Source of the DNA: Pseudomonas sp. B33.4
Lineage (GTDB): Bacteria; Pseudomonadota; Gammaproteobacteria; Pseudomonadales; Pseudomonadaceae
Direction of reading: 5' to 3'
Assembly: GCF_034555375.1 (NCBI RefSeq)
Contig: NZ_CP140706.1
Span: 6,272,001 to 6,336,000 of the forward strand
Length of the DNA stretch: 64,000 nt
The translations under genes were made by a program, and so were the position numbers. The notes under the pieces are model-generated. The model did not search any database. It was given only the letters and a program-made list of their open reading frames with translations, and was not told the DNA's origin. Positions 1 through 64,000 of the stretch are shown here, piece after piece (positions within the stretch are counted from its first letter, which is position 1; each line of letters starts with the position of its first letter).

Positions 1-102
1 TCTGTCGAGCATCGTCTGCTGTTCGACGGCATCGGGGCCGAGGTGGCGGCGCAGAAAAGCGTCGGGATCGCGTAACTGGCTCAGGGACGGCAACTGGGAC
101 AT
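1..102 (-). CDS. gcvP: Glycine dehydrogenase (decarboxylating), N-terminal fragment
   Basis: Only the first 34 codons lie in the window; the rest runs off the left edge. The translation begins MSQLPSLSQL and contains RRHLGPD, the usual N-terminal signature of the glycine cleavage P protein. P protein is the PLP enzyme that decarboxylates glycine and passes the aminomethyl group to lipoyl-GcvH. The gene is the last of the minus-strand set gcvT-gcvH-gcvP. A REP pair and a terminator behind gcvH separate it from gcvH, so it probably has its own promoter in the gap. The identification rests on a short stretch plus context. Confidence 0.85.
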   Translation of the reverse strand, partial: MSQLPSLSQLRDPDAFLRRHLGPDAVEQQTMLDR

Positions 103-197
103 GACGGGCTCTCTCTTGGCTGGCGCTCGGCGTCAATGCAACACGGTCAAACCAGCATAGCAGCCGATGTGGCAACCCATTTTCAGTGCACCGCATA

Positions 198-294
198 CCC
201 CTGTAGGAGTGAGCCTGCTCGCGATAGCGTTCCTTCAGACACCTTAAGGCTGACTGACCCACCGCTATCGCGAGCAGGCTCACTCTTACAGGGG
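198..294. repeat. REP pair (inverted), GTAGGAGTGAGCCTGCTCGCGAT family
   Basis: Two 32-base arms (198-229 and 263-294) are inverted copies with one mismatch. Each carries the Pseudomonas REP core GAGCCTGCTCGCGAT. They lie between gcvP and gcvH. Confidence 0.85.
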
Positions 295-310
295 ATTGCA
301 TCGTGCATAA

Positions 311-335
311 AAAAGCCCCGACAGGTCGGGGCTTT
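311..335 (-). terminator. Intrinsic terminator after gcvH
   Basis: The stem AAAGCCCCGAC/GTCGGGGCTTT is followed on the minus strand by a T-run, 18 bases beyond the gcvH stop codon. Confidence 0.8.
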
Positions 336-352
336 GGGGTGTTGCTTCACGC

Positions 353-736
353 TTACTCGCCGATGGCAGCCTTGTAAGCGGCAGCGTCCAGCAGCTTGTC
401 CAGCTCAGCCTTGTCGCTTGGCTTGATCTTGAAGATCCACGCGCCGTACGGGTCGGAGTTCAGCAGTTCCGGCGAACCGCTCAGTTCTTCGTTGACGGCG
501 ATGACTTCACCGCTGATCGGCGAATAGATGTCGGAAGCGGCTTTCACCGACTCAACCACACCCGCCTGATCTTCAGCGGCGAATTTGTTACCCACTTCAG
601 TCAACTCGACGAACACCACATCGCCCAGCGCTTCCTGCGCGTGATCGCTGATGCCCACGGTGACGGTGCCATCGGCTTCCAGACGGGCCCATTCATGACT
701 TTCGGCAAAACGCAGGTCGGCAGGGATATCGCTCAT
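353..736 (-). CDS. gcvH: Glycine cleavage system H protein
   Basis: The 127-residue lipoyl carrier protein shuttles the aminomethyl group between the P, T and L proteins of the glycine cleavage complex. It begins [10 protein letters not shown] and has the lipoyl-domain core [15 protein letters not shown], with the lipoylated lysine at about residue 65. The length matches the family. A longer in-frame start 33 bases upstream exists, but ATG at 736 gives the canonical H-protein N terminus. gcvT lies 49 bp upstream on the same strand, and a strong terminator follows the gene. Confidence 0.96.
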
Positions 737-785
737 CTTCGGTGTCCTCGAGAAATTGTCAGCGGTCATGCCCGCCGGAAAAAGG

Positions 786-1868
786 TTAGATCAAAGTTTT
801 GCCATGGCGCACGAAGGTCGGTTTGACCACCCGTACCGGATACCACTTGCCACGGATTTCCACTTCGGCGCGGTCGGCGGTTGCCATCGGAACACGCGCC
901 AGGGCAATCGATTTGCTTAGCGTAGGAGAGAAACTACCACTGGTGATCTCCCCTTCGCCAACATCGGCGATACGAACCACTTGATGAGCGCGCAAAACGC
1001 CGCGTTCTTCCAGCACCAGGCCGACCAGTTTGTGCGCAACGCCGGCGGCTTTTTCTGCTTCCAGCGCAGCGCGGCCGATGAACTGGCGCGTGGCCGGTTC
1101 CCAGGCGATGCTCCAGGCCATATTCGAGGCCAGCGGCGAAACGTCCTGATGAATGTCCTGACCGTAGAGGTTCATCCCGGCTTCCACCCGCAGGGTGTCG
1201 CGGGCACCGAGGCCGATCGGGGAAATACCGGCACCGACCAGATCGTTGAAGAAACCCGGCGCCTGATTGGCCGGCAGACAGATTTCCAGACCATCTTCAC
1301 CGGTGTAACCGGTACGGGCGATGAACCAGTCGCCGTCGGTATAGCCTTCGAAGGGTTTGAGGTGCTGGATCAGCGTGGCGCGGGACTGGGTGACCAGTTC
1401 GGCAATCTTGTGCCGGGCCTGCGGACCTTGAATGGCGAGCATCGCCAACTCGGAGCGCTCGTGCAGTTGCACGTCGTACTTGCCGAGCTGCGCGTTCATC
1501 CAGGCCAGATCCTGATCGCGAGTGGAGGCGTTGAACACCAGGCGATAACAGTCATCAAGACGATAGACGATCATGTCGTCGACGATGCCGCCACGCTCGT
1601 TGAGCATGGTGCTGTACAACGCCCGGCCAGGGCGGTGCAGGCGGTCGACATCATTGGCCAGCAAATGCTGCAGCCAGGCTTTGGCCTGGGTGCCGGTGAC
1701 ATCGATCACGGTCATGTGGGATACATCGAATACCCCGCAATCGCGGCGCACCTCGTGGTGTTCCTCGACCTGCGAGCCGTAATGCAGTGGCATGTCCCAA
1801 CCGCCAAAATCGACCATCTTCGCGCCGAGGGCGAGATGCAGGTCATACAGAGGCGTACGCTGTCCCAT
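786..1868 (-). CDS. gcvT: Aminomethyltransferase (glycine cleavage T protein)
   Basis: The 360-residue T protein releases ammonia from the aminomethyl-lipoyl H protein and makes 5,10-methylene-THF. The N terminus [20 protein letters not shown] and the segment GVFDVSHM are family hallmarks. [12 protein letters not shown] and [13 protein letters not shown] follow in the folate-binding domain, and a C-terminal barrel ends the protein. AAGGAG precedes the ATG at 1868. It is the first gene of gcvT-gcvH. I looked for a glycine riboswitch in the 155-bp leader and saw no convincing match. Confidence 0.96.
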
Positions 1869-2023
1869 GGGTTTCTCCTTCCGGGCGTGGCGAAGGTGCG
1901 GACAGCCGCTATACGGGTGAAAGCCTTGAAATAGAAGGCTCTCAGCCGATCCCAGCGAACCGGTCTGTCAGACGAACCGCACCGAATGCCGCGCATTGTA
2001 GCCGCATGATTCAGGACTCACTA

Positions 2024-3640
2024 CTAAGTGTTTCGGTGCGCCGAGCGCCGGATCAAGCCAATGACCGGCAACAACCCGACCAGAACCAGGGTCAGCGCCG
2101 GCAATGACGCCCGTGCCCATTCACCTTCGCTGGTCATTTCAAAGATGCGCACGGCCAGCGTGTCCCAGCCAAACGGGCGCATCAGCAGGGTCGCGGGCAT
2201 TTCCTTGAGCACATCGACGAACACCAGCAACGCAGCGCTCAGCGTGCCGGGCAGCAAAAGAGGCAGATACACTTTGAAAAACAGTCGCGGCCCACTGACT
2301 CCCAGGCTACGTGCTGCTTCGGGCAAAGATGGCCGTATACGCGCCAGACTGCTTTCCAGCGGCCCGTAAGCCACCGCGATAAAACGCACCAGATACGCCA
2401 TCAGCAACGCCGCCAGACTGCCGAGCAGCAACGGTTTGCCCGCACCACCGAGCCAGCCCGAAAGCGGAATCACCAGCTCGCGATCCAGATAACTGAACGC
2501 CAGCATGATCGACACCGCCAGCACCGAGCCCGGCAGCGCGTAGCCAAGATTGGCCAGACCAACGCCGGAGTTGATCGCCTGCGTGGGTGCCAGGCGCCGG
2601 GCAAACGCCAGCAGCAAAGCAACGCAGACGGTAATCAACGCCGCCATGCCGCCCAGATAAAGGGTGTGCAGGATCAGCCCGGCGTAGCGTTCATCGAGAT
2701 CGAAACGCCCGCGCTGCCAGAACCAGACAACCAGTTGCAACACCGGAATCACGAAAGCGCAGGCAAACACCATTCCGCACCAGCTCATTGCCGCGAGCGC
2801 CTTGAACCCGCGCAAGTGATACAGGGCTTTGACTCGTGGCCGCTCGTTGCTCGCCCGATTGGCGCCACGCGCACGACGCTCGCCATACAGCACCAGCATC
2901 ACCACCAGCAGCAACAGACTCGCCAGTTGCGCCGCACTCGGCAGGCTGAAAAAGCCGTACCAGGTCTTGTAGATGGCCGTGGTGAAGGTGTCGAAGTTGA
3001 ACACCGAGACCGCACCGAAATCTGCCAGGGTTTCCATCAGCGCCAGCGCTACGCCGGCGCCAATCGCAGGACGCGCCATTGGCAACGCCACCCGCCAGAA
3101 GGCTTGCCACGGCGACTGGCCGAGTACTCGCGCGGCTTCCATCAGGCCTTTGCCCTGCGCGAGAAACGCGGTGCGCGCCAGCAGGTAAACGTAGGGATAG
3201 AAGACCAGCACCAGCACGATGATCACCCCGCCGGTGGAGCGCACGCGCGGCAGCCGCAGGCCGCTGCCGAACCATTCGCGCAGCAGGGTCTGTACGGGAC
3301 CAGCGAAGTCGAGCAGACCTACGAAAACGAAGGCCAGCACGTACGCGGGGATGGCGAACGGCAGCATCAGCGCCCAGTCGAGCCAGCGCCGGCCGGGGAA
3401 CTCGCAGAGGCTGGTGAGCCAAGCGAGGCTGACGCCGAGCAGCGTCACACCGACACCGACGCCAACGACCAGCGTCAGGGTGTTGCCGAGCAGACGCGGC
3501 ATCTGGGTTTGCCACAGGTGTGACCAGATTTGTTGGTCGATGGTCTGCCAGGAGAGCAACAGAACGCTCAGCGGCAACAGCACCAACGCGGCGATGGTGA
3601 AGACGATGGGGTACCAGCGGCGTTGAGCGGGGTGGGCCAC
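2024..3640 (-). CDS. Iron(III) ABC transporter permease (FbpB/AfuB type)
   Basis: This 538-residue inner-membrane protein is made of two fused binding-protein-dependent permease domains, each with about six membrane segments. EAARVLGQSPWQAFWRV near residue 170 and EAARSLGVSGPRLFFKVY near residue 440 are the two EAA loops that contact an ABC ATPase. Such double-length permeases belong to the FbpB/ThiP iron(III) and thiamine group. The periplasmic iron-binding protein gene directly upstream on the same strand points to ferric iron. The start is GTG at 3640 and the ribosome site is weak. No ATPase gene is adjacent. Confidence 0.88.
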   Translation of the reverse strand: MAHPAQRRWYPIVFTIAALVLLPLSVLLLSWQTIDQQIWSHLWQTQMPRLLGNTLTLVVGVGVGVTLLGVSLAWLTSLCEFPGRRWLDWALMLPFAIPAYVLAFVFVGLLDFAGPVQTLLREWFGSGLRLPRVRSTGGVIIVLVLVFYPYVYLLARTAFLAQGKGLMEAARVLGQSPWQAFWRVALPMARPAIGAGVALALMETLADFGAVSVFNFDTFTTAIYKTWYGFFSLPSAAQLASLLLLVVMLVLYGERRARGANRASNERPRVKALYHLRGFKALAAMSWCGMVFACAFVIPVLQLVVWFWQRGRFDLDERYAGLILHTLYLGGMAALITVCVALLLAFARRLAPTQAINSGVGLANLGYALPGSVLAVSIMLAFSYLDRELVIPLSGWLGGAGKPLLLGSLAALLMAYLVRFIAVAYGPLESSLARIRPSLPEAARSLGVSGPRLFFKVYLPLLLPGTLSAALLVFVDVLKEMPATLLMRPFGWDTLAVRIFEMTSEGEWARASLPALTLVLVGLLPVIGLIRRSAHRNT

Positions 3641-3685
3641 TTCAAAGGTCTCGCGGGGAAATCGTGGAGTGTAAGGAAGAAAGCG

Positions 3686-3764
3686 AAAAGATCGCAGCCT
3701 CCGGCAGCTCCTACATTGGGAAATGTGATCACCCTGTAGGAGCTGCCGAAGGCTGCGATCTTTT
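3686..3764. repeat. Inverted repeat pair, GTAGGAGCTGCCGAAGGCTGCGATC family
   Basis: Arms at 3686-3714 and 3736-3764 are nearly perfect inverted copies of an element that recurs at 4901, 34986 and 43646. They lie between the iron permease and the binding-protein gene. Confidence 0.85.
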
Positions 3765-3783
3765 AATCTTTACAGCAGCAGAC

Positions 3784-4788
3784 TCAGTTCCAACCCGCCC
3801 GATCCATCATCCGGATCGCTTCGGCCTGACGCTTGCCCGCCACTTCCACCGGCAAGGTATCAGCAATGAACTTGCCCCACGCCGCCACTTCTTCGGAAGG
3901 CGCCACCGCCTGGTTGGCCGGGAATTCCTGGTTCACGTCAGCAAAAATCTTCTGCGCTTCGGGCGTGGTCATCCACTCGACCAAAGCCTTGGCCGCTTCC
4001 GGGTGCGGCGCATGCTTGGTCAGACCGATGCCCGACAGGTTCACGTGCACACCGCGATCCGCCTGATTCGGCCAGAACAGTTTTACCGGCAGCTCCGGCT
4101 TCTGCTTGTGCAGGCGACCGTAGTAATAAGTGTTGACGATGCCGACGTCGCACTGCCCGGCGTTGATCGCCTCCAGCACTGCAACGTCATCGGAGAACAC
4201 GTCGGTCGAGAGGTTATTCACCCAGCCCTTGAGGATTTCCTCGGTCTTCGCCGCGCCGTGGACTTCGATCATGGTCGCGGTCAGCGACTGGTTGTAGACC
4301 TTCTTCGCCGTGCGCAGGCACAAGCGCCCTTCCCAGTTCTTGTCGGCCAGCGCTTCGTAAGTCGTCAGTTCACCCGGCTTCACTCGTTGAGTCGAATAGG
4401 CGATGGTCCGCGCGCGCAGGCTCAGGCCAGTCCAGGCGTGAGTAGACGAGCGATATTGCAGAGGAATATTGGCGTCGATGGTTTTAGAGGTGAACGGTTG
4501 CAGAATGCCCATCTGCTCGGCTTGCCAGAGGTTGCCGGCATCAACGGTAAGCAGCAAGTCGGCGGTAGCGTTTTCACCTTCGGCTTTGATGCGCTGCATC
4601 AGCGGCGCTTCCTTGTCGGTGATGAACTTGATCTTCACCCCGGTCTTGGCAGTGTAGGCATCGAAGACCGGTTTGATCAGTTCATCGATGCGCGACGAGT
4701 AAACCACCACCTCATCAGCGGCCTGGGCGGTTGTGCTGCCGATCAGGGTCAAGGCCAGTGCGGTCAGAAGACGCTTGGGTGCCAACAT
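3784..4788 (-). CDS. Periplasmic iron(III)-binding protein (FbpA/FutA type)
   Basis: The 334-residue substrate-binding protein has a cleavable signal peptide ending [31 protein letters not shown] opens the mature protein as in the FbpA/AfuA family. NTYYYGRLH, near two thirds of the length, carries the paired tyrosines that bind ferric iron in FbpA. The protein should capture Fe(III) in the periplasm and hand it to the permease encoded 143 bp downstream. A sequence resembling half of a Fur box lies upstream. The next minus-strand gene upstream is ubiI, but a REP-filled gap separates them. Confidence 0.9.
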
Positions 4789-4818
4789 GGGAGTGGTCTC
4801 TCGGTCGGAAAATGTGGG

Positions 4819-4841
4819 CCAAATGATAAGGACTCACATTT
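4819..4841 (-). promoter_or_regulatory. Possible Fur box upstream of the iron-binding protein gene
   Basis: The sequence AAATGATAAGGACTCACATTT has AAATG/CATTT ends in inverted orientation. AATGATAA matches the first half of the Fur consensus; by eye about 11 of 19 positions match. It sits 30-50 bases upstream of the start codon, where a repressor would act. The second half is poor, so this is tentative. Confidence 0.35.
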
Positions 4842-4900
4842 ACCACCTCAATCGAACTCTTTTTGAAGGAGTTACCAGATGTTGCATGATTGACCGCCAT

Positions 4901-4984
4901 CCCTGTAGGAGCTGCCGAAGGCTGCGATCTTTTGATGTTGTTCTTAAGATCAAAAGATCGCAGCCTGCGGCAGCTCCTACAGGG
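4901..4984. repeat. Inverted repeat pair, GTAGGAGCTGCCGAAGGCTGCGATC family
   Basis: Arms of 36 bases at 4901-4936 and 4949-4984 form an almost perfect hairpin between the iron-binding protein gene and ubiI. Confidence 0.88.
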
Positions 4985-4998
4985 GAACGCATTTCAAA

Positions 4999-5022
4999 TG
5001 TAGGAGTGAGCCTGCTCGCGAT
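4999..5022 (+). repeat. Single REP element
   Basis: GTAGGAGTGAGCCTGCTCGCGAT without an inverted partner. It lies 15 bases after the 4901-4984 pair and 25 bases before the ubiI stop codon. Confidence 0.75.
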
Positions 5023-5047
5023 GAGGCCATCAGCCCCAACAAAGATT

Positions 5048-6271
5048 TCAGGGTTTGGCGAGCGCCGGAAGATCCCCCGTCAACCCGAGGGCCTCCCGCA
5101 CAAATAACGCCTTCGCCTCCGGCATCTGCTCCACCAGCTTCAACCCGGCATTACGCAACCAACGCACCGGCAACGGATTGGCCTGAAACAACCGCTCAAA
5201 CCCTTCCATCGCCGCCATCAGCGCAAGGTTATGCGGCATGCGCCGACGCTCGTAACGGCTCAGCACCTTCACATCCGCCAAGCGCTCACCGCGTTCGGCT
5301 GCTTGCAACAGCACTTCCGCCAGCACCGCCGCATCGAGAAAACCGAGGTTCACACCCTGCCCCGCCAACGGGTGAATGGTGTGCGCCGCATCGCCGATCA
5401 ACGCCAGGCCTTCTGCCACATAATGTTTGGCGTGACGCTGACGCAGTGGCACGCACAGTCGCGGATCGGCACTGATGACCTCGCCGAGACGCCCTTCAAA
5501 GGCACGTTCCAGCTCACGGCAGAAATCCGCTTCGTCCAGCGCCATCAAGCGTTCGGCCTCACTCGGGGTGGTCGACCAGACAATCGAGCACCAATCCTGC
5601 TGACCATCACGCTCCAACGGCAGAAATGCCAACGGCCCGTGATCGGTAAAACGCTGCCACGCGGTCATCTGGTGCGGCTTGCTGCTGCGCACACTGGTGA
5701 CGATCGCGTGGTGCAGATAATCCCACTCGCGCGTTGCCACGCCGGTCAGGCGCCGCACTGCCGAGTTCGCACCGTCAGCGGCAATCACCAGCGGCGCACG
5801 CAACTGACGACCATCAGCCAGCGTCAGCAGCCAGTCATCGCCCGAACGACGCATCTGCTCCAGCCGCGCATTGGCGAGCATGCCCAGATCGCAATCGTGC
5901 AAACGGTCAAGCAAGGCGTCCTGCACCACGCGGTTTTCGACGATATGACCCAGCACCTCGGCGTGCACACTGCTCGCCGAGAAATGAATCTGCCCGGTGC
6001 CGCTGCCGTCCCAGACATGCATGTCGGTGTAGGGGCTGCTGCGCCGTGCGGCGATGCCGTCCCACACGCCGAGGCGTTCAAGGATTCGCTGGCTGGCTGC
6101 CGACAAGGCACTCACGCGCGGTTCAAACGCGGCTTCGGCGTCGAAGGGTTTGACACTCAGTGGGCTGCCGTCGAGCAGCAGGACTTCCAGCCCGCTGTCC
6201 TGCAACGCCAACGCCAGGGCGCTGCCGACCATTCCGGCTCCGACAATCAGCAGATCTGCGCGCATTTCCAT
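5048..6271 (-). CDS. ubiI: UbiI-type FAD monooxygenase of ubiquinone synthesis
   Basis: This 407-residue flavoprotein belongs to the UbiH/UbiI/UbiF/Coq6 family, which hydroxylates the ubiquinone ring. The dinucleotide motif is VGAGMVGSALALALQ near residue 10. The second FAD motif, LIGDAAHTIHPLAGQGVNLG, is near residue 290. VIAADGANSAVRR lies between them. In Pseudomonas the two family members beside pepP are UbiH and a UbiI-like C5 hydroxylase, and the one furthest from pepP is UbiI as I recall. The gene starts 3 bp after the DUF4442 gene, so it is the last cistron of the pepP operon. Confidence 0.85.
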   Translation of the reverse strand: MEMRADLLIVGAGMVGSALALALQDSGLEVLLLDGSPLSVKPFDAEAAFEPRVSALSAASQRILERLGVWDGIAARRSSPYTDMHVWDGSGTGQIHFSASSVHAEVLGHIVENRVVQDALLDRLHDCDLGMLANARLEQMRRSGDDWLLTLADGRQLRAPLVIAADGANSAVRRLTGVATREWDYLHHAIVTSVRSSKPHQMTAWQRFTDHGPLAFLPLERDGQQDWCSIVWSTTPSEAERLMALDEADFCRELERAFEGRLGEVISADPRLCVPLRQRHAKHYVAEGLALIGDAAHTIHPLAGQGVNLGFLDAAVLAEVLLQAAERGERLADVKVLSRYERRRMPHNLALMAAMEGFERLFQANPLPVRWLRNAGLKLVEQMPEAKALFVREALGLTGDLPALAKP

Positions 6272-6274
6272 GCT

Positions 6275-6760
6275 TTAAGCCTGTCTCGCTTGCGGCTTGA
6301 GCCGCACGTAAAGGGTTTTACCGACCCGCGCGACAAGGTTGCCGGCGCCGTCATGAATGTCGACCTGCAACTGCGGCAGGTATTTCTCGCCACTGGCGGT
6401 CTGCCGGCGGATCTCGGCGAGCAAGGTCTCGTCGATGCTGAACCGGGCGAACACCGGGCCTTTGCCCGGCGCGATGAAAGCGATGTCCGCGGCCTTGTCC
6501 CAGACGATGTACTTCGAACCGAGGTTTTCCATAAGCATCAGCATGAAGAACGGGTCAACCATCGAATACAAACTGCCGCCAAACTGCGTGCCGACGTAAT
6601 TGCGGTTGTACCAGCCGAGGCCCATCGACACTTGCACGTCGCGGAAGTCATCGCTGATGTGCCGAACGCGCACACCGGCGCCGAGGTAGGGCGGGTAGAA
6701 GGTCATTACCCAGCGCATCAACCGCGCCTTGCCGAATTTTTTAGTCAACCACTTAAGCAT
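6275..6760 (-). CDS. DUF4442 / hotdog-fold thioesterase-like protein
   Basis: A 161-residue protein beginning MLKWLTKKFGKARLMRWVMT. YNRNYVGTQFGGSLYSMVDP is the core helix region of the DUF4442 hotdog fold, which is related to acyl-CoA thioesterases. The start at 6760 lies inside the end of ubiH (8-bp overlap), which implies coupled translation. It sits between the two ubiquinone hydroxylase genes. Its substrate is unknown, and a role in quinone synthesis is only suggested by position. Confidence 0.85.
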   Translation of the reverse strand: MLKWLTKKFGKARLMRWVMTFYPPYLGAGVRVRHISDDFRDVQVSMGLGWYNRNYVGTQFGGSLYSMVDPFFMLMLMENLGSKYIVWDKAADIAFIAPGKGPVFARFSIDETLLAEIRRQTASGEKYLPQLQVDIHDGAGNLVARVGKTLYVRLKPQARQA

Positions 6761-7940
6761 CCGGACGCGTTCCCAAACCCATGGCCTGACGGGCAAACCA
6801 GCGCTTGGCCGGCGGCAACAGATCGAGACCGAGCAAGCCGATATTACGGCCCAGCGACACCAGCGGCTGCGTGCTGCCGAACAGACGCGTGACCTGATCG
6901 GAGAAACCGACGGTGAGGTCCTGATCGAGACGCTGACGCTCGCGATAGGCCTGCAACGTGGCGAAATCGCCCAGCGGTTTATCGCTGGCCAGCAATGCAG
7001 CAGACAGGGCATCGGCATCGCGCAGCGACAGGTTGAAACCCTGCCCGGCAATCGGATGCAGGCTGTGCGCCGCGTTGCCGAGCACGGCCAGATGCGAGCG
7101 CACCTGTTCTTCGGCCTCGACCAGCGTCAGCGGATACAAATGTCGCGCGCCGACCTGTTTCAGTGTGCCGAGGCGGTAACCGAACACGCCCTGCAATTCG
7201 CTGAGGAAATCACGCTCGCTCAAATCGGCCAGACGTTGCGCGTCCATACCTAAACGGGTCCAGACCAAGGCGCAGCGGTTTTCCGGCAATGGCAGCAGCG
7301 CCATCGGCCCTTCGTCGGTGAAGCGCTCGAAGGCCATGCCGTTGTGCGCTTCGCTCGGGGTGATATTGGCGATCAGCGCGCTCTGGTTGTACGGACGCTT
7401 GCGCACGTTGATGCCCAGTTGTTCGCGCAGCCCGGAGCGCCCGCCATCGGCAAGTACCGCGAGATCGCATTCAAGGGTGGTTTCATCGTTGAGGGTCAGC
7501 CGATAGCCGTCGGGCAACGGTTCCATGCGCGTGACTTCCGCCGGGCAGCGCCAGCTGATCACGTCTTTATCGACGTGCTGCCACAGGCAATGACCAAGCC
7601 AGGCGTTTTCCACCACATAACCAAGTGCCGGTACGCCCTCTTCCATCGCTGACAAACGCGCGGTGGAGAAGCGGCCACGGTCAGAGACGTGAATCTGTTT
7701 GATCGGCTCGGCGCGACGGGAGATTTCCTGCCACACGCCCAGCCGTTGATAAATCTGTCGCGAGCCGAAGGACAGCGCCGACGAACGTGCGTCGTAGCTC
7801 GGCTGCCAACTGTCGCCGGGGGCGAACGGTTCGATCAGGACGATCTTCCAGCCACGCGCCTTGGCTCCGGCCTGCAAGGCCAACGCCAGACTGGCGCCGA
7901 CCAGACCGCCACCAATGATTGCCAGATTGACTCGACTCAT
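6753..7940 (-). CDS. ubiH: 2-octaprenyl-6-methoxyphenyl hydroxylase
   Basis: The 395-residue FAD monooxygenase of ubiquinone synthesis has IIGGGLVGASLALALQ at the N terminus and VLADGGRSGLREQ in the middle. VLGNAAHSLHPIAGQGFNLS near residue 285 is the second FAD motif. It begins MSRVNLAIIG, and its ATG overlaps the pepP stop codon (ATGA). Order and overlaps show an operon with pepP and ubiI. UbiH is placed directly after pepP in many gamma-proteobacteria including E. coli, which supports the name over its paralogue. Confidence 0.92.
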   Translation of the reverse strand: MSRVNLAIIGGGLVGASLALALQAGAKARGWKIVLIEPFAPGDSWQPSYDARSSALSFGSRQIYQRLGVWQEISRRAEPIKQIHVSDRGRFSTARLSAMEEGVPALGYVVENAWLGHCLWQHVDKDVISWRCPAEVTRMEPLPDGYRLTLNDETTLECDLAVLADGGRSGLREQLGINVRKRPYNQSALIANITPSEAHNGMAFERFTDEGPMALLPLPENRCALVWTRLGMDAQRLADLSERDFLSELQGVFGYRLGTLKQVGARHLYPLTLVEAEEQVRSHLAVLGNAAHSLHPIAGQGFNLSLRDADALSAALLASDKPLGDFATLQAYRERQRLDQDLTVGFSDQVTRLFGSTQPLVSLGRNIGLLGLDLLPPAKRWFARQAMGLGTRPDA

Positions 7941-9271
7941 GCCGCGTGTGTCCTTGCTTGCGCCATCAGCGCTTCGATGTCAGCGACGGTTTTCGGTACG
8001 CCGGTGGTGAGGATTTCACAGCCTGTTTTGGTCACGACCACGTCGTCCTCGATGCGCACGCCAATGCCGCGCCATTTCTTCGCGACGTTTTGATTGTCCG
8101 GGGCGATGTAGATGCCCGGCTCCACGGTCAGCGCCATGCCGACTTCCAGCACGCGCCATTCGCCGCCGACCTTGTACTCGCCGACGTCGTGCACATCCAT
8201 GCCCAGCCAGTGGCCGGCGCGGTGCATGTAAAAGGCTTTATAGGCTTCGCTGGCGATCAATTCGTCGACCTCGCCTTGCAGCAAACCGAGCTTCACCAAG
8301 CCTGTGGTGATCACCCTAACTGTGGCTTCGTGCGCCTGATTCCAGTGTTTGTTCGGGGCGATTTCGGCGAACGCGGCTTCCTGCGAGGCCAATACCAATT
8401 CGTAGATCGCTTTCTGCTCGGGCGAAAACTTGCCGTTGACCGGCCAGGTGCGAGTGATGTCGCTGGCGTAGCAATCGATCTCGCAACCGGCGTCGATCAA
8501 CACCAGATCGCCGTCCTTGAGCAGCGCGTCATTCTGCTGGTAATGCAGGATGCAGCTGTTGCGCCCGGCGGCGACGATCGACCCGTAAGCCGGCATCTTC
8601 GCCCCGCCCTTGCGGAATTCGTAGTCGAGTTCGGCTTCGAGGCTGTACTCGTGGAGCCCGGCCCGACTGGCCTGCATCGCGCGGATGTGGGCTTGCGCCG
8701 AGATCCGTGCGGCTTCGCGCATCACCTTCACTTCTGCCGCTGATTTATACAGGCGCATGTCGTGCAGCAGATGATCCAGGGCAACGAATTCGTTCGGCGG
8801 CTGGGCGCCGAGGTGCGCCTTGGAGCGGATGACGTTGATCCAGTCCATCAGGTGGCGGTCGAATTCGGGGTTGCTGCCCATCGCCGAATACACTCGGTCG
8901 CGGCCCTCGATCAGGCCCGGGAGGATGTCGTCGATGTCGGTAATCGGGAAGGCGTCGTCAGCGCCGAAGTCGCGGATCGCGCCTTCCTGGCCTGCACGCA
9001 GGCCGTCCCACAATTCGCGCTCGGCGTTGCGTTCACGACAGAACAGCACGTACTCGCCATGCTCGCGGCCGGGCATCAAGACGATGACGGCTTGCGGCTC
9101 GGGAAACCCGCTGAGGTACTGAAAGTCGCTGTCTTGGCGGTAGACGTGCTCGACGTCGCGGTTGCGAATCGCCACCGCGGCGGCCGGCAGAATTGCGATG
9201 CTGTTAGGTTCCATCTGCGCCATCAGGGCCTTGCGGCGACGGCTGTATTCCGCTTTCGGGATATGGGTCAT
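7937..9271 (-). CDS. pepP: Xaa-Pro aminopeptidase P
   Basis: The 444-residue metallopeptidase removes N-terminal residues that precede proline. The N-terminal creatinase-like domain begins PKAEYSRRRKALMAQM. The pita-bread catalytic domain shows the five metal ligands in order: the aspartates in IDAGCEIDCYASDITRTWP, then HRAGHWLGMDVHD, EPGIYI and the glutamate in GIGVRIEDD. The length is normal. The gene lies between ygfB and ubiH and overlaps ubiH by 4 bp. Confidence 0.95.
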   Translation of the reverse strand: MTHIPKAEYSRRRKALMAQMEPNSIAILPAAAVAIRNRDVEHVYRQDSDFQYLSGFPEPQAVIVLMPGREHGEYVLFCRERNAERELWDGLRAGQEGAIRDFGADDAFPITDIDDILPGLIEGRDRVYSAMGSNPEFDRHLMDWINVIRSKAHLGAQPPNEFVALDHLLHDMRLYKSAAEVKVMREAARISAQAHIRAMQASRAGLHEYSLEAELDYEFRKGGAKMPAYGSIVAAGRNSCILHYQQNDALLKDGDLVLIDAGCEIDCYASDITRTWPVNGKFSPEQKAIYELVLASQEAAFAEIAPNKHWNQAHEATVRVITTGLVKLGLLQGEVDELIASEAYKAFYMHRAGHWLGMDVHDVGEYKVGGEWRVLEVGMALTVEPGIYIAPDNQNVAKKWRGIGVRIEDDVVVTKTGCEILTTGVPKTVADIEALMAQARTHAA

Positions 9272-9298
9272 GGGCAGATGGCTTTCCCTGGCACGCGA

Positions 9299-9859
9299 TT
9301 AATGCAGCGACGGCTTGGCGGCTGTCGGCACGTCGGTTTTCTTGGTTTCCGAGAACAGCAGCAGCGGCGCGACGCGCAGGTACTCCATGACTTCCATGTA
9401 GTCAGTCTCGCCGTCTTCGGATTCTTCCAGCGCATCTTGCACCTGGGAAATGGCGGCCAGATCCTGCAGCACTTCGGTGGCTTCAGTGCTGAGCATGCTG
9501 CTGTCGCGGCAGTTCAGGCCGAAACCGCTGAGGAAGCCCTGGCACCACTCGCCCAGTGCAGCGGCGCGGTCGGCCAGCGGCGCGTCGTCGGTTGGCAGCA
9601 GCAGAACGACGGTGACGTCGTCGCCGGTCAGCTCGCCTTTGACCATCTCTTGCAGGCCGATCAAGGCGTTGCGGACGTTGTCCTGGATGTCGCCTTCGAG
9701 CAGTTCGGCGGCGTCGATCAGCCAGCCTTCGTTATCGAAGCCGGCGCCGGCGCAACTGCGCCCGAGCAGCACGCCGTGCAGTTCGGCAGGCGAGACGTTA
9801 TGGCCGCTGGAAGTCAGCAGGGTGGCAAAGGCTTGGTACGGGGAATTCGCAATGGTCAT
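9299..9859 (-). CDS. ygfB: YgfB/YecA family (UPF0149) protein
   Basis: A 186-residue cytoplasmic protein of the UPF0149 family, with the signature [14 protein letters not shown] near residue 25 and [13 protein letters not shown] near residue 105. In P. aeruginosa YgfB is reported to dampen the AlpA-driven cell-lysis and ampDh3 pathway; whether this applies here is inference. It is the first gene of the ygfB-pepP-ubiH-ubiI operon and is divergent from the zapB-like gene, with about 125 bp between them for both promoters. Confidence 0.9.
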
Positions 9860-9984
9860 GGGCAGCTAGGCGCCAGACGGCGCTATGTCTAGAATGAAGG
9901 CCTTGTATCCTACATCGACAGACTCGCCAAGACTATTAAAGGCTGTCCGCCAGCTACCACCCATCAGACGAACACGTGGACACA

Positions 9985-10194
9985 ATGGAAGACACCGACC
10001 TGCAAGCGCTGATGGCCAGACTCGAACTGCTGATTGGCCGAGTCGAGCAACTAAAGAGTCAAAATGCACTCTTACTAGCTCAGGAAAAGACCTGGCGCGA
10101 GGAACGCGCTCACCTCATTGAAAAAAACGAAATCGCCCGGCGTAAGGTCGAATCGATGATTTCGCGCCTCAAGGCCCTGGAGCAAGACTCATGA
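9985..10194 (+). CDS. TIGR02449 / ZapB-like coiled-coil protein
   Basis: A 69-residue, highly charged helical protein beginning MEDTDLQALMARLELLIGRV. Heptad-like leucines suggest one continuous coiled coil, as in the small cell-division factor ZapB. ATG at 9985 is preferred over an in-frame GTG at 9976. The stop codon overlaps the zapA start (ATGA), which links it to division-ring assembly. The family is conserved beside zapA in pseudomonads. Confidence 0.88.
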   Translation: MEDTDLQALMARLELLIGRVEQLKSQNALLLAQEKTWREERAHLIEKNEIARRKVESMISRLKALEQDS

Positions 10195-10508
10195 GTTCAA
10201 GCAATAGCGTTACCGTGCAGATCCTCGACAAAGAATATTCGATCATCTGCCCGCAGGAAGAACGCAGCAATCTGGTCAGTGCCGCCCGCTACCTCGATGG
10301 CAAGATGCGCGAAATCCGCAGCAGCGGCAAAGTCATCGGCGCCGACCGCATTGCCGTGATGGCCGCGCTGAACATCACCCACGACCTCTTGCACAAAGAA
10401 GAGCGTCCGGACATCCAGGCCAGCGGTTCGACCCGTGAACAGGTACGTGACTTGCTCGATCGTGTCGATCTGGTGCTCGCCGACGATCAGAACACCACCA
10501 AGGGCTGA
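10191..10508 (+). CDS. zapA: Cell division protein ZapA
   Basis: A 105-residue FtsZ-ring stabiliser beginning MSSSNSVTVQILDKEYSIIC. YLDGKMREIRSSGKVIGADR and AVMAALNITHDLL form the ZapA head and the start of its coiled coil. The length matches the family. It is translated from an ATGA overlap with the ZapB-like gene. 6S RNA begins about 30 bp downstream, the same zapA-ssrS-ygfA order seen across gamma-proteobacteria. Confidence 0.95.
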   Translation: MSSSNSVTVQILDKEYSIICPQEERSNLVSAARYLDGKMREIRSSGKVIGADRIAVMAALNITHDLLHKEERPDIQASGSTREQVRDLLDRVDLVLADDQNTTKG

Positions 10509-10527
10509 TTCGACTGGCCGCTTGCGG

Positions 10528-10533
10528 TATACT
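10528..10533 (+). promoter_or_regulatory. -10 box of the 6S RNA promoter
   Basis: TATACT ends 6 bases before the predicted 6S RNA 5' end at 10540. No good -35 hexamer is visible at normal spacing. Confidence 0.6.
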
Positions 10534-10539
10534 CGCGGC

Positions 10540-10717
10540 ACTCCCTGGGGTGCTTGCCAGTTGACGATGTCCCTGAGCCGATTCGCACTACCCTGGAAGT
10601 TGCACGTTGGGCTGGTGTGCATGTCCGCTAGACGGAAAGCCTTAAAGTCTACTGCATCTTCCACCTTGAACTTTCGGGTTCAAGGGCTAAGTTGACAGCG
10701 GTTCATCCGGGGAGCCT
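10540..10717 (+). ncRNA. ssrS: 6S RNA
   Basis: The region starts ACTCCCTGGGGTGCTTGCCA and ends near CATCCGGGGAGCC, matching Pseudomonas 6S RNA as I know it. The 5' segment 10541-10548 pairs perfectly with 10707-10714 to close the long rod, allowing one G-U pair. 6S RNA mimics an open promoter, binds sigma-70 RNA polymerase and down-regulates transcription in stationary phase. It lies in the conserved zapA-ssrS-ygfA setting. Exact ends are inferred from the stem and the promoter. Confidence 0.95.
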
Positions 10718-10723
10718 GATTCG

Positions 10724-10758
10724 AATCCGATGTCGGTGAAAACCGCCATCGGATTTTT
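10724..10758 (+). terminator. Terminator after 6S RNA
   Basis: The stem AATCCGATG/CATCGGATT encloses an inner CGGT-GAAA-ACCG hairpin with a GNRA loop, and TTTTTT follows. It lies between 6S RNA and ygfA and may let only part of the transcription reach ygfA. Confidence 0.85.
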
Positions 10759-10798
10759 TATGCGTACGTTTTTGCATCCATCCTGCCGAAGCCGAACC

Positions 10799-11404
10799 AT
10801 GACCGAACCCGCGCTGCTGCCCCGCCCGCAACTCCGCCGCCTGCTGCGCAAGGCGCGCCGCTCGCTGAGCAAAAGCGAACAACGCCAGGCCGCCAAAGGC
10901 CTGTACCGGCAACTGGCACAAGACCCGCACTTTCGCCGGGCGAAACATATCTCTTTGTATTTGCCCACCGACGGTGAAATCGATCCGCGCCTGCTGCTGC
11001 GTGAAGCACAGCGTCGAGGCAAGGCCACTTATTTGCCGGTGCTCAGCGCCTGGCCACGCACCAAGATGGTGTTTCAGCGCATCCGCCCCGGTGAGAAACT
11101 CAAGCCCAATCGCTTCCGCATTCTCGAGCCACGGGCCAATCTGGCACAGCAACGCAAGGTCTGGGCGCTGGACCTGGTGTTGTTGCCACTGGTGGGGTTT
11201 GACGATGTCGGTGGGCGACTGGGCATGGGCGGTGGTTTTTACGATCGTAGCCTGGCGTATCTGGCCCGCCGTAAAAGCTGGCGCAAGCCGACGCTGTTGG
11301 GGCTGGCCCATGAATGTCAGAGGGTCGAGCGATTGGCGCAGGCAAGCTGGGATGTACCGTTACAAGGCACGGTCAGCGACAAGGCGTGGTATTTCGCGGG
11401 ATAG
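10799..11404 (+). CDS. ygfA: 5-formyltetrahydrofolate cyclo-ligase
   Basis: The 201-residue enzyme converts 5-formyl-THF to 5,10-methenyl-THF using ATP. It begins MTEPALLPRPQLRRLLRKAR, with the N-terminal RxxR cluster typical of the family. Near residue 130 it has the ATP/folate loop DDVGGRLGMGGGFYDRSLAY. An upstream in-frame start at 10730 would read through the 6S terminator and is rejected. As in E. coli, the gene follows 6S RNA. Confidence 0.95.
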   Translation: MTEPALLPRPQLRRLLRKARRSLSKSEQRQAAKGLYRQLAQDPHFRRAKHISLYLPTDGEIDPRLLLREAQRRGKATYLPVLSAWPRTKMVFQRIRPGEKLKPNRFRILEPRANLAQQRKVWALDLVLLPLVGFDDVGGRLGMGGGFYDRSLAYLARRKSWRKPTLLGLAHECQRVERLAQASWDVPLQGTVSDKAWYFAG

Positions 11405-11428
11405 GACGCCGCGCAGAACAGCGGCGTC
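11405..11428. terminator. Hairpin between ygfA and the small membrane-protein gene
   Basis: The perfect 8-bp stem GACGCCGC/GCGGCGTC with an 8-base loop lies right after the ygfA stop codon and faces the convergent small gene. There is no T-run, so its terminator role is uncertain. Confidence 0.5.
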
Positions 11429-11440
11429 GAAGAAGCAGCT

Positions 11441-11596
11441 TCAGCGTTTGAAGGCTGTCGACTGTTGTACTTGCTGCGCGACTTCAATCGGCGCATCGGT
11501 CTTGTTGGACCACAGACTCTGTGCGTAACCGGTGGTCACGACGCCCAGGCCAAACAAAATTACCAAAGTCCATAGTAGATCCGGTTTGCGTTTCAT
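11441..11596 (-). CDS. Small single-span membrane protein, 51 residues
   Basis: The ORF begins MKRKPDLLWTLVILFGLGVV. Two positive patches precede one hydrophobic segment of about 17 residues, then comes a polar tail ending QQSTAFKR. A GGGGGG run 6 bases before the ATG at 11596 serves as the ribosome site. The positive-inside rule predicts a cytoplasmic N terminus and a periplasmic tail. The gene is convergent with ygfA. I do not recognise a family, though a small hypothetical gene occupies the same place in other pseudomonads as I recall. Confidence 0.75.
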   Translation of the reverse strand: MKRKPDLLWTLVILFGLGVVTTGYAQSLWSNKTDAPIEVAQQVQQSTAFKR

Positions 11597-11794
11597 CGAT
11601 TGCCCCCCTCAAGGCACATCATCACGATGACAGCAGCGGTTTCCGTTCGTAGGCCGTGCAGCAGCGTCAAGCTTTAAAGGCCGGCATTTTGCGACAACGT
11701 GAACCTGCGCGCAAACGCTGACGTCAACCGACTGTCGGTTTGTCATAAAATTGCCCGACAACCTGCCCAATGACCGTTTCAGGAGCAAAAAACC

Positions 11795-12247
11795 ATGGCC
11801 TATTGGCTGATGAAGTCCGAGCCCGACGAACTCTCGATCAAAGGTCTGGAAAAACTCGGCAAAGCGCGCTGGGACGGGGTGCGCAACTATCAGGCGCGCA
11901 ATTTCCTGCGGGCGATGGCGGTGGGCGATGAGTTCTTTTTCTACCATTCCAGCTGCCCGGAGCCGGGAATTGCCGGGATTGGCAAGATTATCGAAGCGGC
12001 GTACCCGGATCCCACCGCACTGGAGCCGGAGAGTCATTACTTCGATCCCAAGGCTACCCAGGAGAAAAATGCCTGGAGTGCGATCGATGTCGAATACGTC
12101 GAGACGTTTGCCCGGGTGCTGAAGCTGGATTATCTGAAGCAGCAGACCGAGTTGGCCGAGATGCCGTTGGTGCAGAAGGGATCAAGGTTGTCGGTGATGC
12201 CGGTGACGACAGAGCAGTGGGCGGCGGTGATTGCGCTAAAACCCTGA
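11795..12247 (+). CDS. EVE domain protein (thymocyte nuclear protein 1 family)
   Basis: A 150-residue protein made of a single EVE domain, related to PUA and YTH folds that read modified bases. MAYWLMKSEPDELSI opens it. WDGVRNYQARNFLRAM near residue 28 and GDEFFFYHSSC near 48 are the hallmark segments, and WSAIDVEY follows near 90. GGAG lies 11 bases before the ATG. Bacterial EVE proteins are thought to sense modified DNA or RNA; its target is unknown. It stands alone on its strand. Confidence 0.92.
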   Translation: MAYWLMKSEPDELSIKGLEKLGKARWDGVRNYQARNFLRAMAVGDEFFFYHSSCPEPGIAGIGKIIEAAYPDPTALEPESHYFDPKATQEKNAWSAIDVEYVETFARVLKLDYLKQQTELAEMPLVQKGSRLSVMPVTTEQWAAVIALKP

Positions 12248-12271
12248 TTCATTTGGCGCCTGCCAAAATGC

Positions 12272-12362
12272 AATCGCTGGCAAGCCAGCTCCCACAGGGT
12301 TGTGCGGCGATCACATTATTGTGTTTCACCGCAAGTACTGTGGGAGCTGGCTTGCCAGCGAT
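12272..12362. repeat. REP-like inverted pair, TGTGGGAGCTGGCTTGCCAGCGAT family
   Basis: Perfect 24-base inverted arms at 12272-12295 and 12339-12362 lie between the convergent EVE and FliL-like genes. Confidence 0.88.
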
Positions 12363-12387
12363 GGCGCCAGCCCGGACAACGAATGGC

Positions 12388-12795
12388 TTACTGAATGATC
12401 AGGTTGTTGAACAACAGATCTTCAACCACCGGCTTGCCGGTCTCGTCATTCATCACTTGCTGAGTCTGCTTCAATGCTTCCTGACGCAGCTTCTCTTTAC
12501 CTTCGATGCTGCCCATCGCCTCGGTGGTCTGCTGCGTGAACAGCGCCACCAGTTGATTGCGGATCAATGGTTCGTTGGCCTTGACCAGTTTGGCCGACTC
12601 CTCGCCGGTCACACGCAGCGCCACGTCGGCCTTGTAGACTTTGAGCTTCGGCGTGCCATCCAGGCCATAGTTACCCACGAACGGCGGACTCAGGGTGATG
12701 TAGCTAACCTTCGGCGCCTCGCCTTCTTTGGCTTCTTCGGCCAGCGCTGCCACAGGCAGAGACAGGGCCAGCAACAACATGATCCACGCTTTCAC
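12388..12795 (-). CDS. FliL-like exported protein
   Basis: A 135-residue protein with a GTG start at 12795, preceded by AGGAG at good spacing. The signal sequence or anchor VKAWIMLLLALSLPVAALAE is followed by a domain resembling FliL: YITLSPPFVGNYG, YKADVALRV and NEPLIRNQLVALF. FliL proteins stabilise the flagellar stator, but no flagellar genes are nearby. The protein lacks the usual longer cytoplasmic N terminus and may be processed to a periplasmic form. A longer open frame upstream exists but has no ribosome site. Confidence 0.75.
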   Translation of the reverse strand: MKAWIMLLLALSLPVAALAEEAKEGEAPKVSYITLSPPFVGNYGLDGTPKLKVYKADVALRVTGEESAKLVKANEPLIRNQLVALFTQQTTEAMGSIEGKEKLRQEALKQTQQVMNDETGKPVVEDLLFNNLIIQ

Positions 12796-12945
12796 AATTC
12801 GCTCCTTATCCGGTTTGCGGCCTAGCATAACGACCCGCCGCGCAAGCACAAGCTTATGGCTGACTATCAGGGCCGGGCATGCTCGTTGACCCGTTGACTG
12901 ACACACCTACACTTATCGGCCATCACTCCCAAAGGAATAGCCCTG

Positions 12946-13923
12946 ATGAAAGCCGTGCTGTGCAAAGCCTTCGGCCCTGCCGAATCGCTGGTGCTGGAAG
13001 ACGTCGCCAGTCCTGTCGCGAAGAAGAACGAAATCCTCCTGGACGTGCACGCCGCCGGGGTCAATTTTCCGGACACGCTGATCATCGAGGGCAAGTATCA
13101 ATTCAAACCGCCCTTCCCGTTTTCGCCAGGCGGCGAAGCGGCCGGAGTGGTTCGCGAAGTCGGGGAAAAGGTCAGCCATCTCAAGGTCGGTGACCGGGTC
13201 ATGGCCCTGACCGGCTGGGGCAGCTTCGCCGAACAAGTCGCGGTGCCGGGCTACAACGTGCTGCCGATCCCGCCGTCGATGGATTTCAACACCGCCGCCG
13301 CCTTCAGCATGACCTACGGCACCTCAATGCACGCCCTCAAGCAACGCGCCAACCTGCAACCGGGCGAAACCCTGTTGGTGCTTGGCGCATCCGGTGGTGT
13401 CGGCCTGGCCGCCGTGGAGATCGGCAAAGCCATGGGCGCCCGGGTGATTGCTGCCGCCAGCAGTGCCGAGAAACTCGCGGTGGCCAAAGCTGCCGGCGCC
13501 GATGAGCTGATCAACTACAGCGAAACCAGCCTCAAGGACGAAATCAAACGCCTCACCGATGGCCAGGGCGCCGACGTAATTTACGATCCGGTCGGCGGCG
13601 ATCTGTTCGATCAAGCCATCCGCGCCATCGCGTGGAACGGCCGCCTGCTGGTGGTCGGCTTCGCCAGCGGGCGCATTCCGGAGTTGCCAGTCAATCTCGC
13701 CCTGCTCAAAGGCGCGGCGGTACTCGGCGTGTTCTGGGGCTCCTTCGCCCAGCGGCAACCGCAGGACAACGCAGCGAACTTCCAGCAGTTGTTTGGCTGG
13801 TTTGCCGAGGGCAAGTTGAAACCGCTGGTATCGCAGGTGTATCCGCTGAGCAATGCGGCGCAGGCGATCAATGATCTTGGCCAGCGCAAGGCTGTCGGCA
13901 AGGTTGTGGTGCAGGTTCGCTGA
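12946..13923 (+). CDS. NADPH:quinone oxidoreductase (MDR/QOR family)
   Basis: A 325-residue zinc-independent medium-chain reductase. It begins MKAVLCKAFGPAESLVLEDV. GVNFPDTLIIEGKYQ near residue 40 and FSPGGEAAGVVREVG near 62 are in the catalytic domain. LVLGASGGVGLAAVEIGKA near residue 140 is the nucleotide-binding loop. QGADVIYDPVGGDLF is typical of the quinone oxidoreductase branch. The substrate is not predictable. Position beside glpT matches P. aeruginosa as I recall. Confidence 0.88.
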   Translation: MKAVLCKAFGPAESLVLEDVASPVAKKNEILLDVHAAGVNFPDTLIIEGKYQFKPPFPFSPGGEAAGVVREVGEKVSHLKVGDRVMALTGWGSFAEQVAVPGYNVLPIPPSMDFNTAAAFSMTYGTSMHALKQRANLQPGETLLVLGASGGVGLAAVEIGKAMGARVIAAASSAEKLAVAKAAGADELINYSETSLKDEIKRLTDGQGADVIYDPVGGDLFDQAIRAIAWNGRLLVVGFASGRIPELPVNLALLKGAAVLGVFWGSFAQRQPQDNAANFQQLFGWFAEGKLKPLVSQVYPLSNAAQAINDLGQRKAVGKVVVQVR

Positions 13924-13929
13924 GACTCT

Positions 13930-14559
13930 TCAACGACCGGGCGACGCCGCAATGTCGCCCGGCATCAGATGTTCCTGAACCTTTTCGCTCTGTGACCCAA
14001 CAAGCTTTCCCTTGACATCGAAGCGCAGAACGATCAGCCAGTCGTAGACATCCACCGGCCATTTCGGCTGACCGATCAGTGCCGGTCCATCGCCGCCGAA
14101 AGCGGCAATCAGTTTATTGATGTGGCCGTGATGCCAAGCGATCAGCACGGTTTTCGCCTGATTGTTCTTGCGCAGCAGGCTGACCAGTTTGTCGACGTCG
14201 TTATTGGCGTATGGCTGTTCGATGGGCAGTTGCAGGCGTTGGGACAGTGGGATCAGCGTCTGACGCGGTCGGATGCTTTCCGGGCTGTCGGCGGTAGCGA
14301 TCAGACGTTGGGGTGTGAGTGTCTGGTCGTCCAGCTGCAACGAGGTGAAATAGTTCGCGTAGGCTGCGGCGCGTTGTTCGCCCCGGGCATTGAGTTCACG
14401 GCCTACATCGGGCTTTTCCGCATGACGAACGATCAACACGGTGACATTGCGCAGGCCTGGCGCCGCAGAACCTTGGGCGAAGCTCAGTGCCAACACTGAA
14501 ACAGTCACCACTGCGACCATCAACAGTCTGGGCAATAACCTGCGAACTTTGTGGGTCAT
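13930..14559 (-). CDS. Exported histidine phosphatase family protein
   Basis: A 209-residue protein with an N-terminal signal or anchor (RLLMVAVVTVSVLALSFA, then QGSAAP). The phosphatase core begins VTVLIVRHAEKP, where RHA carries the catalytic histidine. The second conserved histidine is probably in TVLIAWHHGHINKLI, near residue 145. It should act in the periplasm on an unknown phosphomonoester. It is convergent with the quinone oxidoreductase (6-bp gap) and divergent from glpT. Confidence 0.85.
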   Translation of the reverse strand: MTHKVRRLLPRLLMVAVVTVSVLALSFAQGSAAPGLRNVTVLIVRHAEKPDVGRELNARGEQRAAAYANYFTSLQLDDQTLTPQRLIATADSPESIRPRQTLIPLSQRLQLPIEQPYANNDVDKLVSLLRKNNQAKTVLIAWHHGHINKLIAAFGGDGPALIGQPKWPVDVYDWLIVLRFDVKGKLVGSQSEKVQEHLMPGDIAASPGR

Positions 14560-14721
14560 CGTTTATCTCGCGAAATCAGTCGATCCATAGATCGCGAGTC
14601 TAAGACACAACATTCCAAGCGCGACAAAAACGCCCTGTTCTTACAGCTGAGCGACAGGTTCGTAAAGGAACGCGCGACTTCCAACATTTTCCGCTGTTTG
14701 GTCGATGCGAACCGGTGCTAT

Positions 14722-14735
14722 TTTCGGTAACGAAA
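14722..14735. promoter_or_regulatory. Inverted repeat in the glpT upstream region
   Basis: TTTCG-GTAA-CGAAA lies about 50 bases before the glpT start codon. It could be an operator for GlpR or another regulator. The half-sites are short, so this is tentative. Confidence 0.3.
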
Positions 14736-14783
14736 CTGTAACATTCGCATCCGCAGTCAAAACAAGAAATCTGGAGCTCTTGA

Positions 14784-16133
14784 ATGTTTGCTTTCTTTCG
14801 TCCTGCCGCACATCAGGCTCCATTGCCTGAAGAAAAAATAGACAGCACGTACCGACGTCTGCGCTGGCAGATCTTCGCCGGTATTTTCTTTGGCTATGCG
14901 GGTTACTACCTGCTGCGCAAAAATTTCTCCCTGGCCATGCCGTACCTGATCGACGAAGGCTATAGCCGCGGCGATCTGGGCCTGGCGATGTCAGCGATCG
15001 CCATTGCCTACGGCTTGTCGAAATTCCTCATGGGCCTGGTGTCGGACCGTTCCAACCCGCGCTACTTCCTGCCGTTCGGCCTGCTGGTCTCGGCCGGGGT
15101 GATGTTCATTTTCGGTTTCGCACCTTGGGCAACGTCCAGCGTGACCATGATGTTCATTCTGCTGTTCATCAATGGCTGGGCCCAGGGCATGGGTTGGCCG
15201 CCAAGTGGCCGGACCATGGTGCACTGGTGGTCGCAGAAGGAACGCGGCGGCGTGGTGTCCGTGTGGAACGTGGCGCATAACGTCGGCGGTGGTCTGATCG
15301 GCCCGCTGTTCCTGCTCGGCATGGGCCTGTTCAACGACTGGCACGCAGCCTTCTATGTACCGGCAGCCGTGGCGCTGGGCGTGGCGGTGTTCGCGTTCAT
15401 CACCATGCGCGACACCCCACAATCGGTTGGCCTGCCGCCGATCGAGAAGTACAAGAACGATTACCCGGAAGGCTACGACGCCAGCCACGAAGACGAATTC
15501 AGCGCGAAAGAGATTTTCGTCAAATACGTGCTGCGCAACAAAATGCTCTGGTACATCGCCATGGCCAACGTCTTCGTCTACCTGCTGCGCTACGGCGTGC
15601 TGGACTGGGCACCGACCTACCTGAAAGAAGCCAAGGGTTTCACTGTGGATAAAACCTCGTGGGCCTATTTCTTCTACGAATGGGCGGGTATCCCGGGCAC
15701 GCTGCTGTGCGGCTGGATGTCGGACAAGATCTTCCGAGGCAACCGTGGCCTGACCGGCATGGTGTTCATGGCCTTGGTGACCGTCGCGACCCTGGTTTAC
15801 TGGCTGAACCCGGCCGGCAACCCGACCGTCGACATGATCGCGCTGTTCTCGATCGGCTTCCTGATCTACGGCCCGGTAATGCTGATCGGCTTGCAGGCGC
15901 TGGAACTGGCTCCCAAGAAAGCCGCTGGCACTGCCGCAGGTTTCACTGGCCTGTTCGGTTATCTCGGTGGTTCGGTCGCGGCCAGTGCGGCGATGGGCTA
16001 CACCGTTGACCATTTCGGCTGGGACGGTGGTTTTGTCCTGCTGGTGGGCGCTTGCCTGCTGGCGATGGCCTTCCTGGCCCCAACGCTGTGGCACAAGCAA
16101 GTCGCCAGTCAGAGCCGTGAAGCGGTCGCTTGA
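14784..16133 (+). CDS. glpT: Glycerol-3-phosphate transporter (MFS antiporter)
   Basis: A 449-residue, 12-span major facilitator that exchanges glycerol 3-phosphate for phosphate. [20 protein letters not shown] starts the first span, and the adjacent [12 protein letters not shown] is a GlpT/UhpT signature. [19 protein letters not shown] near residue 135 and [15 protein letters not shown] near 160 are diagnostic of the organophosphate:phosphate family. The length equals E. coli GlpT (about 450). The 3' end overlaps chaC on the other strand by 25 bp. Confidence 0.95.
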
Positions 16134-16777
16134 TCGGCCTGTGATTGACAGCGCTTGAGCCGCGCCTCCAGATTTCGGTCTGGCATGGCGTGGCTGCGCA
16201 GGGCGTGTGCGGTCTGCTCGACATAATCGCGAGTGGTGCCGTAACGCCCGCTGGCGCTCTCGAACACCTGGCTCAGCACATGATCCGGCAAGTTGCCGGC
16301 GTAGCTGGGCAGGTGTCGCTCCAACACGAATCCCAAGGCCTGCACCTGGCTACCGTCGGCGAGACGGCAATTGAGCCAGTGTGGCCGATAAGACGGCACC
16401 GGCATCTCGCGTTTCCACAGCGCATAGAGCGCTGCGTCAAGATTGTCCTCCGGCAAGCGATAAGCAAAGCCGCTGCAAGAACCGCCACGATCCAGACCAA
16501 ACACCAGCCCCGGCATTTCCGGCGTACCACGGTGCTCGTGCGACCACAGGTACAAACCGCGATGGTAGCCATGCACGCGTCCGCGTACTCGTTCCACCGC
16601 TGAACACTCCGGCCGCCAGATCAGCGAACCGTAGGCGAACAGCCACACCGGCCCGCCCTTGTGGCGCGCCATGGTCGATTGCATGGAAGCGAGAAGTTGT
16701 TCGTGCGTCAGCTGCGGCCCAAGATCGAGCCGCGGAGGGTAATTCAAATTCAGAAAAGCGTTTTCAATGGCGCTCAT
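16109..16777 (-). CDS. chaC: ChaC-type gamma-glutamylcyclotransferase
   Basis: A 222-residue enzyme expected to cleave glutathione to 5-oxoproline and Cys-Gly. The substrate-binding loop [14 protein letters not shown] near residue 45 is the ChaC signature, and [20 protein letters not shown] follows. The family glutamate is expected in the ALWKREM helix region. The last 25 bp overlap the end of glpT on the opposite strand. No divalent-cation exchanger gene (chaA) is near. Confidence 0.92.
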
Positions 16778-16974
16778 GGCGAATAGCGTTCAGCTCCCCG
16801 CGGGTGAAGAATTACTTAATAGAACGCACCGCTGTAACAATAAGGCACATATGTTTTAAGGCAATTTGAGTGCCATGGCACAGTTCTTAATTGATTGCCT
16901 GATTGATATATAACCTAGCGGTATTTATGCAATTACATAAATACCGATCGGCTATATAGAGAGTTATAACGGAA
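16778..16974. other. AT-rich intergenic island with a palindrome
   Basis: This 197-bp gap is far richer in A and T than its surroundings. At 16920-16945 it holds a perfect 10-bp inverted repeat, GGTATTTATG/CATAAATACC, around CAATTA. Partly matching flanks extend it to about 16908-16957. No ORF is apparent. It could carry the chaC promoter or a terminator for the ubiD operon, but no T-run follows the stem on the minus strand. Confidence 0.55.
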
Positions 16975-17943
16975 TCAGGAGCGGGGAGCGTAAGCGAACA
17001 CGTCCGCACGCATTTGATGGGCGTCCATCCCGGCTTCGACCAATGCGTCGAGCGTGCCGTAGACCATGGCCGGCGAACCGCTGGCGTAAACGTGCAGCGG
17101 TTTCAGGTCAGGGAAGTCCTCACAGACTGCTTCGTGCAGCATGCCGCAGCGCCCTTCCCAACCGCATTGATCGCTGACGACTTTGTGCAGGAACAGGTTG
17201 GGCAATTTCAGCCATTCGTCCCAGTGCTCGATCTCATAGAAATCTTCCGGACGGCGCACGCCCCAGTACAGATGCACGGGATGTTTGAAGCCGTTGGCAC
17301 GGCAATGCTCGATCAGGGCGTGAATCTGGCCCATGCCAGTACCCGCAGCGACCAATACCAACGGCCCATCCGGCAGCTCGGCCAGATGCGTATCACCGAA
17401 TGGCAGCTCGACCCGCACCATCGCATTGCGTTGCAGCTGTTCGATCAGGCTCAGTGCACTGGCTTCGCGCGCCAGCACATGGATTTCCAGATCGCGCCCG
17501 CCGTGCGGCGCCGAGGCCATGGAGAACGCTGATTTCTCACCGTTCTCGCGCTCGATCATCAAATACTGCCCGGCGTGATAGCGCGGTGGCTTGCCGGCCG
17601 GCGCACGCAGGCGCACACGCCAGGTATCACCACCCACGTCGCGGCATTCGATGACCTGACACGACAGGCTGCGCACCGGCAGTTCTCCCAGCGCGAGCAC
17701 GCCATCCCACAGCAGGATGCAGTCTTCCAGCGGCTCGGCTATGCAAGTGTAGAACTCGCCATGGTCGTGCACTTTGCCATCCTGCGCGACGCGGCCTTCA
17801 ACCAGCAACGCCGCACACACATGACAATTACCGTTGCGGCAGCTTTGCGGGCATTCGTAGCCCAGACGCCGCGCGCCGTCGAGAATCCGCTCACCGGGCT
17901 GTATCTCAAGCACTGCTCCGGAGGGCTGCAGGGTTACACGCAT
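16975..17943 (-). CDS. Iron-sulfur flavin reductase (ferredoxin-FNR type, Fre/AscD-like)
   Basis: A 322-residue reductase. An N-terminal plant-type [2Fe-2S] domain has the cysteines of CPQSCRNGNCHVCAALL and the fourth in YTCIAEP. It is followed by an FAD domain (YHAGQYLMIE) and an NAD domain (LVLVAAGTGMGQIHALIEH). It resembles proteins annotated as CDP-6-deoxy-delta-3,4-glucoseen reductase, but no deoxysugar genes are near. Its ATG overlaps the ubiD stop codon by one base (TGATG). In E. coli the flavin reductase fre also follows ubiD, so supply of reduced flavin for UbiD cofactor maturation is a reasonable inference. Confidence 0.88.
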   Translation of the reverse strand: MRVTLQPSGAVLEIQPGERILDGARRLGYECPQSCRNGNCHVCAALLVEGRVAQDGKVHDHGEFYTCIAEPLEDCILLWDGVLALGELPVRSLSCQVIECRDVGGDTWRVRLRAPAGKPPRYHAGQYLMIERENGEKSAFSMASAPHGGRDLEIHVLAREASALSLIEQLQRNAMVRVELPFGDTHLAELPDGPLVLVAAGTGMGQIHALIEHCRANGFKHPVHLYWGVRRPEDFYEIEHWDEWLKLPNLFLHKVVSDQCGWEGRCGMLHEAVCEDFPDLKPLHVYASGSPAMVYGTLDALVEAGMDAHQMRADVFAYAPRS

Positions 17944-19409
17944 CAATCTATTCCTAACTGATTCCAGATGGCATCGATCCGTTGGGTGACGGCGTCGTCC
18001 TTGACGATCACGCGGCCCCACTCGCGAGTGGTTTCGCCTGGCCACTTGTGGGTGGCATCGAGGCCCATTTTCGAACCTAACCCTGAGATCGGCGAGGCGA
18101 AGTCGAGGTAGTCGATCGGCGTGTTATCGATCATCACCGTGTCGCGCTTGGGGTCCATGCGCGTGGTGATGGCCCAGATCACGTCGTTCCAGTCGCGGGC
18201 GTTGATATCGTCGTCAGTGACGATAACGAACTTGGTGTACATGAACTGTCGCAAAAACGACCAGACACCGAGCATCACGCGCTTGGCATGCCCCGGATAC
18301 GACTTCTTCATGGTCACGATGGCCATGCGATACGAGCAGCCTTCCGGCGGCAGGTAAAAATCGGTGATTTCCGGGAACTGCTTCTGCAGGATCGGCACGA
18401 ACACTTCGTTCAGCGCCACACCGAGGATCGCCGGTTCATCTGGCGGACGGCCGGTGTAGGTGCTGTGATAGATCGGTTTGACGCGGTGGGTGATGCGTTC
18501 GACGGTGAACACCGGGAAGCTGTCGACTTCGTTGTAATAACCGGTGTGGTCGCCGTACGGGCCTTCGTCAGCCATTTCGCCGGGATGGATCACGCCTTCG
18601 AGGATGATTTCGGCGGTGGCCGGCACTTGCAGGTCGTTGCCACGGCACTTGACCAGTTCGGTGCGGTTACCGCGCAGCAGACCGGCAAAGGCGTATTCGG
18701 AGAGGCTGTCCGGCACCGGCGTCACCGCACCAAGGATGGTCGCCGGATCCGCGCCAAGGGCCACTGACACCGGGAACGGCTGCCCCGGATGCTTCTCGCA
18801 CCATTCGCGGTAGTCGAGGGCGCCACCACGGTGGCTGAGCCAGCGCATGATCACCTTGTTGCGGCCGATCACTTGCTGACGGTAGATGCCGAGGTTCTGG
18901 CGTTCCTTGTTCGGGCCTTTGGTGACGGTCAGGCCCCAGGTGATCAGCGGGCCGACGTCGCCGGGCCAGCAGGTCTGCACCGGCAGCATCGCGAGGTCGA
19001 CGTCGTCGCCTTCGATGACCACTTCCTGGCACACCGCGTCTTTGACGACTTTCGGCGCCATCGAGATGATCTTGCGGAAGATCGGCAGTTTCGACCACGC
19101 GTCTTTCAAGCCCTTCGGCGGCTCGGGTTCCTTGAGGAACGCCAGCAGCTTACCGATTTCGCGCAGCTCGCTGACCGACTCGGCGCCCATGCCCATCGCC
19201 ACCCGCTCAGGGGTGCCGAACAGGTTGCCGAGCACCGGGATGTCGTAGCCGGTGGGTTTCTCGAACAGCAGCGCCGGGCCCTTGGCCCGCAGCGTGCGGT
19301 CGCACACCTCGGTCATCTCCAGCACCGGCGAGACGGGAATCTGGATGCGTTTCAACTCTCCGCGCTGCTCAAGCTGCTGCACGAAATCCCGAAGATCCTT
19401 GAATTTCAT
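17943..19409 (-). CDS. ubiD: 4-hydroxy-3-polyprenylbenzoate decarboxylase
   Basis: A 488-residue prenyl-FMN-dependent decarboxylase of ubiquinone synthesis. It begins [39 protein letters not shown] and [17 protein letters not shown] are family motifs that line the cofactor and active site. ATG at 19409 is chosen over one 18 bases upstream because it gives the standard N terminus. The length agrees with E. coli UbiD (about 497). It is coupled to the downstream reductase. The prenyl-FMN synthase gene ubiX is not in the window. Confidence 0.95.
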
Positions 19410-19489
19410 TGACGATGGCACCCTCAAAATAGGCGTACATCCTACCTGCTCTGACGGGCAAACAGCAGCCCGTCAGAGCCTGGCATCAA

Positions 19490-21451
19490 TCAATTGTCGC
19501 TGGTGCCCAGCATCAATGGCGCAAACAACGGGCTCAGTCTGGCGCTGCCAACGTCCGAAAGATGATCGGCATCCTTGTACTGCGAATGGCCGTCGACATC
19601 GATGGCGCACAAGCCGTCCTTGCACATCAGCGGCGTCGGATCGATGACATGAATGCCGGAATCAGCGGCGCTCATCGAGCCAAACAACGAAGTGAAAAAC
19701 TGCTGGCGAGCCAAGTGTTCGTTGAGCGGGCGACCGAGACCTTCTGCCGAACGACCGATGCGTGCCAGACTGGTCAGACGGTCGATGAAGCTCTTGTGTT
19801 GCAGCGGCACTTCCTTGAACAGCCAGACTTGCACACCCGCTTCACGCAGTTCGGCCACTTGCGCCTTGAGGGCGGCAGCCATGCGCTGCTCTGCCTGGCG
19901 TGGGTTGTCCTTGCGATCAAGCAGGAACTGTAGATCGCCATCGCCGTCTTCACGACCATAAACGTAAAGGCTCCAGTTCGCCGCCAACACCACGTCCTTG
20001 ATCCCCAGACTCGTGACGCGGTCCATGTTGCGCTGGTTGAAGTCTTTGCACTGAGGGCGCAAGTGGTCATCGATGATCGGCGGGCACCCGGTCAAGCTGT
20101 ACAACCACACCGGCTGCACGTTGCGCCCGGCATTGCCTTCGATGGCAGGCAACAATGCAGCGGCGTGACTGTCGCCCCAGAACATTTTTGTCGCCGCAAT
20201 ATTCTGATCGCCACCCACAAGGCAGGATTTGGTCAGCGCCTTGTCCGTGCTCAAATGCATGCACTTCGACTGCCCGGCGTTCCACTCGCGCGATTGCGCA
20301 TATTCCAGCGCTTTGCCGGTCAGACGCTGTGGAACGCCGTCTGCCGAGCGAATCACCGAGCCGGTGATCGCCAGAACCGTGATCGACACCAGACCGCCGA
20401 CCAATACCGAATTACGGCTGGCAAACACACGCTTCTCACGAAACGGCAGTTCGATGTATCGAAGGCTCAGCCAGGCCAGCGCCAATGCCAGAGCCATCCA
20501 CGCGACCGCCTCCAGCGGCTGGATGCCGTCGATGGAGATAGCGTTGGCATACACGTAAACCGGCCAATGCCACAGGTACAGCGAATAGGAGAGCAAGCCG
20601 ACCCACACCAGAACGCGGACACTCAACAGCCGGCCCGCCCACGTTGGGCCCTGTGCGCCCGACCAGACCAGCGCCGTCGTGCCCAATACCGGCAACAGCG
20701 CCGCCCAGCCCGGGAACACCGTGGTCCTGTCGAAAGTGAACACCGCCACCAGCACTGCCGCCAGCCCGGCCAGGCCAACGGACTGACGCAGCCATGGCCG
20801 CGCGACATGCTTGGGTACAGGGATTACCGCCAGCATCGCCCCGCAGAGCAACTCCCAGGCACGGGTCGGTAGCGCGAAAAAGGCAAATTCAGGTCTGCGC
20901 TCGATGTAGATGATGTTCAAGCCGAACGACACCAGCAGCACGGCAAACAACATCCAGCGCCAATGACGGACGTAGCGCATCATCAGCACCATCATCAGCG
21001 GGAAGAAGATGTAGTACTGCTCCTCCACCGCCAGCGACCAGGTATGCAGCAACGGCTTGAGCTCCGAGGCGGGCTCGAAGTAACCGTCTTCGCGCATGAA
21101 CAGGATGTTGGAAATGAACAGCGACTGGTAACGAATCGTCCGTCCCAGCTCAGCCAGATCTTTGGCGGTCAGCAACAGCCAGCCCAATGCCAGCGTCACT
21201 ACCACAACCACGGTCAACGCCGGCAGGATGCGCCGGGCGCGACGCCCCCAGAAGTCGAGGAAACTGAAGCGCTGTGCGCTGATTTCGCGAAACAAGATCG
21301 AAGTGATCAGGAAGCCGGAAATGACAAAAAAAACATCGACGCCGACAAAGCCGCCGCTGAATGTATTGAAGCCGAAATGAAACAGCACGACGGGAATGAC
21401 CGCCAGCGCCCTTAATCCGTCGATATCACGGCGATTGCCAAACGTGTGCAT
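19490..21451 (-). CDS. OafA/YrhL-type membrane O-acyltransferase with SGNH domain
   Basis: A 653-residue protein. The N-terminal half (about residues 1-380) has around ten membrane spans and the acyltransferase-3 motifs DIDGLRALAVIPVVLFHFG and GFVGVDVFFVISGFLI. HTWSLAVEEQYY near residue 150 is also typical. The C-terminal half is a soluble SGNH hydrolase-like domain (KMFWGDSHAAALLPAIEGN near residue 430, DADHLSD near the end). Such fusions O-acetylate O-antigen or other surface polysaccharides. ATG at 21451 is used because the acyltransferase motif starts there. It stands alone between ubiD and rho. Confidence 0.92.
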   Translation of the reverse strand: MHTFGNRRDIDGLRALAVIPVVLFHFGFNTFSGGFVGVDVFFVISGFLITSILFREISAQRFSFLDFWGRRARRILPALTVVVVVTLALGWLLLTAKDLAELGRTIRYQSLFISNILFMREDGYFEPASELKPLLHTWSLAVEEQYYIFFPLMMVLMMRYVRHWRWMLFAVLLVSFGLNIIYIERRPEFAFFALPTRAWELLCGAMLAVIPVPKHVARPWLRQSVGLAGLAAVLVAVFTFDRTTVFPGWAALLPVLGTTALVWSGAQGPTWAGRLLSVRVLVWVGLLSYSLYLWHWPVYVYANAISIDGIQPLEAVAWMALALALAWLSLRYIELPFREKRVFASRNSVLVGGLVSITVLAITGSVIRSADGVPQRLTGKALEYAQSREWNAGQSKCMHLSTDKALTKSCLVGGDQNIAATKMFWGDSHAAALLPAIEGNAGRNVQPVWLYSLTGCPPIIDDHLRPQCKDFNQRNMDRVTSLGIKDVVLAANWSLYVYGREDGDGDLQFLLDRKDNPRQAEQRMAAALKAQVAELREAGVQVWLFKEVPLQHKSFIDRLTSLARIGRSAEGLGRPLNEHLARQQFFTSLFGSMSAADSGIHVIDPTPLMCKDGLCAIDVDGHSQYKDADHLSDVGSARLSPLFAPLMLGTSDN

Positions 21452-21530
21452 AACCTTTCTTATCCTTGTAGGTACAAACCGCTCCAGACAAGGACAGTAG
21501 CGCGTTACGAAAGTTATGCAGCGCGTACGC

Positions 21531-21558
21531 AAAAAAAACGCCCCCTTTCGGGAGCGTT
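21531..21558 (-). terminator. Intrinsic terminator after rho
   Basis: On the minus strand AACGCTCCC-GAAA-GGGGGCGTT forms a 9-bp stem with one G-U pair and a GNRA loop, followed by eight T residues. It starts 20 bases after the rho stop codon. Confidence 0.88.
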
Positions 21559-21577
21559 CTTTTTTACAGCGTGTGTA

Positions 21578-22837
<1,260 letters not shown>

Positions 22838-23036
22838 ATAGGAATGACGTAATCATTTATGGAGGGGGGGGAAATTAAGCTTTTGGCTTAATGAGGCCGC
22901 GCCGCGGAGAAGGCGACAGGATCGCGAACTAATTCGAAAAGGAGTGCGTCGGCGACGGCTAGCAGGGGGCAATGGAGAAACCAGTGCGGGGCCGAATGTA
23001 CCACCTGAGTTTCGGAGCGTCTAGCCCTGAATACGC
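22838..23036 (-). promoter_or_regulatory. Long rho leader with hairpin and C-rich tract
   Basis: Between trxA and rho the minus strand carries the hairpin ATTAAGC-CAAAA-GCTTAAT (22874-22892) and then the C-run TTTCCCCCCCCTCC close to the start codon. The E. coli rho leader is autoregulated by Rho acting on unstructured C-rich RNA, and this layout could act likewise. No leader ORF was recognised. Confidence 0.4.
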
Positions 23037-23069
23037 AAAAAGCCCCGCTATTTTGCGGGGCTTTTTTTC
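23037..23069 (-). terminator. Terminator after trxA
   Basis: The stem AGCCCCGC/GCGGGGCT (23041-23048 and 23055-23062) has A- and T-runs on both sides, so it can work in both directions. It lies 20 bases after the trxA stop codon and upstream of rho. Confidence 0.88.
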
Positions 23070-23088
23070 AGGCACTTTACAGCGACGC

Positions 23089-23418
23089 TTAGATGTTGGC
23101 GTCGAGGAAAGCAGCCAATTGCGACTTCGACAGAGCGCCGACCTTGGTCGCTTCAACGTTGCCGTTCTTGAACAGCATCAGGGTCGGGATACCACGCACG
23201 CCGTGCTTGGCCGGGGTTTCCTGGTTTTCGTCGATGTTCAGTTTGGCAACGGTCAGCTTGCCTTTGTAAGTCTCGGCAATCTCGTCCAGAACCGGAGCGA
23301 TCATTTTGCAAGGACCGCACCATTCAGCCCAGTAATCGACCAGGACAGCGCCTTCGGCCTTGAGTACGTCGGCTTCGAAGCTAGCGTCGCTAACGTGTTT
23401 GATAAGATCGCTGCTCAT
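23089..23418 (-). CDS. trxA: Thioredoxin 1
   Basis: The 109-residue cytoplasmic dithiol reductant. The active site [12 protein letters not shown] has its cysteines at residues 34 and 37. [11 protein letters not shown] includes the conserved cis-proline. The length matches E. coli TrxA. GGAG precedes the ATG. The trxA-rho order is conserved in gamma-proteobacteria. Confidence 0.97.
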
Positions 23419-23538
23419 GGAATTCTCCAGGTTGTAAGCAAAAAAACGTGGCCCATCATAGCCGCCCTTCCCCTGTTCAGGAAGCCGCAGTTGATTGAGT
23501 CTTGCTATGGCACTCGATGAGTTTGGGTATAGCTCAAG

Positions 23539-24246
23539 TCACGCCGTGGCGGGGGCAATGAAGGAAATTCCGGTACGCAGGGCGGCGTTGCGCACGTGTT
23601 CCTGCATGGCTTTTTGCGCCGCACCCGACGCTCGGCGCGCGAGGGCCCGGAGGATCTTGCGGTGTTCCTGCCAGGTTTCCATCGCACGTTCGGCGCGGAT
23701 GAACGGTAGTTTCTGGCTCTCAAGGAACATCTCGGCGCTGGCGGTGAGGATGCTCAGCATCGCCTGATTGCCGCTGGCCAACAGGATTCGTCGGTGGAAT
23801 TCGAAGTCGAGTTTCGCCGCCGCTTCAAAGTCGCCGACCTTCAATTGCTCGCGCATGGCCGCGACATTGTCTTCCAGCGCATCCAGATCGAACGTGCTCA
23901 ACGTCACCGCCGCCAGCCCGGCGGCAAACCCTTCGAGCGCATAGCGCAATTGAAAGATATCCAGCGGCGACGCCTGCGCCGCAAACGACCAACCCGGCGC
24001 GCTGTCGCCGCGCGACAGCTCCACTGGCGACTGCACGAACACGCCTTTGCCCGGCTGAATACTGACCACTCCCAGCGCGCTCAACGACGACAACGCCTCA
24101 CGCAACGACGCCCGGCTGACGCCCAGTTGCAGCGCCAGATCCCGTTGCGACGGCAAGGCGTCGCCCGCACCGAAACCCTGTTCGGTGATCAGTTTGCGGA
24201 TTGCTTGCAGCGCCACTTCGGGTACCGCACGGGAAATCGAGTTCAT
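23539..24246 (-). CDS. GntR-family regulator with FCD domain
   Basis: A 235-residue regulator. The N-terminal winged helix (about residues 10-75) has LPSQRDLALQLGVSRASLRE as recognition region. The C-terminal FCD ligand domain has LDFEFHRRILLASGNQAML, where the histidine is a likely metal or ligand contact. It is divergent from a complete polar amino-acid ABC transporter across 256 bp and probably controls it in response to the substrate. The effector is unknown. Confidence 0.9.
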   Translation of the reverse strand: MNSISRAVPEVALQAIRKLITEQGFGAGDALPSQRDLALQLGVSRASLREALSSLSALGVVSIQPGKGVFVQSPVELSRGDSAPGWSFAAQASPLDIFQLRYALEGFAAGLAAVTLSTFDLDALEDNVAAMREQLKVGDFEAAAKLDFEFHRRILLASGNQAMLSILTASAEMFLESQKLPFIRAERAMETWQEHRKILRALARRASGAAQKAMQEHVRNAALRTGISFIAPATA

Positions 24247-24375
24247 GGTTTTTCAGACGCGCCAGGCCAATGTGCGGCTAGTTGTAAAGCTATTCGTCGA
24301 GTCCGGCAAGTCATGCCCCAGCGGGGTTCGGTGCTGCGGAGCGATGCGCGATAGCGGTGCGAAAAACAACCTGAC

Positions 24376-24399
24376 TGTTCAGACCAGTAAGACCGAACA
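24376..24399. promoter_or_regulatory. Possible operator between the GntR gene and the ABC transporter
   Basis: TGTTC and GAACA form an inverted repeat separated by 14 bases that include two GACC words. It lies in the divergent promoter region. This is a weak candidate binding site only. Confidence 0.25.
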
Positions 24400-24502
24400 A
24401 ACCCGCTGAAACCGTGGCCTGCCACGACGAAAGCCACGTATTGGCACGGCCCATGCTCTGTCCGAACGCAGAAATCACTTCCCGCCGATCCGGAGATTGT
24501 TC

Positions 24503-25288
24503 ATGACCAAGCGTTACAGCGCCCTCCTCGCCGCCCTGTTTTCCAGTCTGCTGCTCAGCCAGATCCCCGCTCACGCCGATGGACTCGACGACGTGGTCAA
24601 ACGCGGCACGCTGAAAGTCGCAGTGCCGCAGGACTTCCCACCGTTCGGCTCGGTCGGCCCGGACATGAAACCTCGCGGTCTGGACATCGACACCGCGAAA
24701 CTGCTGGCCGATCAACTCAAGGTCAAACTCGAACTGACCCCGGTCAACAGCACCAACCGCATCCCGTTCCTCACTACCGGCAAAGTCGACCTGGTGATCT
24801 CCAGCCTCGGCAAGAACCCCGAGCGCGAGAAAGTCATCGATTTCTCCCGCGCCTACGCACCGTTCTACCTCGCCGTGTTCGGCCCGCCAGACGCTGCGAT
24901 CGTCAGCCTCGACGACCTCAAGGGCAAAACCATCAGCGTCACCCGTGGCGCCATCGAAGACATCGAACTGACCAAAGTCGCCCCTGAAGGCGTGACCATC
25001 AAGCGCTTCGAAGACAACAACTCGACCATCGCCGCCTACCTCGCCGGTCAGGTCGACCTCATCGCCAGCGGCAACGTGGTGATGGTCGCGATCAGCGAAA
25101 AGAACCCGAAACGCGTACCGGCGCTGAAAGTGAAGCTCAAGGATTCACCGGTCTACGTCGGCGTGAACAAGAACGAAGCGGCGCTGCTGGCCAAGGTCAA
25201 CGACATCCTGACCACCGCCAAGGCTGACGGCGCACTGGAAAAGAATTCGCAGACCTGGCTGAAAGAGCCGCTGCCGGCCGATCTCTGA
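24503..25288 (+). CDS. Amino-acid ABC transporter substrate-binding protein
   Basis: A 261-residue periplasmic protein of the SBP-3 family (HisJ/GlnH type). The signal peptide runs from MTKRYSALLA to IPAHADG. The mature protein starts LDDVVKRGTLKVAVPQDFPP. RGLDIDTAKLLADQL and DLVISSLGKNPEREKVIDFS are family motifs; the latter ends the first lobe. CGGAG precedes ATG 24503, preferred over an upstream TTG at 24497. First gene of a four-gene importer operon. The substrate is probably a polar amino acid but cannot be read from the sequence. Confidence 0.92.
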   Translation: MTKRYSALLAALFSSLLLSQIPAHADGLDDVVKRGTLKVAVPQDFPPFGSVGPDMKPRGLDIDTAKLLADQLKVKLELTPVNSTNRIPFLTTGKVDLVISSLGKNPEREKVIDFSRAYAPFYLAVFGPPDAAIVSLDDLKGKTISVTRGAIEDIELTKVAPEGVTIKRFEDNNSTIAAYLAGQVDLIASGNVVMVAISEKNPKRVPALKVKLKDSPVYVGVNKNEAALLAKVNDILTTAKADGALEKNSQTWLKEPLPADL

Positions 25289-25309
25289 TCGACTGCGCGG
25301 GAGACCTTC

Positions 25310-25978
25310 ATGGCTTATCAGTTCGATTTCATGCCGGTGGTGGAAAACACCGACCTGCTGCTGCGCGGGGCGCTGTTCACCCTTGAGCTGACAGCCATCG
25401 GTGCGTTGCTCGGGGTCGGCGTCGGGATTGTCGGGGCGTTGGTGCGGGCGTGGAACATCCGCCCGTTCTCGGCGATCTTCGGCGTCTACGTCGAGTTGAT
25501 CCGCAATACGCCGTTTCTGGTGCAGTTGTTCTTCATCTTCTTCGGCCTGCCGTCGCTGGGCGTGCAGATTTCCGAGTGGCAGGCGGCGGTGCTGGCGATG
25601 GTAATCAACCTCGGTGCCTATTCGACCGAGATCATCCGCGCCGGCATTCAGGCGATTCCGCGCGGGCAACTGGAAGCCGCAGCGGCATTGGCGATGACGC
25701 GCTTCGAGGCGTTCCGCAATGTGGTGCTGCTGCCGGCGCTGGGCAAGGTCTGGCCGGCGCTGAGCAGCCAGATCATCATCGTCATGCTCGGATCGGCGGT
25801 GTGTTCGCAAATCGCCACCGAAGAATTGAGCTTCGCTGCCAACTTCATTCAGTCGCGCAACTTCCGCGCTTTTGAAACCTACGCGCTGACCACGCTGATC
25901 TACCTGTGCATGGCGCTGCTGATTCGCCAACTGCTGAACTGGATCGGCCGGCGCTACATCAGCAGGAGCCGCGCATGA
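25310..25978 (+). CDS. Amino-acid ABC transporter permease (HisM/GlnP type)
   Basis: A 222-residue inner-membrane permease with about five spans. FTLELTAIGALLGVGVGIVG begins the family domain. YVELIRNTPFLVQLFFIFFG is the classic amino-acid permease motif. EAAAALAMTRFEAFRNVVLL is the EAA loop that docks the ATPase. It begins MAYQFDFMPVV 21 bp after the binding-protein gene and ends in an ATGA overlap with the second permease. Confidence 0.94.
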   Translation: MAYQFDFMPVVENTDLLLRGALFTLELTAIGALLGVGVGIVGALVRAWNIRPFSAIFGVYVELIRNTPFLVQLFFIFFGLPSLGVQISEWQAAVLAMVINLGAYSTEIIRAGIQAIPRGQLEAAAALAMTRFEAFRNVVLLPALGKVWPALSSQIIIVMLGSAVCSQIATEELSFAANFIQSRNFRAFETYALTTLIYLCMALLIRQLLNWIGRRYISRSRA

Positions 25979-26625
25979 GCGATTTCACCTTCTGGGACAT
26001 CCTGCGCAACCTGCTCGTCGGCCTGCAATGGACGCTGGCGTTGTCGCTGGTGGCGTTTATTGGCGGCGGCCTCGTCGGGTTGCTGATCCTGATCATGCGC
26101 ATCTCGAAAAATCCTCTGTCGAGCAACATCGCCCGTACCTGGATCGAACTGTTCCAGGGCACGCCGCTGTTGATGCAGCTGTTTCTGGTGTTCTTCGGCG
26201 TGGCCCTGGCCGGGATCGAGATTTCACCGTGGATGGCCGCAGCGATTGCCCTGACCCTGTTCACCAGCGCCTATCTGGCAGAGATCTGGCGCGGCTGCGT
26301 CGAGTCGATCTCCAACGGCCAGTGGGAAGCCTCGGCAAGTCTGGCGCTCAATCCGCTGGAGCAACTGCGCTACGTGATCCTGCCGCAAGCGCTGCGCATT
26401 GCCGTGGCGCCGACCGTGGGTTTCTCGGTGCAAGTGGTCAAAGGCACCGCCGTCACCTCGATCATCGGTTTCACCGAGCTGACCAAGACCGGCGGCATGC
26501 TCGCCAACGCCACATTTGAACCGTTCATGGTCTACGGCCTCGTCGCCCTCGGCTACTTCCTGCTCTGCTACCCCTTGTCCCTCAGTGCGCGCTACCTGGA
26601 AAGGAGACTGCATGCCTCTGCTTAG
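25975..26625 (+). CDS. Amino-acid ABC transporter permease, second subunit
   Basis: A 216-residue permease beginning MSDFTFWDILRNLLVGLQWT. It has about five spans, the motif TWIELFQGTPLLMQLFLVFF and the EAA loop EASASLALNPLEQLRYVILP. The start at 25975 overlaps the first permease by 4 bp and the end overlaps the ATPase gene by 14 bp, so the three are translated together. The two permeases should form a heterodimeric channel. Confidence 0.94.
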   Translation: MSDFTFWDILRNLLVGLQWTLALSLVAFIGGGLVGLLILIMRISKNPLSSNIARTWIELFQGTPLLMQLFLVFFGVALAGIEISPWMAAAIALTLFTSAYLAEIWRGCVESISNGQWEASASLALNPLEQLRYVILPQALRIAVAPTVGFSVQVVKGTAVTSIIGFTELTKTGGMLANATFEPFMVYGLVALGYFLLCYPLSLSARYLERRLHASA

Positions 26626-27349
26626 AATTTCCGCCCTGCATAAATACTACGGCGATCACCACGTGCTCAAAGGCATCGACCTCAGCGTCGAGGAAGGCCA
26701 GGTCGTGGCAATCATCGGCCGCAGCGGCTCGGGCAAATCCACCCTGCTGCGCACGCTTAATGGTCTGGAATCGATCAACGACGGCGTGATCGAAGTCGAC
26801 GGCGAATACCTCGACGCCGCCCGCGCTGATCTGCGCAGCCTGCGACAGAAGGTCGGCATGGTGTTTCAGCAGTTCAATCTGTTCCCGCACCTGACCGTGG
26901 GCGAAAACGTCATGCTCGCGCCGCAGGTGGTGCAGAAAGTGCCGAAAGCCAAGGCAGCGGAACTGGCGCGAGAGATGCTGGAACGGGTTGGCCTCGGGGA
27001 AAAATTCGATGCCTTCCCGGATCGACTTTCCGGCGGCCAGCAGCAGCGAGTAGCGATTGCCCGGGCACTGGCGATGTCGCCGAAAGTGTTGCTCTGCGAC
27101 GAGATCACCTCGGCGCTCGACCCGGAACTGGTCAACGAAGTGCTCAGCGTGGTTCGGCAACTGGCCAAGGAAGGCATGACATTGATCATGGTCACCCACG
27201 AAATGCGTTTTGCCCGCGAGGTCGGCGACAAACTGGTGTTCATGCACCATGGCAAGGTGCATGAGGTGGGGGATCCGAAGGTGTTGTTTGCCAATCCGCA
27301 GACGGCGGAGCTGGCGAACTTCATTGGCACAGTTGAAGCAACAGCCTGA
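26612..27349 (+). CDS. Amino-acid ABC transporter ATP-binding protein (GlnQ/HisP type)
   Basis: A 245-residue ATPase. Walker A is IIGRSGSGKSTLLRTLNGLE, the Q-loop is MVFQQFNLFPHLT, the signature is LSGGQQQRVAIARAL and Walker B is VLLCDEITSALDP. VTHEMRFAREV carries the switch histidine. ATG 26612 follows GGAG and overlaps the permease by 14 bp. It completes a self-contained importer with the two permeases and binding protein. A REP pair follows. Confidence 0.95.
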   Translation: MPLLRISALHKYYGDHHVLKGIDLSVEEGQVVAIIGRSGSGKSTLLRTLNGLESINDGVIEVDGEYLDAARADLRSLRQKVGMVFQQFNLFPHLTVGENVMLAPQVVQKVPKAKAAELAREMLERVGLGEKFDAFPDRLSGGQQQRVAIARALAMSPKVLLCDEITSALDPELVNEVLSVVRQLAKEGMTLIMVTHEMRFAREVGDKLVFMHHGKVHEVGDPKVLFANPQTAELANFIGTVEATA

Positions 27350-27376
27350 GAGAAATACAGGGGCTTCCAGGCCCTC

Positions 27377-27440
27377 ATCGCGAGCAGGCTCACTCCTACA
27401 TCGGAATGCGTTCACCTGTAGGAGTGAGCCTGCTCGCGAT
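27377..27440. repeat. REP pair, GTAGGAGTGAGCCTGCTCGCGAT family
   Basis: Perfect inverted 24-base arms at 27377-27400 and 27417-27440 lie between the ABC operon and ppx. Confidence 0.88.
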
Positions 27441-27556
27441 TGACCGCGCAGCGGTCACCGACTTTCTGCGCTGAATCAACGGTTTGAACCGTGCGCGTTG
27501 GCGCCAGCGTTTGATCGTGGCACGATGTCGAGGTTATCGACCGAGACCCCCTGACC

Positions 27557-29059
27557 ATGCCGCAATCCCAAGCCAAGAATCTGTCCCTGATCGCCGCAAT
27601 CGACCTGGGCTCGAACAGCTTTCACATGGTCGTGGCCAAGGCCCAGAACGGCGAAATCCGCATTCTCGAGCGCCTCGGCGAGAAGGTTCAACTGGCCGCT
27701 GGCATCGACGATGAGCGCAAGCTCAACGAAGAATCGATGCAGCGCGGCCTCGATTGCCTCAAGCGCTTTGCCCAACTGATCAACGGTATGCCGCTCGGCG
27801 CCGTGCGCATCGTTGGCACCAACGCTTTGCGTGAAGCGCGCAACCGCCTCGAATTCATCCACCGCGCCGAAGAAATCCTCGGCCACCCGGTGGAAGTCAT
27901 CTCCGGTCGTGAAGAAGCGCGCCTGATCTATCTGGGCGTGTCGCACACCCTTGCCGACACCCCGGGCAAACGCCTGGTCGCCGACATCGGCGGCGGCAGT
28001 ACCGAGTTCATCATTGGTCAGCGCTTCGAGCCGCTGCTGCGCGAAAGCCTGCAGATGGGCTGCGTCAGCTTCACCCAGCGCTACTTCAAGGACGGCAAGA
28101 TCACCCCGGCCCGCTACGCCCAGGCGTACACGGCGGCGCGGCTGGAGATTATGAGCATCGAACACGCCCTGCACCGCCTGACCTGGGATGAAGCCATCGG
28201 TTCCTCGGGCACCATCCGCGCCATCGGCCTGGCGCTGAAGGCCGGCGGACACGGCACTGGCGAAGTGAACGCCGAAGGTCTGGCCTGGCTCAAGCGCCGG
28301 CTGTTCAAGCTCGGTGACGTCGACAAGATCGATTTTGAAGGCATCAAACCGGATCGCCGGACCATTTTCCCGGCGGGTCTGGCGATTCTCGAGGCGATTT
28401 TCGACGCCCTCGAACTGCAACGCATGGACCACTGCGACGGCGCGCTGCGTGAAGGCGTGCTGTACGACCTGCTCGGCCGGCATCATCACGAGGACGTGCG
28501 CGAACGTACCCTGACCTCGCTGATGGAGCGTTATCACGTCGACCTCGAGCAGGCGGCACGGGTCGAACGCAAAGCCTTGCACGCGTTCGATCAAGTCGCG
28601 GTGGACTGGGAGCTGGACGACGGCATCTGGCGCGAACTCCTTGGCTGGGCGGCGAAAGTGCACGAAGTCGGCCTCGATATCGCTCACTATCATTACCACA
28701 AGCACGGCGCTTACCTGATCGAGCACTCGGACCTTGCCGGTTTCTCTCGCGAAGACCAACAGATGCTCGCCCTGCTGGTGCGCGGCCATCGCCGTAATAT
28801 TCCCAAGGACAAGTTTGCTGACTTTGGCGACGACGGCGACAAGCTGATTCGCCTGTGCGTGCTGCTGCGCTTTGCGATTCTGTTCCACCACATTCGTGGC
28901 ACGCAGGCGATGCCGCAGGTGGTGCTGCATGCCAAGGGCAACACCTTGGATGTGGAATTCCCGGAGAACTGGCTGGATGAGAATCAGCTGACTCAGGCGG
29001 ATTTCGGGCTTGAGGCGGATTGGCTGACGCGGGTGGGGATTGTGCTGACTGTTCACTGA
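27557..29059 (+). CDS. ppx: Exopolyphosphatase
   Basis: A 500-residue enzyme of the Ppx/GppA family that removes terminal phosphate from polyphosphate. [18 protein letters not shown] near residue 15 and [14 protein letters not shown] near residue 145 are the two phosphate loops of the actin-like fold. An HD-like C-terminal domain follows ([19 protein letters not shown] near 380). The length suits the long Ppx form. It is convergent with ppk; a terminator and repeats lie between them. Confidence 0.95.
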
Positions 29060-29088
29060 TACCCAGCAAATTTGTGAATGACAGGTAT

Positions 29089-29120
29089 AAAAAAGGCGAT
29101 CCGCAGGGATCGCCTTTTTA
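29089..29120 (+). terminator. Terminator after ppx
   Basis: The stem AAAGGCGATCC/GGATCGCCTTT (29092-29102 and 29107-29117) with loop GCAG is followed by T residues. It could also work in the other direction for ppk. Confidence 0.85.
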
Positions 29121-29152
29121 TTGGGTTCGACTTGAGTGAAGAGGTGAACCTT

Positions 29153-29302
29153 CCCCCTCACCCCAGCCCTCTCCCGAGGGAGAGGGAGCCGATCTCCGTT
29201 GGCTTCAAGGCCTGAGTTCGACTCGGTAGTTCAGGTCGGCGTAACTCGCCCATCCAACCCGGTCAGTCCCCTCTCCCTCCGGGAGAGGGCTAGGGTGAGG
29301 GG
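29153..29302. repeat. Inverted pair of CCCTCACCCCAGCCCTCTCCC-type repeats
   Basis: Arm 29153-29187 (CCCTCACCCCAGCCCTCTCC and so on) and arm 29267-29302 (ending TAGGGTGAGGGG) are inverted copies. Each contains its own CTCTCCC/GGGAGAG hairpin. This widespread proteobacterial repeat type differs from the REPs elsewhere in the window. Confidence 0.8.
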
Positions 29303-29317
29303 CTCTTGCTCTTGGCT

Positions 29318-31543
29318 TTAGCTGCTCACCGGCAAGATCGGGCTGCCCAACCGCTCCAGCAACGTCGCCTGCGCGCTACGCGGGTTCTGGTTACCCGTCG
29401 GCGTGTTGCGAATGTATCGGCCATCCGACTGCAAGCTCCAGCTATGAGTGTTGTCAGTCAAATACAACTCCAGCTCTTTTTTCACGCGGGTCAGCAGTTT
29501 CTTGCCTTCCACCGGGAAGCAAGTCTCGACGCGCTTGTCGAGGTTGCGCTCCATCCAGTCGGCGCTGGAGAGGAACATCTGCTCGTCGCCACCATTGAGG
29601 AAGTAGAAAACACGTGTGTGCTCCAGGAAGCGGCCAATGATCGAGCGCACATGAATGTTGTGCGAAACCCCGGCAATCCCCGGACGCAGGCAGCACATGC
29701 CGCGCACCACCAGGTCGATGCGCACACCCGACTGGCTGGCCTTGTACAGCGCGCGGATGATCTTCGGATCGGTCAGCGAATTGAACTTGGCAATGATGTG
29801 CGCCGGCTTGCCTTCAACAGCGAACTGGGTCTCGCGGGCAATCATGTCGAGCATGCCCTTCTTCAGGGTAAACGGCGCATGCAGCAACTTCTTCATGCGC
29901 AGGGTTTTACCCATGCCGATCAGCTGGCTGAACAGTTTGCCGACGTCTTCACACAAAGCGTCGTCGGAGGTCAGCAAGCTGTAGTCGGTATAGAGACGGG
30001 CGTTGCCGGCGTGGTAGTTACCGGTGCCGAGGTGCGCGTAACGCACGATCTCGCCGGCCTCGCGACGCAGGATCAGCATCATCTTGGCGTGGGTCTTGAA
30101 GCCAACCACACCGTAAATCACTACCGCACCGGCCGCTTGCAGACGGCTGGCCAGTTGCAGGTTGGATTCTTCGTCGAACCGCGCACGCAACTCGATGACC
30201 GCCGTGACTTCCTTGCCGTTACGCGCGGCATCGACCAGCGCATCGACGATCTCGGAGTTGGCGCCGGAGCGATAAAGGGTCTGGCGCACAGCGAGAACGT
30301 GCGGGTCTTTCGCCGCCTGACGCAGCAGGTCGACCACCGGGGTGAACGACTCGAACGGGTGCAGCAAGAGGATGTCCTGCTTGCTGACCACGCTGAAAAT
30401 GTTTTCGCTGTTCTGCAGCAGTTTCGGGATCTGCGGGGTGAACGGCGTGTATTGCAGCTCCGGATGACTGTCCAGGCCGGTGATGCTGAACAGCCGCGTC
30501 AGGTTGACCGGGCCGTTGACCTGATACAGCTCGCTCTCACTCAGATTGAACTGCTTGAGCAGGTAGTCCGAGAGGTGTTTCGGGCAGGTGTCAGCGACTT
30601 CCAGACGCACTGCATCACCGTAACGACGCGAGAACAGCTCACCACGCAGCGCGCGGGCCAGGTCTTCGACGTCTTCGGAGTCGAGCGCCAGGTCGGCGTT
30701 TCGGGTCAGGCGGAACTGGTAGCAGCCCTTGACCTTCATGCCCTGGAACAGGTCATCGGCGTGGGCGTGGATCATCGACGACAGGAACACGTAATTGTCG
30801 CCGGGACCGCCGACTTCTTCCGGCACCTTGATGATCCGTGGCAGCAAGCGCGGCGCCGGGATAATCGCCAGACCGGAATCGCGACCAAAGGCGTCGATAC
30901 CTTCCAGTTCGACGATGAAGTTCAGGCTCTTGTTCACCAGCAACGGGAACGGGTGCGTCGGGTCGAGGCCGATCGGGGTGATGATCGGCGCGATCTCGTC
31001 GCGGAAATAGCGGCGTACCCAAGTCTTGAGCTTGACCGTCCAGTTGCGGCGCCGGATGAAGCGCACCTGATGCTTTTCCAGCTCTGGCAGCAGAATGTCG
31101 TTGAGGATCGCGTACTGACGGTCAACGTGACCGTGAACCAGCTCGCTGATCCGTGCCAGTGCTTGATGCGGTTGCAGACCATCGGCACCCGCCTGCTCAC
31201 GGGCGAAGGTGATCTGCTTCTTCAGGCCGGCGACACGGATTTCAAAGAATTCGTCGAGGTTGCTGGAAAAGATCAGCAGGAACTTCAAGCGCTCCAGCAA
31301 CGGATAGGACTCGTCCAGCGCCTGTTCCAGCACGCGGATGTTGAATTGCAGTTGCGAGAGCTCGCGGTGGATGTACAGGCTGCTGTCATCCAGGCCCGGA
31401 ATGGCAATCGCCGGCACCGCCGCCGCAGGTTCGGCCGCCGGCGCGGGTGGCGCAGGCTCCAGTTCCGGCGGGGTCTCGGTGATTTGCTCGACCACCGGTT
31501 GAGCTTCTTTTACTGCAACTTCCGTGAGTCCTTCGGTATTCAT
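29318..31543 (-). CDS. ppk: Polyphosphate kinase 1
   Basis: A 741-residue kinase that builds polyphosphate from ATP. The N-terminal domain carries [20 protein letters not shown]. The catalytic part has [19 protein letters not shown], where the THAK histidine is the phosphorylated residue, and [16 protein letters not shown] proline/alanine-rich extension of about 50 residues precedes the conserved core, longer than in E. coli. It is convergent with ppx; hemB is upstream with only 18 bp between. Confidence 0.95.
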
Positions 31544-31561
31544 TGAATGTTCCTGGGAGGG

Positions 31562-32701
<1,140 letters not shown>

Positions 32702-32719
32702 TCACGTCGAGACACATTT

Positions 32720-32741
32720 GGACACTTTCATGAATGTGTCC
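32720..32741. promoter_or_regulatory. 22-bp dyad upstream of the DedA gene
   Basis: GGACACTTTCA and TGAATGTGTCC match as inverted halves at 10 of 11 positions, centred on TCATGA. It ends 41 bases before the dedA start and also lies in the hemB upstream region, so it may be an operator for either gene. The binding protein is unknown. Confidence 0.4.
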
Positions 32742-32782
32742 GAAGGGTTAGGCTGCGCGTTCATTTCGCCAGCACCCAGACA

Positions 32783-33433
32783 ATGCTCCAACAATTTCTG
32801 CATGACTTTGGCTACTTTGCCTTGTTCCTCGGCACGTTTTTCGAAGGCGAAACCATTCTGGTGCTCGCGGGCTTCCTCGCGTTCCGTGGATACATGGACA
32901 TCAATATGGTGGTGGTCGTGGCGTTCTTCGGCAGCTATGCCGGCGATCAGCTGTGGTACTTCCTCGGCCGCAAGCACGGGCGCAAGTTACTCGCGCGCAA
33001 ACCGCGCTGGCAGCTGATGGGTGACCGCGCGCTGGAGCATATTCGCAAGCATCCGGACATCTGGGTGCTGAGCTTCCGTTTCGTTTATGGCTTGCGCACG
33101 GTGATGCCGGTGGCGATCGGCCTGTCGGGTTATCCGCCGGGACGTTATCTGCTGCTTAACGGCATTGGCGCTGCGATCTGGGCGACGGCGCTGGCTGCGG
33201 CCGCCTACCACTTCGGCGCGGTGCTGGAAGGCATGCTCGGCAGCATCAAGAAGTACGAGCTGTGGGTACTGGGTGCGCTGCTGATTCTTGGCGTTGGCCT
33301 GTGGCTACGCCGCCGCTTCAAGAATGCGCGATTGGCGAAACAGGTTTACGCCGACGAGCAAGCCGCAAAAGCGGCACTGCTGAATCAAGCCGAAGCGTCC
33401 AAGCCTGCCGAACCGAAGACGCCAGCCGAGTAA
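32783..33433 (+). CDS. DedA family membrane protein
   Basis: A 216-residue inner-membrane protein beginning MLQQFLHDFGYFALFLGTFF. The family motif FFGSYAGDQLWYFLGRKHG is near residue 50. FRFVYGLRTVMPVAIGLSGY near residue 95 holds the conserved arginines of the DedA/SNARE-associated domain. Several spans and a charged, alanine- and proline-rich tail follow. DedA proteins recycle undecaprenyl phosphate or other lipids and support proton-motive force. The ribosome site before the ATG is poor. Confidence 0.92.
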   Translation: MLQQFLHDFGYFALFLGTFFEGETILVLAGFLAFRGYMDINMVVVVAFFGSYAGDQLWYFLGRKHGRKLLARKPRWQLMGDRALEHIRKHPDIWVLSFRFVYGLRTVMPVAIGLSGYPPGRYLLLNGIGAAIWATALAAAAYHFGAVLEGMLGSIKKYELWVLGALLILGVGLWLRRRFKNARLAKQVYADEQAAKAALLNQAEASKPAEPKTPAE

Positions 33434-33494
33434 CGCGCTGGCGACTGGCGTACAGGCCTGCTCACAGCGCGGGCTGGCCGCATCTTTCAGTCAT

Positions 33495-33614
33495 TTATTC
33501 CCTCTGCGCTAGCGGACTCCTGTTCGCCAGCGGCGTCCTCGCGCCAAAAATCTCCCGCTCGTTACGCAGCAGGCAACCCCAAATAATGAACACCCCGCCG
33601 TTGTTGCGATCCAT
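33495..33614 (-). CDS. Possible small protein, 39 residues
   Basis: An ORF beginning MDRNNGGVFIIWGCLLRNER, with GGAG about 11 bases before the ATG. It lies alone in the 279-bp gap between the DedA gene and elbB, on the opposite strand. No family is recognised and no membrane span is clear. It may be chance; the rest of the gap shows nothing else. Confidence 0.3.
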   Translation of the reverse strand: MDRNNGGVFIIWGCLLRNEREIFGARTPLANRSPLAQRE

Positions 33615-33712
33615 GTAGAAAGCGCTCCATGCAGGTGCAGCCACCACTTGAGCCTATGGCAACGCGCGACAATTTAGTGGACATTTAGCGCCATGAATCT
33701 GGAGAGAAACCC

Positions 33713-34381
33713 ATGAGCAAAAAAGTTGCAGTGATCCTGTCCGGCAGTGGCGTGTACGACGGCGCCGAGATCCATGAAAGTGTCATCACCCTGCTGCGCC
33801 TCGACCAACGTGGCGCCCAGGTGCAGTGCTTTGCCCCGAACATCGCGCAATTGCACGTGATCAACCACCTGACCGGCGAAGAAATGCCCGAGTCGCGCAA
33901 CGTGCTGGTGGAATCGGCACGCATCGCTCGTGGCAACATCAAGGACATCCGTGAGGCTGATGTCGACGACTTCGATGCGCTGATCGTGCCCGGCGGTTTT
34001 GGTGCGGCGAAGAACCTGTCCAATTTCGCCGTCGAAGGCGCTGGCTGCAGCGTGCAGCCTGAAGTGCTGGCACTGGCCGAGGCGTTTGCCGAAGCGGGCA
34101 AGCCGGTGGGCCTGATGTGCATCTCGCCGGCATTGGCCGCAAAGATCTACGGCCCGGGCGTGACCTGCACCATCGGCAACGACGCCGACACCGCCACGGC
34201 GATGAACAAGATGGGCGCCACCCACGAAGACTGTGCGGTGACCGACATCATCGAAGACAAGGCGCGCAAACTGGTGACCACCCCGGCTTACATGCTGGCG
34301 CAGAACATCAGTGAAGCGGCGTCGGGGATCAACAAACTGGTCGACCGCGTGCTCGAACTGACCCACGAAAACGACGCCTGA
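33713..34381 (+). CDS. elbB: ElbB, DJ-1/PfpI-like glyoxalase family protein
   Basis: A 222-residue protein of the enhancing-lycopene-biosynthesis family in the DJ-1/PfpI superfamily. It begins MSKKVAVILSGSGVYDGAEI. DALIVPGGFGAAKNLSNFA near residue 90 and PVGLMCISPALAAK near residue 130 are family motifs; the latter has the nucleophile-elbow cysteine. GGAGAG precedes the ATG. E. coli ElbB has weak glyoxalase activity; the physiological role is unclear. Confidence 0.93.
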   Translation: MSKKVAVILSGSGVYDGAEIHESVITLLRLDQRGAQVQCFAPNIAQLHVINHLTGEEMPESRNVLVESARIARGNIKDIREADVDDFDALIVPGGFGAAKNLSNFAVEGAGCSVQPEVLALAEAFAEAGKPVGLMCISPALAAKIYGPGVTCTIGNDADTATAMNKMGATHEDCAVTDIIEDKARKLVTTPAYMLAQNISEAASGINKLVDRVLELTHENDA

Positions 34382-34405
34382 TCCCCGTAGCGTACAAAAC
34401 CAAAG

Positions 34406-34492
34406 GTGGGAGCGAGCTTGCTCGTGAAGGCGGCGTGTCATTCAACTCTATGTTGTCTGATACAAAGCATTCGCGAGCAGGCTCGCTCCCAC
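34406..34492. repeat. REP-like inverted pair, GTGGGAGCGAGCTTGCTCG family
   Basis: Arms at 34406-34426 and 34471-34492 are inverted with small differences (GAGCTTGCTCG against GAGCCTGCTCG). They lie between elbB and the convergent YaiI gene. Confidence 0.8.
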
Positions 34493-34510
34493 AGGGGATT
34501 TGTGTAGGGC

Positions 34511-34966
34511 TTAAGGCTTGCGGGTCAGGCGCGTGAGGATCCGGTCCAGCGCATTGGCGAACGCTTGCTTCTCGCGATCGCCAAACGGCGCCGGCCCGCC
34601 ATTCATCTGGCCCTGCTCACGCAGATCGGTGAACAGGTTGCGCACGGCCAAACGCTCGCCCATGTTCTGCGCATCGAACTCCTTGCCGCGCGGGTCGAGC
34701 GCCGCGACGCCCTTCTTTACCAGCCGATCAGCCAGCGGGATATCGCTGCAAATCACCAGCTCACCGGGTACCGCGTGTTCGACCAGATAATCGTCCGCCG
34801 CATCCGGCCCACTCGGCACCACGATCAACTTGACGATGGCCAGCCCCGGCTTGATCTGCGGCTGCCCGGCCACCAGAACCACTTCGAACTGGCGCTTGAG
34901 CGCAAATTTCACCACCTGATCCTTTGCCGCCCGTGGGCAGGCGTCGGCATCGATCCATACACGCAT
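34511..34966 (-). CDS. YaiI/YqxD family (UPF0178) protein
   Basis: A 151-residue protein with the family N terminus MRVWIDADACPRAAKDQVVK. Further motifs are PSGPDAADDYLVEHA near residue 65 and SDIPLADRLVKKG near residue 85. The aspartate pattern suggests a PIN-like or NYN-type nuclease fold, but activity is not established. ATG 34966 is used; the longer open frame upstream runs into the repeat at 34986. Confidence 0.92.
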   Translation of the reverse strand: MRVWIDADACPRAAKDQVVKFALKRQFEVVLVAGQPQIKPGLAIVKLIVVPSGPDAADDYLVEHAVPGELVICSDIPLADRLVKKGVAALDPRGKEFDAQNMGERLAVRNLFTDLREQGQMNGGPAPFGDREKQAFANALDRILTRLTRKP

Positions 34967-34985
34967 TTTCTTTACCTCTAAAAGC

Positions 34986-35086
34986 AAAAGATCGCAGCCT
35001 TCGGCAGCTCCTACAGAGTGCGCGTCGTGCCGCAATATTGCGACATGCTACGCCCCTGTAGGAGCTGCCGAAGGCTGCGATCTTTT
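34986..35086. repeat. Inverted repeat pair, GTAGGAGCTGCCGAAGGCTGCGATC family
   Basis: Arms at 34986-35014 and 35058-35086 lie between the YaiI gene and the FTR1 gene; a 43-base spacer separates them. Confidence 0.87.
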
Positions 35087-35100
35087 AAGGGAGCACTCAA

Positions 35101-36999
35101 TCAAGCAGCCGAAACCCGCCGCTTCTCCGCCACCCAACTACGCCCATACAACACAACAATCGCCACAATCGCCACCGCCTGCGCCGTCAGCGAATACGCA
35201 TCGGCATGAATCCCCAGCCAGTCGAATTCAAAGAACGCCACCGGCCGCGTGCCGAAAATCCCGGCTTCCTGCAAGGCCTTCACGCCATGCCCGGCAAACA
35301 CCACCGACAGTGCACAGAGCAGCGCGGCGTTGATGCTGAAGAACAGCGTCAGCGGCAGTTTCGCCGAACCGCGCAGAATCACCCACGCCAGACCAACCAG
35401 CAGCACCAGTGCCGTCGCGCCACCTGCAAGCACCGCGTCATGCCCGGCCGGGCCGGCCTGCAACCACAGGGTTTCATAGAACAGGATCACTTCGAACAAC
35501 TCACGATATACCGAGAAGAACGCCAGAATCGCGAAACCAAAACGCCCGCCACCGCCAACCAGACTGCTCTTGATGTAATCCTGCCAGGCCGCTGCGTGGC
35601 GACGATCGTGCATCCACACGCCGAGCCACAAGACCATGACACTGGCGAACAGCGCCGTCGCGCCTTCCAGCAGCTCACGCTGCGAGCCGCTGACATCGAT
35701 GACATACGCCGCCAGCGCCCAGGTGCCGAGGCCGGCCAGCAGCGCCAGGCCCCAACCGACGTTGACGCTGCGCACCGCCGATTGCTGGCCGGTGTTGCGC
35801 AGGAACGCGAGGATCGCCGCCAGCACCAGAATCGCTTCCAGGCCTTCGCGCAGCAGAATCAGCAGACCGGAAATGTAACTCAGCGACCAGCTCAGCCCAT
35901 CGCTGCCAAGCAGGCCGGCTGACTCTTTCAACTTGGCCTTGGCCGCCTCCAGGCGCTGCTCGGCCTGCTCGACCGGCAAGCCGTCCTGCAACGATTGCCG
36001 ATACGCCATCAGCGATTTTTCAGTGTCTTTGCGCACGTTGGCGTCGACGTTATCCAGCGAGCTTTCGACCAGCTCGAAGCCTTCCAGATACGCCGCGACC
36101 GACAGATCGTAGGCCTGATCGTGTTCGCCAGCGCGATACGCGGCGAGGCTCTTGTCCAGGGTTGCAGCGGTGTAGTCGAGCAACTGTGCCGGGCCACGCT
36201 TGACCTGGGGCGGTTGCGCGCGTTGCGCACGGAACGTCGCCGCCGCTTGCGGGCCTTCGGCGGCCTGCACTTCGGCCGGGGTCTGGCGCGCCAGATCGGC
36301 GATGTTGTAGGTCTTCTCGGATTTGGCCGACGCGGCATCGGCGCTAAAACCGGCAATATAAGTCGCCAAATCCCAGCGCTGCCGATCATCAAGCTGATCG
36401 GCAAACGCCGGCATGTCGGTGCCTTCGACGCCTTGGCCGAGGGTGTTGTAGATCGCGTACAGGCTCAGGTGATCCAGCCGCGCCGCATCGCGCAGATTGG
36501 CTGGCGCCGGGGTCATGCCAAGCCCCGCCGGGCCGTCACCGGCACCGCTGTCGCCGTGGCACACCGAGCAGTTCTGCGCGTAGAGCGGCGCACCACGAGT
36601 TGGATCGGGAGTGATGATCGGCGCTTGGCTGACTTCATACGCCACGGCCAGTTGCGCGCCCAGTTGCCGCGCCTGACGGGCGACTTCGGTGCCGTCCTGC
36701 TTCGCGTTGATCGCGACGCGCAAAGCCTCGACGCCCTGCTCCAGCCCTGCCTTTTCAGGCTTGGCCGGCATGCCGGCGATCAGGCCTTGCAGCGCTTGGG
36801 TGAATTCCAGTTGCTCACGATATTCGGCGTCATCGACGACGTTTCCCGCCTCGACCGTCGGCGGGTAATCCGCGCTGATGTAATCGAGCAGGTGCAGCGC
36901 TTGCGGCGCGCCTTCCACGGTATCGGCCAGCAGGTTGAAGCTGCTCAGGGCACACAACGGGAACACCAGCCAGGCCAGAAATCGGGACGAGGCAGTCAT
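35101..36999 (-). CDS. Cytochrome c-FTR1 iron permease fusion
   Basis: A 632-residue protein with a signal sequence. A c-type cytochrome domain has the heme site QNCSVCHGDSGAGDGPAG near residue 140. A helical linker follows, then an FTR1 permease of about seven spans. ILLREGLEAILVLAAILAFL near residue 380 and FSVYRELFEVILFYETL near residue 495 are the two iron-binding ExxE-type motifs. FTR1 permeases normally take iron from an oxidase; the fused cytochrome may accept the electron when Fe(II) is oxidised. No separate oxidase gene is near. The neighbouring LysR regulator has the same orientation, 85 bp upstream. Confidence 0.92.
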   Translation of the reverse strand: MTASSRFLAWLVFPLCALSSFNLLADTVEGAPQALHLLDYISADYPPTVEAGNVVDDAEYREQLEFTQALQGLIAGMPAKPEKAGLEQGVEALRVAINAKQDGTEVARQARQLGAQLAVAYEVSQAPIITPDPTRGAPLYAQNCSVCHGDSGAGDGPAGLGMTPAPANLRDAARLDHLSLYAIYNTLGQGVEGTDMPAFADQLDDRQRWDLATYIAGFSADAASAKSEKTYNIADLARQTPAEVQAAEGPQAAATFRAQRAQPPQVKRGPAQLLDYTAATLDKSLAAYRAGEHDQAYDLSVAAYLEGFELVESSLDNVDANVRKDTEKSLMAYRQSLQDGLPVEQAEQRLEAAKAKLKESAGLLGSDGLSWSLSYISGLLILLREGLEAILVLAAILAFLRNTGQQSAVRSVNVGWGLALLAGLGTWALAAYVIDVSGSQRELLEGATALFASVMVLWLGVWMHDRRHAAAWQDYIKSSLVGGGGRFGFAILAFFSVYRELFEVILFYETLWLQAGPAGHDAVLAGGATALVLLVGLAWVILRGSAKLPLTLFFSINAALLCALSVVFAGHGVKALQEAGIFGTRPVAFFEFDWLGIHADAYSLTAQAVAIVAIVVLYGRSWVAEKRRVSAA

Positions 37000-37084
37000 G
37001 AAGGAGTCTCAAGGGGAAATACGGAGTTACATATTGTTCACTCCGGCGGCGTTTCCCTCAAGCTTTGTCGGCATTTGCCTGCGT

Positions 37085-37984
37085 TTAACGCAACGGCGAC
37101 GTCAGGCTGCGATAGTGCTCGGCCATGAACTCGACGAACACTTTAACCTTCAGCGCGACATGTCGCGCATGCGGGTACAACGCATGATAGTGCCGTTGGC
37201 CGAGCGAGCAGTTCGGCAGAATCTGCACAAACCGGCCACTCAACAAGTCGTCCTGCACCGTGGCCCGAGTGAACGCCGCAATGCCGACACCCGCCAGCGC
37301 AGCCGCGTATAGCGAACTGATCGAATCCGCCTTGAACCGGCCCTGCACCCGTACCGGCGTGGCCTGGCCTCGGGCGTCAGTCAGCGACCAGTCGCTGCCG
37401 CCGGCAAACGCCAGCAGTTGATGTTCGGCCAGCTCCCGTACCTGTCGCACCAGACCATGCCGCGCAACATAGGCCGGCGATGCCACCAGCAACATGTCCG
37501 AAACCGTGAGCAAGCGCGCCACCAGTGACGAGTCCTCCAACGGTCCGCAAATGCGCAATGCGACGTCGAAGCCTTCGGCGATCAGATCGACAAAACGGTC
37601 ATCACAGGACAACTCGACTTCAATCTCGGGATAACGCTGCTGAAAACCTGGCAACCAATTCGCCAGTTCCAACGTGCCGATGACCATCGGCGCGCTGATG
37701 CGCAGCAAGCCGCTGGGGCTTTCATGGGCCTGCCCGATCGCCACCGCTGCTTGATCGATGCGTTCAAGAATATCCACGCAGGCGAGGTAATACTGCTGCC
37801 CCGCCGTGGTCAGGTTGAAACGCCGGGTGTTGCGATTGATCAGACGCGTGCCGAGTTCGGCTTCCAGTTGCTGCAACTGCCGGGAAATGGTCGAGTGCGT
37901 GGTGTCGAGCCGTTCGGCAGCAGCACTGAAGCCACGACACTCGACGATGCAACGAAACGCACGCATGGCCAGCAGTTGATTCAT
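37085..37984 (-). CDS. LysR-family transcriptional regulator
   Basis: A 299-residue regulator. The winged helix at residues 1-60 contains FSAAAERLDTTHSTISRQLQ as the recognition helix. The effector domain begins near residue 90 with SGLLRISAPMVIG, typical of the large CrgA-like group. ATG 37984 (MNQLLAMRAF) is chosen as the normal LysR N terminus. LysR genes usually act on a divergent neighbour, here the COG3014 operon 127 bp away, but control of that operon is only inference. Confidence 0.9.
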   Translation of the reverse strand: MNQLLAMRAFRCIVECRGFSAAAERLDTTHSTISRQLQQLEAELGTRLINRNTRRFNLTTAGQQYYLACVDILERIDQAAVAIGQAHESPSGLLRISAPMVIGTLELANWLPGFQQRYPEIEVELSCDDRFVDLIAEGFDVALRICGPLEDSSLVARLLTVSDMLLVASPAYVARHGLVRQVRELAEHQLLAFAGGSDWSLTDARGQATPVRVQGRFKADSISSLYAAALAGVGIAAFTRATVQDDLLSGRFVQILPNCSLGQRHYHALYPHARHVALKVKVFVEFMAEHYRSLTSPLR

Positions 37985-38111
37985 CGAAATACCGCAACCC
38001 AATTGATCGGTGAGCGCGCAAGCCTAGCGCAATCCATACCGCCCCGGCAGCTGCGAAGTGCCTCTATAATGCGCCATCATTTCGCCTTCTCCGTTCAAGG
38101 AAGAACCCGCT

Positions 38112-39512
38112 ATGCGCCACTGCTTGCTGCCGTCCCTTCTGATCGCTGCACTGGTGCAACTCAGCGGTTGCGCCGCTTACCGCGATTACGACCTCGAACT
38201 GCAACAGACCACGCAACAGCTCAAGGCCGGCAATATCGACGGCTCACTGGCCTTGATCGAGGCGCACAATCCGGACAAAGAAAAGGATTTGCTCTATTAC
38301 TTCGAGAAGGGCGCGGTGTTGAGCGCTGGCGGTGAGTTCCCGCAGAGCCAGGTCGCCTGGCGCAGCGCCGAGAAAATGGTCATACAGCGCCAGGACCCCA
38401 TCGAAACCACCGGTGACAAGTTGCTCTCCGCCATGGGCGATCACTGGGGCAGCATCATCAATGACAAGCTGCGTCGCTACGATGGCTACGATTACGAAAA
38501 AGTCATGCTGACCACGCAAATGGCCCTGAACCAACTGGCCATGAATGACTTTGACGGTGCCCGCGCCGACATCAAGAAAACCCACGAGCGTGAAGCACTG
38601 ATCGCCCGCCAACGGGAACTGGAATACGAGCGTGTCGAAGAAGCGGCCAAGGCCAACGGCGCCCGCGTCCATTACAAGGATCTGCAAGGCTACCCGGTGG
38701 TCATGCTGGAATCACCTGCCGTCATTGCTTTGAAGAACGGCTACCAAAGCGCATTCAGTCACTATCTCGCCGGTTTCACCTACGAAGCGCTTGGCGAGAA
38801 AGATCTGGCGGCGCCTGGCTATCGCCAGGCGATTGAACTACGCCCGGACATGGCATTTTTCCAACAGGCATTGCGCGACCTCGACAGCCCGGGACTGAAG
38901 GCCGACGAAAGTGATGTGCTGATCATCGTGCAGAGCGGTCTGGCGCCAGCCCGCAGTTCTGTGCGCGTGCCCTACCCGGTGAAGCTTGCAGACGGCCAGG
39001 TCATCGTCGCCAATGTTTCGTTTCCGGTGATGGTGCCCGACACCTCGCCCCCATCATTCAATCAAGTAAGCATCGACGGCCGTCAAAAAAAGCTGATCGC
39101 GGTCAACAGCATTACCGACATGTCTTTGCGCACCCTGCGTGACGACATGCCGGGCATTATCCAGCGCACAATCTATCGGGCATTTCTGGCGGCCGATGTT
39201 CAGGCTACGGACAATCGACGCGATCCGAGCAAAGCCTCCTACGTCACTCACTGGGACGGTTTCGAGCAGGCCGACACCCGCACCTGGCGCACCCTGCCTA
39301 ACCTCACTCAGGTTGTGCGCCTGCGTTTGAAAAAAGGTGACCACCTGATCAGCCTGCCCAACGCGCCCGGGGTTGCGCCACTGAAGATCCGCATCGACCA
39401 GAACCGCCAGGTCATCGGCCTGCGTGCCTTGGGTGATCGGGTGTTTGCCAATGGCAGCGCATTCCAGTCGGATGTGGCGCCGGCAAAGAGCGTGGTATCC
39501 AACCTGAAATAA
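38112..39512 (+). CDS. COG3014 family lipoprotein, copy 1
   Basis: A 466-residue predicted lipoprotein with a type II signal peptide and lipobox QLSGCAAYRD (lipidated cysteine near residue 20). The N-terminal part has TPR-like helical pairs: DKEKDLLYYFEKGAVLSAGG, NDKLRRYDGYDYEKVMLTTQ and SHYLAGFTYEALGEKDLAAP. The C-terminal part is beta-rich, with ADTRTWRTLPNLTQVVRLRL. The family has no known function. A TATAAT -10 box lies at 38065. It is paralogous to the next gene and the first cistron of a cell-envelope cluster. Confidence 0.9.
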   Translation: MRHCLLPSLLIAALVQLSGCAAYRDYDLELQQTTQQLKAGNIDGSLALIEAHNPDKEKDLLYYFEKGAVLSAGGEFPQSQVAWRSAEKMVIQRQDPIETTGDKLLSAMGDHWGSIINDKLRRYDGYDYEKVMLTTQMALNQLAMNDFDGARADIKKTHEREALIARQRELEYERVEEAAKANGARVHYKDLQGYPVVMLESPAVIALKNGYQSAFSHYLAGFTYEALGEKDLAAPGYRQAIELRPDMAFFQQALRDLDSPGLKADESDVLIIVQSGLAPARSSVRVPYPVKLADGQVIVANVSFPVMVPDTSPPSFNQVSIDGRQKKLIAVNSITDMSLRTLRDDMPGIIQRTIYRAFLAADVQATDNRRDPSKASYVTHWDGFEQADTRTWRTLPNLTQVVRLRLKKGDHLISLPNAPGVAPLKIRIDQNRQVIGLRALGDRVFANGSAFQSDVAPAKSVVSNLK

Positions 39513-39550
39513 GTAATGGCACCAAACTAACAAGTGCGATTAAAAAGCTA

Positions 39551-39579
39551 TTACATAGCCATCACCACCCGCTTATAAT
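39551..39579 (+). promoter_or_regulatory. Sigma-70 promoter before the second COG3014 gene
   Basis: TTACAT (39551-39556), a 17-bp spacer and TATAAT (39574-39579) match the consensus well. A leader of about 135 bases follows before the ATG at 39721. Confidence 0.7.
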
Positions 39580-39720
39580 GCCGCGCCCTCGCTATCGCGA
39601 AACGGCATTAAAGCTCCTCTGGTTATGAGGAATTGGCAGGAGGCCAACGCCACTGTCGATGGGTCACACCAGCCCGACCAGCATTCGCGGCTGTATTTAC
39701 TCCAGGGAAGAAGTACCCCC

Positions 39721-41115
39721 ATGGCATTCCGCGCCCCCACTCTGATCGCGCTCAGCGCCGTCACTCTGCTGTCCGGCTGTTCGGCGTTTCGCAACTACGA
39801 CTCGGAACTGGCACAGACCAACCAGCAACTGGCCACCGGCAACGTCGACGCCGCGCTGACCCTGCTGGAAAAGAACAACACCGGTCCGGATAAAGACCTG
39901 CTCTATTACTTCGAGAAAGGTGAGTTGCTGCGCGCCAAGGGCGACCTCTCTGGCAGCCAGAATGCCTGGACCAGCGCCGATGTGGTGGTCGGTCAGTGGG
40001 AAGACTCGGTCAAGCTCGACACCGGTAAGTACCTGGCTCAGTTCGGCAGTTTCCTGGTCAATGACAAAGTGCGTCGCTACGAAGGCTACGATTACGAAAA
40101 AGTCATGCTGACCACGCAGATGGCTCTGAACCTGCTGGCGGTCAACGACTTTGACGGTGCTCGCACTGCGATCAAGAAAACTCACGAACGTGAAGCGGTG
40201 ATCGCCGACCTGCGCGACAAGGAATACCTCAAGAGCGAGGAAGAGGCCGAGAAAGAAGGCATCAAGACGCAGTACAAAGATCTGCAGGGTTATCCGGTCG
40301 CCAGTCTCGACGCGCCGGAAGTAGTTGGCCTGAAAAACAGCTACCAGAGTGCGTTCAGCCATTATCTGTCCGGTTTCGTCTATGAGGCGTTGGGCGAGAA
40401 AGGCCTGGCTGCACCGGGCTACCGCAAGGCTGCCGAACTGCGCCCGAACACGCCGCTGCTGGAGCAGGCGCTGGTCAATCTCGACAAGCCAAGCAAGTCC
40501 GACGACAGCGACATCCTGATCGTGGTGCAAAGCGGTCTGGCGCCAGCCCGTGACTCGATCCGAGTGCCACTGCCATTGCCGATCTCCAACAACGTGGTGA
40601 TCACGCCGCTGTCGTTTCCGATCATCAAACCGGACACCTCCACCGCGCCGTTCGCGCAGATCGGTGTCGATGGTCAGCAGGTCGATCTGACCGCGCTGAA
40701 CAGCACCACCGCCATGTCCCGCCGCGCCCTGCGTGACGACATGCCGGGGATCATTCTGCGCACCACCGTGCGTGCAATCACCAAAGGTGTAGCGCAGAAG
40801 AAGATCAACGAAACCAACCCGCTGGCCGGTCTCGCCGTTGGCATCTCTTCAGCTGTGCTCGAAGGTGCCGATACCCGTACGTGGCGTACCCTGCCGGACA
40901 ACACCCAAGTGGTGCGTCTGCGCCTGAAAAAGGGTGAGCACCAGGTCAGTCTGCCGAGCGCCGTCGGCGGTTCGGTAGTCAAGGTCACTGTCGATCAGCG
41001 TTATCAGGTGATCACCCTGCGCGCCGTCGGCAACCAGGTGTTCGCCGGTGGCCTCGCCGCCCACGTCATCCCGAGCGCCAGCGCGACCAACGTCGCCAGC
41101 CTCAAACAACCTTAA
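39721..41115 (+). CDS. COG3014 family lipoprotein, copy 2
   Basis: A 464-residue lipoprotein with lipobox LLSGCSAFRNYD. It shares many blocks with copy 1: DKDLLYYFEKGELL, YEGYDYEKVMLTTQMALN, LRDDMPGIILRT and ADTRTWRTLPDNTQVVRLRL. The two therefore arose by tandem duplication. AGGGAAG precedes ATG 39721. The frame stays open upstream to 39625 within the leader, but the signal peptide fixes the start. It has its own promoter. The function is unknown; envelope location is inferred from the lipobox. Confidence 0.92.
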   Translation: MAFRAPTLIALSAVTLLSGCSAFRNYDSELAQTNQQLATGNVDAALTLLEKNNTGPDKDLLYYFEKGELLRAKGDLSGSQNAWTSADVVVGQWEDSVKLDTGKYLAQFGSFLVNDKVRRYEGYDYEKVMLTTQMALNLLAVNDFDGARTAIKKTHEREAVIADLRDKEYLKSEEEAEKEGIKTQYKDLQGYPVASLDAPEVVGLKNSYQSAFSHYLSGFVYEALGEKGLAAPGYRKAAELRPNTPLLEQALVNLDKPSKSDDSDILIVVQSGLAPARDSIRVPLPLPISNNVVITPLSFPIIKPDTSTAPFAQIGVDGQQVDLTALNSTTAMSRRALRDDMPGIILRTTVRAITKGVAQKKINETNPLAGLAVGISSAVLEGADTRTWRTLPDNTQVVRLRLKKGEHQVSLPSAVGGSVVKVTVDQRYQVITLRAVGNQVFAGGLAAHVIPSASATNVASLKQP

Positions 41116-41130
41116 GAACGGAGTCTTTGC

Positions 41131-41505
41131 ATGCGTTTCAAACTCATCGCCGTCGCCGCCCTCGCCTTGCTGGTGAGCGGCTGCGCCACCCCGCCACCGC
41201 CAGAGCCGGGCAGCGCCGCGAGCAAAGTCGTGGCCATGGGCCCGCAGAAACACATCGTCGTAGGCGCCATGCGCGTCGCCCGTGAAAACGGCTTCATGAC
41301 GGTCAATGTGCAGTTGAGCAACACCCTCAACAGCAACAAGATTTTCTACTACCGCTTCGCCTGGCTCGGCGCGGAAGGTTTCCCGATTGCCGAAGAAGAA
41401 GTGTGGAAAAGCCAAATGATGTACGGCGCCCAGACCAGCTTCATTCAAGGCATCGCCCCGACCCCGAAAGCCGTGGACTTCCGTCTTGAAATCAAGACGC
41501 CGTAA
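41131..41505 (+). CDS. YcfL (DUF1425) family lipoprotein
   Basis: A 124-residue lipoprotein with lipobox LLVSGCATPPPP and a single small beta domain (MTVNVQLSNTLNSNKIFYYR, then FAWLGAEGFPIAEEEVWKSQ). This is the DUF1425/YcfL family, which in E. coli lies next to lpoB (ycfM), as it does here. It starts 15 bp after the second COG3014 gene. YcfL has no assigned function. Confidence 0.9.
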   Translation: MRFKLIAVAALALLVSGCATPPPPEPGSAASKVVAMGPQKHIVVGAMRVARENGFMTVNVQLSNTLNSNKIFYYRFAWLGAEGFPIAEEEVWKSQMMYGAQTSFIQGIAPTPKAVDFRLEIKTP

Positions 41506-41541
41506 GCCTGCCACCCTATTCCTGTTTTAGAGAGAATTCCC

Positions 41542-42129
41542 ATGTTTGCACGCTTTTCCTGCATCGCCGTCATCGCCCTGCTGGCCTCCGGTTGCGCCAA
41601 CACCTCGCCGACCCTGGGCAGCAAGAACATCAGTTACGGCGACACCAAAGCGGTTGAAACCGTGACCAACGAATTCGGTTCGACCGACCTGCAAATGATC
41701 GCCGAGTCGATGACCCGCTCGCTGGCCCAGTCCGGCATTCTGCAGGGCCGTCCGGTGGTTCAGGTCTACGACGTGAAGAACAAGACCAGCGAATACATCG
41801 ACACCCGCGAAATCACTACCAGCATCAAGACCCAGCTGATGAAGACTGGCGTAGCGCGCTTCGCCAGCGACAACAACGCCATGCAAAGCCAGGTTGACCA
41901 GCTCAAGCTGCAAAACCAGAGCGGTCTGTACAAGAAAAGCACCGTGGCCAAGACTGGCAACATGGTTGCCGCCAAGTACCGCATCGAAGGCTCGATCAGC
42001 TCGATCGTCAAGCGCAGCAGCGACTACAAGGACGTCTTCTACAAATTCAGCCTGCAACTGATCGACGTTGAAAGCGGTCTGGCCGAGTGGATGGACGAAA
42101 AAGAGATCCGCAAAACCACGGAGCGTTAA
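41542..42129 (+). CDS. lpoB: LpoB-type penicillin-binding protein activator
   Basis: A 195-residue outer-membrane lipoprotein with lipobox LLASGCANTS. The LpoB domain has FGSTDLQMIAESMTRSLAQS, KNKTSEYIDTREITTSIKTQ and AKYRIEGSISSIVKRS. LpoB in E. coli stimulates the peptidoglycan synthase PBP1b. The proline-rich linker of E. coli LpoB is absent, so reach across the periplasm would be shorter. Pseudomonas PBP1b is reported to use LpoP instead, so the partner here is uncertain. It is followed 3 bp later by a second LpoB-like gene. Confidence 0.9.
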   Translation: MFARFSCIAVIALLASGCANTSPTLGSKNISYGDTKAVETVTNEFGSTDLQMIAESMTRSLAQSGILQGRPVVQVYDVKNKTSEYIDTREITTSIKTQLMKTGVARFASDNNAMQSQVDQLKLQNQSGLYKKSTVAKTGNMVAAKYRIEGSISSIVKRSSDYKDVFYKFSLQLIDVESGLAEWMDEKEIRKTTER

Positions 42130-42132
42130 TCA

Positions 42133-42876
42133 ATGCGCGCATGGATTGGCATGATGGCCCTGGCTTGCGCGTGCAGCGTGCAAGCGGCCCCGAAAGTCGC
42201 GGTGACGGACCTGGCGTATCAGGAACGTGTGGAGCAATACATCCACATCGTTTCGGCCCAGAGCAATCACCGCGAGGGTTACTACAGCTCCAGTGGCTCT
42301 TCGAGCTACAACGAGATTGAAGCAACGACCAGCTACATCGAACAGACCGAGCTGCGTAAATTCACCGGCGACATCAAGGGTGAAATTCTGCGTACCGGCA
42401 TGTTCCAGCTGGTGCAAGGCACGCCGTACACCGCGTCGTCCAAGGGGGATGTCTATGACGTGATCAAACGCATCAAGGCCGGCAACTTCAAAGGCGCCGA
42501 CTATGTGCTGTTTGGTACGGTGTCGGACATCGACTTCACTCAGGACGTCAACGAGCTGGCGAACACCGACAGCTATTCGGCGGTGCTGGGCCTGACGTTG
42601 GTGGCGGACTTCAGCCTGATCAACACCAAGACCTTCGAAATCACTTCGGCCTTCACGGCGATGGGTGAAGCGCAGGACACCAAACTGGTGAACCATCGCG
42701 ACATCAAGATCTCACTGAACCGCCCACGGGTGGTGCGTGACGTGTCCAAGGCCTTGGGCGAAGACGTGGCCGGGCAACTGAGCATGCAGCTCGGTGGCGG
42801 CGGTTACGAGCAGCCGCGTGAGCCGGCGCAACGCAACAACTTGCCGCGTGATACTGCGCCGGTGATCTTGCGCTGA
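42133..42876 (+). CDS. Second LpoB/CsgG-like periplasmic protein
   Basis: A 247-residue protein with a type I signal peptide (MRAWIGMMALACACSVQAAP) and no lipobox. KVAVTDLAYQERVEQYI and GADYVLFGTVSDIDFTQDVN recall the CsgG/LpoB fold, as does the final FEITSAFTAMGEAQ sheet region. It starts 3 bp after lpoB and ends the operon, before a strong terminator. A serine/tyrosine-rich loop near residue 55 and a proline-rich tail are distinctive. The function is unknown; it may pair with LpoB. Confidence 0.85.
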   Translation: MRAWIGMMALACACSVQAAPKVAVTDLAYQERVEQYIHIVSAQSNHREGYYSSSGSSSYNEIEATTSYIEQTELRKFTGDIKGEILRTGMFQLVQGTPYTASSKGDVYDVIKRIKAGNFKGADYVLFGTVSDIDFTQDVNELANTDSYSAVLGLTLVADFSLINTKTFEITSAFTAMGEAQDTKLVNHRDIKISLNRPRVVRDVSKALGEDVAGQLSMQLGGGGYEQPREPAQRNNLPRDTAPVILR

Positions 42877-42903
42877 TCCTTGGCCGCTCTGCGTCCCAGC
42901 CAC

Positions 42904-42938
42904 AAAAAAAGGCGACCCGCAAAGGTCGCCTTTTTTTT
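42904..42938. terminator. Bidirectional terminator of the lipoprotein operon and lysE
   Basis: The stem GGCGACC/GGTCGCC has A- and T-runs on both sides, which lengthen the stem. It lies between convergent genes. Confidence 0.88.
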
Positions 42939-42951
42939 GTGCCTGCGCGGT

Positions 42952-43584
42952 TTATGCTGCCGCTTTACGCAACGTCGCCATAAACGCCGCCGCACCGATG
43001 AACAGCCCGGCAAATGTACGGTTCATGCGCTTCTGCTGCTGCGGGGTGCGCAGCAAACGCAGGACCTTGGACGCCAGACCGGTGTAGCCTGCCATGACGA
43101 TCAGGTCAACGCAGATCATCGTCACACCGATCACCAGATACTGAATCAGCAACGGTGCATGCGGATTGATGAACTGCGGCAACACCGCGAGCATGAACAC
43201 CAAGGCCTTGGGGTTGCTGATGTTTACCAGAAAGCCACGGAACACCAGTGCCAGCGGTTTGCCGATCGGCCGCACTGCTGCGTCATCGCTCATGTCCATG
43301 GGCAGCGCACGCCACTGTTTGATGGCCAGATACACAAGATAAGCGACACCGAACCATTTGATCGCGTGGAAGGCCGTGGCCGAAGCGGTGAGGATCGCGC
43401 CAACACCGGCGCCGACAATCGCGATCTGCACCGCCAGACCGATTTGCAAGCCGAGGGCGTTCCAGTAACCGCGCCAGAAACCGTATTGCAGACCGCTGGA
43501 CATCGACGCAATGGCGCCAGCACCCGGGGACAGACTGATCACCCAGCAGGCGGCAAAAAACGCCAGCCATGTTTGAAGCTCCAT
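42952..43584 (-). CDS. LysE/RhtB family amino-acid exporter
   Basis: A 210-residue membrane protein with about six spans. It begins MELQTWLAFFAACWVISLSP, and SPGAGAIASMSSGLQYGFWR is the family signature with the conserved SPG. FRGFLVNISNPKALVFMLAV is the second conserved block. RhtB-type members export homoserine, threonine or homoserine lactones; the substrate is not known here. ATG 43584 is used rather than an upstream one. Confidence 0.92.
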   Translation of the reverse strand: MELQTWLAFFAACWVISLSPGAGAIASMSSGLQYGFWRGYWNALGLQIGLAVQIAIVGAGVGAILTASATAFHAIKWFGVAYLVYLAIKQWRALPMDMSDDAAVRPIGKPLALVFRGFLVNISNPKALVFMLAVLPQFINPHAPLLIQYLVIGVTMICVDLIVMAGYTGLASKVLRLLRTPQQQKRMNRTFAGLFIGAAAFMATLRKAAA

Positions 43585-43645
43585 CGCACACCTCGCATCT
43601 GAATCGTGACAGACGCTCAAGCTAATGCGGATTGGGGCTAAAAGC

Positions 43646-43720
43646 AAAAGATCGCAGCCTCCGGCAGCTCCTACTATGGAATGCGATCCCTGTAGGAGCT
43701 GCCGAAGGCTGCGATCTTTT
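43646..43720. repeat. Inverted repeat pair, GTAGGAGCTGCCGAAGGCTGCGATC family
   Basis: Arms at 43646-43674 and 43692-43720 lie between lysE and the MscS-like gene. Confidence 0.87.
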
Positions 43721-43736
43721 GATCTTGCTGTAAGAC

Positions 43737-44318
43737 TTACTTCTCAAACCCGCTGGAAGGAAACACATCCGTCCCGCGCCAACGCCGCACCGATCGCTGG
43801 AAGAACAGGCTATTGGGCACCTGCACCATCGCGCTGCCAGTCCCCAGCTCTTCCGCCTCGATCAACGTGGTGTAAAGCAGATTGATCGCTACCACCCGAC
43901 CTTTGACGCCAGGCTTGTCGGTGGTGTCCACCAGCTCAACGATATCGCCCAACCGAAACGGCCCGACCGTGAAGATCAAAATCGCGCAAAGGAGGTTCGA
44001 CAGCACACTCCACATCGCAAAGAACGCGACCGCCGCCACCGCGACGAAACCCGACAGCGCCGTCCACAACACCGTGGCCGAAACGCCGAGGCGTTCCAGT
44101 ACGAAGATCAGCGCGCTGCCCATGATCAGCCAGCGCAACACGCCACGCAGCGGCATCAACAGCTGCGGCGGAAACGGATAGCGCTCACCCAGTCGGGTCA
44201 GGCCTTTGGCGACGAAGCGCTGAGTGAGGTAACCGGCCAGCAGGATCAGCAGAATCTGCACGGCAAACCAGACCGGCTCGACCCACTCCGCCGGCAGAGG
44301 CAGCTTGAACGCATCCAT
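43737..44318 (-). CDS. Small MscS-family mechanosensitive channel protein
   Basis: A 193-residue membrane protein. Two or three spans are followed by the pore-lining helix and beta domain of MscS: LLCAILIFTVGPFRLGDIVE, then GRVVAINLLYTTLIEAEELG and VQVPNSLFFQRSVRR. It lacks the large C-terminal vestibule of E. coli MscS (286 residues). ATG 44318 overlaps the ABC-F stop codon by one base (TGATG), so expression depends on that gene. It may gate under osmotic shock or bind another ligand. Confidence 0.88.
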   Translation of the reverse strand: MDAFKLPLPAEWVEPVWFAVQILLILLAGYLTQRFVAKGLTRLGERYPFPPQLLMPLRGVLRWLIMGSALIFVLERLGVSATVLWTALSGFVAVAAVAFFAMWSVLSNLLCAILIFTVGPFRLGDIVELVDTTDKPGVKGRVVAINLLYTTLIEAEELGTGSAMVQVPNSLFFQRSVRRWRGTDVFPSSGFEK

Positions 44319-46228
44319 CAGGACAGCGCCTCCAGCTCCGCTTGCATGCTTTCCAATACCTCGAGAGCTTCCATCCACGCCTCTTCCAGCTCGCCTTCAC
44401 GAACCTTCAGCTTGGCCTGTTCGGCGAGCAGATCACGCAACTCGTTCTTGCGTGCCGGCTCGTAGATGTCGCTGTCGCCGAGGCTGGCGTCGACCTTGGC
44501 GAGCTTCTCGTGAAGCTTGCCCAACTCGGCTTCGAGCTTGTCGGCTTCACGCTTGTGCGGGGCCAATTGCTGACGCAACGCAGCTGCCGCCTGACGCTGA
44601 GCCTTCTTGTCGGTCTTGTCCGGGTTGACCGGGGTGTTGTTGACCGGCGCATTGCGCTGACGGTATTCCACCAGCCAGCGTGCGTAGTCTTCGAGGTCGC
44701 CATCGAACTCTTCGACCTTGCCGTCAGCGACCAGGTAGAAGTTATCGGTGGTGCTCTTGAGCAAGTGCCGATCGTGAGACACCACCAGCACCGCGCCGCT
44801 GAATTCCTGCAGCGCCATGGTCAGCGCCAGGCGCATTTCCAGGTCGAGGTGGTTGGTCGGTTCGTCGAGCAGCAACAGGTTCGGACGTTCCCAGGCAATC
44901 AACGCCAAAGCCAGACGCGCCTTTTCACCACCGGAGAAATTCAGCACCGGCTCATCGATGCGCGCGCCACGGAAGTCGAAGCCGCCCAGGAAGTCGCGCA
45001 GAGTCTGCTCGCGTTCGGTCGGCGCCAGACGCTGCATGTGCAGCAACGGACTGGCCTTGGAATCCAGCGAGTCGAGCTGATGCTGAGCGAAGTAGCCGAC
45101 CACGGTGTTCTCGCCACGGGTCAGGCGCCCGGCGATAGGTGACAGCTCGCCGGCGAGGTTCTTGATCAGGGTCGATTTACCCGCGCCGTTCGGCCCGAGC
45201 AGGCCAATCCGCGCCCCCGGGGTCAGTTGCAACCTGACCTTCTCGAGGATGGTTTTGTCGCCGTAACCCAGGCTGGCATCGGACAGGTCGATCAGCGGGC
45301 TGGAGATCTTCGTCGACTCACGGAAGACGAAGTCGAACGGCGAATCGACGTGGGCCGCCGACAACTCTTCCATCCGCTCCAGGGCCTTGATCCGGCTCTG
45401 CGCCTGACGGGCCTTGGTCGCTTGCGCCTTGAAGCGGGCGATGTAGCTTTCCATGTGCGCACGTTGCGCCTGCTGCTTCTCGTAGGCCTGTTGCTGCTGG
45501 GCCAGACGCTCGGCACGGGCGCGCTCGAACGCGGTGTAGCCGCCGCGATAGAGGGTGATTTTGCGCTGATCGACATGCGCGACGTGATCGACGACTTCGT
45601 CGAGGAAATCGCGGTCGTGGGAAATCAGCAGCAAGGTGCCCGGGTAGCTTTTCAGCCACTCTTCGAGCCAGATGATCGCGTCGAGGTCCAAGTGGTTGGT
45701 CGGCTCATCGAGCAACAACAGGTCCGACGGGCACATCAAGGCCTGCGCCAGATTCAGACGCATCCGCCAGCCGCCAGAGAAATCTCCCACCTGGCGATCC
45801 ATCTGCTCGTTGGTGAAACCGAGACCGGCGAGCAACTTGCGCGCTCGTGCGTCAGCGGTGTAACCGTCGGCGCTGTCGAGTTCCGAGTGCAGACGGGCCT
45901 GGGCGGCACCGTCGTGCGCCGCTTCAGCGGCGACGAGGTCACGTTGCACCTCACGTAGACGCAGGTCGCCATCGAGCACATAGTCGACGGCAAGCCGCTC
46001 GAGCGTCTCGATTTCCTGGCGCATGTGGGCGATGCGCCAGTCAGCCGGCAGGAAGCAATCACCCGAGTCGGGGTGCAGCTCACCCCGAATCAGGGCGAAC
46101 AGGCTCGATTTGCCGGCGCCGTTGGCACCGATGAGGCCGGCTTTGTGGCCGGCGTGCAGGGTCAGCTCGGCGTCTTCTAGCAGACGTTGCGGACCACGCT
46201 GTAAAGTCAGGTTCTGAAGTCGGATCAT
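44318..46228 (-). CDS. ABC-F ATPase, YheS-like
   Basis: A 636-residue cytoplasmic protein with two ABC domains and no membrane spans. Walker A loops are IGANGAGKSSLF near residue 35 and LGPNGAGKSTLI near residue 345. Signatures are VGDFSGGWRMRLNLA and LNFSGGEKARLALAL, both followed by LLLLDEPTNHLDL. The charged linker between domains (about residues 230-290) is the P-site tRNA interaction motif of ABC-F proteins. A coiled-coil C terminus ends the chain. Such proteins ease stalled ribosomes. The long C-terminal arm fits YheS. Confidence 0.93.
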   Translation of the reverse strand: MIRLQNLTLQRGPQRLLEDAELTLHAGHKAGLIGANGAGKSSLFALIRGELHPDSGDCFLPADWRIAHMRQEIETLERLAVDYVLDGDLRLREVQRDLVAAEAAHDGAAQARLHSELDSADGYTADARARKLLAGLGFTNEQMDRQVGDFSGGWRMRLNLAQALMCPSDLLLLDEPTNHLDLDAIIWLEEWLKSYPGTLLLISHDRDFLDEVVDHVAHVDQRKITLYRGGYTAFERARAERLAQQQQAYEKQQAQRAHMESYIARFKAQATKARQAQSRIKALERMEELSAAHVDSPFDFVFRESTKISSPLIDLSDASLGYGDKTILEKVRLQLTPGARIGLLGPNGAGKSTLIKNLAGELSPIAGRLTRGENTVVGYFAQHQLDSLDSKASPLLHMQRLAPTEREQTLRDFLGGFDFRGARIDEPVLNFSGGEKARLALALIAWERPNLLLLDEPTNHLDLEMRLALTMALQEFSGAVLVVSHDRHLLKSTTDNFYLVADGKVEEFDGDLEDYARWLVEYRQRNAPVNNTPVNPDKTDKKAQRQAAAALRQQLAPHKREADKLEAELGKLHEKLAKVDASLGDSDIYEPARKNELRDLLAEQAKLKVREGELEEAWMEALEVLESMQAELEALS

Positions 46229-46278
46229 AATGGCGGCGGAGTCTACCAGCTTCGCTCACAACTGGCGCGAGTAGCACG

Positions 46279-46740
46279 ATGTCCTCTGACCTGTGGAGCT
46301 TTTCCCTTGCCACCTACGCCCGTCCGGGTGTGGAAGACGCCTGCCTGCAACTGCAAACGGCGGGCGCGAACGTGTGCCTGCTGTTGTGCGGCTTATGGCT
46401 GGAACAACGCGGGGTGACCTGCGATGAACAACGCATCAATGCGCTTCAGGCACTGACCGCACCTTGGGATACCGAGGTTGTGCAGCCGCTGCGAACACTG
46501 CGCATGCAATGGAAAACGCGGGCAGTGGATGACGCGGTGTTGAAAGGTATGCGCGAGCAGATCAAATCACTCGAGCTGGAAGCTGAGCGAGCGTTGCTGT
46601 CACGGCTGGAAGGTGTTGCACAGGAATGGACGCGAAACGACACAGGTGCGATGACCTGGCTTGAAGGTTTGGCCGGCACGGCGGCCAACCCGAACCGCGA
46701 CGCGCTGCAAGTGCTGCGCGTCGCGGCTACCGGCGCTTAG
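46279..46740 (+). CDS. TIGR02444 family protein
   Basis: A 153-residue, mainly helical cytoplasmic protein beginning MSSDLWSFSLATYARPGVED. GANVCLLLCGLWLEQRG near residue 33 is the family signature (TIGR02444/DUF2390). The function is unknown. Its stop codon overlaps the end of algP on the opposite strand by 4 bp. It is divergent from the ABC-F gene across 50 bp. Confidence 0.9.
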   Translation: MSSDLWSFSLATYARPGVEDACLQLQTAGANVCLLLCGLWLEQRGVTCDEQRINALQALTAPWDTEVVQPLRTLRMQWKTRAVDDAVLKGMREQIKSLELEAERALLSRLEGVAQEWTRNDTGAMTWLEGLAGTAANPNRDALQVLRVAATGA

Positions 46741-47957
46741 GAAGCGCTGGTTGGGTTGGTGCTGACACTCGACACAGCGGCTGGCGTTGGCGCAGTCGAA
46801 GGCGTCGAGGCAGTAGCGGCAGGTGCCGGTGCAGCTGGTGCAGCCGACGTTGCCGGTGCGGCAGGCTTGGCAGCTGGAGCAGTAGCCGGCTTGGCGGCAG
46901 CTGGTTTGGCAGCGGCTGGCTTTTTAACGGCTGGTTTTGCCGCTGGCTTGGCGGCTGGTTTTGCAGCAGCAGGCTTGGCGGCAGCAGTCGCAGGTTTAGC
47001 AGCAGCGGCCGGTTTCGCGGCTGCCTTGGCTACTGGTTTGGCGGCGGCTTTCACGGCTGGTTTTGCAGCCGGTTTGGCAGCAGCTTTGGCTGGTGCTTTT
47101 GCCGCAGGTTTGGCTGCAACCGGTTTGGCGGCAGTCTTGGCAGCAGGTTTAGCAGCGGCAGTACGAGCAGCAGGTTTTGCCGCAGGTTTTGCGACAGCTT
47201 TGGCAGCAGGTTTAGCGGCTGCGGTTTTCGCCGGAGCAGCTTTGGCAGCAGCCGGTTTGGCAGCGGCGGCACGGCTAGCTGGTTTAGCAGCGGCAGTACG
47301 GGCAGCTGGTTTTGCCGCAGTGGTTTTAGCCGCTGGTTTTGCAGCGCTCGCTGCAGCCGGTTTTTTCACTGCAGGTTTTGCCGCCGCTTTGGCAGCTGGT
47401 TTTGCAGCGGCTTTCACCGGTGCTTTTGCAGCAGGCTTGGCGGTAGTTTTAGCAGCAGCTTTTGCCGCAGGCTTGGCCGCCGCAGTTTTCGCTGGCGCCT
47501 TGGCTGCAGCAGGTTTGGCAGCGGCTTTTTTCGCCGGTGCCGCCGCTGGTTTGGCCGCGCGGGTCGACAACACTTTGCCCACGGCTTCTTGAACGCGACC
47601 AACACCCTGAGCCAGTTTCAGGCTTTCCTGGGCATCGCGCTTGAGTTGCAGAATGTAGCTGCGGGTGTCGGACTGACGTTCCTTCAAGGCATCGAGCAGG
47701 TCTTCCAGTTCTTTCACTGCGCCCTTGGCTTTGGTCTGTGCCTTGGCTTTGCCGGCGGCAGCTGCGTCCTGCAATTTGGTGCGGGATTTGTGCAGTTTTT
47801 CTTGTGCCTTGCCGCGTTGCTTTTCCAGTTTGGCGAGCAGTTTTTCAGCATCAGCCAAGGCTTGGGAGCAAGCGTTTTCCAGATGCTCGAGCAAGCTGCC
47901 CGAGAGTTGTTGGAGTAAGTGCAACGGAGTGTTTACAGGCTTCTTGGTGGCCGACAT
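46737..47957 (-). CDS. algP: AlgP (AlgR3), histone H1-like alginate regulatory protein
   Basis: A 406-residue DNA-binding protein. The first 120 residues are a charged helical region beginning MSATKKPVNTPLHLLQQLSG. The remaining two thirds are tandem lysine/alanine/proline repeats of the KPAA and AAAKPAAK type, like eukaryotic H1 tails and P. aeruginosa AlgP. The last 40 residues are alanine/threonine/serine-rich (ATASTPSTAPTPAA). Repeats at the DNA level make the locus prone to length change and produce long spurious ORFs on the other strand. AlgP affects alginate genes in P. aeruginosa. Confidence 0.93.
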   Translation of the reverse strand: MSATKKPVNTPLHLLQQLSGSLLEHLENACSQALADAEKLLAKLEKQRGKAQEKLHKSRTKLQDAAAAGKAKAQTKAKGAVKELEDLLDALKERQSDTRSYILQLKRDAQESLKLAQGVGRVQEAVGKVLSTRAAKPAAAPAKKAAAKPAAAKAPAKTAAAKPAAKAAAKTTAKPAAKAPVKAAAKPAAKAAAKPAVKKPAAASAAKPAAKTTAAKPAARTAAAKPASRAAAAKPAAAKAAPAKTAAAKPAAKAVAKPAAKPAARTAAAKPAAKTAAKPVAAKPAAKAPAKAAAKPAAKPAVKAAAKPVAKAAAKPAAAAKPATAAAKPAAAKPAAKPAAKPAVKKPAAAKPAAAKPATAPAAKPAAPATSAAPAAPAPAATASTPSTAPTPAAVSSVSTNPTSAS

Positions 47958-48149
47958 GGTTTACCTCCTGGCTGACGTGAGTGCGGCTCATACTAGACCT
48001 CTGCAGTTACCGCCGCTAGGGCATCTTGACAGTATCGATTGCGTTGCGTTGCACCGAATCGAAAATGTTCTGCGCGAAGTCAAAAGCAGTTCACCGTTGC
48101 AGACCTTCGCGCTGGCATAATCCACCGCATCTCAGGACGGAGTGTGCCC

Positions 48150-48815
48150 ATGTCGCGCTACTTTTTTTTATCCCTCTGCATGGTTTTTTCGGCCGCTCAC
48201 GCTGACGAAAAAACCACCGCGAACGACGCTCACGATCTGGCCTACAGCCTCGGTGCCAGCCTCGGTGAACGGCTGCGCCAGGAAGTCCCGCAATTGCAGA
48301 TTCAGGCGCTGGTCGACGGTTTGCAGCAAGCCTATCAAGGCAAGCCACTGGCGCTGAGCGAGGCACGCATCGAACAGATTCTGGCCGATCACGAATCGCA
48401 GAATGCCGAACACTCGGCACAGCCTTCGAGCGACGCCGCGATGGAAAACGAACAGCGCTTTCTCACCGCAGAAAAAGCCAAACCCGGCGTTAAGGAATTG
48501 GCCGATGGCATCCTGCTGACCGAGCTGACGCCAGGCACCGGTGACAAGGCCGGACCGGACGGAAAAGTGCAGGTGCTGTATGTCGGTCGACTGCCGGACG
48601 GCACCGTGTTCGACCAGAACACGCAGCCACAATGGTTCAACCTCGACAGCGTGATTGCCGGTTGGCGTACCGCGTTGCAGAACATGCCGGTGGGCGCGAA
48701 ATGGCGCCTGGTGATTCCATCGGATCAAGCATACGGCGCTGATGGTGCCGGCGACTTGATCGCGCCGTTCACACCGCTGGTGTTCGAAGTGGAACTGCGC
48801 GGCGCGACCAGTTGA
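48150..48815 (+). CDS. Periplasmic FKBP-type peptidyl-prolyl isomerase
   Basis: A 221-residue protein with a signal peptide ending FSAAHADEK. The N-terminal dimerisation region has DLAYSLGASLGERLRQEVPQ, as in FkpA/Mip. The C-terminal FKBP domain has KVQVLYVGRLPDGTVFDQN and VIAGWRTALQNMPVGAKWRL, then IPSDQAYG. It should assist folding of envelope proteins. ATG 48150 is chosen as the start of the signal peptide; a longer frame upstream is unlikely. It lies between algP and algQ, as in P. aeruginosa. Confidence 0.92.
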   Translation: MSRYFFLSLCMVFSAAHADEKTTANDAHDLAYSLGASLGERLRQEVPQLQIQALVDGLQQAYQGKPLALSEARIEQILADHESQNAEHSAQPSSDAAMENEQRFLTAEKAKPGVKELADGILLTELTPGTGDKAGPDGKVQVLYVGRLPDGTVFDQNTQPQWFNLDSVIAGWRTALQNMPVGAKWRLVIPSDQAYGADGAGDLIAPFTPLVFEVELRGATS

Positions 48816-48824
48816 GCAGGCAAT

Positions 48825-48857
48825 AAAAAACGGTGCGCTTTGGGCGCACCGTTTTTT
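48825..48857. terminator. Bidirectional terminator between the FKBP gene and algQ
   Basis: The stem CGGTGCGC/GCGCACCG with loop TTTGG is flanked by A6 and T6 runs and serves both convergent genes. Confidence 0.9.
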
Positions 48858-48874
48858 GTGATCGGCAGAAAGAA

Positions 48875-49333
48875 TCAGGCCTGAACCGGATCTTCTTCCT
48901 TGTGTGCTGTGTGCAGCACTTCAATCAGGCAGTCTTCGAGTTCGAAGCGCTCGTGCAGCAAGCCACCGAGCTCTTTGAATTTCTCGGCAACGCATTTGCC
49001 CTCATCGCACAGGTCATTGAACGCGAGCAGCTTCTCGGTGATAACGTCGATGCGCGGGTAGATCGTCTCGGCGAGTTCCAGACCGCGTTTGTCGTTGAAC
49101 GCCTTGGCTTCGCCAGTCAGCTGTTCATAGATTTCGAAGTGCCCGGCCGAGACGTAATCGACCAACACGCCGCAGAATTCCTGCAAGGGCTTGCGGCTCT
49201 CGGACAGCGACTCAGGCTGCGCACCGAGATTGTCGTAGGCACCGATCAGATCTTCACGCTCCTGCAACCAGCGGTCGATCAGCAGATGAACTCCACCCCA
49301 ACGTTCCTGAGCATTCTGACAACTTTCGAGCAT
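48875..49333 (-). CDS. algQ: AlgQ / Rsd family anti-sigma-70 regulator
   Basis: A 152-residue helical protein beginning [40 protein letters not shown] near residue 60 and [17 protein letters not shown] near 95 are the Rsd/AlgQ core. The family binds sigma-70 and shifts RNA polymerase toward alternative sigma factors. In P. aeruginosa AlgQ affects alginate, siderophores and virulence. ATG 49333 has GGAAGAGAGA upstream and gives the canonical N terminus; a start 27 bases further out is less likely. Confidence 0.95.
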
Positions 49334-49446
49334 GGCGATCTCTCTTCCCTTGTGGGTCATGCTGCTCTACACCCGCGCCCCTCTTCTGATTTTGGCTTGG
49401 GGGTCGGCCGGGCAGAGCGTCATCGAGCAACATAAATCCAATGACA

Positions 49447-49472
49447 CGTGCGGGCCAGATTATGCCCGCACG
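49447..49472. other. Hairpin between algQ and dsbB
   Basis: The 9-bp stem CGTGCGGGC/GCCCGCACG with an 8-base loop lies in the gap after dsbB (minus). T residues are sparse, so it may be a weak terminator or an RNA structure in the algQ leader. Confidence 0.5.
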
Positions 49473-49516
49473 CCTATGGCTTCAAGGTACGCAGGAGATA
49501 AAGTTCATACAAGTGT

Positions 49517-50068
49517 TTAATCCCGCAGCAGCACCGGGTGCGACGCTTCGCCGCTGAGCGGGCGTTGCAGAGCACTCCAGACCAGCCGTAACAATTGATA
49601 CACCGCCAGAATCGAGACCGCGACAAAGAACAGCAGACTCCACTCCGGGATGCTCAGGTCGAACAGCGTCCAGGAAATTTCCGCACAATCGGTACCGCCA
49701 CTAAACATCGTTTGCAGAGCACAGATCCACGGCAGACCACTGAACAGTGTCTCGGGGGCCGGTGTGCATTTGAGCAGTTGCAGCATCGGATCGCTCTGTA
49801 TCAATACCTGCCGCCACGCCGCCGTGGTGCCCCCCAGACTCGCGCCCAGGGTCAACAGCCAGTAGAACCACAAACCGACACGCTTGGGTCCATGCACCGC
49901 CGCCAGACCGCTGGATGCGCACAGCAGCGTGAGGAACAGGCGCTGCACCAGGCACAAGCTGCACGGCGTCAGACCGACAGCATATTCAAGATAATAGGAA
50001 GCTCCCAGAGCAAAGGCCCCCGCAGTGAAAGCCATGAAGAACAAGGAGCGTGAGCAGGCCAACGACAT
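49517..50068 (-). CDS. dsbB: Disulfide bond formation protein B (DsbB/DsbH)
   Basis: A 183-residue inner-membrane protein with four spans that reoxidises DsbA using quinone. LEYAVGLTPCSLCLVQRLFL contains the first cysteine pair (CSLC). The second pair lies in the periplasmic loop, in KCTPAPETLF and GTDCAEISWT. P. aeruginosa has two DsbB proteins and the one at this locus is called DsbH; the name here follows that memory. It lies between hemY and algQ. Confidence 0.92.
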   Translation of the reverse strand: MSLACSRSLFFMAFTAGAFALGASYYLEYAVGLTPCSLCLVQRLFLTLLCASSGLAAVHGPKRVGLWFYWLLTLGASLGGTTAAWRQVLIQSDPMLQLLKCTPAPETLFSGLPWICALQTMFSGGTDCAEISWTLFDLSIPEWSLLFFVAVSILAVYQLLRLVWSALQRPLSGEASHPVLLRD

Positions 50069-50260
50069 GGCTTTTCCGTAACAGTAGAGACAGACGGTTA
50101 CGGTAGAGGAAAGCGTGTCAGCCTTTCAAGGCGAGGCCCTGCCGACAGTTCACCAGAGGTGTAGGGAAAACCCGACAGGTTAGAGAGGAATTGGTGTAGC
50201 CCGACGTAGGAATTTACCTCGGGCACTCACTGGAGTTGAAATTCCAGCCACAAAAGTCAA

Positions 50261-50282
50261 GCGAGGGAGCATTCTCCCTCGC
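50261..50282 (-). terminator. Probable terminator after hemY
   Basis: The stem GCGAGGGAG/CTCCCTCGC lies directly after the hemY stop codon. On the minus strand a T-containing stretch (TTGACTTTTG) follows. The rest of the 218-bp gap to dsbB holds no ORF. Confidence 0.6.
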
Positions 50283-50286
50283 CTCT

Positions 50287-51525
50287 TTAGACGTGAGCCA
50301 GAACCGGTAACGGTGCCGCCAGCAGGCGTTCGTCCAGCAGCCCCAGGCCTTCCTGAAACAACTGGTTGCTGCGCTCGGTATCGCCCAACTGTGCGAGCAA
50401 GCGCGCCAGTTCCGCACAGGCTTCAGGATTGCGCTGCACACGCAGACTGCTTTCCAGATAATCCCGCGCCTTGCCCCACAGACTGGTTTGCAGACACAGT
50501 CGGCCGAGGGTCAGCAGCAAGCTCGGATCGTTCGGATGATCCTTCAGCCAACCTTCAGCGGTTTGCAACTGACGGGCCGGATCGCTACCGCGCACCAGAC
50601 CGTAGAGACGGGCCAGATGACTGTCGTACTTGCGTTTGAGGGCGGTGCGCAGCACTTCCTCCGCTTCGACCTGAGCACCCAGCTGACGCAACTGTTCGGC
50701 ATACGCCAGCACCAGCGGCGGCTCTTGCCGCTGCGCCGAGGTGAGCTGCTGCCATGCGCGCGTGAGTGATTGCAGGCCAACGCTCCCGTCCTCTTCACGT
50801 TGCGCCGCCAGCGAGAGGTTTTCACCCCAGGCACGACGCTCAAGTTCAGCCAGCTCGACAGGGGGCAGGACCTTGTCCTTGCGCAACTCCGGCAGTAAAC
50901 GGATCACCGCCGACCACTCACCGCGCTGTTGATACAAGCGCTGCAACTGACGCAACGTCTGCGCATTGTGCGGGTGGCGATCATGCATCGCTTGCAGGGT
51001 CACCAAGGCACCGTCGGTGTCGCCACGGTCAGTCTGCAACTGCGCATGACTCAAGGCGATCGCCAGCTCGGCTTGAGGCTGACGCTCCAGCGCCCGCTCC
51101 AGCAATCGATCGCATTCCTCGTAATGTCCTTGTTCATTGGCCGCGCGGGCAGCGCCGAGGTAGTACAGCAGCGGCTGACGCTCGGCTTCTGCCGCTCGAT
51201 AAAGATGACGCTGAGCGCTGGCCCAGCGACCTTCGGCCAGATCCAGTTGACCATGCTCGATTGCCACCTGGACACGTCGACTGCGGTTGCGGCGCGACCA
51301 TGGATTGACCACACCACTGGAGGTCATGACCAATTCAACCAGCGTCTTAATGCCCCAGATCAGCAGCCACAACACCGCGATCACCGCCAGGGTCGCCCAA
51401 AGGCTCGCTTCGTAACGGAAGCTCTTGTAGGCAATCAGCACGTAGCCGGAATGCTGGGCCACCGCAAAGCCCAGCGCCGCCGTCGCCGCGATCACCAGAA
51501 ACACGATCACATACAGGCGTTTCAT
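50287..51525 (-). CDS. hemY: HemY, TPR membrane protein of the heme gene cluster
   Basis: A 412-residue inner-membrane protein with two N-terminal spans (MKRLYVIVFLVIAATAALGF and LWATLAVIAVLWLLIWGIKT). It continues with a HemY_N domain and TPR-like repeats (AIALSHAQLQTDRGDTDGAL, SLLLTLGRLCLQTSLWGKAR). It is not the protoporphyrinogen oxidase of Gram-positives with the same name. The exact role in tetrapyrrole metabolism is unclear. The ATG overlaps hemX by 4 bp (ATGA). Confidence 0.93.
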   Translation of the reverse strand: MKRLYVIVFLVIAATAALGFAVAQHSGYVLIAYKSFRYEASLWATLAVIAVLWLLIWGIKTLVELVMTSSGVVNPWSRRNRSRRVQVAIEHGQLDLAEGRWASAQRHLYRAAEAERQPLLYYLGAARAANEQGHYEECDRLLERALERQPQAELAIALSHAQLQTDRGDTDGALVTLQAMHDRHPHNAQTLRQLQRLYQQRGEWSAVIRLLPELRKDKVLPPVELAELERRAWGENLSLAAQREEDGSVGLQSLTRAWQQLTSAQRQEPPLVLAYAEQLRQLGAQVEAEEVLRTALKRKYDSHLARLYGLVRGSDPARQLQTAEGWLKDHPNDPSLLLTLGRLCLQTSLWGKARDYLESSLRVQRNPEACAELARLLAQLGDTERSNQLFQEGLGLLDERLLAAPLPVLAHV

Positions 51526-52664
51526 GGCGTGGTCTCCTGCGCGGTGTTGGCGGCAGGTTTGGCGAAGGGTTTCACCGATTCTTCGGCGTTGACGTCGCGC
51601 CGCTCAAGATAGGCTTGCACCGCACTCAACGTGCCAGCCAGATCCGGAGTCGTGACCGTGACGGGTTCCTTGCTAAGCTCGGCGACCTGCTCCAGCATCA
51701 CTTTGCTTTGCGGATTGTCCGGGTTGAAATTGCCCTTGAGCACATCCCGCGCCTCGGCCAACGCTTGGGTGTAGACCGGCGCCTGACCGTTGAGCGCAGC
51801 CCACTGCGCCTGCTCCAGCGCCAGGCTGAGGGCCAGACGCACCTGACTCAGGCTCTGCCCGGCAAGCAGCGGCCGCACATTTTTGTCGGCGTTGAAATCA
51901 ATACGGATGTAGCGCGAGACCTGATCCCACCACTGCGCCCAACGACTGGCGCCGTCACCGTCGGCGGTCAGGCCCAGCAGCGATTCGCCGCGATCCTTGT
52001 ACTCTGGCGCCAGTTCAGTGAGATCGATAACTTGATCGCGCAGCGCGCCGAGGCGCAGGAACAACCCGGTGCGATCCGGTTGCGTGGTACTGCGCAGCGC
52101 CACCAGGGTTTTCGCTACTTGCTCGCGAGCGGCGAAGGAGCCGGGATCGTTTTGCTCACGGAGGATTTCGTCAGCGCCCTGCACCAGCGCCTGAGCGCTG
52201 CTGATGTCCTGCAACGCCGACAGACGCAGGCTGGCCAGACGCAGCAGGTGCTCGGCCTCGGCCAGACGCCAGTCCTTGCGGCTGGCACCCAGTACCGTTT
52301 CCAGTCGTTGATTGAGGCGCTGTTGGTCGCCTTGAAGTTGCGTCACCAGACGCTGGCGCTCGGCAAGTTCGTCGGCACCCGGCAACTGCGCAAGGCGCTC
52401 GGTCAGACGCTGTTCATTGAGCTTCAAACTCTGCGCCTGATCGTTCAATGCCTGCACTTCACCGGACTGCTGCTGAGTGTTGGTCTGCAGGTGGCGGACC
52501 TGCCAGACACCCCAGCCACCGATCGCGACGCCGGCAGCGCCGAGCAACAGGGCGACGATGGCCAATCCATTGCCTCGGCGCGGCTCTGTGGCCGGTGGTG
52601 GAGTTTCAACCTGGGATTCAATCACAGGCTGGACGTCATCTTTAGGCAAGGCTGTTTCGCTCAC
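51522..52664 (-). CDS. hemX: HemX, uroporphyrinogen-III C-methyltransferase-like membrane protein
   Basis: A 380-residue protein with one span near residue 40 (LAIVALLLGAAGVAIGGWGV). A coiled coil follows (QALNDQAQSLKLNEQRLTER), then the periplasmic HemX domain (KDWRLAEAEHLLRLASLRLS). The GTG start at 52664 has AAGGATGG upstream and gives VSETALPKDD. The longer open frame reads into hemD and is rejected. Despite the database name no methyltransferase domain is visible. It starts 16 bp after hemD. Confidence 0.92.
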   Translation of the reverse strand: MSETALPKDDVQPVIESQVETPPPATEPRRGNGLAIVALLLGAAGVAIGGWGVWQVRHLQTNTQQQSGEVQALNDQAQSLKLNEQRLTERLAQLPGADELAERQRLVTQLQGDQQRLNQRLETVLGASRKDWRLAEAEHLLRLASLRLSALQDISSAQALVQGADEILREQNDPGSFAAREQVAKTLVALRSTTQPDRTGLFLRLGALRDQVIDLTELAPEYKDRGESLLGLTADGDGASRWAQWWDQVSRYIRIDFNADKNVRPLLAGQSLSQVRLALSLALEQAQWAALNGQAPVYTQALAEARDVLKGNFNPDNPQSKVMLEQVAELSKEPVTVTTPDLAGTLSAVQAYLERRDVNAEESVKPFAKPAANTAQETTP

Positions 52665-52680
52665 GTATCCATCCTTTGCA

Positions 52681-53442
52681 TTAAAAAACGGGTTCGGGAT
52701 GCTCCCGTAACGCCGCCAGCAAAGCCGCGGCACTCGCGCCGCGGCAATCCACAACTGTTTGAGCCCCGGCGGCACGTGCCAGCTCGGCGACCCTTGGGCT
52801 TGGTACAAACAACGGCAACTGCGCGACGGTCGGCCAGACATCGCCGGCCATTTGGCGCAGGTGCTCGAAACCCTGTCCACTGCTGACCACCAGCCCGTTC
52901 AAGCGTTCCGCTGCGATCCGTCGTGGCAGCTCTTGCGGCGCATAGGCTGGCAGGTCGCGTCGATACAATTCCAGATACTCGACACTAGCACCTAGCTCAC
53001 GCAGGCGCTCGGCGAGCAGCTCTCGGCCGCCCTCTCCGCGCAGGATCAAGACCTGCGCACCGGGCTGGCTGAGCGCCTCACGCAGACGCGGCAATAGCAG
53101 CAAGGCTTCGCTGTCATCGCCGTCCGCCGGATAGCTGACGTCCAGACCATGATCGCGAAGAATCTGTGCCGTCGCCGCGCCGACGCTGAACCAAGGCATC
53201 GTCAACGAACGCGAGCCATCGAGCAGATCCAGCGCAATGCGTGCCGCCGGTTTGCTGACCACGATTACCGCGTTGCAACTCGGCAACTGCGCAATTGCCT
53301 GACGAATCTTGTCAGAAACCGGTAGCGCGACAATGTCCAGAAGCGGCAGACAATGACTGAAAACACCCTGCGCCGCCAACGTCTGCGCCAGCGCCGCACA
53401 GTCTTCTGCAGGACGCGTGAGCAGCAGGCGCCAGCCGGTCAC
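52681..53442 (-). CDS. hemD: Uroporphyrinogen-III synthase
   Basis: A 253-residue enzyme that closes hydroxymethylbilane to uroporphyrinogen III. It begins with GTG, then [35 protein letters not shown] near residue 60 and [20 protein letters not shown] near residue 120 are typical of this poorly conserved family. [15 protein letters not shown] follows near residue 185. GTGA overlaps the hemC stop codon, so the two steps are translated together. Confidence 0.94.
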
Positions 53443-54380
53443 TCGTGACCTGCCTCGCCGTAGACCGCTTTGAGAATGTCATCAGCACCCTGGCTGAGCA
53501 GGTCTTCGGCAACTTTTACGCCCAGCGCTTCGGCATCGGCACGCGGTGCCCGGGCATCGGCGCTGAGCAGCTTGCCACCACTCGGCTCGCCAACCAGGCC
53601 ACGCAACCACAACTGCTCGCCTTCAAGCACGGCGTAGCAGGCGATCGGAACTTGGCAGCCGCCGTTCAGATGTTTGTTGAGGGCACGTTCGGCGGTCACG
53701 CGCGACGAGGTATCGGCGTGATGCAACGGTGCGAGCAAGGCGTGGATTTGCGTGTCGGCGCTGCGGCATTCGATACCGACCGCACCCTGGCCACCGGCTG
53801 GCAGACTGTCGTCGACGCTGATGGCCGAAGTGATGCGATCTTCGAAACCGAGACGGATCAGACCGGCTGCCGCAAGAATGATCGCGTCGTACTCGCCAGC
53901 ATCAAGCTTGGCCAGGCGGGTATTGACGTTGCCGCGCAGAAAGCGGATTTGCAGATCCGGGCGACGGGTCAGCAGCTGCGCCTGACGACGCAGACTCGAA
54001 GTACCGACGATGCTGCCGGCCGGCAACGCCTCCAGACTTGCATAAGTATTGGAAACGAAGGCATCACGCGGATCTTCACGTTCGCAGATGCAGAACAGAC
54101 CGAGGCCTTCAGGGAAATCCATCGGCACGTCTTTCATCGAATGCACGGCGATATCGGCTTCGTTCTCCAGCAGCGCGGTTTCCAGTTCTTTGACGAACAG
54201 GCCCTTGCCGCCGATCTTCGACAGCGGCGAATCGAGCAGCTTGTCGCCGCGACTGACCATGGGCACCAGCGTCACCAGCAGGCCCGGGTGGGCCGCTTCC
54301 AGACGGGCTTTAACGTATTCGGCCTGCCAGAGGGCCAGCGCACTTTTACGGGTGGCGATGCGGATTTCGCGAGAGGACAT
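53439..54380 (-). CDS. hemC: Porphobilinogen deaminase (hydroxymethylbilane synthase)
   Basis: A 313-residue enzyme polymerising four porphobilinogens. It begins [40 protein letters not shown] and [15 protein letters not shown] contain the catalytic residues. [12 protein letters not shown] binds substrate carboxylates. [13 protein letters not shown] near residue 240 carries the cysteine that holds the dipyrromethane cofactor. First gene of hemC-hemD-hemX-hemY, 137 bp after algR; in P. aeruginosa AlgR is reported to affect hemC expression. Confidence 0.96.
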
Positions 54381-54517
54381 GGATCAATCCGTACTGAATA
54401 GATACGGCGGATAATAACAGCTCAGCCAAATCCACTTTGACTTGAATCAGAAACGGCGTGGCCTCCCTGGCCGGCAATGCCTGGTAAAGGAACGAGGAGC
54501 CGCCCGGAATGACCGGG

Positions 54518-55264
54518 CTACAGCCCCTGCATCATCTTGCGCACACCGGCCACATGGCGACGACTGACAATCAGCGCATCACCATTCAGACCTTTGAGGA
54601 ACAGCTGGAAATGCCCCAGCGGCGTGCGTTGCAGTCGTTCAATGCGATCGCGGGCGACCAGTGCGTTGCGGTGGATACGCACGAAGCGTTCGCCGAATTC
54701 GTCTTCAAGGGCTTTGAGCGGTTCGTCCAGCAGCACCTCACCGGCTTCGTGACGCAGGGTCACGTATTTGTGGTCGGCAATGAAATAGACCACCTGATCC
54801 AGCGGGATCAGTTCGATGCCTTTGCGGGTGCGCGCACTGATGTGGCTGCGCGGCCCGGTGCCACTTTCGGCAGCGGGACGGGTCAGGGCCGAGAGTTGCG
54901 CCCGATTGGGACGTTCAGCCCGTTTCAGGGCGTCATGCAGATGTTCGGTTCGCACGGGTTTCACCACATAGCCCACGGCGCTGGCCTGCAGGGCTTCCAC
55001 GGCAAATTCATCGGGGCTGGTGCAAAACACCACGGCCGGCGGCGTTTCGCGTTCGCACAGACGGGCAGCAACCTGCAAGCCATCGAGGCCCGGCATGCGG
55101 ATATCGAGTAGCACGATATCCGGCTTGTGGCTGTCGATCAGTGCCAACGCCTCTTCGCCATTCGTGGCGCTGGGCTCCAGAACTGTATAACCCTCAAGCT
55201 CACTCACCATTCGGCTGAGGCGCTCGCGAGCCATGGGTTCGTCATCAACGATCAGGACATTCAT
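54518..55264 (-). CDS. algR: AlgR, LytTR-type response regulator
   Basis: A 248-residue regulator, the same length as P. aeruginosa AlgR. The receiver domain has the acidic pair of VLIVDDEPMARERL, the phospho-acceptor D54 in IVLLDIRMPG, and K105 or so in VGYVVKPVRT. The LytTR DNA-binding domain occupies about residues 140-248 (VVYFIADHKYVTLRH, RFVRIHRNALVARDRIERL). ATG 55264 overlaps the stop codon of the upstream algZ relic. The protein looks intact while its usual kinase gene is degraded. Confidence 0.96.
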   Translation of the reverse strand: MNVLIVDDEPMARERLSRMVSELEGYTVLEPSATNGEEALALIDSHKPDIVLLDIRMPGLDGLQVAARLCERETPPAVVFCTSPDEFAVEALQASAVGYVVKPVRTEHLHDALKRAERPNRAQLSALTRPAAESGTGPRSHISARTRKGIELIPLDQVVYFIADHKYVTLRHEAGEVLLDEPLKALEDEFGERFVRIHRNALVARDRIERLQRTPLGHFQLFLKGLNGDALIVSRRHVAGVRKMMQGL

Positions 55265-55622
55265 ATTGCGCTGGATTCCTGCGTGAGTCTCGCACAAGGA
55301 TAGCGTAGACAGGTGAAGTGACGTCCGTCACCGCGATCCACGCTAAGACTAGCCCGAGCGCCAAAAAGTGCCGTACGTCGGCCAGCAATATTTGCCAGTG
55401 TCCGGGTCGTACTGCTCGAAGCCCGCTGTTTCCTGCGTTTCTCACGGCGATTGCCGAAGGACAATTACACCCACCCCCCTCTTCTTATAGTCGGCGGCCA
55501 GACCTTTGCGCGGTCCGCAGCTGCGTCGACCCTTATGTCCAACTGTAGACGTTCGTCGGGCCGATATTGCTCAATCGAAAAATATCCTTGCGCAAAACCG
55601 CCGCGGTCAGCGCCGACTATGG
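55261..55622 (-). pseudogene. algZ: Degraded algZ (fimS) sensor histidine kinase
   Basis: An intact algZ is about 1.07 kb and ends where algR starts. Here only 473 bp separate algR from argH. In one minus-strand frame two blocks of AlgZ-like sequence remain: [20 protein letters not shown] (from about 55584 down) and LANIAGRRTALFGARASLSV, continuing to DGRHFTCLRYPCARLTQE (about 55404-55264). An in-frame TAA at 55465-55467 separates them. The stretch that should hold the kinase N-box is missing, and the N-terminal membrane part and phospho-histidine region are gone. The stop still overlaps algR as ATGA. The remaining bases 55623-55737 show only argH upstream sequence. Comparison with AlgZ is from memory. 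Confidence 0.82.
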
Positions 55623-55737
55623 CGCAGACAATGAGAAAAAAACGTATCGACCAGTGTCAACGACAGGATTGGCAACCCTGTTATTATCCGCGCCAGCGTT
55701 TCACGCCTTTTTTCTTCAAGCCGATACGAGCGAATTC

Positions 55738-57132
55738 ATGAGCACTGACAAGACCAATCAGTCCTGGGGCGGCCGCTTCAGTGAACCCGTCGACGCCTTC
55801 GTCGCCCGCTTCACCGCCTCCGTCACTTTCGACCAGCGCCTGTATCGCCACGACATCATGGGCTCGATCGCCCACGCCACCATGCTGGCCAAGGTCGGCG
55901 TGCTGACCGATGCCGAGCGCGACAGCATCATCGATGGCCTGAAGACCATTCAGGGCGAAATCGAGGCCGGCCAGTTCGACTGGCGCATCGACCTCGAAGA
56001 CGTGCACATGAACATCGAAGCACGCCTGACCGACCGCATCGGCGTCACCGGTAAAAAGCTGCACACCGGGCGTAGCCGTAACGACCAGGTCGCCACCGAC
56101 ATCCGCCTGTGGCTGCGTGACGAGATTGATCTGATCCTCGCCGAAATCACCCGCCTGCAAAAAGGCCTGCTCGAGCAAGCCGAGCGCGAAGCCGCGAGCA
56201 TCATGCCGGGCTTCACTCACTTGCAGACTGCACAGCCGGTAACCTTCGGGCACCACATGCTGGCCTGGTTCGAAATGCTCAGCCGCGACTACGAGCGTCT
56301 GGTCGACTGCCGCAAACGCACCAATCGCATGCCACTGGGCAGCGCCGCGCTGGCCGGCACCACCTACCCGATCGACCGTGAATACACCGCGCAACTGTTA
56401 GGCTTCGACGCAGTGGGCGGCAACTCGCTGGACAACGTTTCCGATCGCGATTTCGCCATCGAATTCTGCTCGGCCGCGAGCATCGCGATGATGCACCTGT
56501 CGCGCTTCTCCGAAGAGCTGGTGCTGTGGACCAGCGCGCAGTTCCAGTTCATCGATCTGCCGGACCGCTTCTGCACCGGCAGCTCGATCATGCCGCAAAA
56601 GAAAAACCCCGACGTGCCAGAGCTGGTACGCGGCAAGACCGGCCGTGTGTTCGGCGCACTGATGGGCCTGCTGACCCTGATGAAAGGCCAGCCACTGGCC
56701 TACAACAAGGACAACCAGGAAGACAAAGAGCCGCTGTTCGACGCCGCCGATACCCTGCGCGACTCGCTGCGGGCCTTTGCCGACATGATCCCGGCGATCA
56801 AACCGAAGCACGCGATCATGCGTGAAGCGGCGCTGCGTGGCTTCTCCACCGCAACCGATCTGGCGGATTACCTGGTGCGCCGTGGTCTGCCATTCCGTGA
56901 TTGCCACGAAATCGTTGGCCACGCGGTGAAATACGGCGTGGACACCGGTAAGGATCTGGCCGAGATGAGCCTGGAAGAACTGCGTCAGTTCAGCGACCAG
57001 ATCGAGCAGGATGTGTTTGCCGTGCTGACACTGGAAGGCTCGGTGAATGCTCGCGACCATATCGGCGGCACTGCGCCGGCGCAGGTCAAGGCTGCTGTGG
57101 TGCGTGGTCAAGCGCTGATCGCCAGCCGCTAA
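55738..57132 (+). CDS. argH: Argininosuccinate lyase
   Basis: A 464-residue enzyme making arginine and fumarate in the last step of arginine synthesis. It begins [37 protein letters not shown] near residue 110 and [20 protein letters not shown] near residue 280 are the fumarase/lyase superfamily signatures; the latter includes the catalytic serine loop. The open frame extends upstream to 55567, but the conserved N terminus fixes ATG 55738. A TATTAT -10-like box at 55682-55687 suits a promoter. The gene is divergent from the algZ relic. Confidence 0.96.
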
Positions 57133-57149
57133 CAGCAAAAGCCAAAAGC

Positions 57150-57213
57150 ATCGCGAGCAGGCTCACTCCTACATTGGAATGCGTTCCCCTGTAGGAGTGA
57201 GCCTGCTCGCGAT
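57150..57213. repeat. REP pair, GTAGGAGTGAGCCTGCTCGCGAT family
   Basis: Perfect inverted 24-base arms at 57150-57173 and 57190-57213 lie between convergent argH and the GST gene. Arm and spacer sequences closely resemble the pair at 27377-27440. Confidence 0.9.
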
Positions 57214-57238
57214 AGCTGCTTTCAACTCACTACAAAAC

Positions 57239-57898
57239 TCACTTCTTGGCAGCGATCATCGCCAAAAACGCCGGCATCGCAGCCTCTTTGTCTGCTGCAA
57301 TCTTCTGCACATGCGGATTCTGCTCAAGCCGCTCCAGCAGCGCCTTCGCCTGCGGTAACTCCGCCAGCAAATCAATCCCGAACAGCTTCTGCCCGACCGC
57401 ACAGGCCAGCGGCACGCTGTAGAGGAAATACAAATCCGCGATGCTCAGACTGTCGCCCGCCACGTACGGGGCGAACTTGCCGTGTCGTCCCAGCGCAGCA
57501 AAACCCAGCAGCAATTCGGTCTTGGTCTTTTCCTTGATCGCGTCCGGCAGGGTCATGCCGAAGAACGCTTCACCGTAGCAAGCACGGCCCGGCAGCTCGA
57601 TGTACAGCTCGATTTCCTTGGCAATCGCCAACACCTGCGCGCGCCCGAACGGATCGCTCGGAAGCAGCGGTGTGCCTTTCTGGGTTTGTTCGAGGTATTC
57701 GAGGATGATCGCGGTTTCGTTGATAAACCCGGCGTCCACGCCCAGCACCGGCACTTTGCCGCGCGGGCTGATGGCCAGAGACTCCGGTGTCTGCGTCGGG
57801 TAGAACGTGACCTCTTCGAACGGCAGGCCTTTTTCCAGCAGCGCCAGTTTGACCATGTTGTAGTAGTTGCTGACTGAGAATCCGTAGAGCTTGAACAT
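57239..57898 (-). CDS. Glutathione S-transferase family protein
   Basis: A 219-residue cytosolic GST. The thioredoxin-like domain begins MFKLYGFSVSNYYNMVKLAL and has the glutathione-binding loop GKVPVLGVDAGFINETAIIL, with E-T near residue 64. The helical domain starts near residue 85 and contains LSIADLYFLYSVPLA, the N-capping aspartate motif. GGAGG sits 7 bases before ATG 57898, so that start is chosen over GTG at 57901. The substrate is unknown. Confidence 0.9.
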   Translation of the reverse strand: MFKLYGFSVSNYYNMVKLALLEKGLPFEEVTFYPTQTPESLAISPRGKVPVLGVDAGFINETAIILEYLEQTQKGTPLLPSDPFGRAQVLAIAKEIELYIELPGRACYGEAFFGMTLPDAIKEKTKTELLLGFAALGRHGKFAPYVAGDSLSIADLYFLYSVPLACAVGQKLFGIDLLAELPQAKALLERLEQNPHVQKIAADKEAAMPAFLAMIAAKK

Positions 57899-58021
57899 CA
57901 CATAGCCTCCAGGCCGTGCGGGGTGGGCAGTGCGTGTTTATAGATCGTGCAGGCGATTCGCGCCAGCAGCATCACCCCACTGAATGCGGGTAAACTGGCG
58001 CCTTTCCTTGAGGAGCCTGCC

Positions 58022-58312
58022 ATGAGCGAGCCGACAGACATCGACAATGACAACGACGAAGAAGAGTTCACCGAGGCTACTTTGATCGAAGCCATCGAGA
58101 ACCAGATCGAAAGCGACAACCCGCCAGCGGCCAAGGCAACGTTCAACAAGCTGACGTTGGTGGGTGTCGAGCGCGAAGAGATCCTCAATCTGATGGCGCA
58201 TGTGCTGGCTTACGAGATTGACGCGATGCTTGATGAAGACCGCGCATTTGATACTGAATGGTACGAAGCCGCGCTGCGTGCTCTACCTGAGCTGCCACCT
58301 GAAAAGCAGTAA
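58022..58312 (+). CDS. Small acidic protein of unknown function
   Basis: A 96-residue, strongly acidic protein beginning MSEPTDIDNDNDEEEFTEAT. After the acidic head it is predicted helical (LIEAIENQIESDNPPAAKAT, EEILNLMAHVLAYEIDAML). There are no spans and no cysteines. GAGGAG lies 6 bases before the ATG, a strong ribosome site. I do not recognise a family. It is divergent from the GST gene and flanked downstream by a REP pair. Confidence 0.8.
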   Translation: MSEPTDIDNDNDEEEFTEATLIEAIENQIESDNPPAAKATFNKLTLVGVEREEILNLMAHVLAYEIDAMLDEDRAFDTEWYEAALRALPELPPEKQ

Positions 58313-58322
58313 ACCCCGATCC

Positions 58323-58411
58323 TGTAGGAGTGAGCCTGCTCGCGATTGCGGTCTTTCAGAAAAATATTAGCTGACTGACACTGCGTCATCGCGAGCAGGC
58401 TCACTCCTACA
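58323..58411. repeat. REP pair, GTAGGAGTGAGCCTGCTCGCGAT family
   Basis: Perfect inverted 24-base arms at 58323-58346 and 58388-58411 lie 10 bases after the acidic protein gene. Confidence 0.9.
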
Positions 58412-58566
58412 ATGTTTGTAACGTATCCATCCAGCCAACTCCCCGGCCCCGACTACACTGGAATCCGCCTCAAGACAAAATCCCTGATCTGAGCACTGGA
58501 CATGCCGCAAAAGCGGGTTCACCTTAGGGACGCTGTCGTCCAATTCCTAGAAAGTCTGGAGTCCTT

Positions 58567-58812
58567 ATGTCGCTTACCCCTGAGTTGGTTGCCGAACTGG
58601 AAGTCCTCGCACTCTTTCCCCTGGACAGTTCCCAGGAAGGTTTGAAAATTCATCAGACCGCTGCCCCGAAACATATTTCTGCCGCCAAACGCCTCTTTGA
58701 AAAAGACCTGACCGATCAGCCTGATGGCGGTTATCTGACCAGCCTCGGTCGCGACGCCGCACAAAATGTGCAAACCGTGCTGACCATTCTGAGAGAGCAA
58801 GAAACCGCCTGA
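58567..58812 (+). CDS. TIGR02647 family protein
   Basis: An 81-residue helical protein beginning MSLTPELVAELEVLALFPLD. SQEGLKIHQTAAPKHISAAK and GYLTSLGRDAAQNVQTVLTI match the small TIGR02647 family as I know it. The function is unknown. GGAG precedes the ATG. The gene stands alone between a REP pair and cyaA; the 155 bp before it hold no recognised element apart from a CCGC-AAAA-GCGG mini-hairpin. Confidence 0.88.
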   Translation: MSLTPELVAELEVLALFPLDSSQEGLKIHQTAAPKHISAAKRLFEKDLTDQPDGGYLTSLGRDAAQNVQTVLTILREQETA

Positions 58813-58995
58813 TTCTTCCCGACTTCGCCCACGGGAACTCCTGCCACGGGATTTCCGCGGGCCTGCCCGGTCGCCCGCGATAGAAATCTGACGTCAAAAA
58901 ACAAATTCAGCTTAAAAGTCCCGCTGCGCTAAGGCTAAACTGCCTGACATTCCGAGACCCTCTACGTCCGTGCCTGCGAGCCGGTTTGAGCTGAC

Positions 58996-61839
58996 ATGAC
59001 GCGCACACACGAAATCCGCCCCGACCTGGACGAAGGCATCGACCGCAAGGTACTCAGCCAACTGCGTGCGCGTTTTCTCAAACTCAACGAAGGCCGACTC
59101 GGCCGCGCCCTCGAAGGGTTGTCGCCACGCCAACAGAGCGTGCTGACGCTGTTGCCACTGTTCTTCCACGTCAATCATCCGCTGCTGCCGGGTTATGTCT
59201 CCGGCAGCACGCCGGCCGGCCTGTCGAATTACGAGCCGGACGCCAACACCCTCGCCGAAGCCCAGCGCCTGACCCGTTCGTTCTCCTACAAGCCGCGCCA
59301 CGGCAGCAATCCACCGCGCCCGATCCACGGTCTGTTTCTGATGGGCAGCCTCGGCACGCTGGCGCAGGCCGACCAGAGCGACATGGACGTATGGGTCTGC
59401 CACGCGCCAGACTTGAGCGACAGCGAACTCGCCGAACTGAGCAAGAAATGCCAGTTACTGGAAGCCTGGGCCGCGAGTCAGGGCGCCGAGGCGCATTTCT
59501 TTCTGATCGATCCGGTGCGCTTCGTCAAAGGCGAACGCGACACCCAGCTCAGTTCGGAAAACTGCGGCACCACCCAGCATTACCTGCTGCTGGACGAGTT
59601 TTACCGCACGGCTATCTGGCTAGCCGGGCGCACACCCATCTGGTGGCTGGTGCCGGTCTACGAAGAAACCGCCTACGACCTTTACACCCATACCCTGCTG
59701 TCGAAGCGCTTTATTCGCGCCGACGAAACCCTCGATCTCGGTCATCTGGCGACCATTCCGCCGGGTGAGTTCATCGGCGCCGGGTTATGGCAACTGTTCA
59801 AAGGCATCGAATCGCCTTACAAATCGGTGCTGAAACTGCTGCTGACCGAGGTTTACGCCAGCGAACACCCGCAGGTGCAGTGTCTGAGCCTGCGCTTCAA
59901 AAAAGCCGTATTCGCCAACCAGCTGGATCTGGACGAGCTGGATCCCTACATGGTCGTGTACCGGCGCATCGAGGAATACCTCACCGCGCGCAATGAGCCG
60001 GAACGGCTTGAACTGGTGCGCCGCGCGCTGTACCTGAAGGTCAACCGCAAGCTCACCGGTAACAGCCGCACCCAGAGCTGGCAACGCTCGTTGCTGGAAC
60101 GCCTGGCCAGCGAATGGCATTGGGATCAGCGTCAACTCGCCCTGCTCGACAGCCGCAGTCAGTGGAAGGTGCGTCAGGTCAGCGCCGAACGCCGCGCGCT
60201 GGTCAACGAGCTGAATTACAGCTATCGCTTCCTGACCCAATTCGCGCGTACCGAGCAGACCGTCAGCCTGATCAATAAACGCGACCTCAACGTCCTCGGT
60301 CGCCGGCTCTATGCAGCCTTCGAGCGCAAGGCCGCCAAGGTCGAGTTCATCAATCCCGGCATCGCCCCGGATCTGGCCGAAGACACTCTGACCCTGGTGC
60401 AATCGCGCAATAAAAAGGAACCGGGGCAGACCCAGTGGGGCCTGTATAACGGCAGCCTCACTGCACTGGAGTGGGAACACTTCGCGCCGATCAAGCGCAG
60501 TCGCGAGTTGCTTGAACTGCTGACCTGGTGTCACCGCAACGGCGTGATCGACAGCAGCACCCGCCTCGCTTTGCATCCCGGCACCAGCGACCTGAGCGAG
60601 TTCGAGCTGTTCAACCTGCTCGGCAGCCTGCAGCAGTGCATTGCCCTGCCCTTGCCCACCGTTGCGGAAGAGCCGTTGCTGCGTGCTGCGGTGCCGAGTG
60701 AAGTGCTGATGCTGGTCAACGTCGGCATTGATCCGCTCAAGCATCACCGCGACCTGAACATCCTGATGACCACCGAGCGCACCGACTCGCTGAGTTACGC
60801 CGGCGTGCGCGAAAACCTCGTGCTGACGCTCGACCAAGTGACGCTCAACAGCTGGAACGAAGTGCTGGTCAATCGTTTCGACGGGCCGCATGCCCTGCTC
60901 GATTGCCTGCGCGATTACCTCAACAATTTGCCACGCGGGTCCTTGCAGCCGTCGTTGAAGGTGCGTTGTTTCTGTCACAACCGTGCGCAGTTCATTGCCC
61001 GTCGTGTCGAGGAAATCGTCGACACCGCACAGAATCTGCTGCTCAGCGACTTGAATCACCGCTACCTGATCCAGGTGCAGCAGCACTATCACGTGCTGGA
61101 ATTGGTACCTGGTCAGGTCAACCACGTCGCGCTCGCGACATTGCCAGCGTTGCTGGATTACCTCGGTGAAGAACAGCCGCGCTACAGTCCGCTGCATCTG
61201 GATCCGATGGCACTGGAAGATCACGACCTTGCGCTGATCCTGCCGATGGGCCAGCCGGAGTGCATTCAGGTCTTTTACCGCATCACCGAGCAACAGGCAG
61301 AGCTGTACGTGCTGGATGAGTTCAACGCGCTGTGGCAGCAGCATTTGCCCTATCACGACGAGCAAAGTCTGTTGGTGCCATTGCAGCGTTTCCTGCAATC
61401 GATCCTGTTCCGCCGCGAAGCCGTGCTGCCGATGGACGCCGGTCCGGATGCCCGCCTCGAAACTTTGTATTACCAGTTATTGCCTTCGGGTCCGGGGCGC
61501 GCGCGTCGTGTCGAAGCGCGGCCGGCACCGCAGACGCCGGTGAACAAGCCGTTCTACGACGTACAGGCAATCGTCGGCAAAGCCGCACCGGGCGAAGTGC
61601 AGGTCACCCTGTATTGCAATCAACGGGAATTCAGCGAGCTGGAACATGGCGACCAGCTGTTCAGCGTGGTCGCCCGGGAGATCGTCGAGCAGCGCCGCGA
61701 CAGCGAACGCTATCGCTGCTACATCACCGACCTCGACCTTTCAGGCCTGCTCGGTGACGGGCAAAGTTCAAGCAATCTCTATCTGCGCTACAAGGCTGAC
61801 CTGGAGCGCGCCCTGAACGAGGCGCTCGAACAGGTCTGA
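58996..61839 (+). CDS. cyaA: Class I adenylate cyclase
   Basis: A 947-residue enterobacterial-type cyclase making cAMP. The N-terminal catalytic domain has HGLFLMGSLGTLAQADQSDM, then DVWVCH, where the GS pair and D129/D131 form the nucleotidyl-transferase metal site. FLIDPVRFVKG and CGTTQHYLLLDEFYRTA follow. The C-terminal half (about residue 530 on) is the regulatory part. It is longer than E. coli CyaA (848). It is convergent with rnk, with 7 bp between stops. cAMP acts through Vfr/Crp-type regulators in pseudomonads. Confidence 0.96.
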   Translation: MTRTHEIRPDLDEGIDRKVLSQLRARFLKLNEGRLGRALEGLSPRQQSVLTLLPLFFHVNHPLLPGYVSGSTPAGLSNYEPDANTLAEAQRLTRSFSYKPRHGSNPPRPIHGLFLMGSLGTLAQADQSDMDVWVCHAPDLSDSELAELSKKCQLLEAWAASQGAEAHFFLIDPVRFVKGERDTQLSSENCGTTQHYLLLDEFYRTAIWLAGRTPIWWLVPVYEETAYDLYTHTLLSKRFIRADETLDLGHLATIPPGEFIGAGLWQLFKGIESPYKSVLKLLLTEVYASEHPQVQCLSLRFKKAVFANQLDLDELDPYMVVYRRIEEYLTARNEPERLELVRRALYLKVNRKLTGNSRTQSWQRSLLERLASEWHWDQRQLALLDSRSQWKVRQVSAERRALVNELNYSYRFLTQFARTEQTVSLINKRDLNVLGRRLYAAFERKAAKVEFINPGIAPDLAEDTLTLVQSRNKKEPGQTQWGLYNGSLTALEWEHFAPIKRSRELLELLTWCHRNGVIDSSTRLALHPGTSDLSEFELFNLLGSLQQCIALPLPTVAEEPLLRAAVPSEVLMLVNVGIDPLKHHRDLNILMTTERTDSLSYAGVRENLVLTLDQVTLNSWNEVLVNRFDGPHALLDCLRDYLNNLPRGSLQPSLKVRCFCHNRAQFIARRVEEIVDTAQNLLLSDLNHRYLIQVQQHYHVLELVPGQVNHVALATLPALLDYLGEEQPRYSPLHLDPMALEDHDLALILPMGQPECIQVFYRITEQQAELYVLDEFNALWQQHLPYHDEQSLLVPLQRFLQSILFRREAVLPMDAGPDARLETLYYQLLPSGPGRARRVEARPAPQTPVNKPFYDVQAIVGKAAPGEVQVTLYCNQREFSELEHGDQLFSVVAREIVEQRRDSERYRCYITDLDLSGLLGDGQSSSNLYLRYKADLERALNEALEQV

Positions 61840-61846
61840 GGCGGGC

Positions 61847-62266
61847 CTACTCGCGGAAATCACCGCCGTTGGCCGGCTGCGATTCAACTTCCAGCAAAGT
61901 CAGTTTGAGGGTCTTGCCACCGGGTGCAGGCCAGTCGATGTGCTGACCGACTTTCAGGCCCAGCAACGCGCTGCCGACCGGAGCCAGGATCGAGATCTTG
62001 CCTTCATCGGCGTTGGCATCCTTGGGATAGACCAGCGTCAGGTGATAGTCCTTGCCACTGCCTTCTTCGCGGCAATGCACACGGGAATTCATGGTCACGA
62101 CATCGGCGGGCACTTCATCGTGGCCGACCACGGTGTCGGCGCGGTCCAGCTCGGTTTGCAGCGCAATCACGCCCGGCGCAGCCTGGTCTTTCTCGTTCAG
62201 GTTGTCGATCAGGCGCTCCAGACGTTGCACGTCCAGACGGGTAAGGGTGATGGAAGGTGCGGTCAT
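61847..62266 (-). CDS. rnk: Rnk, regulator of nucleoside diphosphate kinase
   Basis: A 139-residue GreA/GreB-like protein beginning MTAPSITLTRLDVQRLERLI. A short N-terminal coiled coil leads to the FKBP-like C-terminal domain (LTLVYPKDANADEGKISILA, then PVGSALLGLKVGQHIDW). Rnk binds RNA polymerase, and in P. aeruginosa affects nucleoside diphosphate kinase and alginate. ATG 62266 gives the standard N terminus. Confidence 0.94.
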   Translation of the reverse strand: MTAPSITLTRLDVQRLERLIDNLNEKDQAAPGVIALQTELDRADTVVGHDEVPADVVTMNSRVHCREEGSGKDYHLTLVYPKDANADEGKISILAPVGSALLGLKVGQHIDWPAPGGKTLKLTLLEVESQPANGGDFRE

Positions 62267-62297
62267 GATCCGGGCAGACTCCTTTCTTCTGCACACA

Positions 62298-62333
62298 AAA
62301 AAAGCAAAACCCCGCCAAAAAAGACGGGGTTTT
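62298..62333 (-). terminator. Terminator of the cyaY-DUF1289 transcript
   Basis: The stem AAAACCCCG/CGGGGTTTT is followed on the minus strand by TTTTGC and a further T-run. It separates the DUF1289 gene from rnk. Confidence 0.8.
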
Positions 62334-62394
62334 CACCAGGCCTCGATGGGTTGAGGCGTGTTCGGACACTATCACAGCTCAAAAAATATACAAG

Positions 62395-62619
62395 TCACGC
62401 CCCGCCGCGCTGTTTGCGCTGCGACGCCTGCGCGCAAATCACCCGCCGCCGCTCATCGTCCGCCGAGCGCCATTCGCGGATATCTTCGACATGCCGGAAG
62501 CAGCCCAGACAGACCTTTTGTTCGTCCAGCCGGCACACGCCGCTGCACGGTGAAGGCACGGCCGGGCTGATGTTGCTGTAGAGCGGCTTCGGAGGCCGGG
62601 CGGGAGCGGTGTCAGTCAC
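62395..62619 (-). CDS. DUF1289 small cysteine-rich protein
   Basis: A 74-residue protein with a GTG start at 62619. SPCSGVCRLDEQKVCLGCFR carries the four cysteines of DUF1289, probably a zinc or iron-sulfur site, and EDIREW follows. A basic tail (RRRVICAQASQRKQRGGA) ends it. It starts 4 bp after cyaY in the same direction, so the two are likely cotranscribed. No ATG alternative exists in frame nearby. The function is unknown. Confidence 0.88.
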   Translation of the reverse strand: MTDTAPARPPKPLYSNISPAVPSPCSGVCRLDEQKVCLGCFRHVEDIREWRSADDERRRVICAQASQRKQRGGA

Positions 62620-62623
62620 GGAA

Positions 62624-62956
62624 TCACAGACCTTCGAAATCGAATTCGGCGTCGGCCTGCTGCTTGACGATACGCTCGAGCATTTCGCCCAGTTGCTCTT
62701 CGCTCTTGTCGCACATCCAGCGCTCGCTTTCTTCGTCGTAGTCGAAGTGGAAACCACCGGACACCGCCGCCAGCCACAGCTGACGCAGCGGCTCCTGACG
62801 GCTGAAGATCAGCTGCGAGCCGTTTTCGAACTTGACGGTGAGCACACCGGCCGAGTTCTCCATGTCGATATCCAGATCACTTTCGTCAAAGATGTCTTCC
62901 AGTTTTTCCTGGGTTTCATCGACCAGATCGTGAAAACGGGCTTCGGACAAACTCAT
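62624..62956 (-). CDS. cyaY: CyaY, bacterial frataxin
   Basis: A 110-residue iron-binding frataxin that tunes iron-sulfur cluster assembly. It begins MSLSEARFHDLVDETQEKLE. The acidic ridge FDESDLDIDMENSAGVLTV binds iron. QLWLAAVSGGFHFDYDEESE is the conserved beta-sheet block with the frataxin tryptophan. ATG 62956 is preferred over a longer frame that runs into the REP pair. It is near cyaA, as in E. coli, and divergent from lptM. Confidence 0.95.
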   Translation of the reverse strand: MSLSEARFHDLVDETQEKLEDIFDESDLDIDMENSAGVLTVKFENGSQLIFSRQEPLRQLWLAAVSGGFHFDYDEESERWMCDKSEEQLGEMLERIVKQQADAEFDFEGL

Positions 62957-63070
62957 TGCGGCAACCTCAAAAAATGTCTGATCAGGCTCAAGCGCCGAAA
63001 GATACGGACGCTGCCGGCCGATTGCAAAGATTAACGACCAAGCACCGATCGGCGTAACAAACCCGGTACC

Positions 63071-63160
63071 TGTGGGAGCGGGCTTGCCCGCGATGAGGCC
63101 GGCAAATTTAACATTGATGTCGATTGAACCACCGCAATCGCGGGCAAGCCCGCTCCCACA
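63071..63160. repeat. REP-like inverted pair, TGTGGGAGCGGGCTTGCCCGCGAT family
   Basis: Perfect inverted 24-base arms at 63071-63094 and 63137-63160 lie in the divergent cyaY-lptM gap. Confidence 0.9.
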
Positions 63161-63273
63161 GGGTTTTATATGCTGGTGGGCAAGCCCCGCCGGACGGGAA
63201 CCCCCTCGCATAGGCAAGCCGCCGGGTGGCCGGTATACTCCGGCGCAATTAACGCATTTTCAAGGATTTCGCC

Positions 63274-63447
63274 ATGAAGCGCCTGATCTCTTCCCTTGCT
63301 GCGCTCGTCGCGGTTGCCTGCCTCGTTTCGGCCTGTGGTCAAAAAGGCCCGCTGTACCTGCCGGATGACGATCAGGACCCGGCCGAGCAAGCCCAGTCTT
63401 CGCAGAAGCAGCCGTCCAAAGCACACAAGCACGACGTTTACCAATAA
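63274..63447 (+). CDS. lptM: LptM (YifL/LppL) lipoprotein
   Basis: A 57-residue lipoprotein beginning [20 protein letters not shown]. The lipobox [17 protein letters not shown] is the family signature, lipidated at the cysteine of ACG (residue 21). The tail is short and polar. LptM in E. coli helps the LPS transporter LptD mature; the same small gene precedes lysA in pseudomonads (called lppL in P. aeruginosa). It lies 9 bp before lysA and is probably cotranscribed. Confidence 0.93.
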
Positions 63448-63456
63448 GGGATCGCC

Positions 63457-64000
63457 ATGGACGCTTTTAACTACCGTGGCGGGGAGCTGTTCGCGGAAGG
63501 TGTGGCGCTGTCCGCCATCGCCGACCGCTTCGGCACGCCCACCTACGTCTACTCGCGCGCACACATCGAAGCGCAGTATCTGGCTTACGCCGATGCGCTG
63601 GCCGGCATGCCGCATCTGGTGTGCTTTGCGGTCAAAGCCAACTCCAACCTCGGCGTGCTGAATGTCCTGGCCCGTCTCGGCGCCGGTTTCGACATCGTCT
63701 CCCGTGGTGAACTGGAGCGTGTACTGGCCGCTGGCGGCAGCGCTGACAAGATCGTCTTCTCCGGTGTCGGCAAGACCCGTGACGACATGCGTCGCGCACT
63801 GGAAGTCGGCGTGCACTGCTTCAACGTCGAATCCACCGACGAGCTCGAGCGTCTGCAAGTGGTTGCCGCTGAGCTGGGCGTTCGCGCGCCGGTATCGCTG
63901 CGCGTGAACCCGGACGTCGATGCCGGCACCCACCCGTACATTTCCACCGGTCTCAAAGAGAACAAGTTCGGCATCGCCATCGCCGACGCCGAAGACGTGT
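63457..64000 (+). CDS. lysA: Diaminopimelate decarboxylase, N-terminal part
   Basis: The first 181 codons of the PLP enzyme that makes lysine from meso-diaminopimelate; the gene continues past the window end. [16 protein letters not shown] opens it. [20 protein letters not shown] near residue 55 has the PLP lysine. [19 protein letters not shown] and [19 protein letters not shown] follow in the alanine-racemase-like barrel. The order lptM-lysA is conserved (dapF would be expected beyond the edge). Confidence 0.96.

Follow-up and report, generated by a model that had tools for sequence, protein, structure and literature searches.

In a lineage of Pseudomonas that includes the genome studied here, algZ, which encodes a LytS-type sensor kinase, disappeared long ago. 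Sequence comparison makes it probable that promoters of the neighbouring gene algR, once embedded in the kinase gene, were kept and that the switch face of the AlgR receiver was released, the function of these promoters and the present input of AlgR being what we infer from the pattern of conservation. The locus lies in a 64,000-nucleotide stretch of DNA (the window) from a soil bacterium with a P. koreensis/P. fluorescens-like genome, which is available as one contig of 6.6 Mb with 100% completeness.

Within the window, algR (54518..55264, minus strand) encodes a response regulator of 248 aa with the REC and LytTR domains (PF00072, E 8.3e-28; PF04397, E 1.2e-20; both over cut-off), and argH (55738..57132, plus strand) is its divergent neighbour. 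The initial annotation had described an AlgR with D54 and a full DNA-binding domain next to a short gap without algZ, and all of this was found: D54 and the complete LytTR domain are present, and the gap measures exactly 473 bp. The two blocks that it had read as AlgZ-like are real remnants in a single minus-strand frame (tblastn with intact AlgZ proteins, E 2.7e-29), the first aligning to AlgZ AQRYLSIEQYRLGNRLQLD and the second, NIAGRRTALFGARASLSVDRGDGRHFTCLRYPCARLTQESSAI, to the AlgZ C-terminus, with its last 22 residues identical to those of another locus (L042). Its further claims of a TAA stop between the blocks and of a missing N-box likewise stand, the stretch LTLQPLLENALIYG and with it the AlgZ/FimS hallmark LQPLLENALIYG being absent there. 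The H-box and the membrane part are also gone, as it had stated: in the window, tblastn gave no significant AlgZ match further upstream than about codon 205, with a single chance-level one (E 0.07) before the first block. In its coordinates, the remnant comprises AlgZ codons ~205-222 (55540..55593), a strongly eroded piece of codons ~262-281 (55438..55492) that is better preserved in many other kinase-less species, and the C-terminus, codons ~299-340 (55261..55390), which carries no visible coding constraint; all three are on the minus strand, and the remnant, like intact algZ, ends by overlapping algR at ATGA. A second AlgZ was sought elsewhere in the complete genome, where the PF06580 His_kinase domain with its H-box (AlgZ/FimS, LytS type) has 0 matches, and AlgR is by this test an orphan, as had been proposed.

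The loss is far broader than the strain-level decay first assumed. Among 298 sampled genomes of the genus, algR is present in 296 (E below 1e-90) and a PF06580 kinase in 89, leaving 209 without one. The locus was compared in 129 cases including the window, one of which (L180) had no argH match and enters no count. In the remaining 128, the algR-argH gaps fall into two size classes, 297-656 bp (83 loci) and 1157-1449 bp (45 loci), with no intermediates. One large-gap locus from another genus (L179) is counted among the 45 and left out of the 44 genus loci with a large gap, in all of which an open algZ frame reaches the algR start. The 83 kinase-less loci represent 83 of the 209 kinase-less genomes, were taken from the listed best algR matches and are therefore biased to close relatives; the 44 kinase-bearing loci represent 44 of the 89 kinase-bearing genus genomes. 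Named records give a similar picture, with 71 of the best 80 matches lacking algZ and 9 retaining it, in a set that favours near relatives and shares genomes with the genus locus set. Within these best 80, the kinase-less records include ones with the labels P. koreensis, P. jessenii, P. mandelii, P. brassicacearum and P. fluorescens, and the kinase-bearing ones include P. syringae GAW0119, P. tremae, P. graminis and P. fuscovaginae.

Loss of the kinase is accompanied by a marked change in the AlgR receiver. The triplet T82-A83-H84 is found in 44/44 kinase-bearing genus loci vs 1/83 kinase-less loci, the exception being L113, and among the best 80 named records, whose genomes overlap the genus set, it occurs in 9/9 kinase-bearing and 0/71 kinase-less ones. 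In the window these residues are T-S-P instead of the T-A-H of kinase-paired AlgR. Thirteen AlgR sites have at most one change among the 44 kinase-bearing loci and at least six among the 83 kinase-less ones, and 10 of the 13 fall at residues 82-105 (hypergeometric 2.6e-9, post hoc); furthermore, the 39 parsimony changes at residues 82-84 vs none have a probability of about 2e-7 under the overall receiver rate. These TAH statistics are all post hoc, because the sites were found by scanning. A shift in rate between the receiver and the DNA-binding domain was also considered and set aside as not robust, being significant over all rows, P 0.42 in matched groups and reversed in one small clade.

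The strongest alternative is that AlgR is still phosphorylated, by another kinase or by acetyl phosphate, and that the changes at residues 82-84 re-tune its receiver to the new donor. The retention of D8, D54 and K102 in 83/83 kinase-less loci, including the window, is in keeping with this reading, which is a serious contender if a somewhat improbable one. Against it, T82, which in response regulators belongs to the receiver switch, is replaced in 22/83 kinase-less loci, and residue 84 takes nine different letters, H included, a pattern that points to release rather than to one new fit. Since the TAH triplet was released and D8, D54 and K102 stayed, AlgR would be controlled mainly by its amount, or else by another phosphodonor.

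Equally telling is the DNA that was kept. The C-terminal block contains, at 55344..55371 on the minus strand, the sequence GCACTT-N17-TCTTA, which has the GAACTT-like and TCTGA-like elements, 16-17 nt apart, of AlgU-dependent promoters and starts 107 bp before the algR ATG. The pattern GCACTT-N17-TCTNA occurs at exactly this distance in 75/83 kinase-less and 43/45 kinase-bearing loci, and an AlgU-type promoter lies at -106 or -107 in 80/80 of the best-matching named records. Intact algZ genes use the rare codons GCA and CTT here in 43/44 cases each (usages 0.16 and 0.08), and the genome encodes an RpoE/AlgU-family sigma factor (323 bits, over cut-off). An AlgU promoter embedded in algZ is already known from P. 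aeruginosa: the relevant section of a review (PMC4064291) gives it as GCACTT-N17-TCTGA with a start at -73, so that the promoter in the window differs from it by one base and occupies the same place, and a passage in PMC8787478 describes disruption of P. aeruginosa algZ via the start codon, sparing the algR promoter in the algZ 3' region. By analogy with what is reported for P. aeruginosa, the C-terminal block would thus comprise an AlgU-dependent promoter and leader of algR. The eight kinase-less loci without the exact pattern (L101, L116, L121, L123, L124, L129, L130 and L131) form one small clade with an altered AlgU -35 element; GAATCT-N16-TCTGA takes its place in 5 of them, which has the look of a retuned promoter.

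The mode of change in this block differs between the two groups of loci. Over the last 107 nt, the 75 kinase-less loci show 0.94, 0.78 and 0.94 changes per site at codon positions 1, 2 and 3, vs 0.72, 0.89 and 3.2 in the 44 kinase-bearing loci; in the same 75 rows, algR third positions change at 7.7 (receiver) and 12.5 (DNA-binding domain) per site, roughly tenfold faster. Equal and slow change at the three former codon positions indicates that what is constrained is the nucleic acid (DNA or RNA) and not a peptide. The constraint extends through the algR leader, formed by the former last algZ codons (55265..55343, minus strand), whose 79 nt changed, by parsimony, 1.19 times per site among the 83 kinase-less loci.

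It is conceivable, if unlikely, that this leader acts as an RNA element (a structure, an RsmA or Hfq target, or a riboregulator) beyond its role as promoter DNA. Conservation over 79 nt far exceeds what a ribosome-binding site would occupy, as such an element would predict. However, the single-sequence fold is unremarkable (z -1.7, with 11/200 shuffles equally good), 30/200 column shuffles fold as well as the consensus, and no Rfam match exceeds the gathering score; an RNA target recognised by sequence only may coexist with the promoter. Selection for a short C-terminal AlgZ peptide, such as the 67-codon TTG frame at 55261-55464, or for translation coupled to algR via ATGA, would suit the gapless run into the ancestral ATGA overlap in the rows viewed and the constant -107 spacing in 75/83 kinase-less loci, but is very improbable given the equal change at all codon positions in kinase-less loci, vs 3.2 at the third in kinase-bearing ones, the in-frame stop upstream in the window and the lack of any protein family match.

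The preferred reading, retention of algR control DNA, also accounts for which parts of algZ survive. AlgZ codons 208-222 and 323-340 are detectable in 83/83 kinase-less loci and codons 271-300 in 86-90% of them, vs 6-9% for codons 236-256 and 0-13% for codons 1-195. In the 44 intact algZ genes, against an expectation derived from algZ's own codon usage, synonymous diversity averages 0.68 over the gene, is reduced in codons 212-223 to 0.41 (P 0.003 by column permutation; P 0.01 when codons 1-300 are scanned) and in codons 303-340 to 0.31 (0/20,000 permutations as low), and rises to 0.90 at codons 232-263, the part most often deleted within the kept region. A middle dip at codons 270-281 reaches P 0.08 only, and little of this part survives in the window. 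Codon by codon, retention is inversely correlated with synonymous diversity (rho -0.70 for codons 205-300, -0.29 for the entire gene), neighbouring codons not being independent. The DNA singled out by its retention in kinase-less loci is thus also the DNA singled out, in a separate comparison, by low synonymous diversity in intact genes.

The initial annotation had regarded the blocks as decaying relics, a description that finds no support: few parts of the gap evolve as slowly, and both blocks coincide with low synonymous diversity in intact algZ. Plain pseudogene decay, in which the two blocks would be chance survivors of neutral deletion, can point to the in-frame stop, the deletions and the free change of 55588-55642 (14.5 changes per site among kinase-less loci, poorly aligned). 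Set against these are the constraint above background, the persistence of the same two stretches in 83/83 loci with most of the remainder gone, the ~0.9 changes per site in the C-terminal 107 nt vs 7.7-12.5 at algR third positions in the same 75 rows, and the low synonymous diversity of the same stretches in intact genes, which together leave neutral decay a most improbable account. An assembly or sequencing error at algR-argH has practically no chance of being the explanation, because near relatives have the same gap size and remnants, the gap recurs in many other assemblies, and the genome is a single contig with 100% completeness.

The upstream block, by which is meant the remnant of codons ~205-222, holds a second bipartite motif, TTGAGC-N17-CGTCTACAGT (55542..55574, minus strand). 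Every one of the 83 kinase-less gaps contains CGTCTACAGT a single time, and in 75/83 it is preceded, at a distance of exactly 17 nt, by TTGAGC or TTGAAC; the 17-nt spacer has 44 versions with a mean pairwise identity of 0.67, and the distance from the motif to the algR start ranges from 150 to 368 bp. A motif whose ends are conserved, whose spacer varies in sequence but not in length and whose distance to algR is free has the look of a promoter. Moreover, its right part (55537-55551) is the slowest stretch compared, at 0.40 changes per site, and intact algZ genes carry the codons CTA in 42/44 (usage 0.055) and TTG in 43/44 (usage 0.21) at this place. TTGA[G/A]C-N17-CGTCTACAGT would represent a second promoter or promoter-like site. 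The form TTGA[G/A]C-N17-CGTC may resemble ECF-type promoters; the literature passages covered contained no SigX consensus. Mismatch searches of the genome point to no regulon: the left half has no second copy with up to 3 mismatches, and the right half has 24 further weak matches vs 75 for a reversed control pattern.

Several other assignments of the upstream block were considered and set aside. An AlgR box has a near match in the window (ACGTTCGTC), but conservation falls on columns other than those of the box. Over the 83 loci, the closest likeness of the block to CCGTTCGTC has 3-4 mismatches in 66 loci, 2 mismatches in 10 loci and 1 mismatch in 7 loci, and over the whole gap a match with at most one mismatch occurs in 21/83 loci vs 59/500 shuffles of the window gap. 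A FleQ box matches at best with 5 mismatches, which is usual in shuffles, and its spacing is broken in 19/83 loci. Likenesses to sigma-54 and Anr/FNR sites were weighed by eye only.

In the explanation proposed here, the ancestral algZ would have held, besides its protein, two control sites for algR. After loss of the kinase, deletions would have removed most of the DNA without a second job, and the present algR-argH DNA would be an algR promoter region carved from former algZ coding sequence. AlgR would then depend on AlgU-type envelope-stress transcription and a second promoter, and no longer on AlgZ; its TAH triplet at residues 82-84 would have been released after the kinase was lost, with D8, D54 and K102 staying in place.

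On a two-gene tree, 2 or 3 changes of kinase state are needed, but the AU test does not reject one single clade of all kinase-less loci (p-AU 0.21 with all 83 loci, 0.195 without L113), so that the tree is compatible with one loss or several. The gap of L113 (genome G224) contains a freshly broken algZ, whose last 147 codons are 86% identical to an intact gene, with an in-frame stop in an algZ piece further up and no H-box region found; its AlgR still has TAH. This wreck is much fresher than that of the window, which suggests a separate, recent loss, and L113 is possibly an intermediate of algZ loss. Three further kinase-less loci (L186, L188 and L213), labelled P. viridiflava, P. chlororaphis and P. 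syringae, encode an AlgR 95-100% like that of the window; other P. viridiflava and P. syringae records have the kinase, and some species labels may be wrong.

In the portions covered of papers naming AlgR or AlgZ, no statement that algZ is absent from most Pseudomonas was met, which, given this limited coverage, is weak evidence that none exists. One paper lists an algZ in P. fluorescens PCL1751 in the section consulted (PMC4599888), and this gene may be amrZ; an excerpt of another lists PFLU4744 as algZ/amrZ (PMC4395868). AmrZ, formerly also called AlgZ, resembles the AlgZ kinase in name only, and this naming may explain the 'algZ' in P. fluorescens gene lists.

The locus shares with the P. 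aeruginosa AlgZ(FimS)/AlgR system an algR with D54 and LytTR, a divergent argH (by a passage of PMC8787478) and the place of the AlgU-type promoter (by the promoter section of PMC4064291), and differs from it in lacking the kinase gene and in having T-S-P in its receiver, vs T-A-H in all 44 kinase-bearing genus loci. The same regulator occurs in the P. syringae FimS/AlgR system, where, in the part of PMC2222644 concerned, the kinase gene is present; records labelled P. syringae GAW0119, P. tremae and P. graminis have a full-size gap and TAH. AlgR is of the same regulator type as that of the LytS/LytTR and BtsS/BtsR pairs (PF06580 plus PF04397), scoring below cut-off against the NCBIfam BtsR model (133.5 of 246 bits). 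The 17 LytS-type-kinase-paired regulators outside the genus among the collected loci have T-A-[Y/H/F], unlike the window AlgR, which has neither that motif nor a paired kinase.

Much is known of how AlgZR regulates alginate, pili and iron genes in P. aeruginosa, and the same wiring is readily assumed for other pseudomonads; with about 7 in 10 sampled genus genomes lacking a PF06580 sensor, such a transfer is unsafe. A plausible but tentative generalisation is a switch of AlgR input in the larger part of the genus, from phosphorylation by AlgZ to control of amount via promoters once inside the kinase gene, with the receiver face at residues 82-105 freed, the promoter DNA not, and residues 82-84 marking the presence of the kinase from sequence. 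The locus can also be viewed as a natural experiment on overlapping information, in which the host coding sequence is lost and the neighbour's promoters stay, and the change at AlgR 82-84 points to residues that a LytS-type kinase may demand of the regulator with which it is paired, a list open to testing. Apart from the embedded AlgU promoter of P. aeruginosa, none of these features (kinase absence from the majority of sampled genus genomes, retention of embedded sites after gene loss, the second motif and the TAH signature) was met in the portions of the literature covered.

Two side observations concern other genes. The initial annotation had predicted that loss of AlgZ would alter the control of alginate, motility or heme genes. 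In P. aeruginosa, an AlgZR-controlled operon encodes a PilY1-family protein, according to an excerpt of PMC8787478, and such a protein is still encoded in this genome outside the window (G000:C1:5618841-5619827). PilY1 is present in 85/89 kinase-bearing and 87/209 kinase-less genomes, and missing from 4 and 122, counts that are uncorrected for kinship, and its candidacy as a co-lost AlgZ partner was dropped on that ground. On the argH side of the gap, 55628-55737 is conserved around GATAATAACAGGGTTGC in kinase-less and several kinase-bearing species and is possibly the argH promoter, a candidate for which is the sigma-70-like ACGACA-N16-TATTAT at 55660..55687 on the plus strand, identified by consensus match only.
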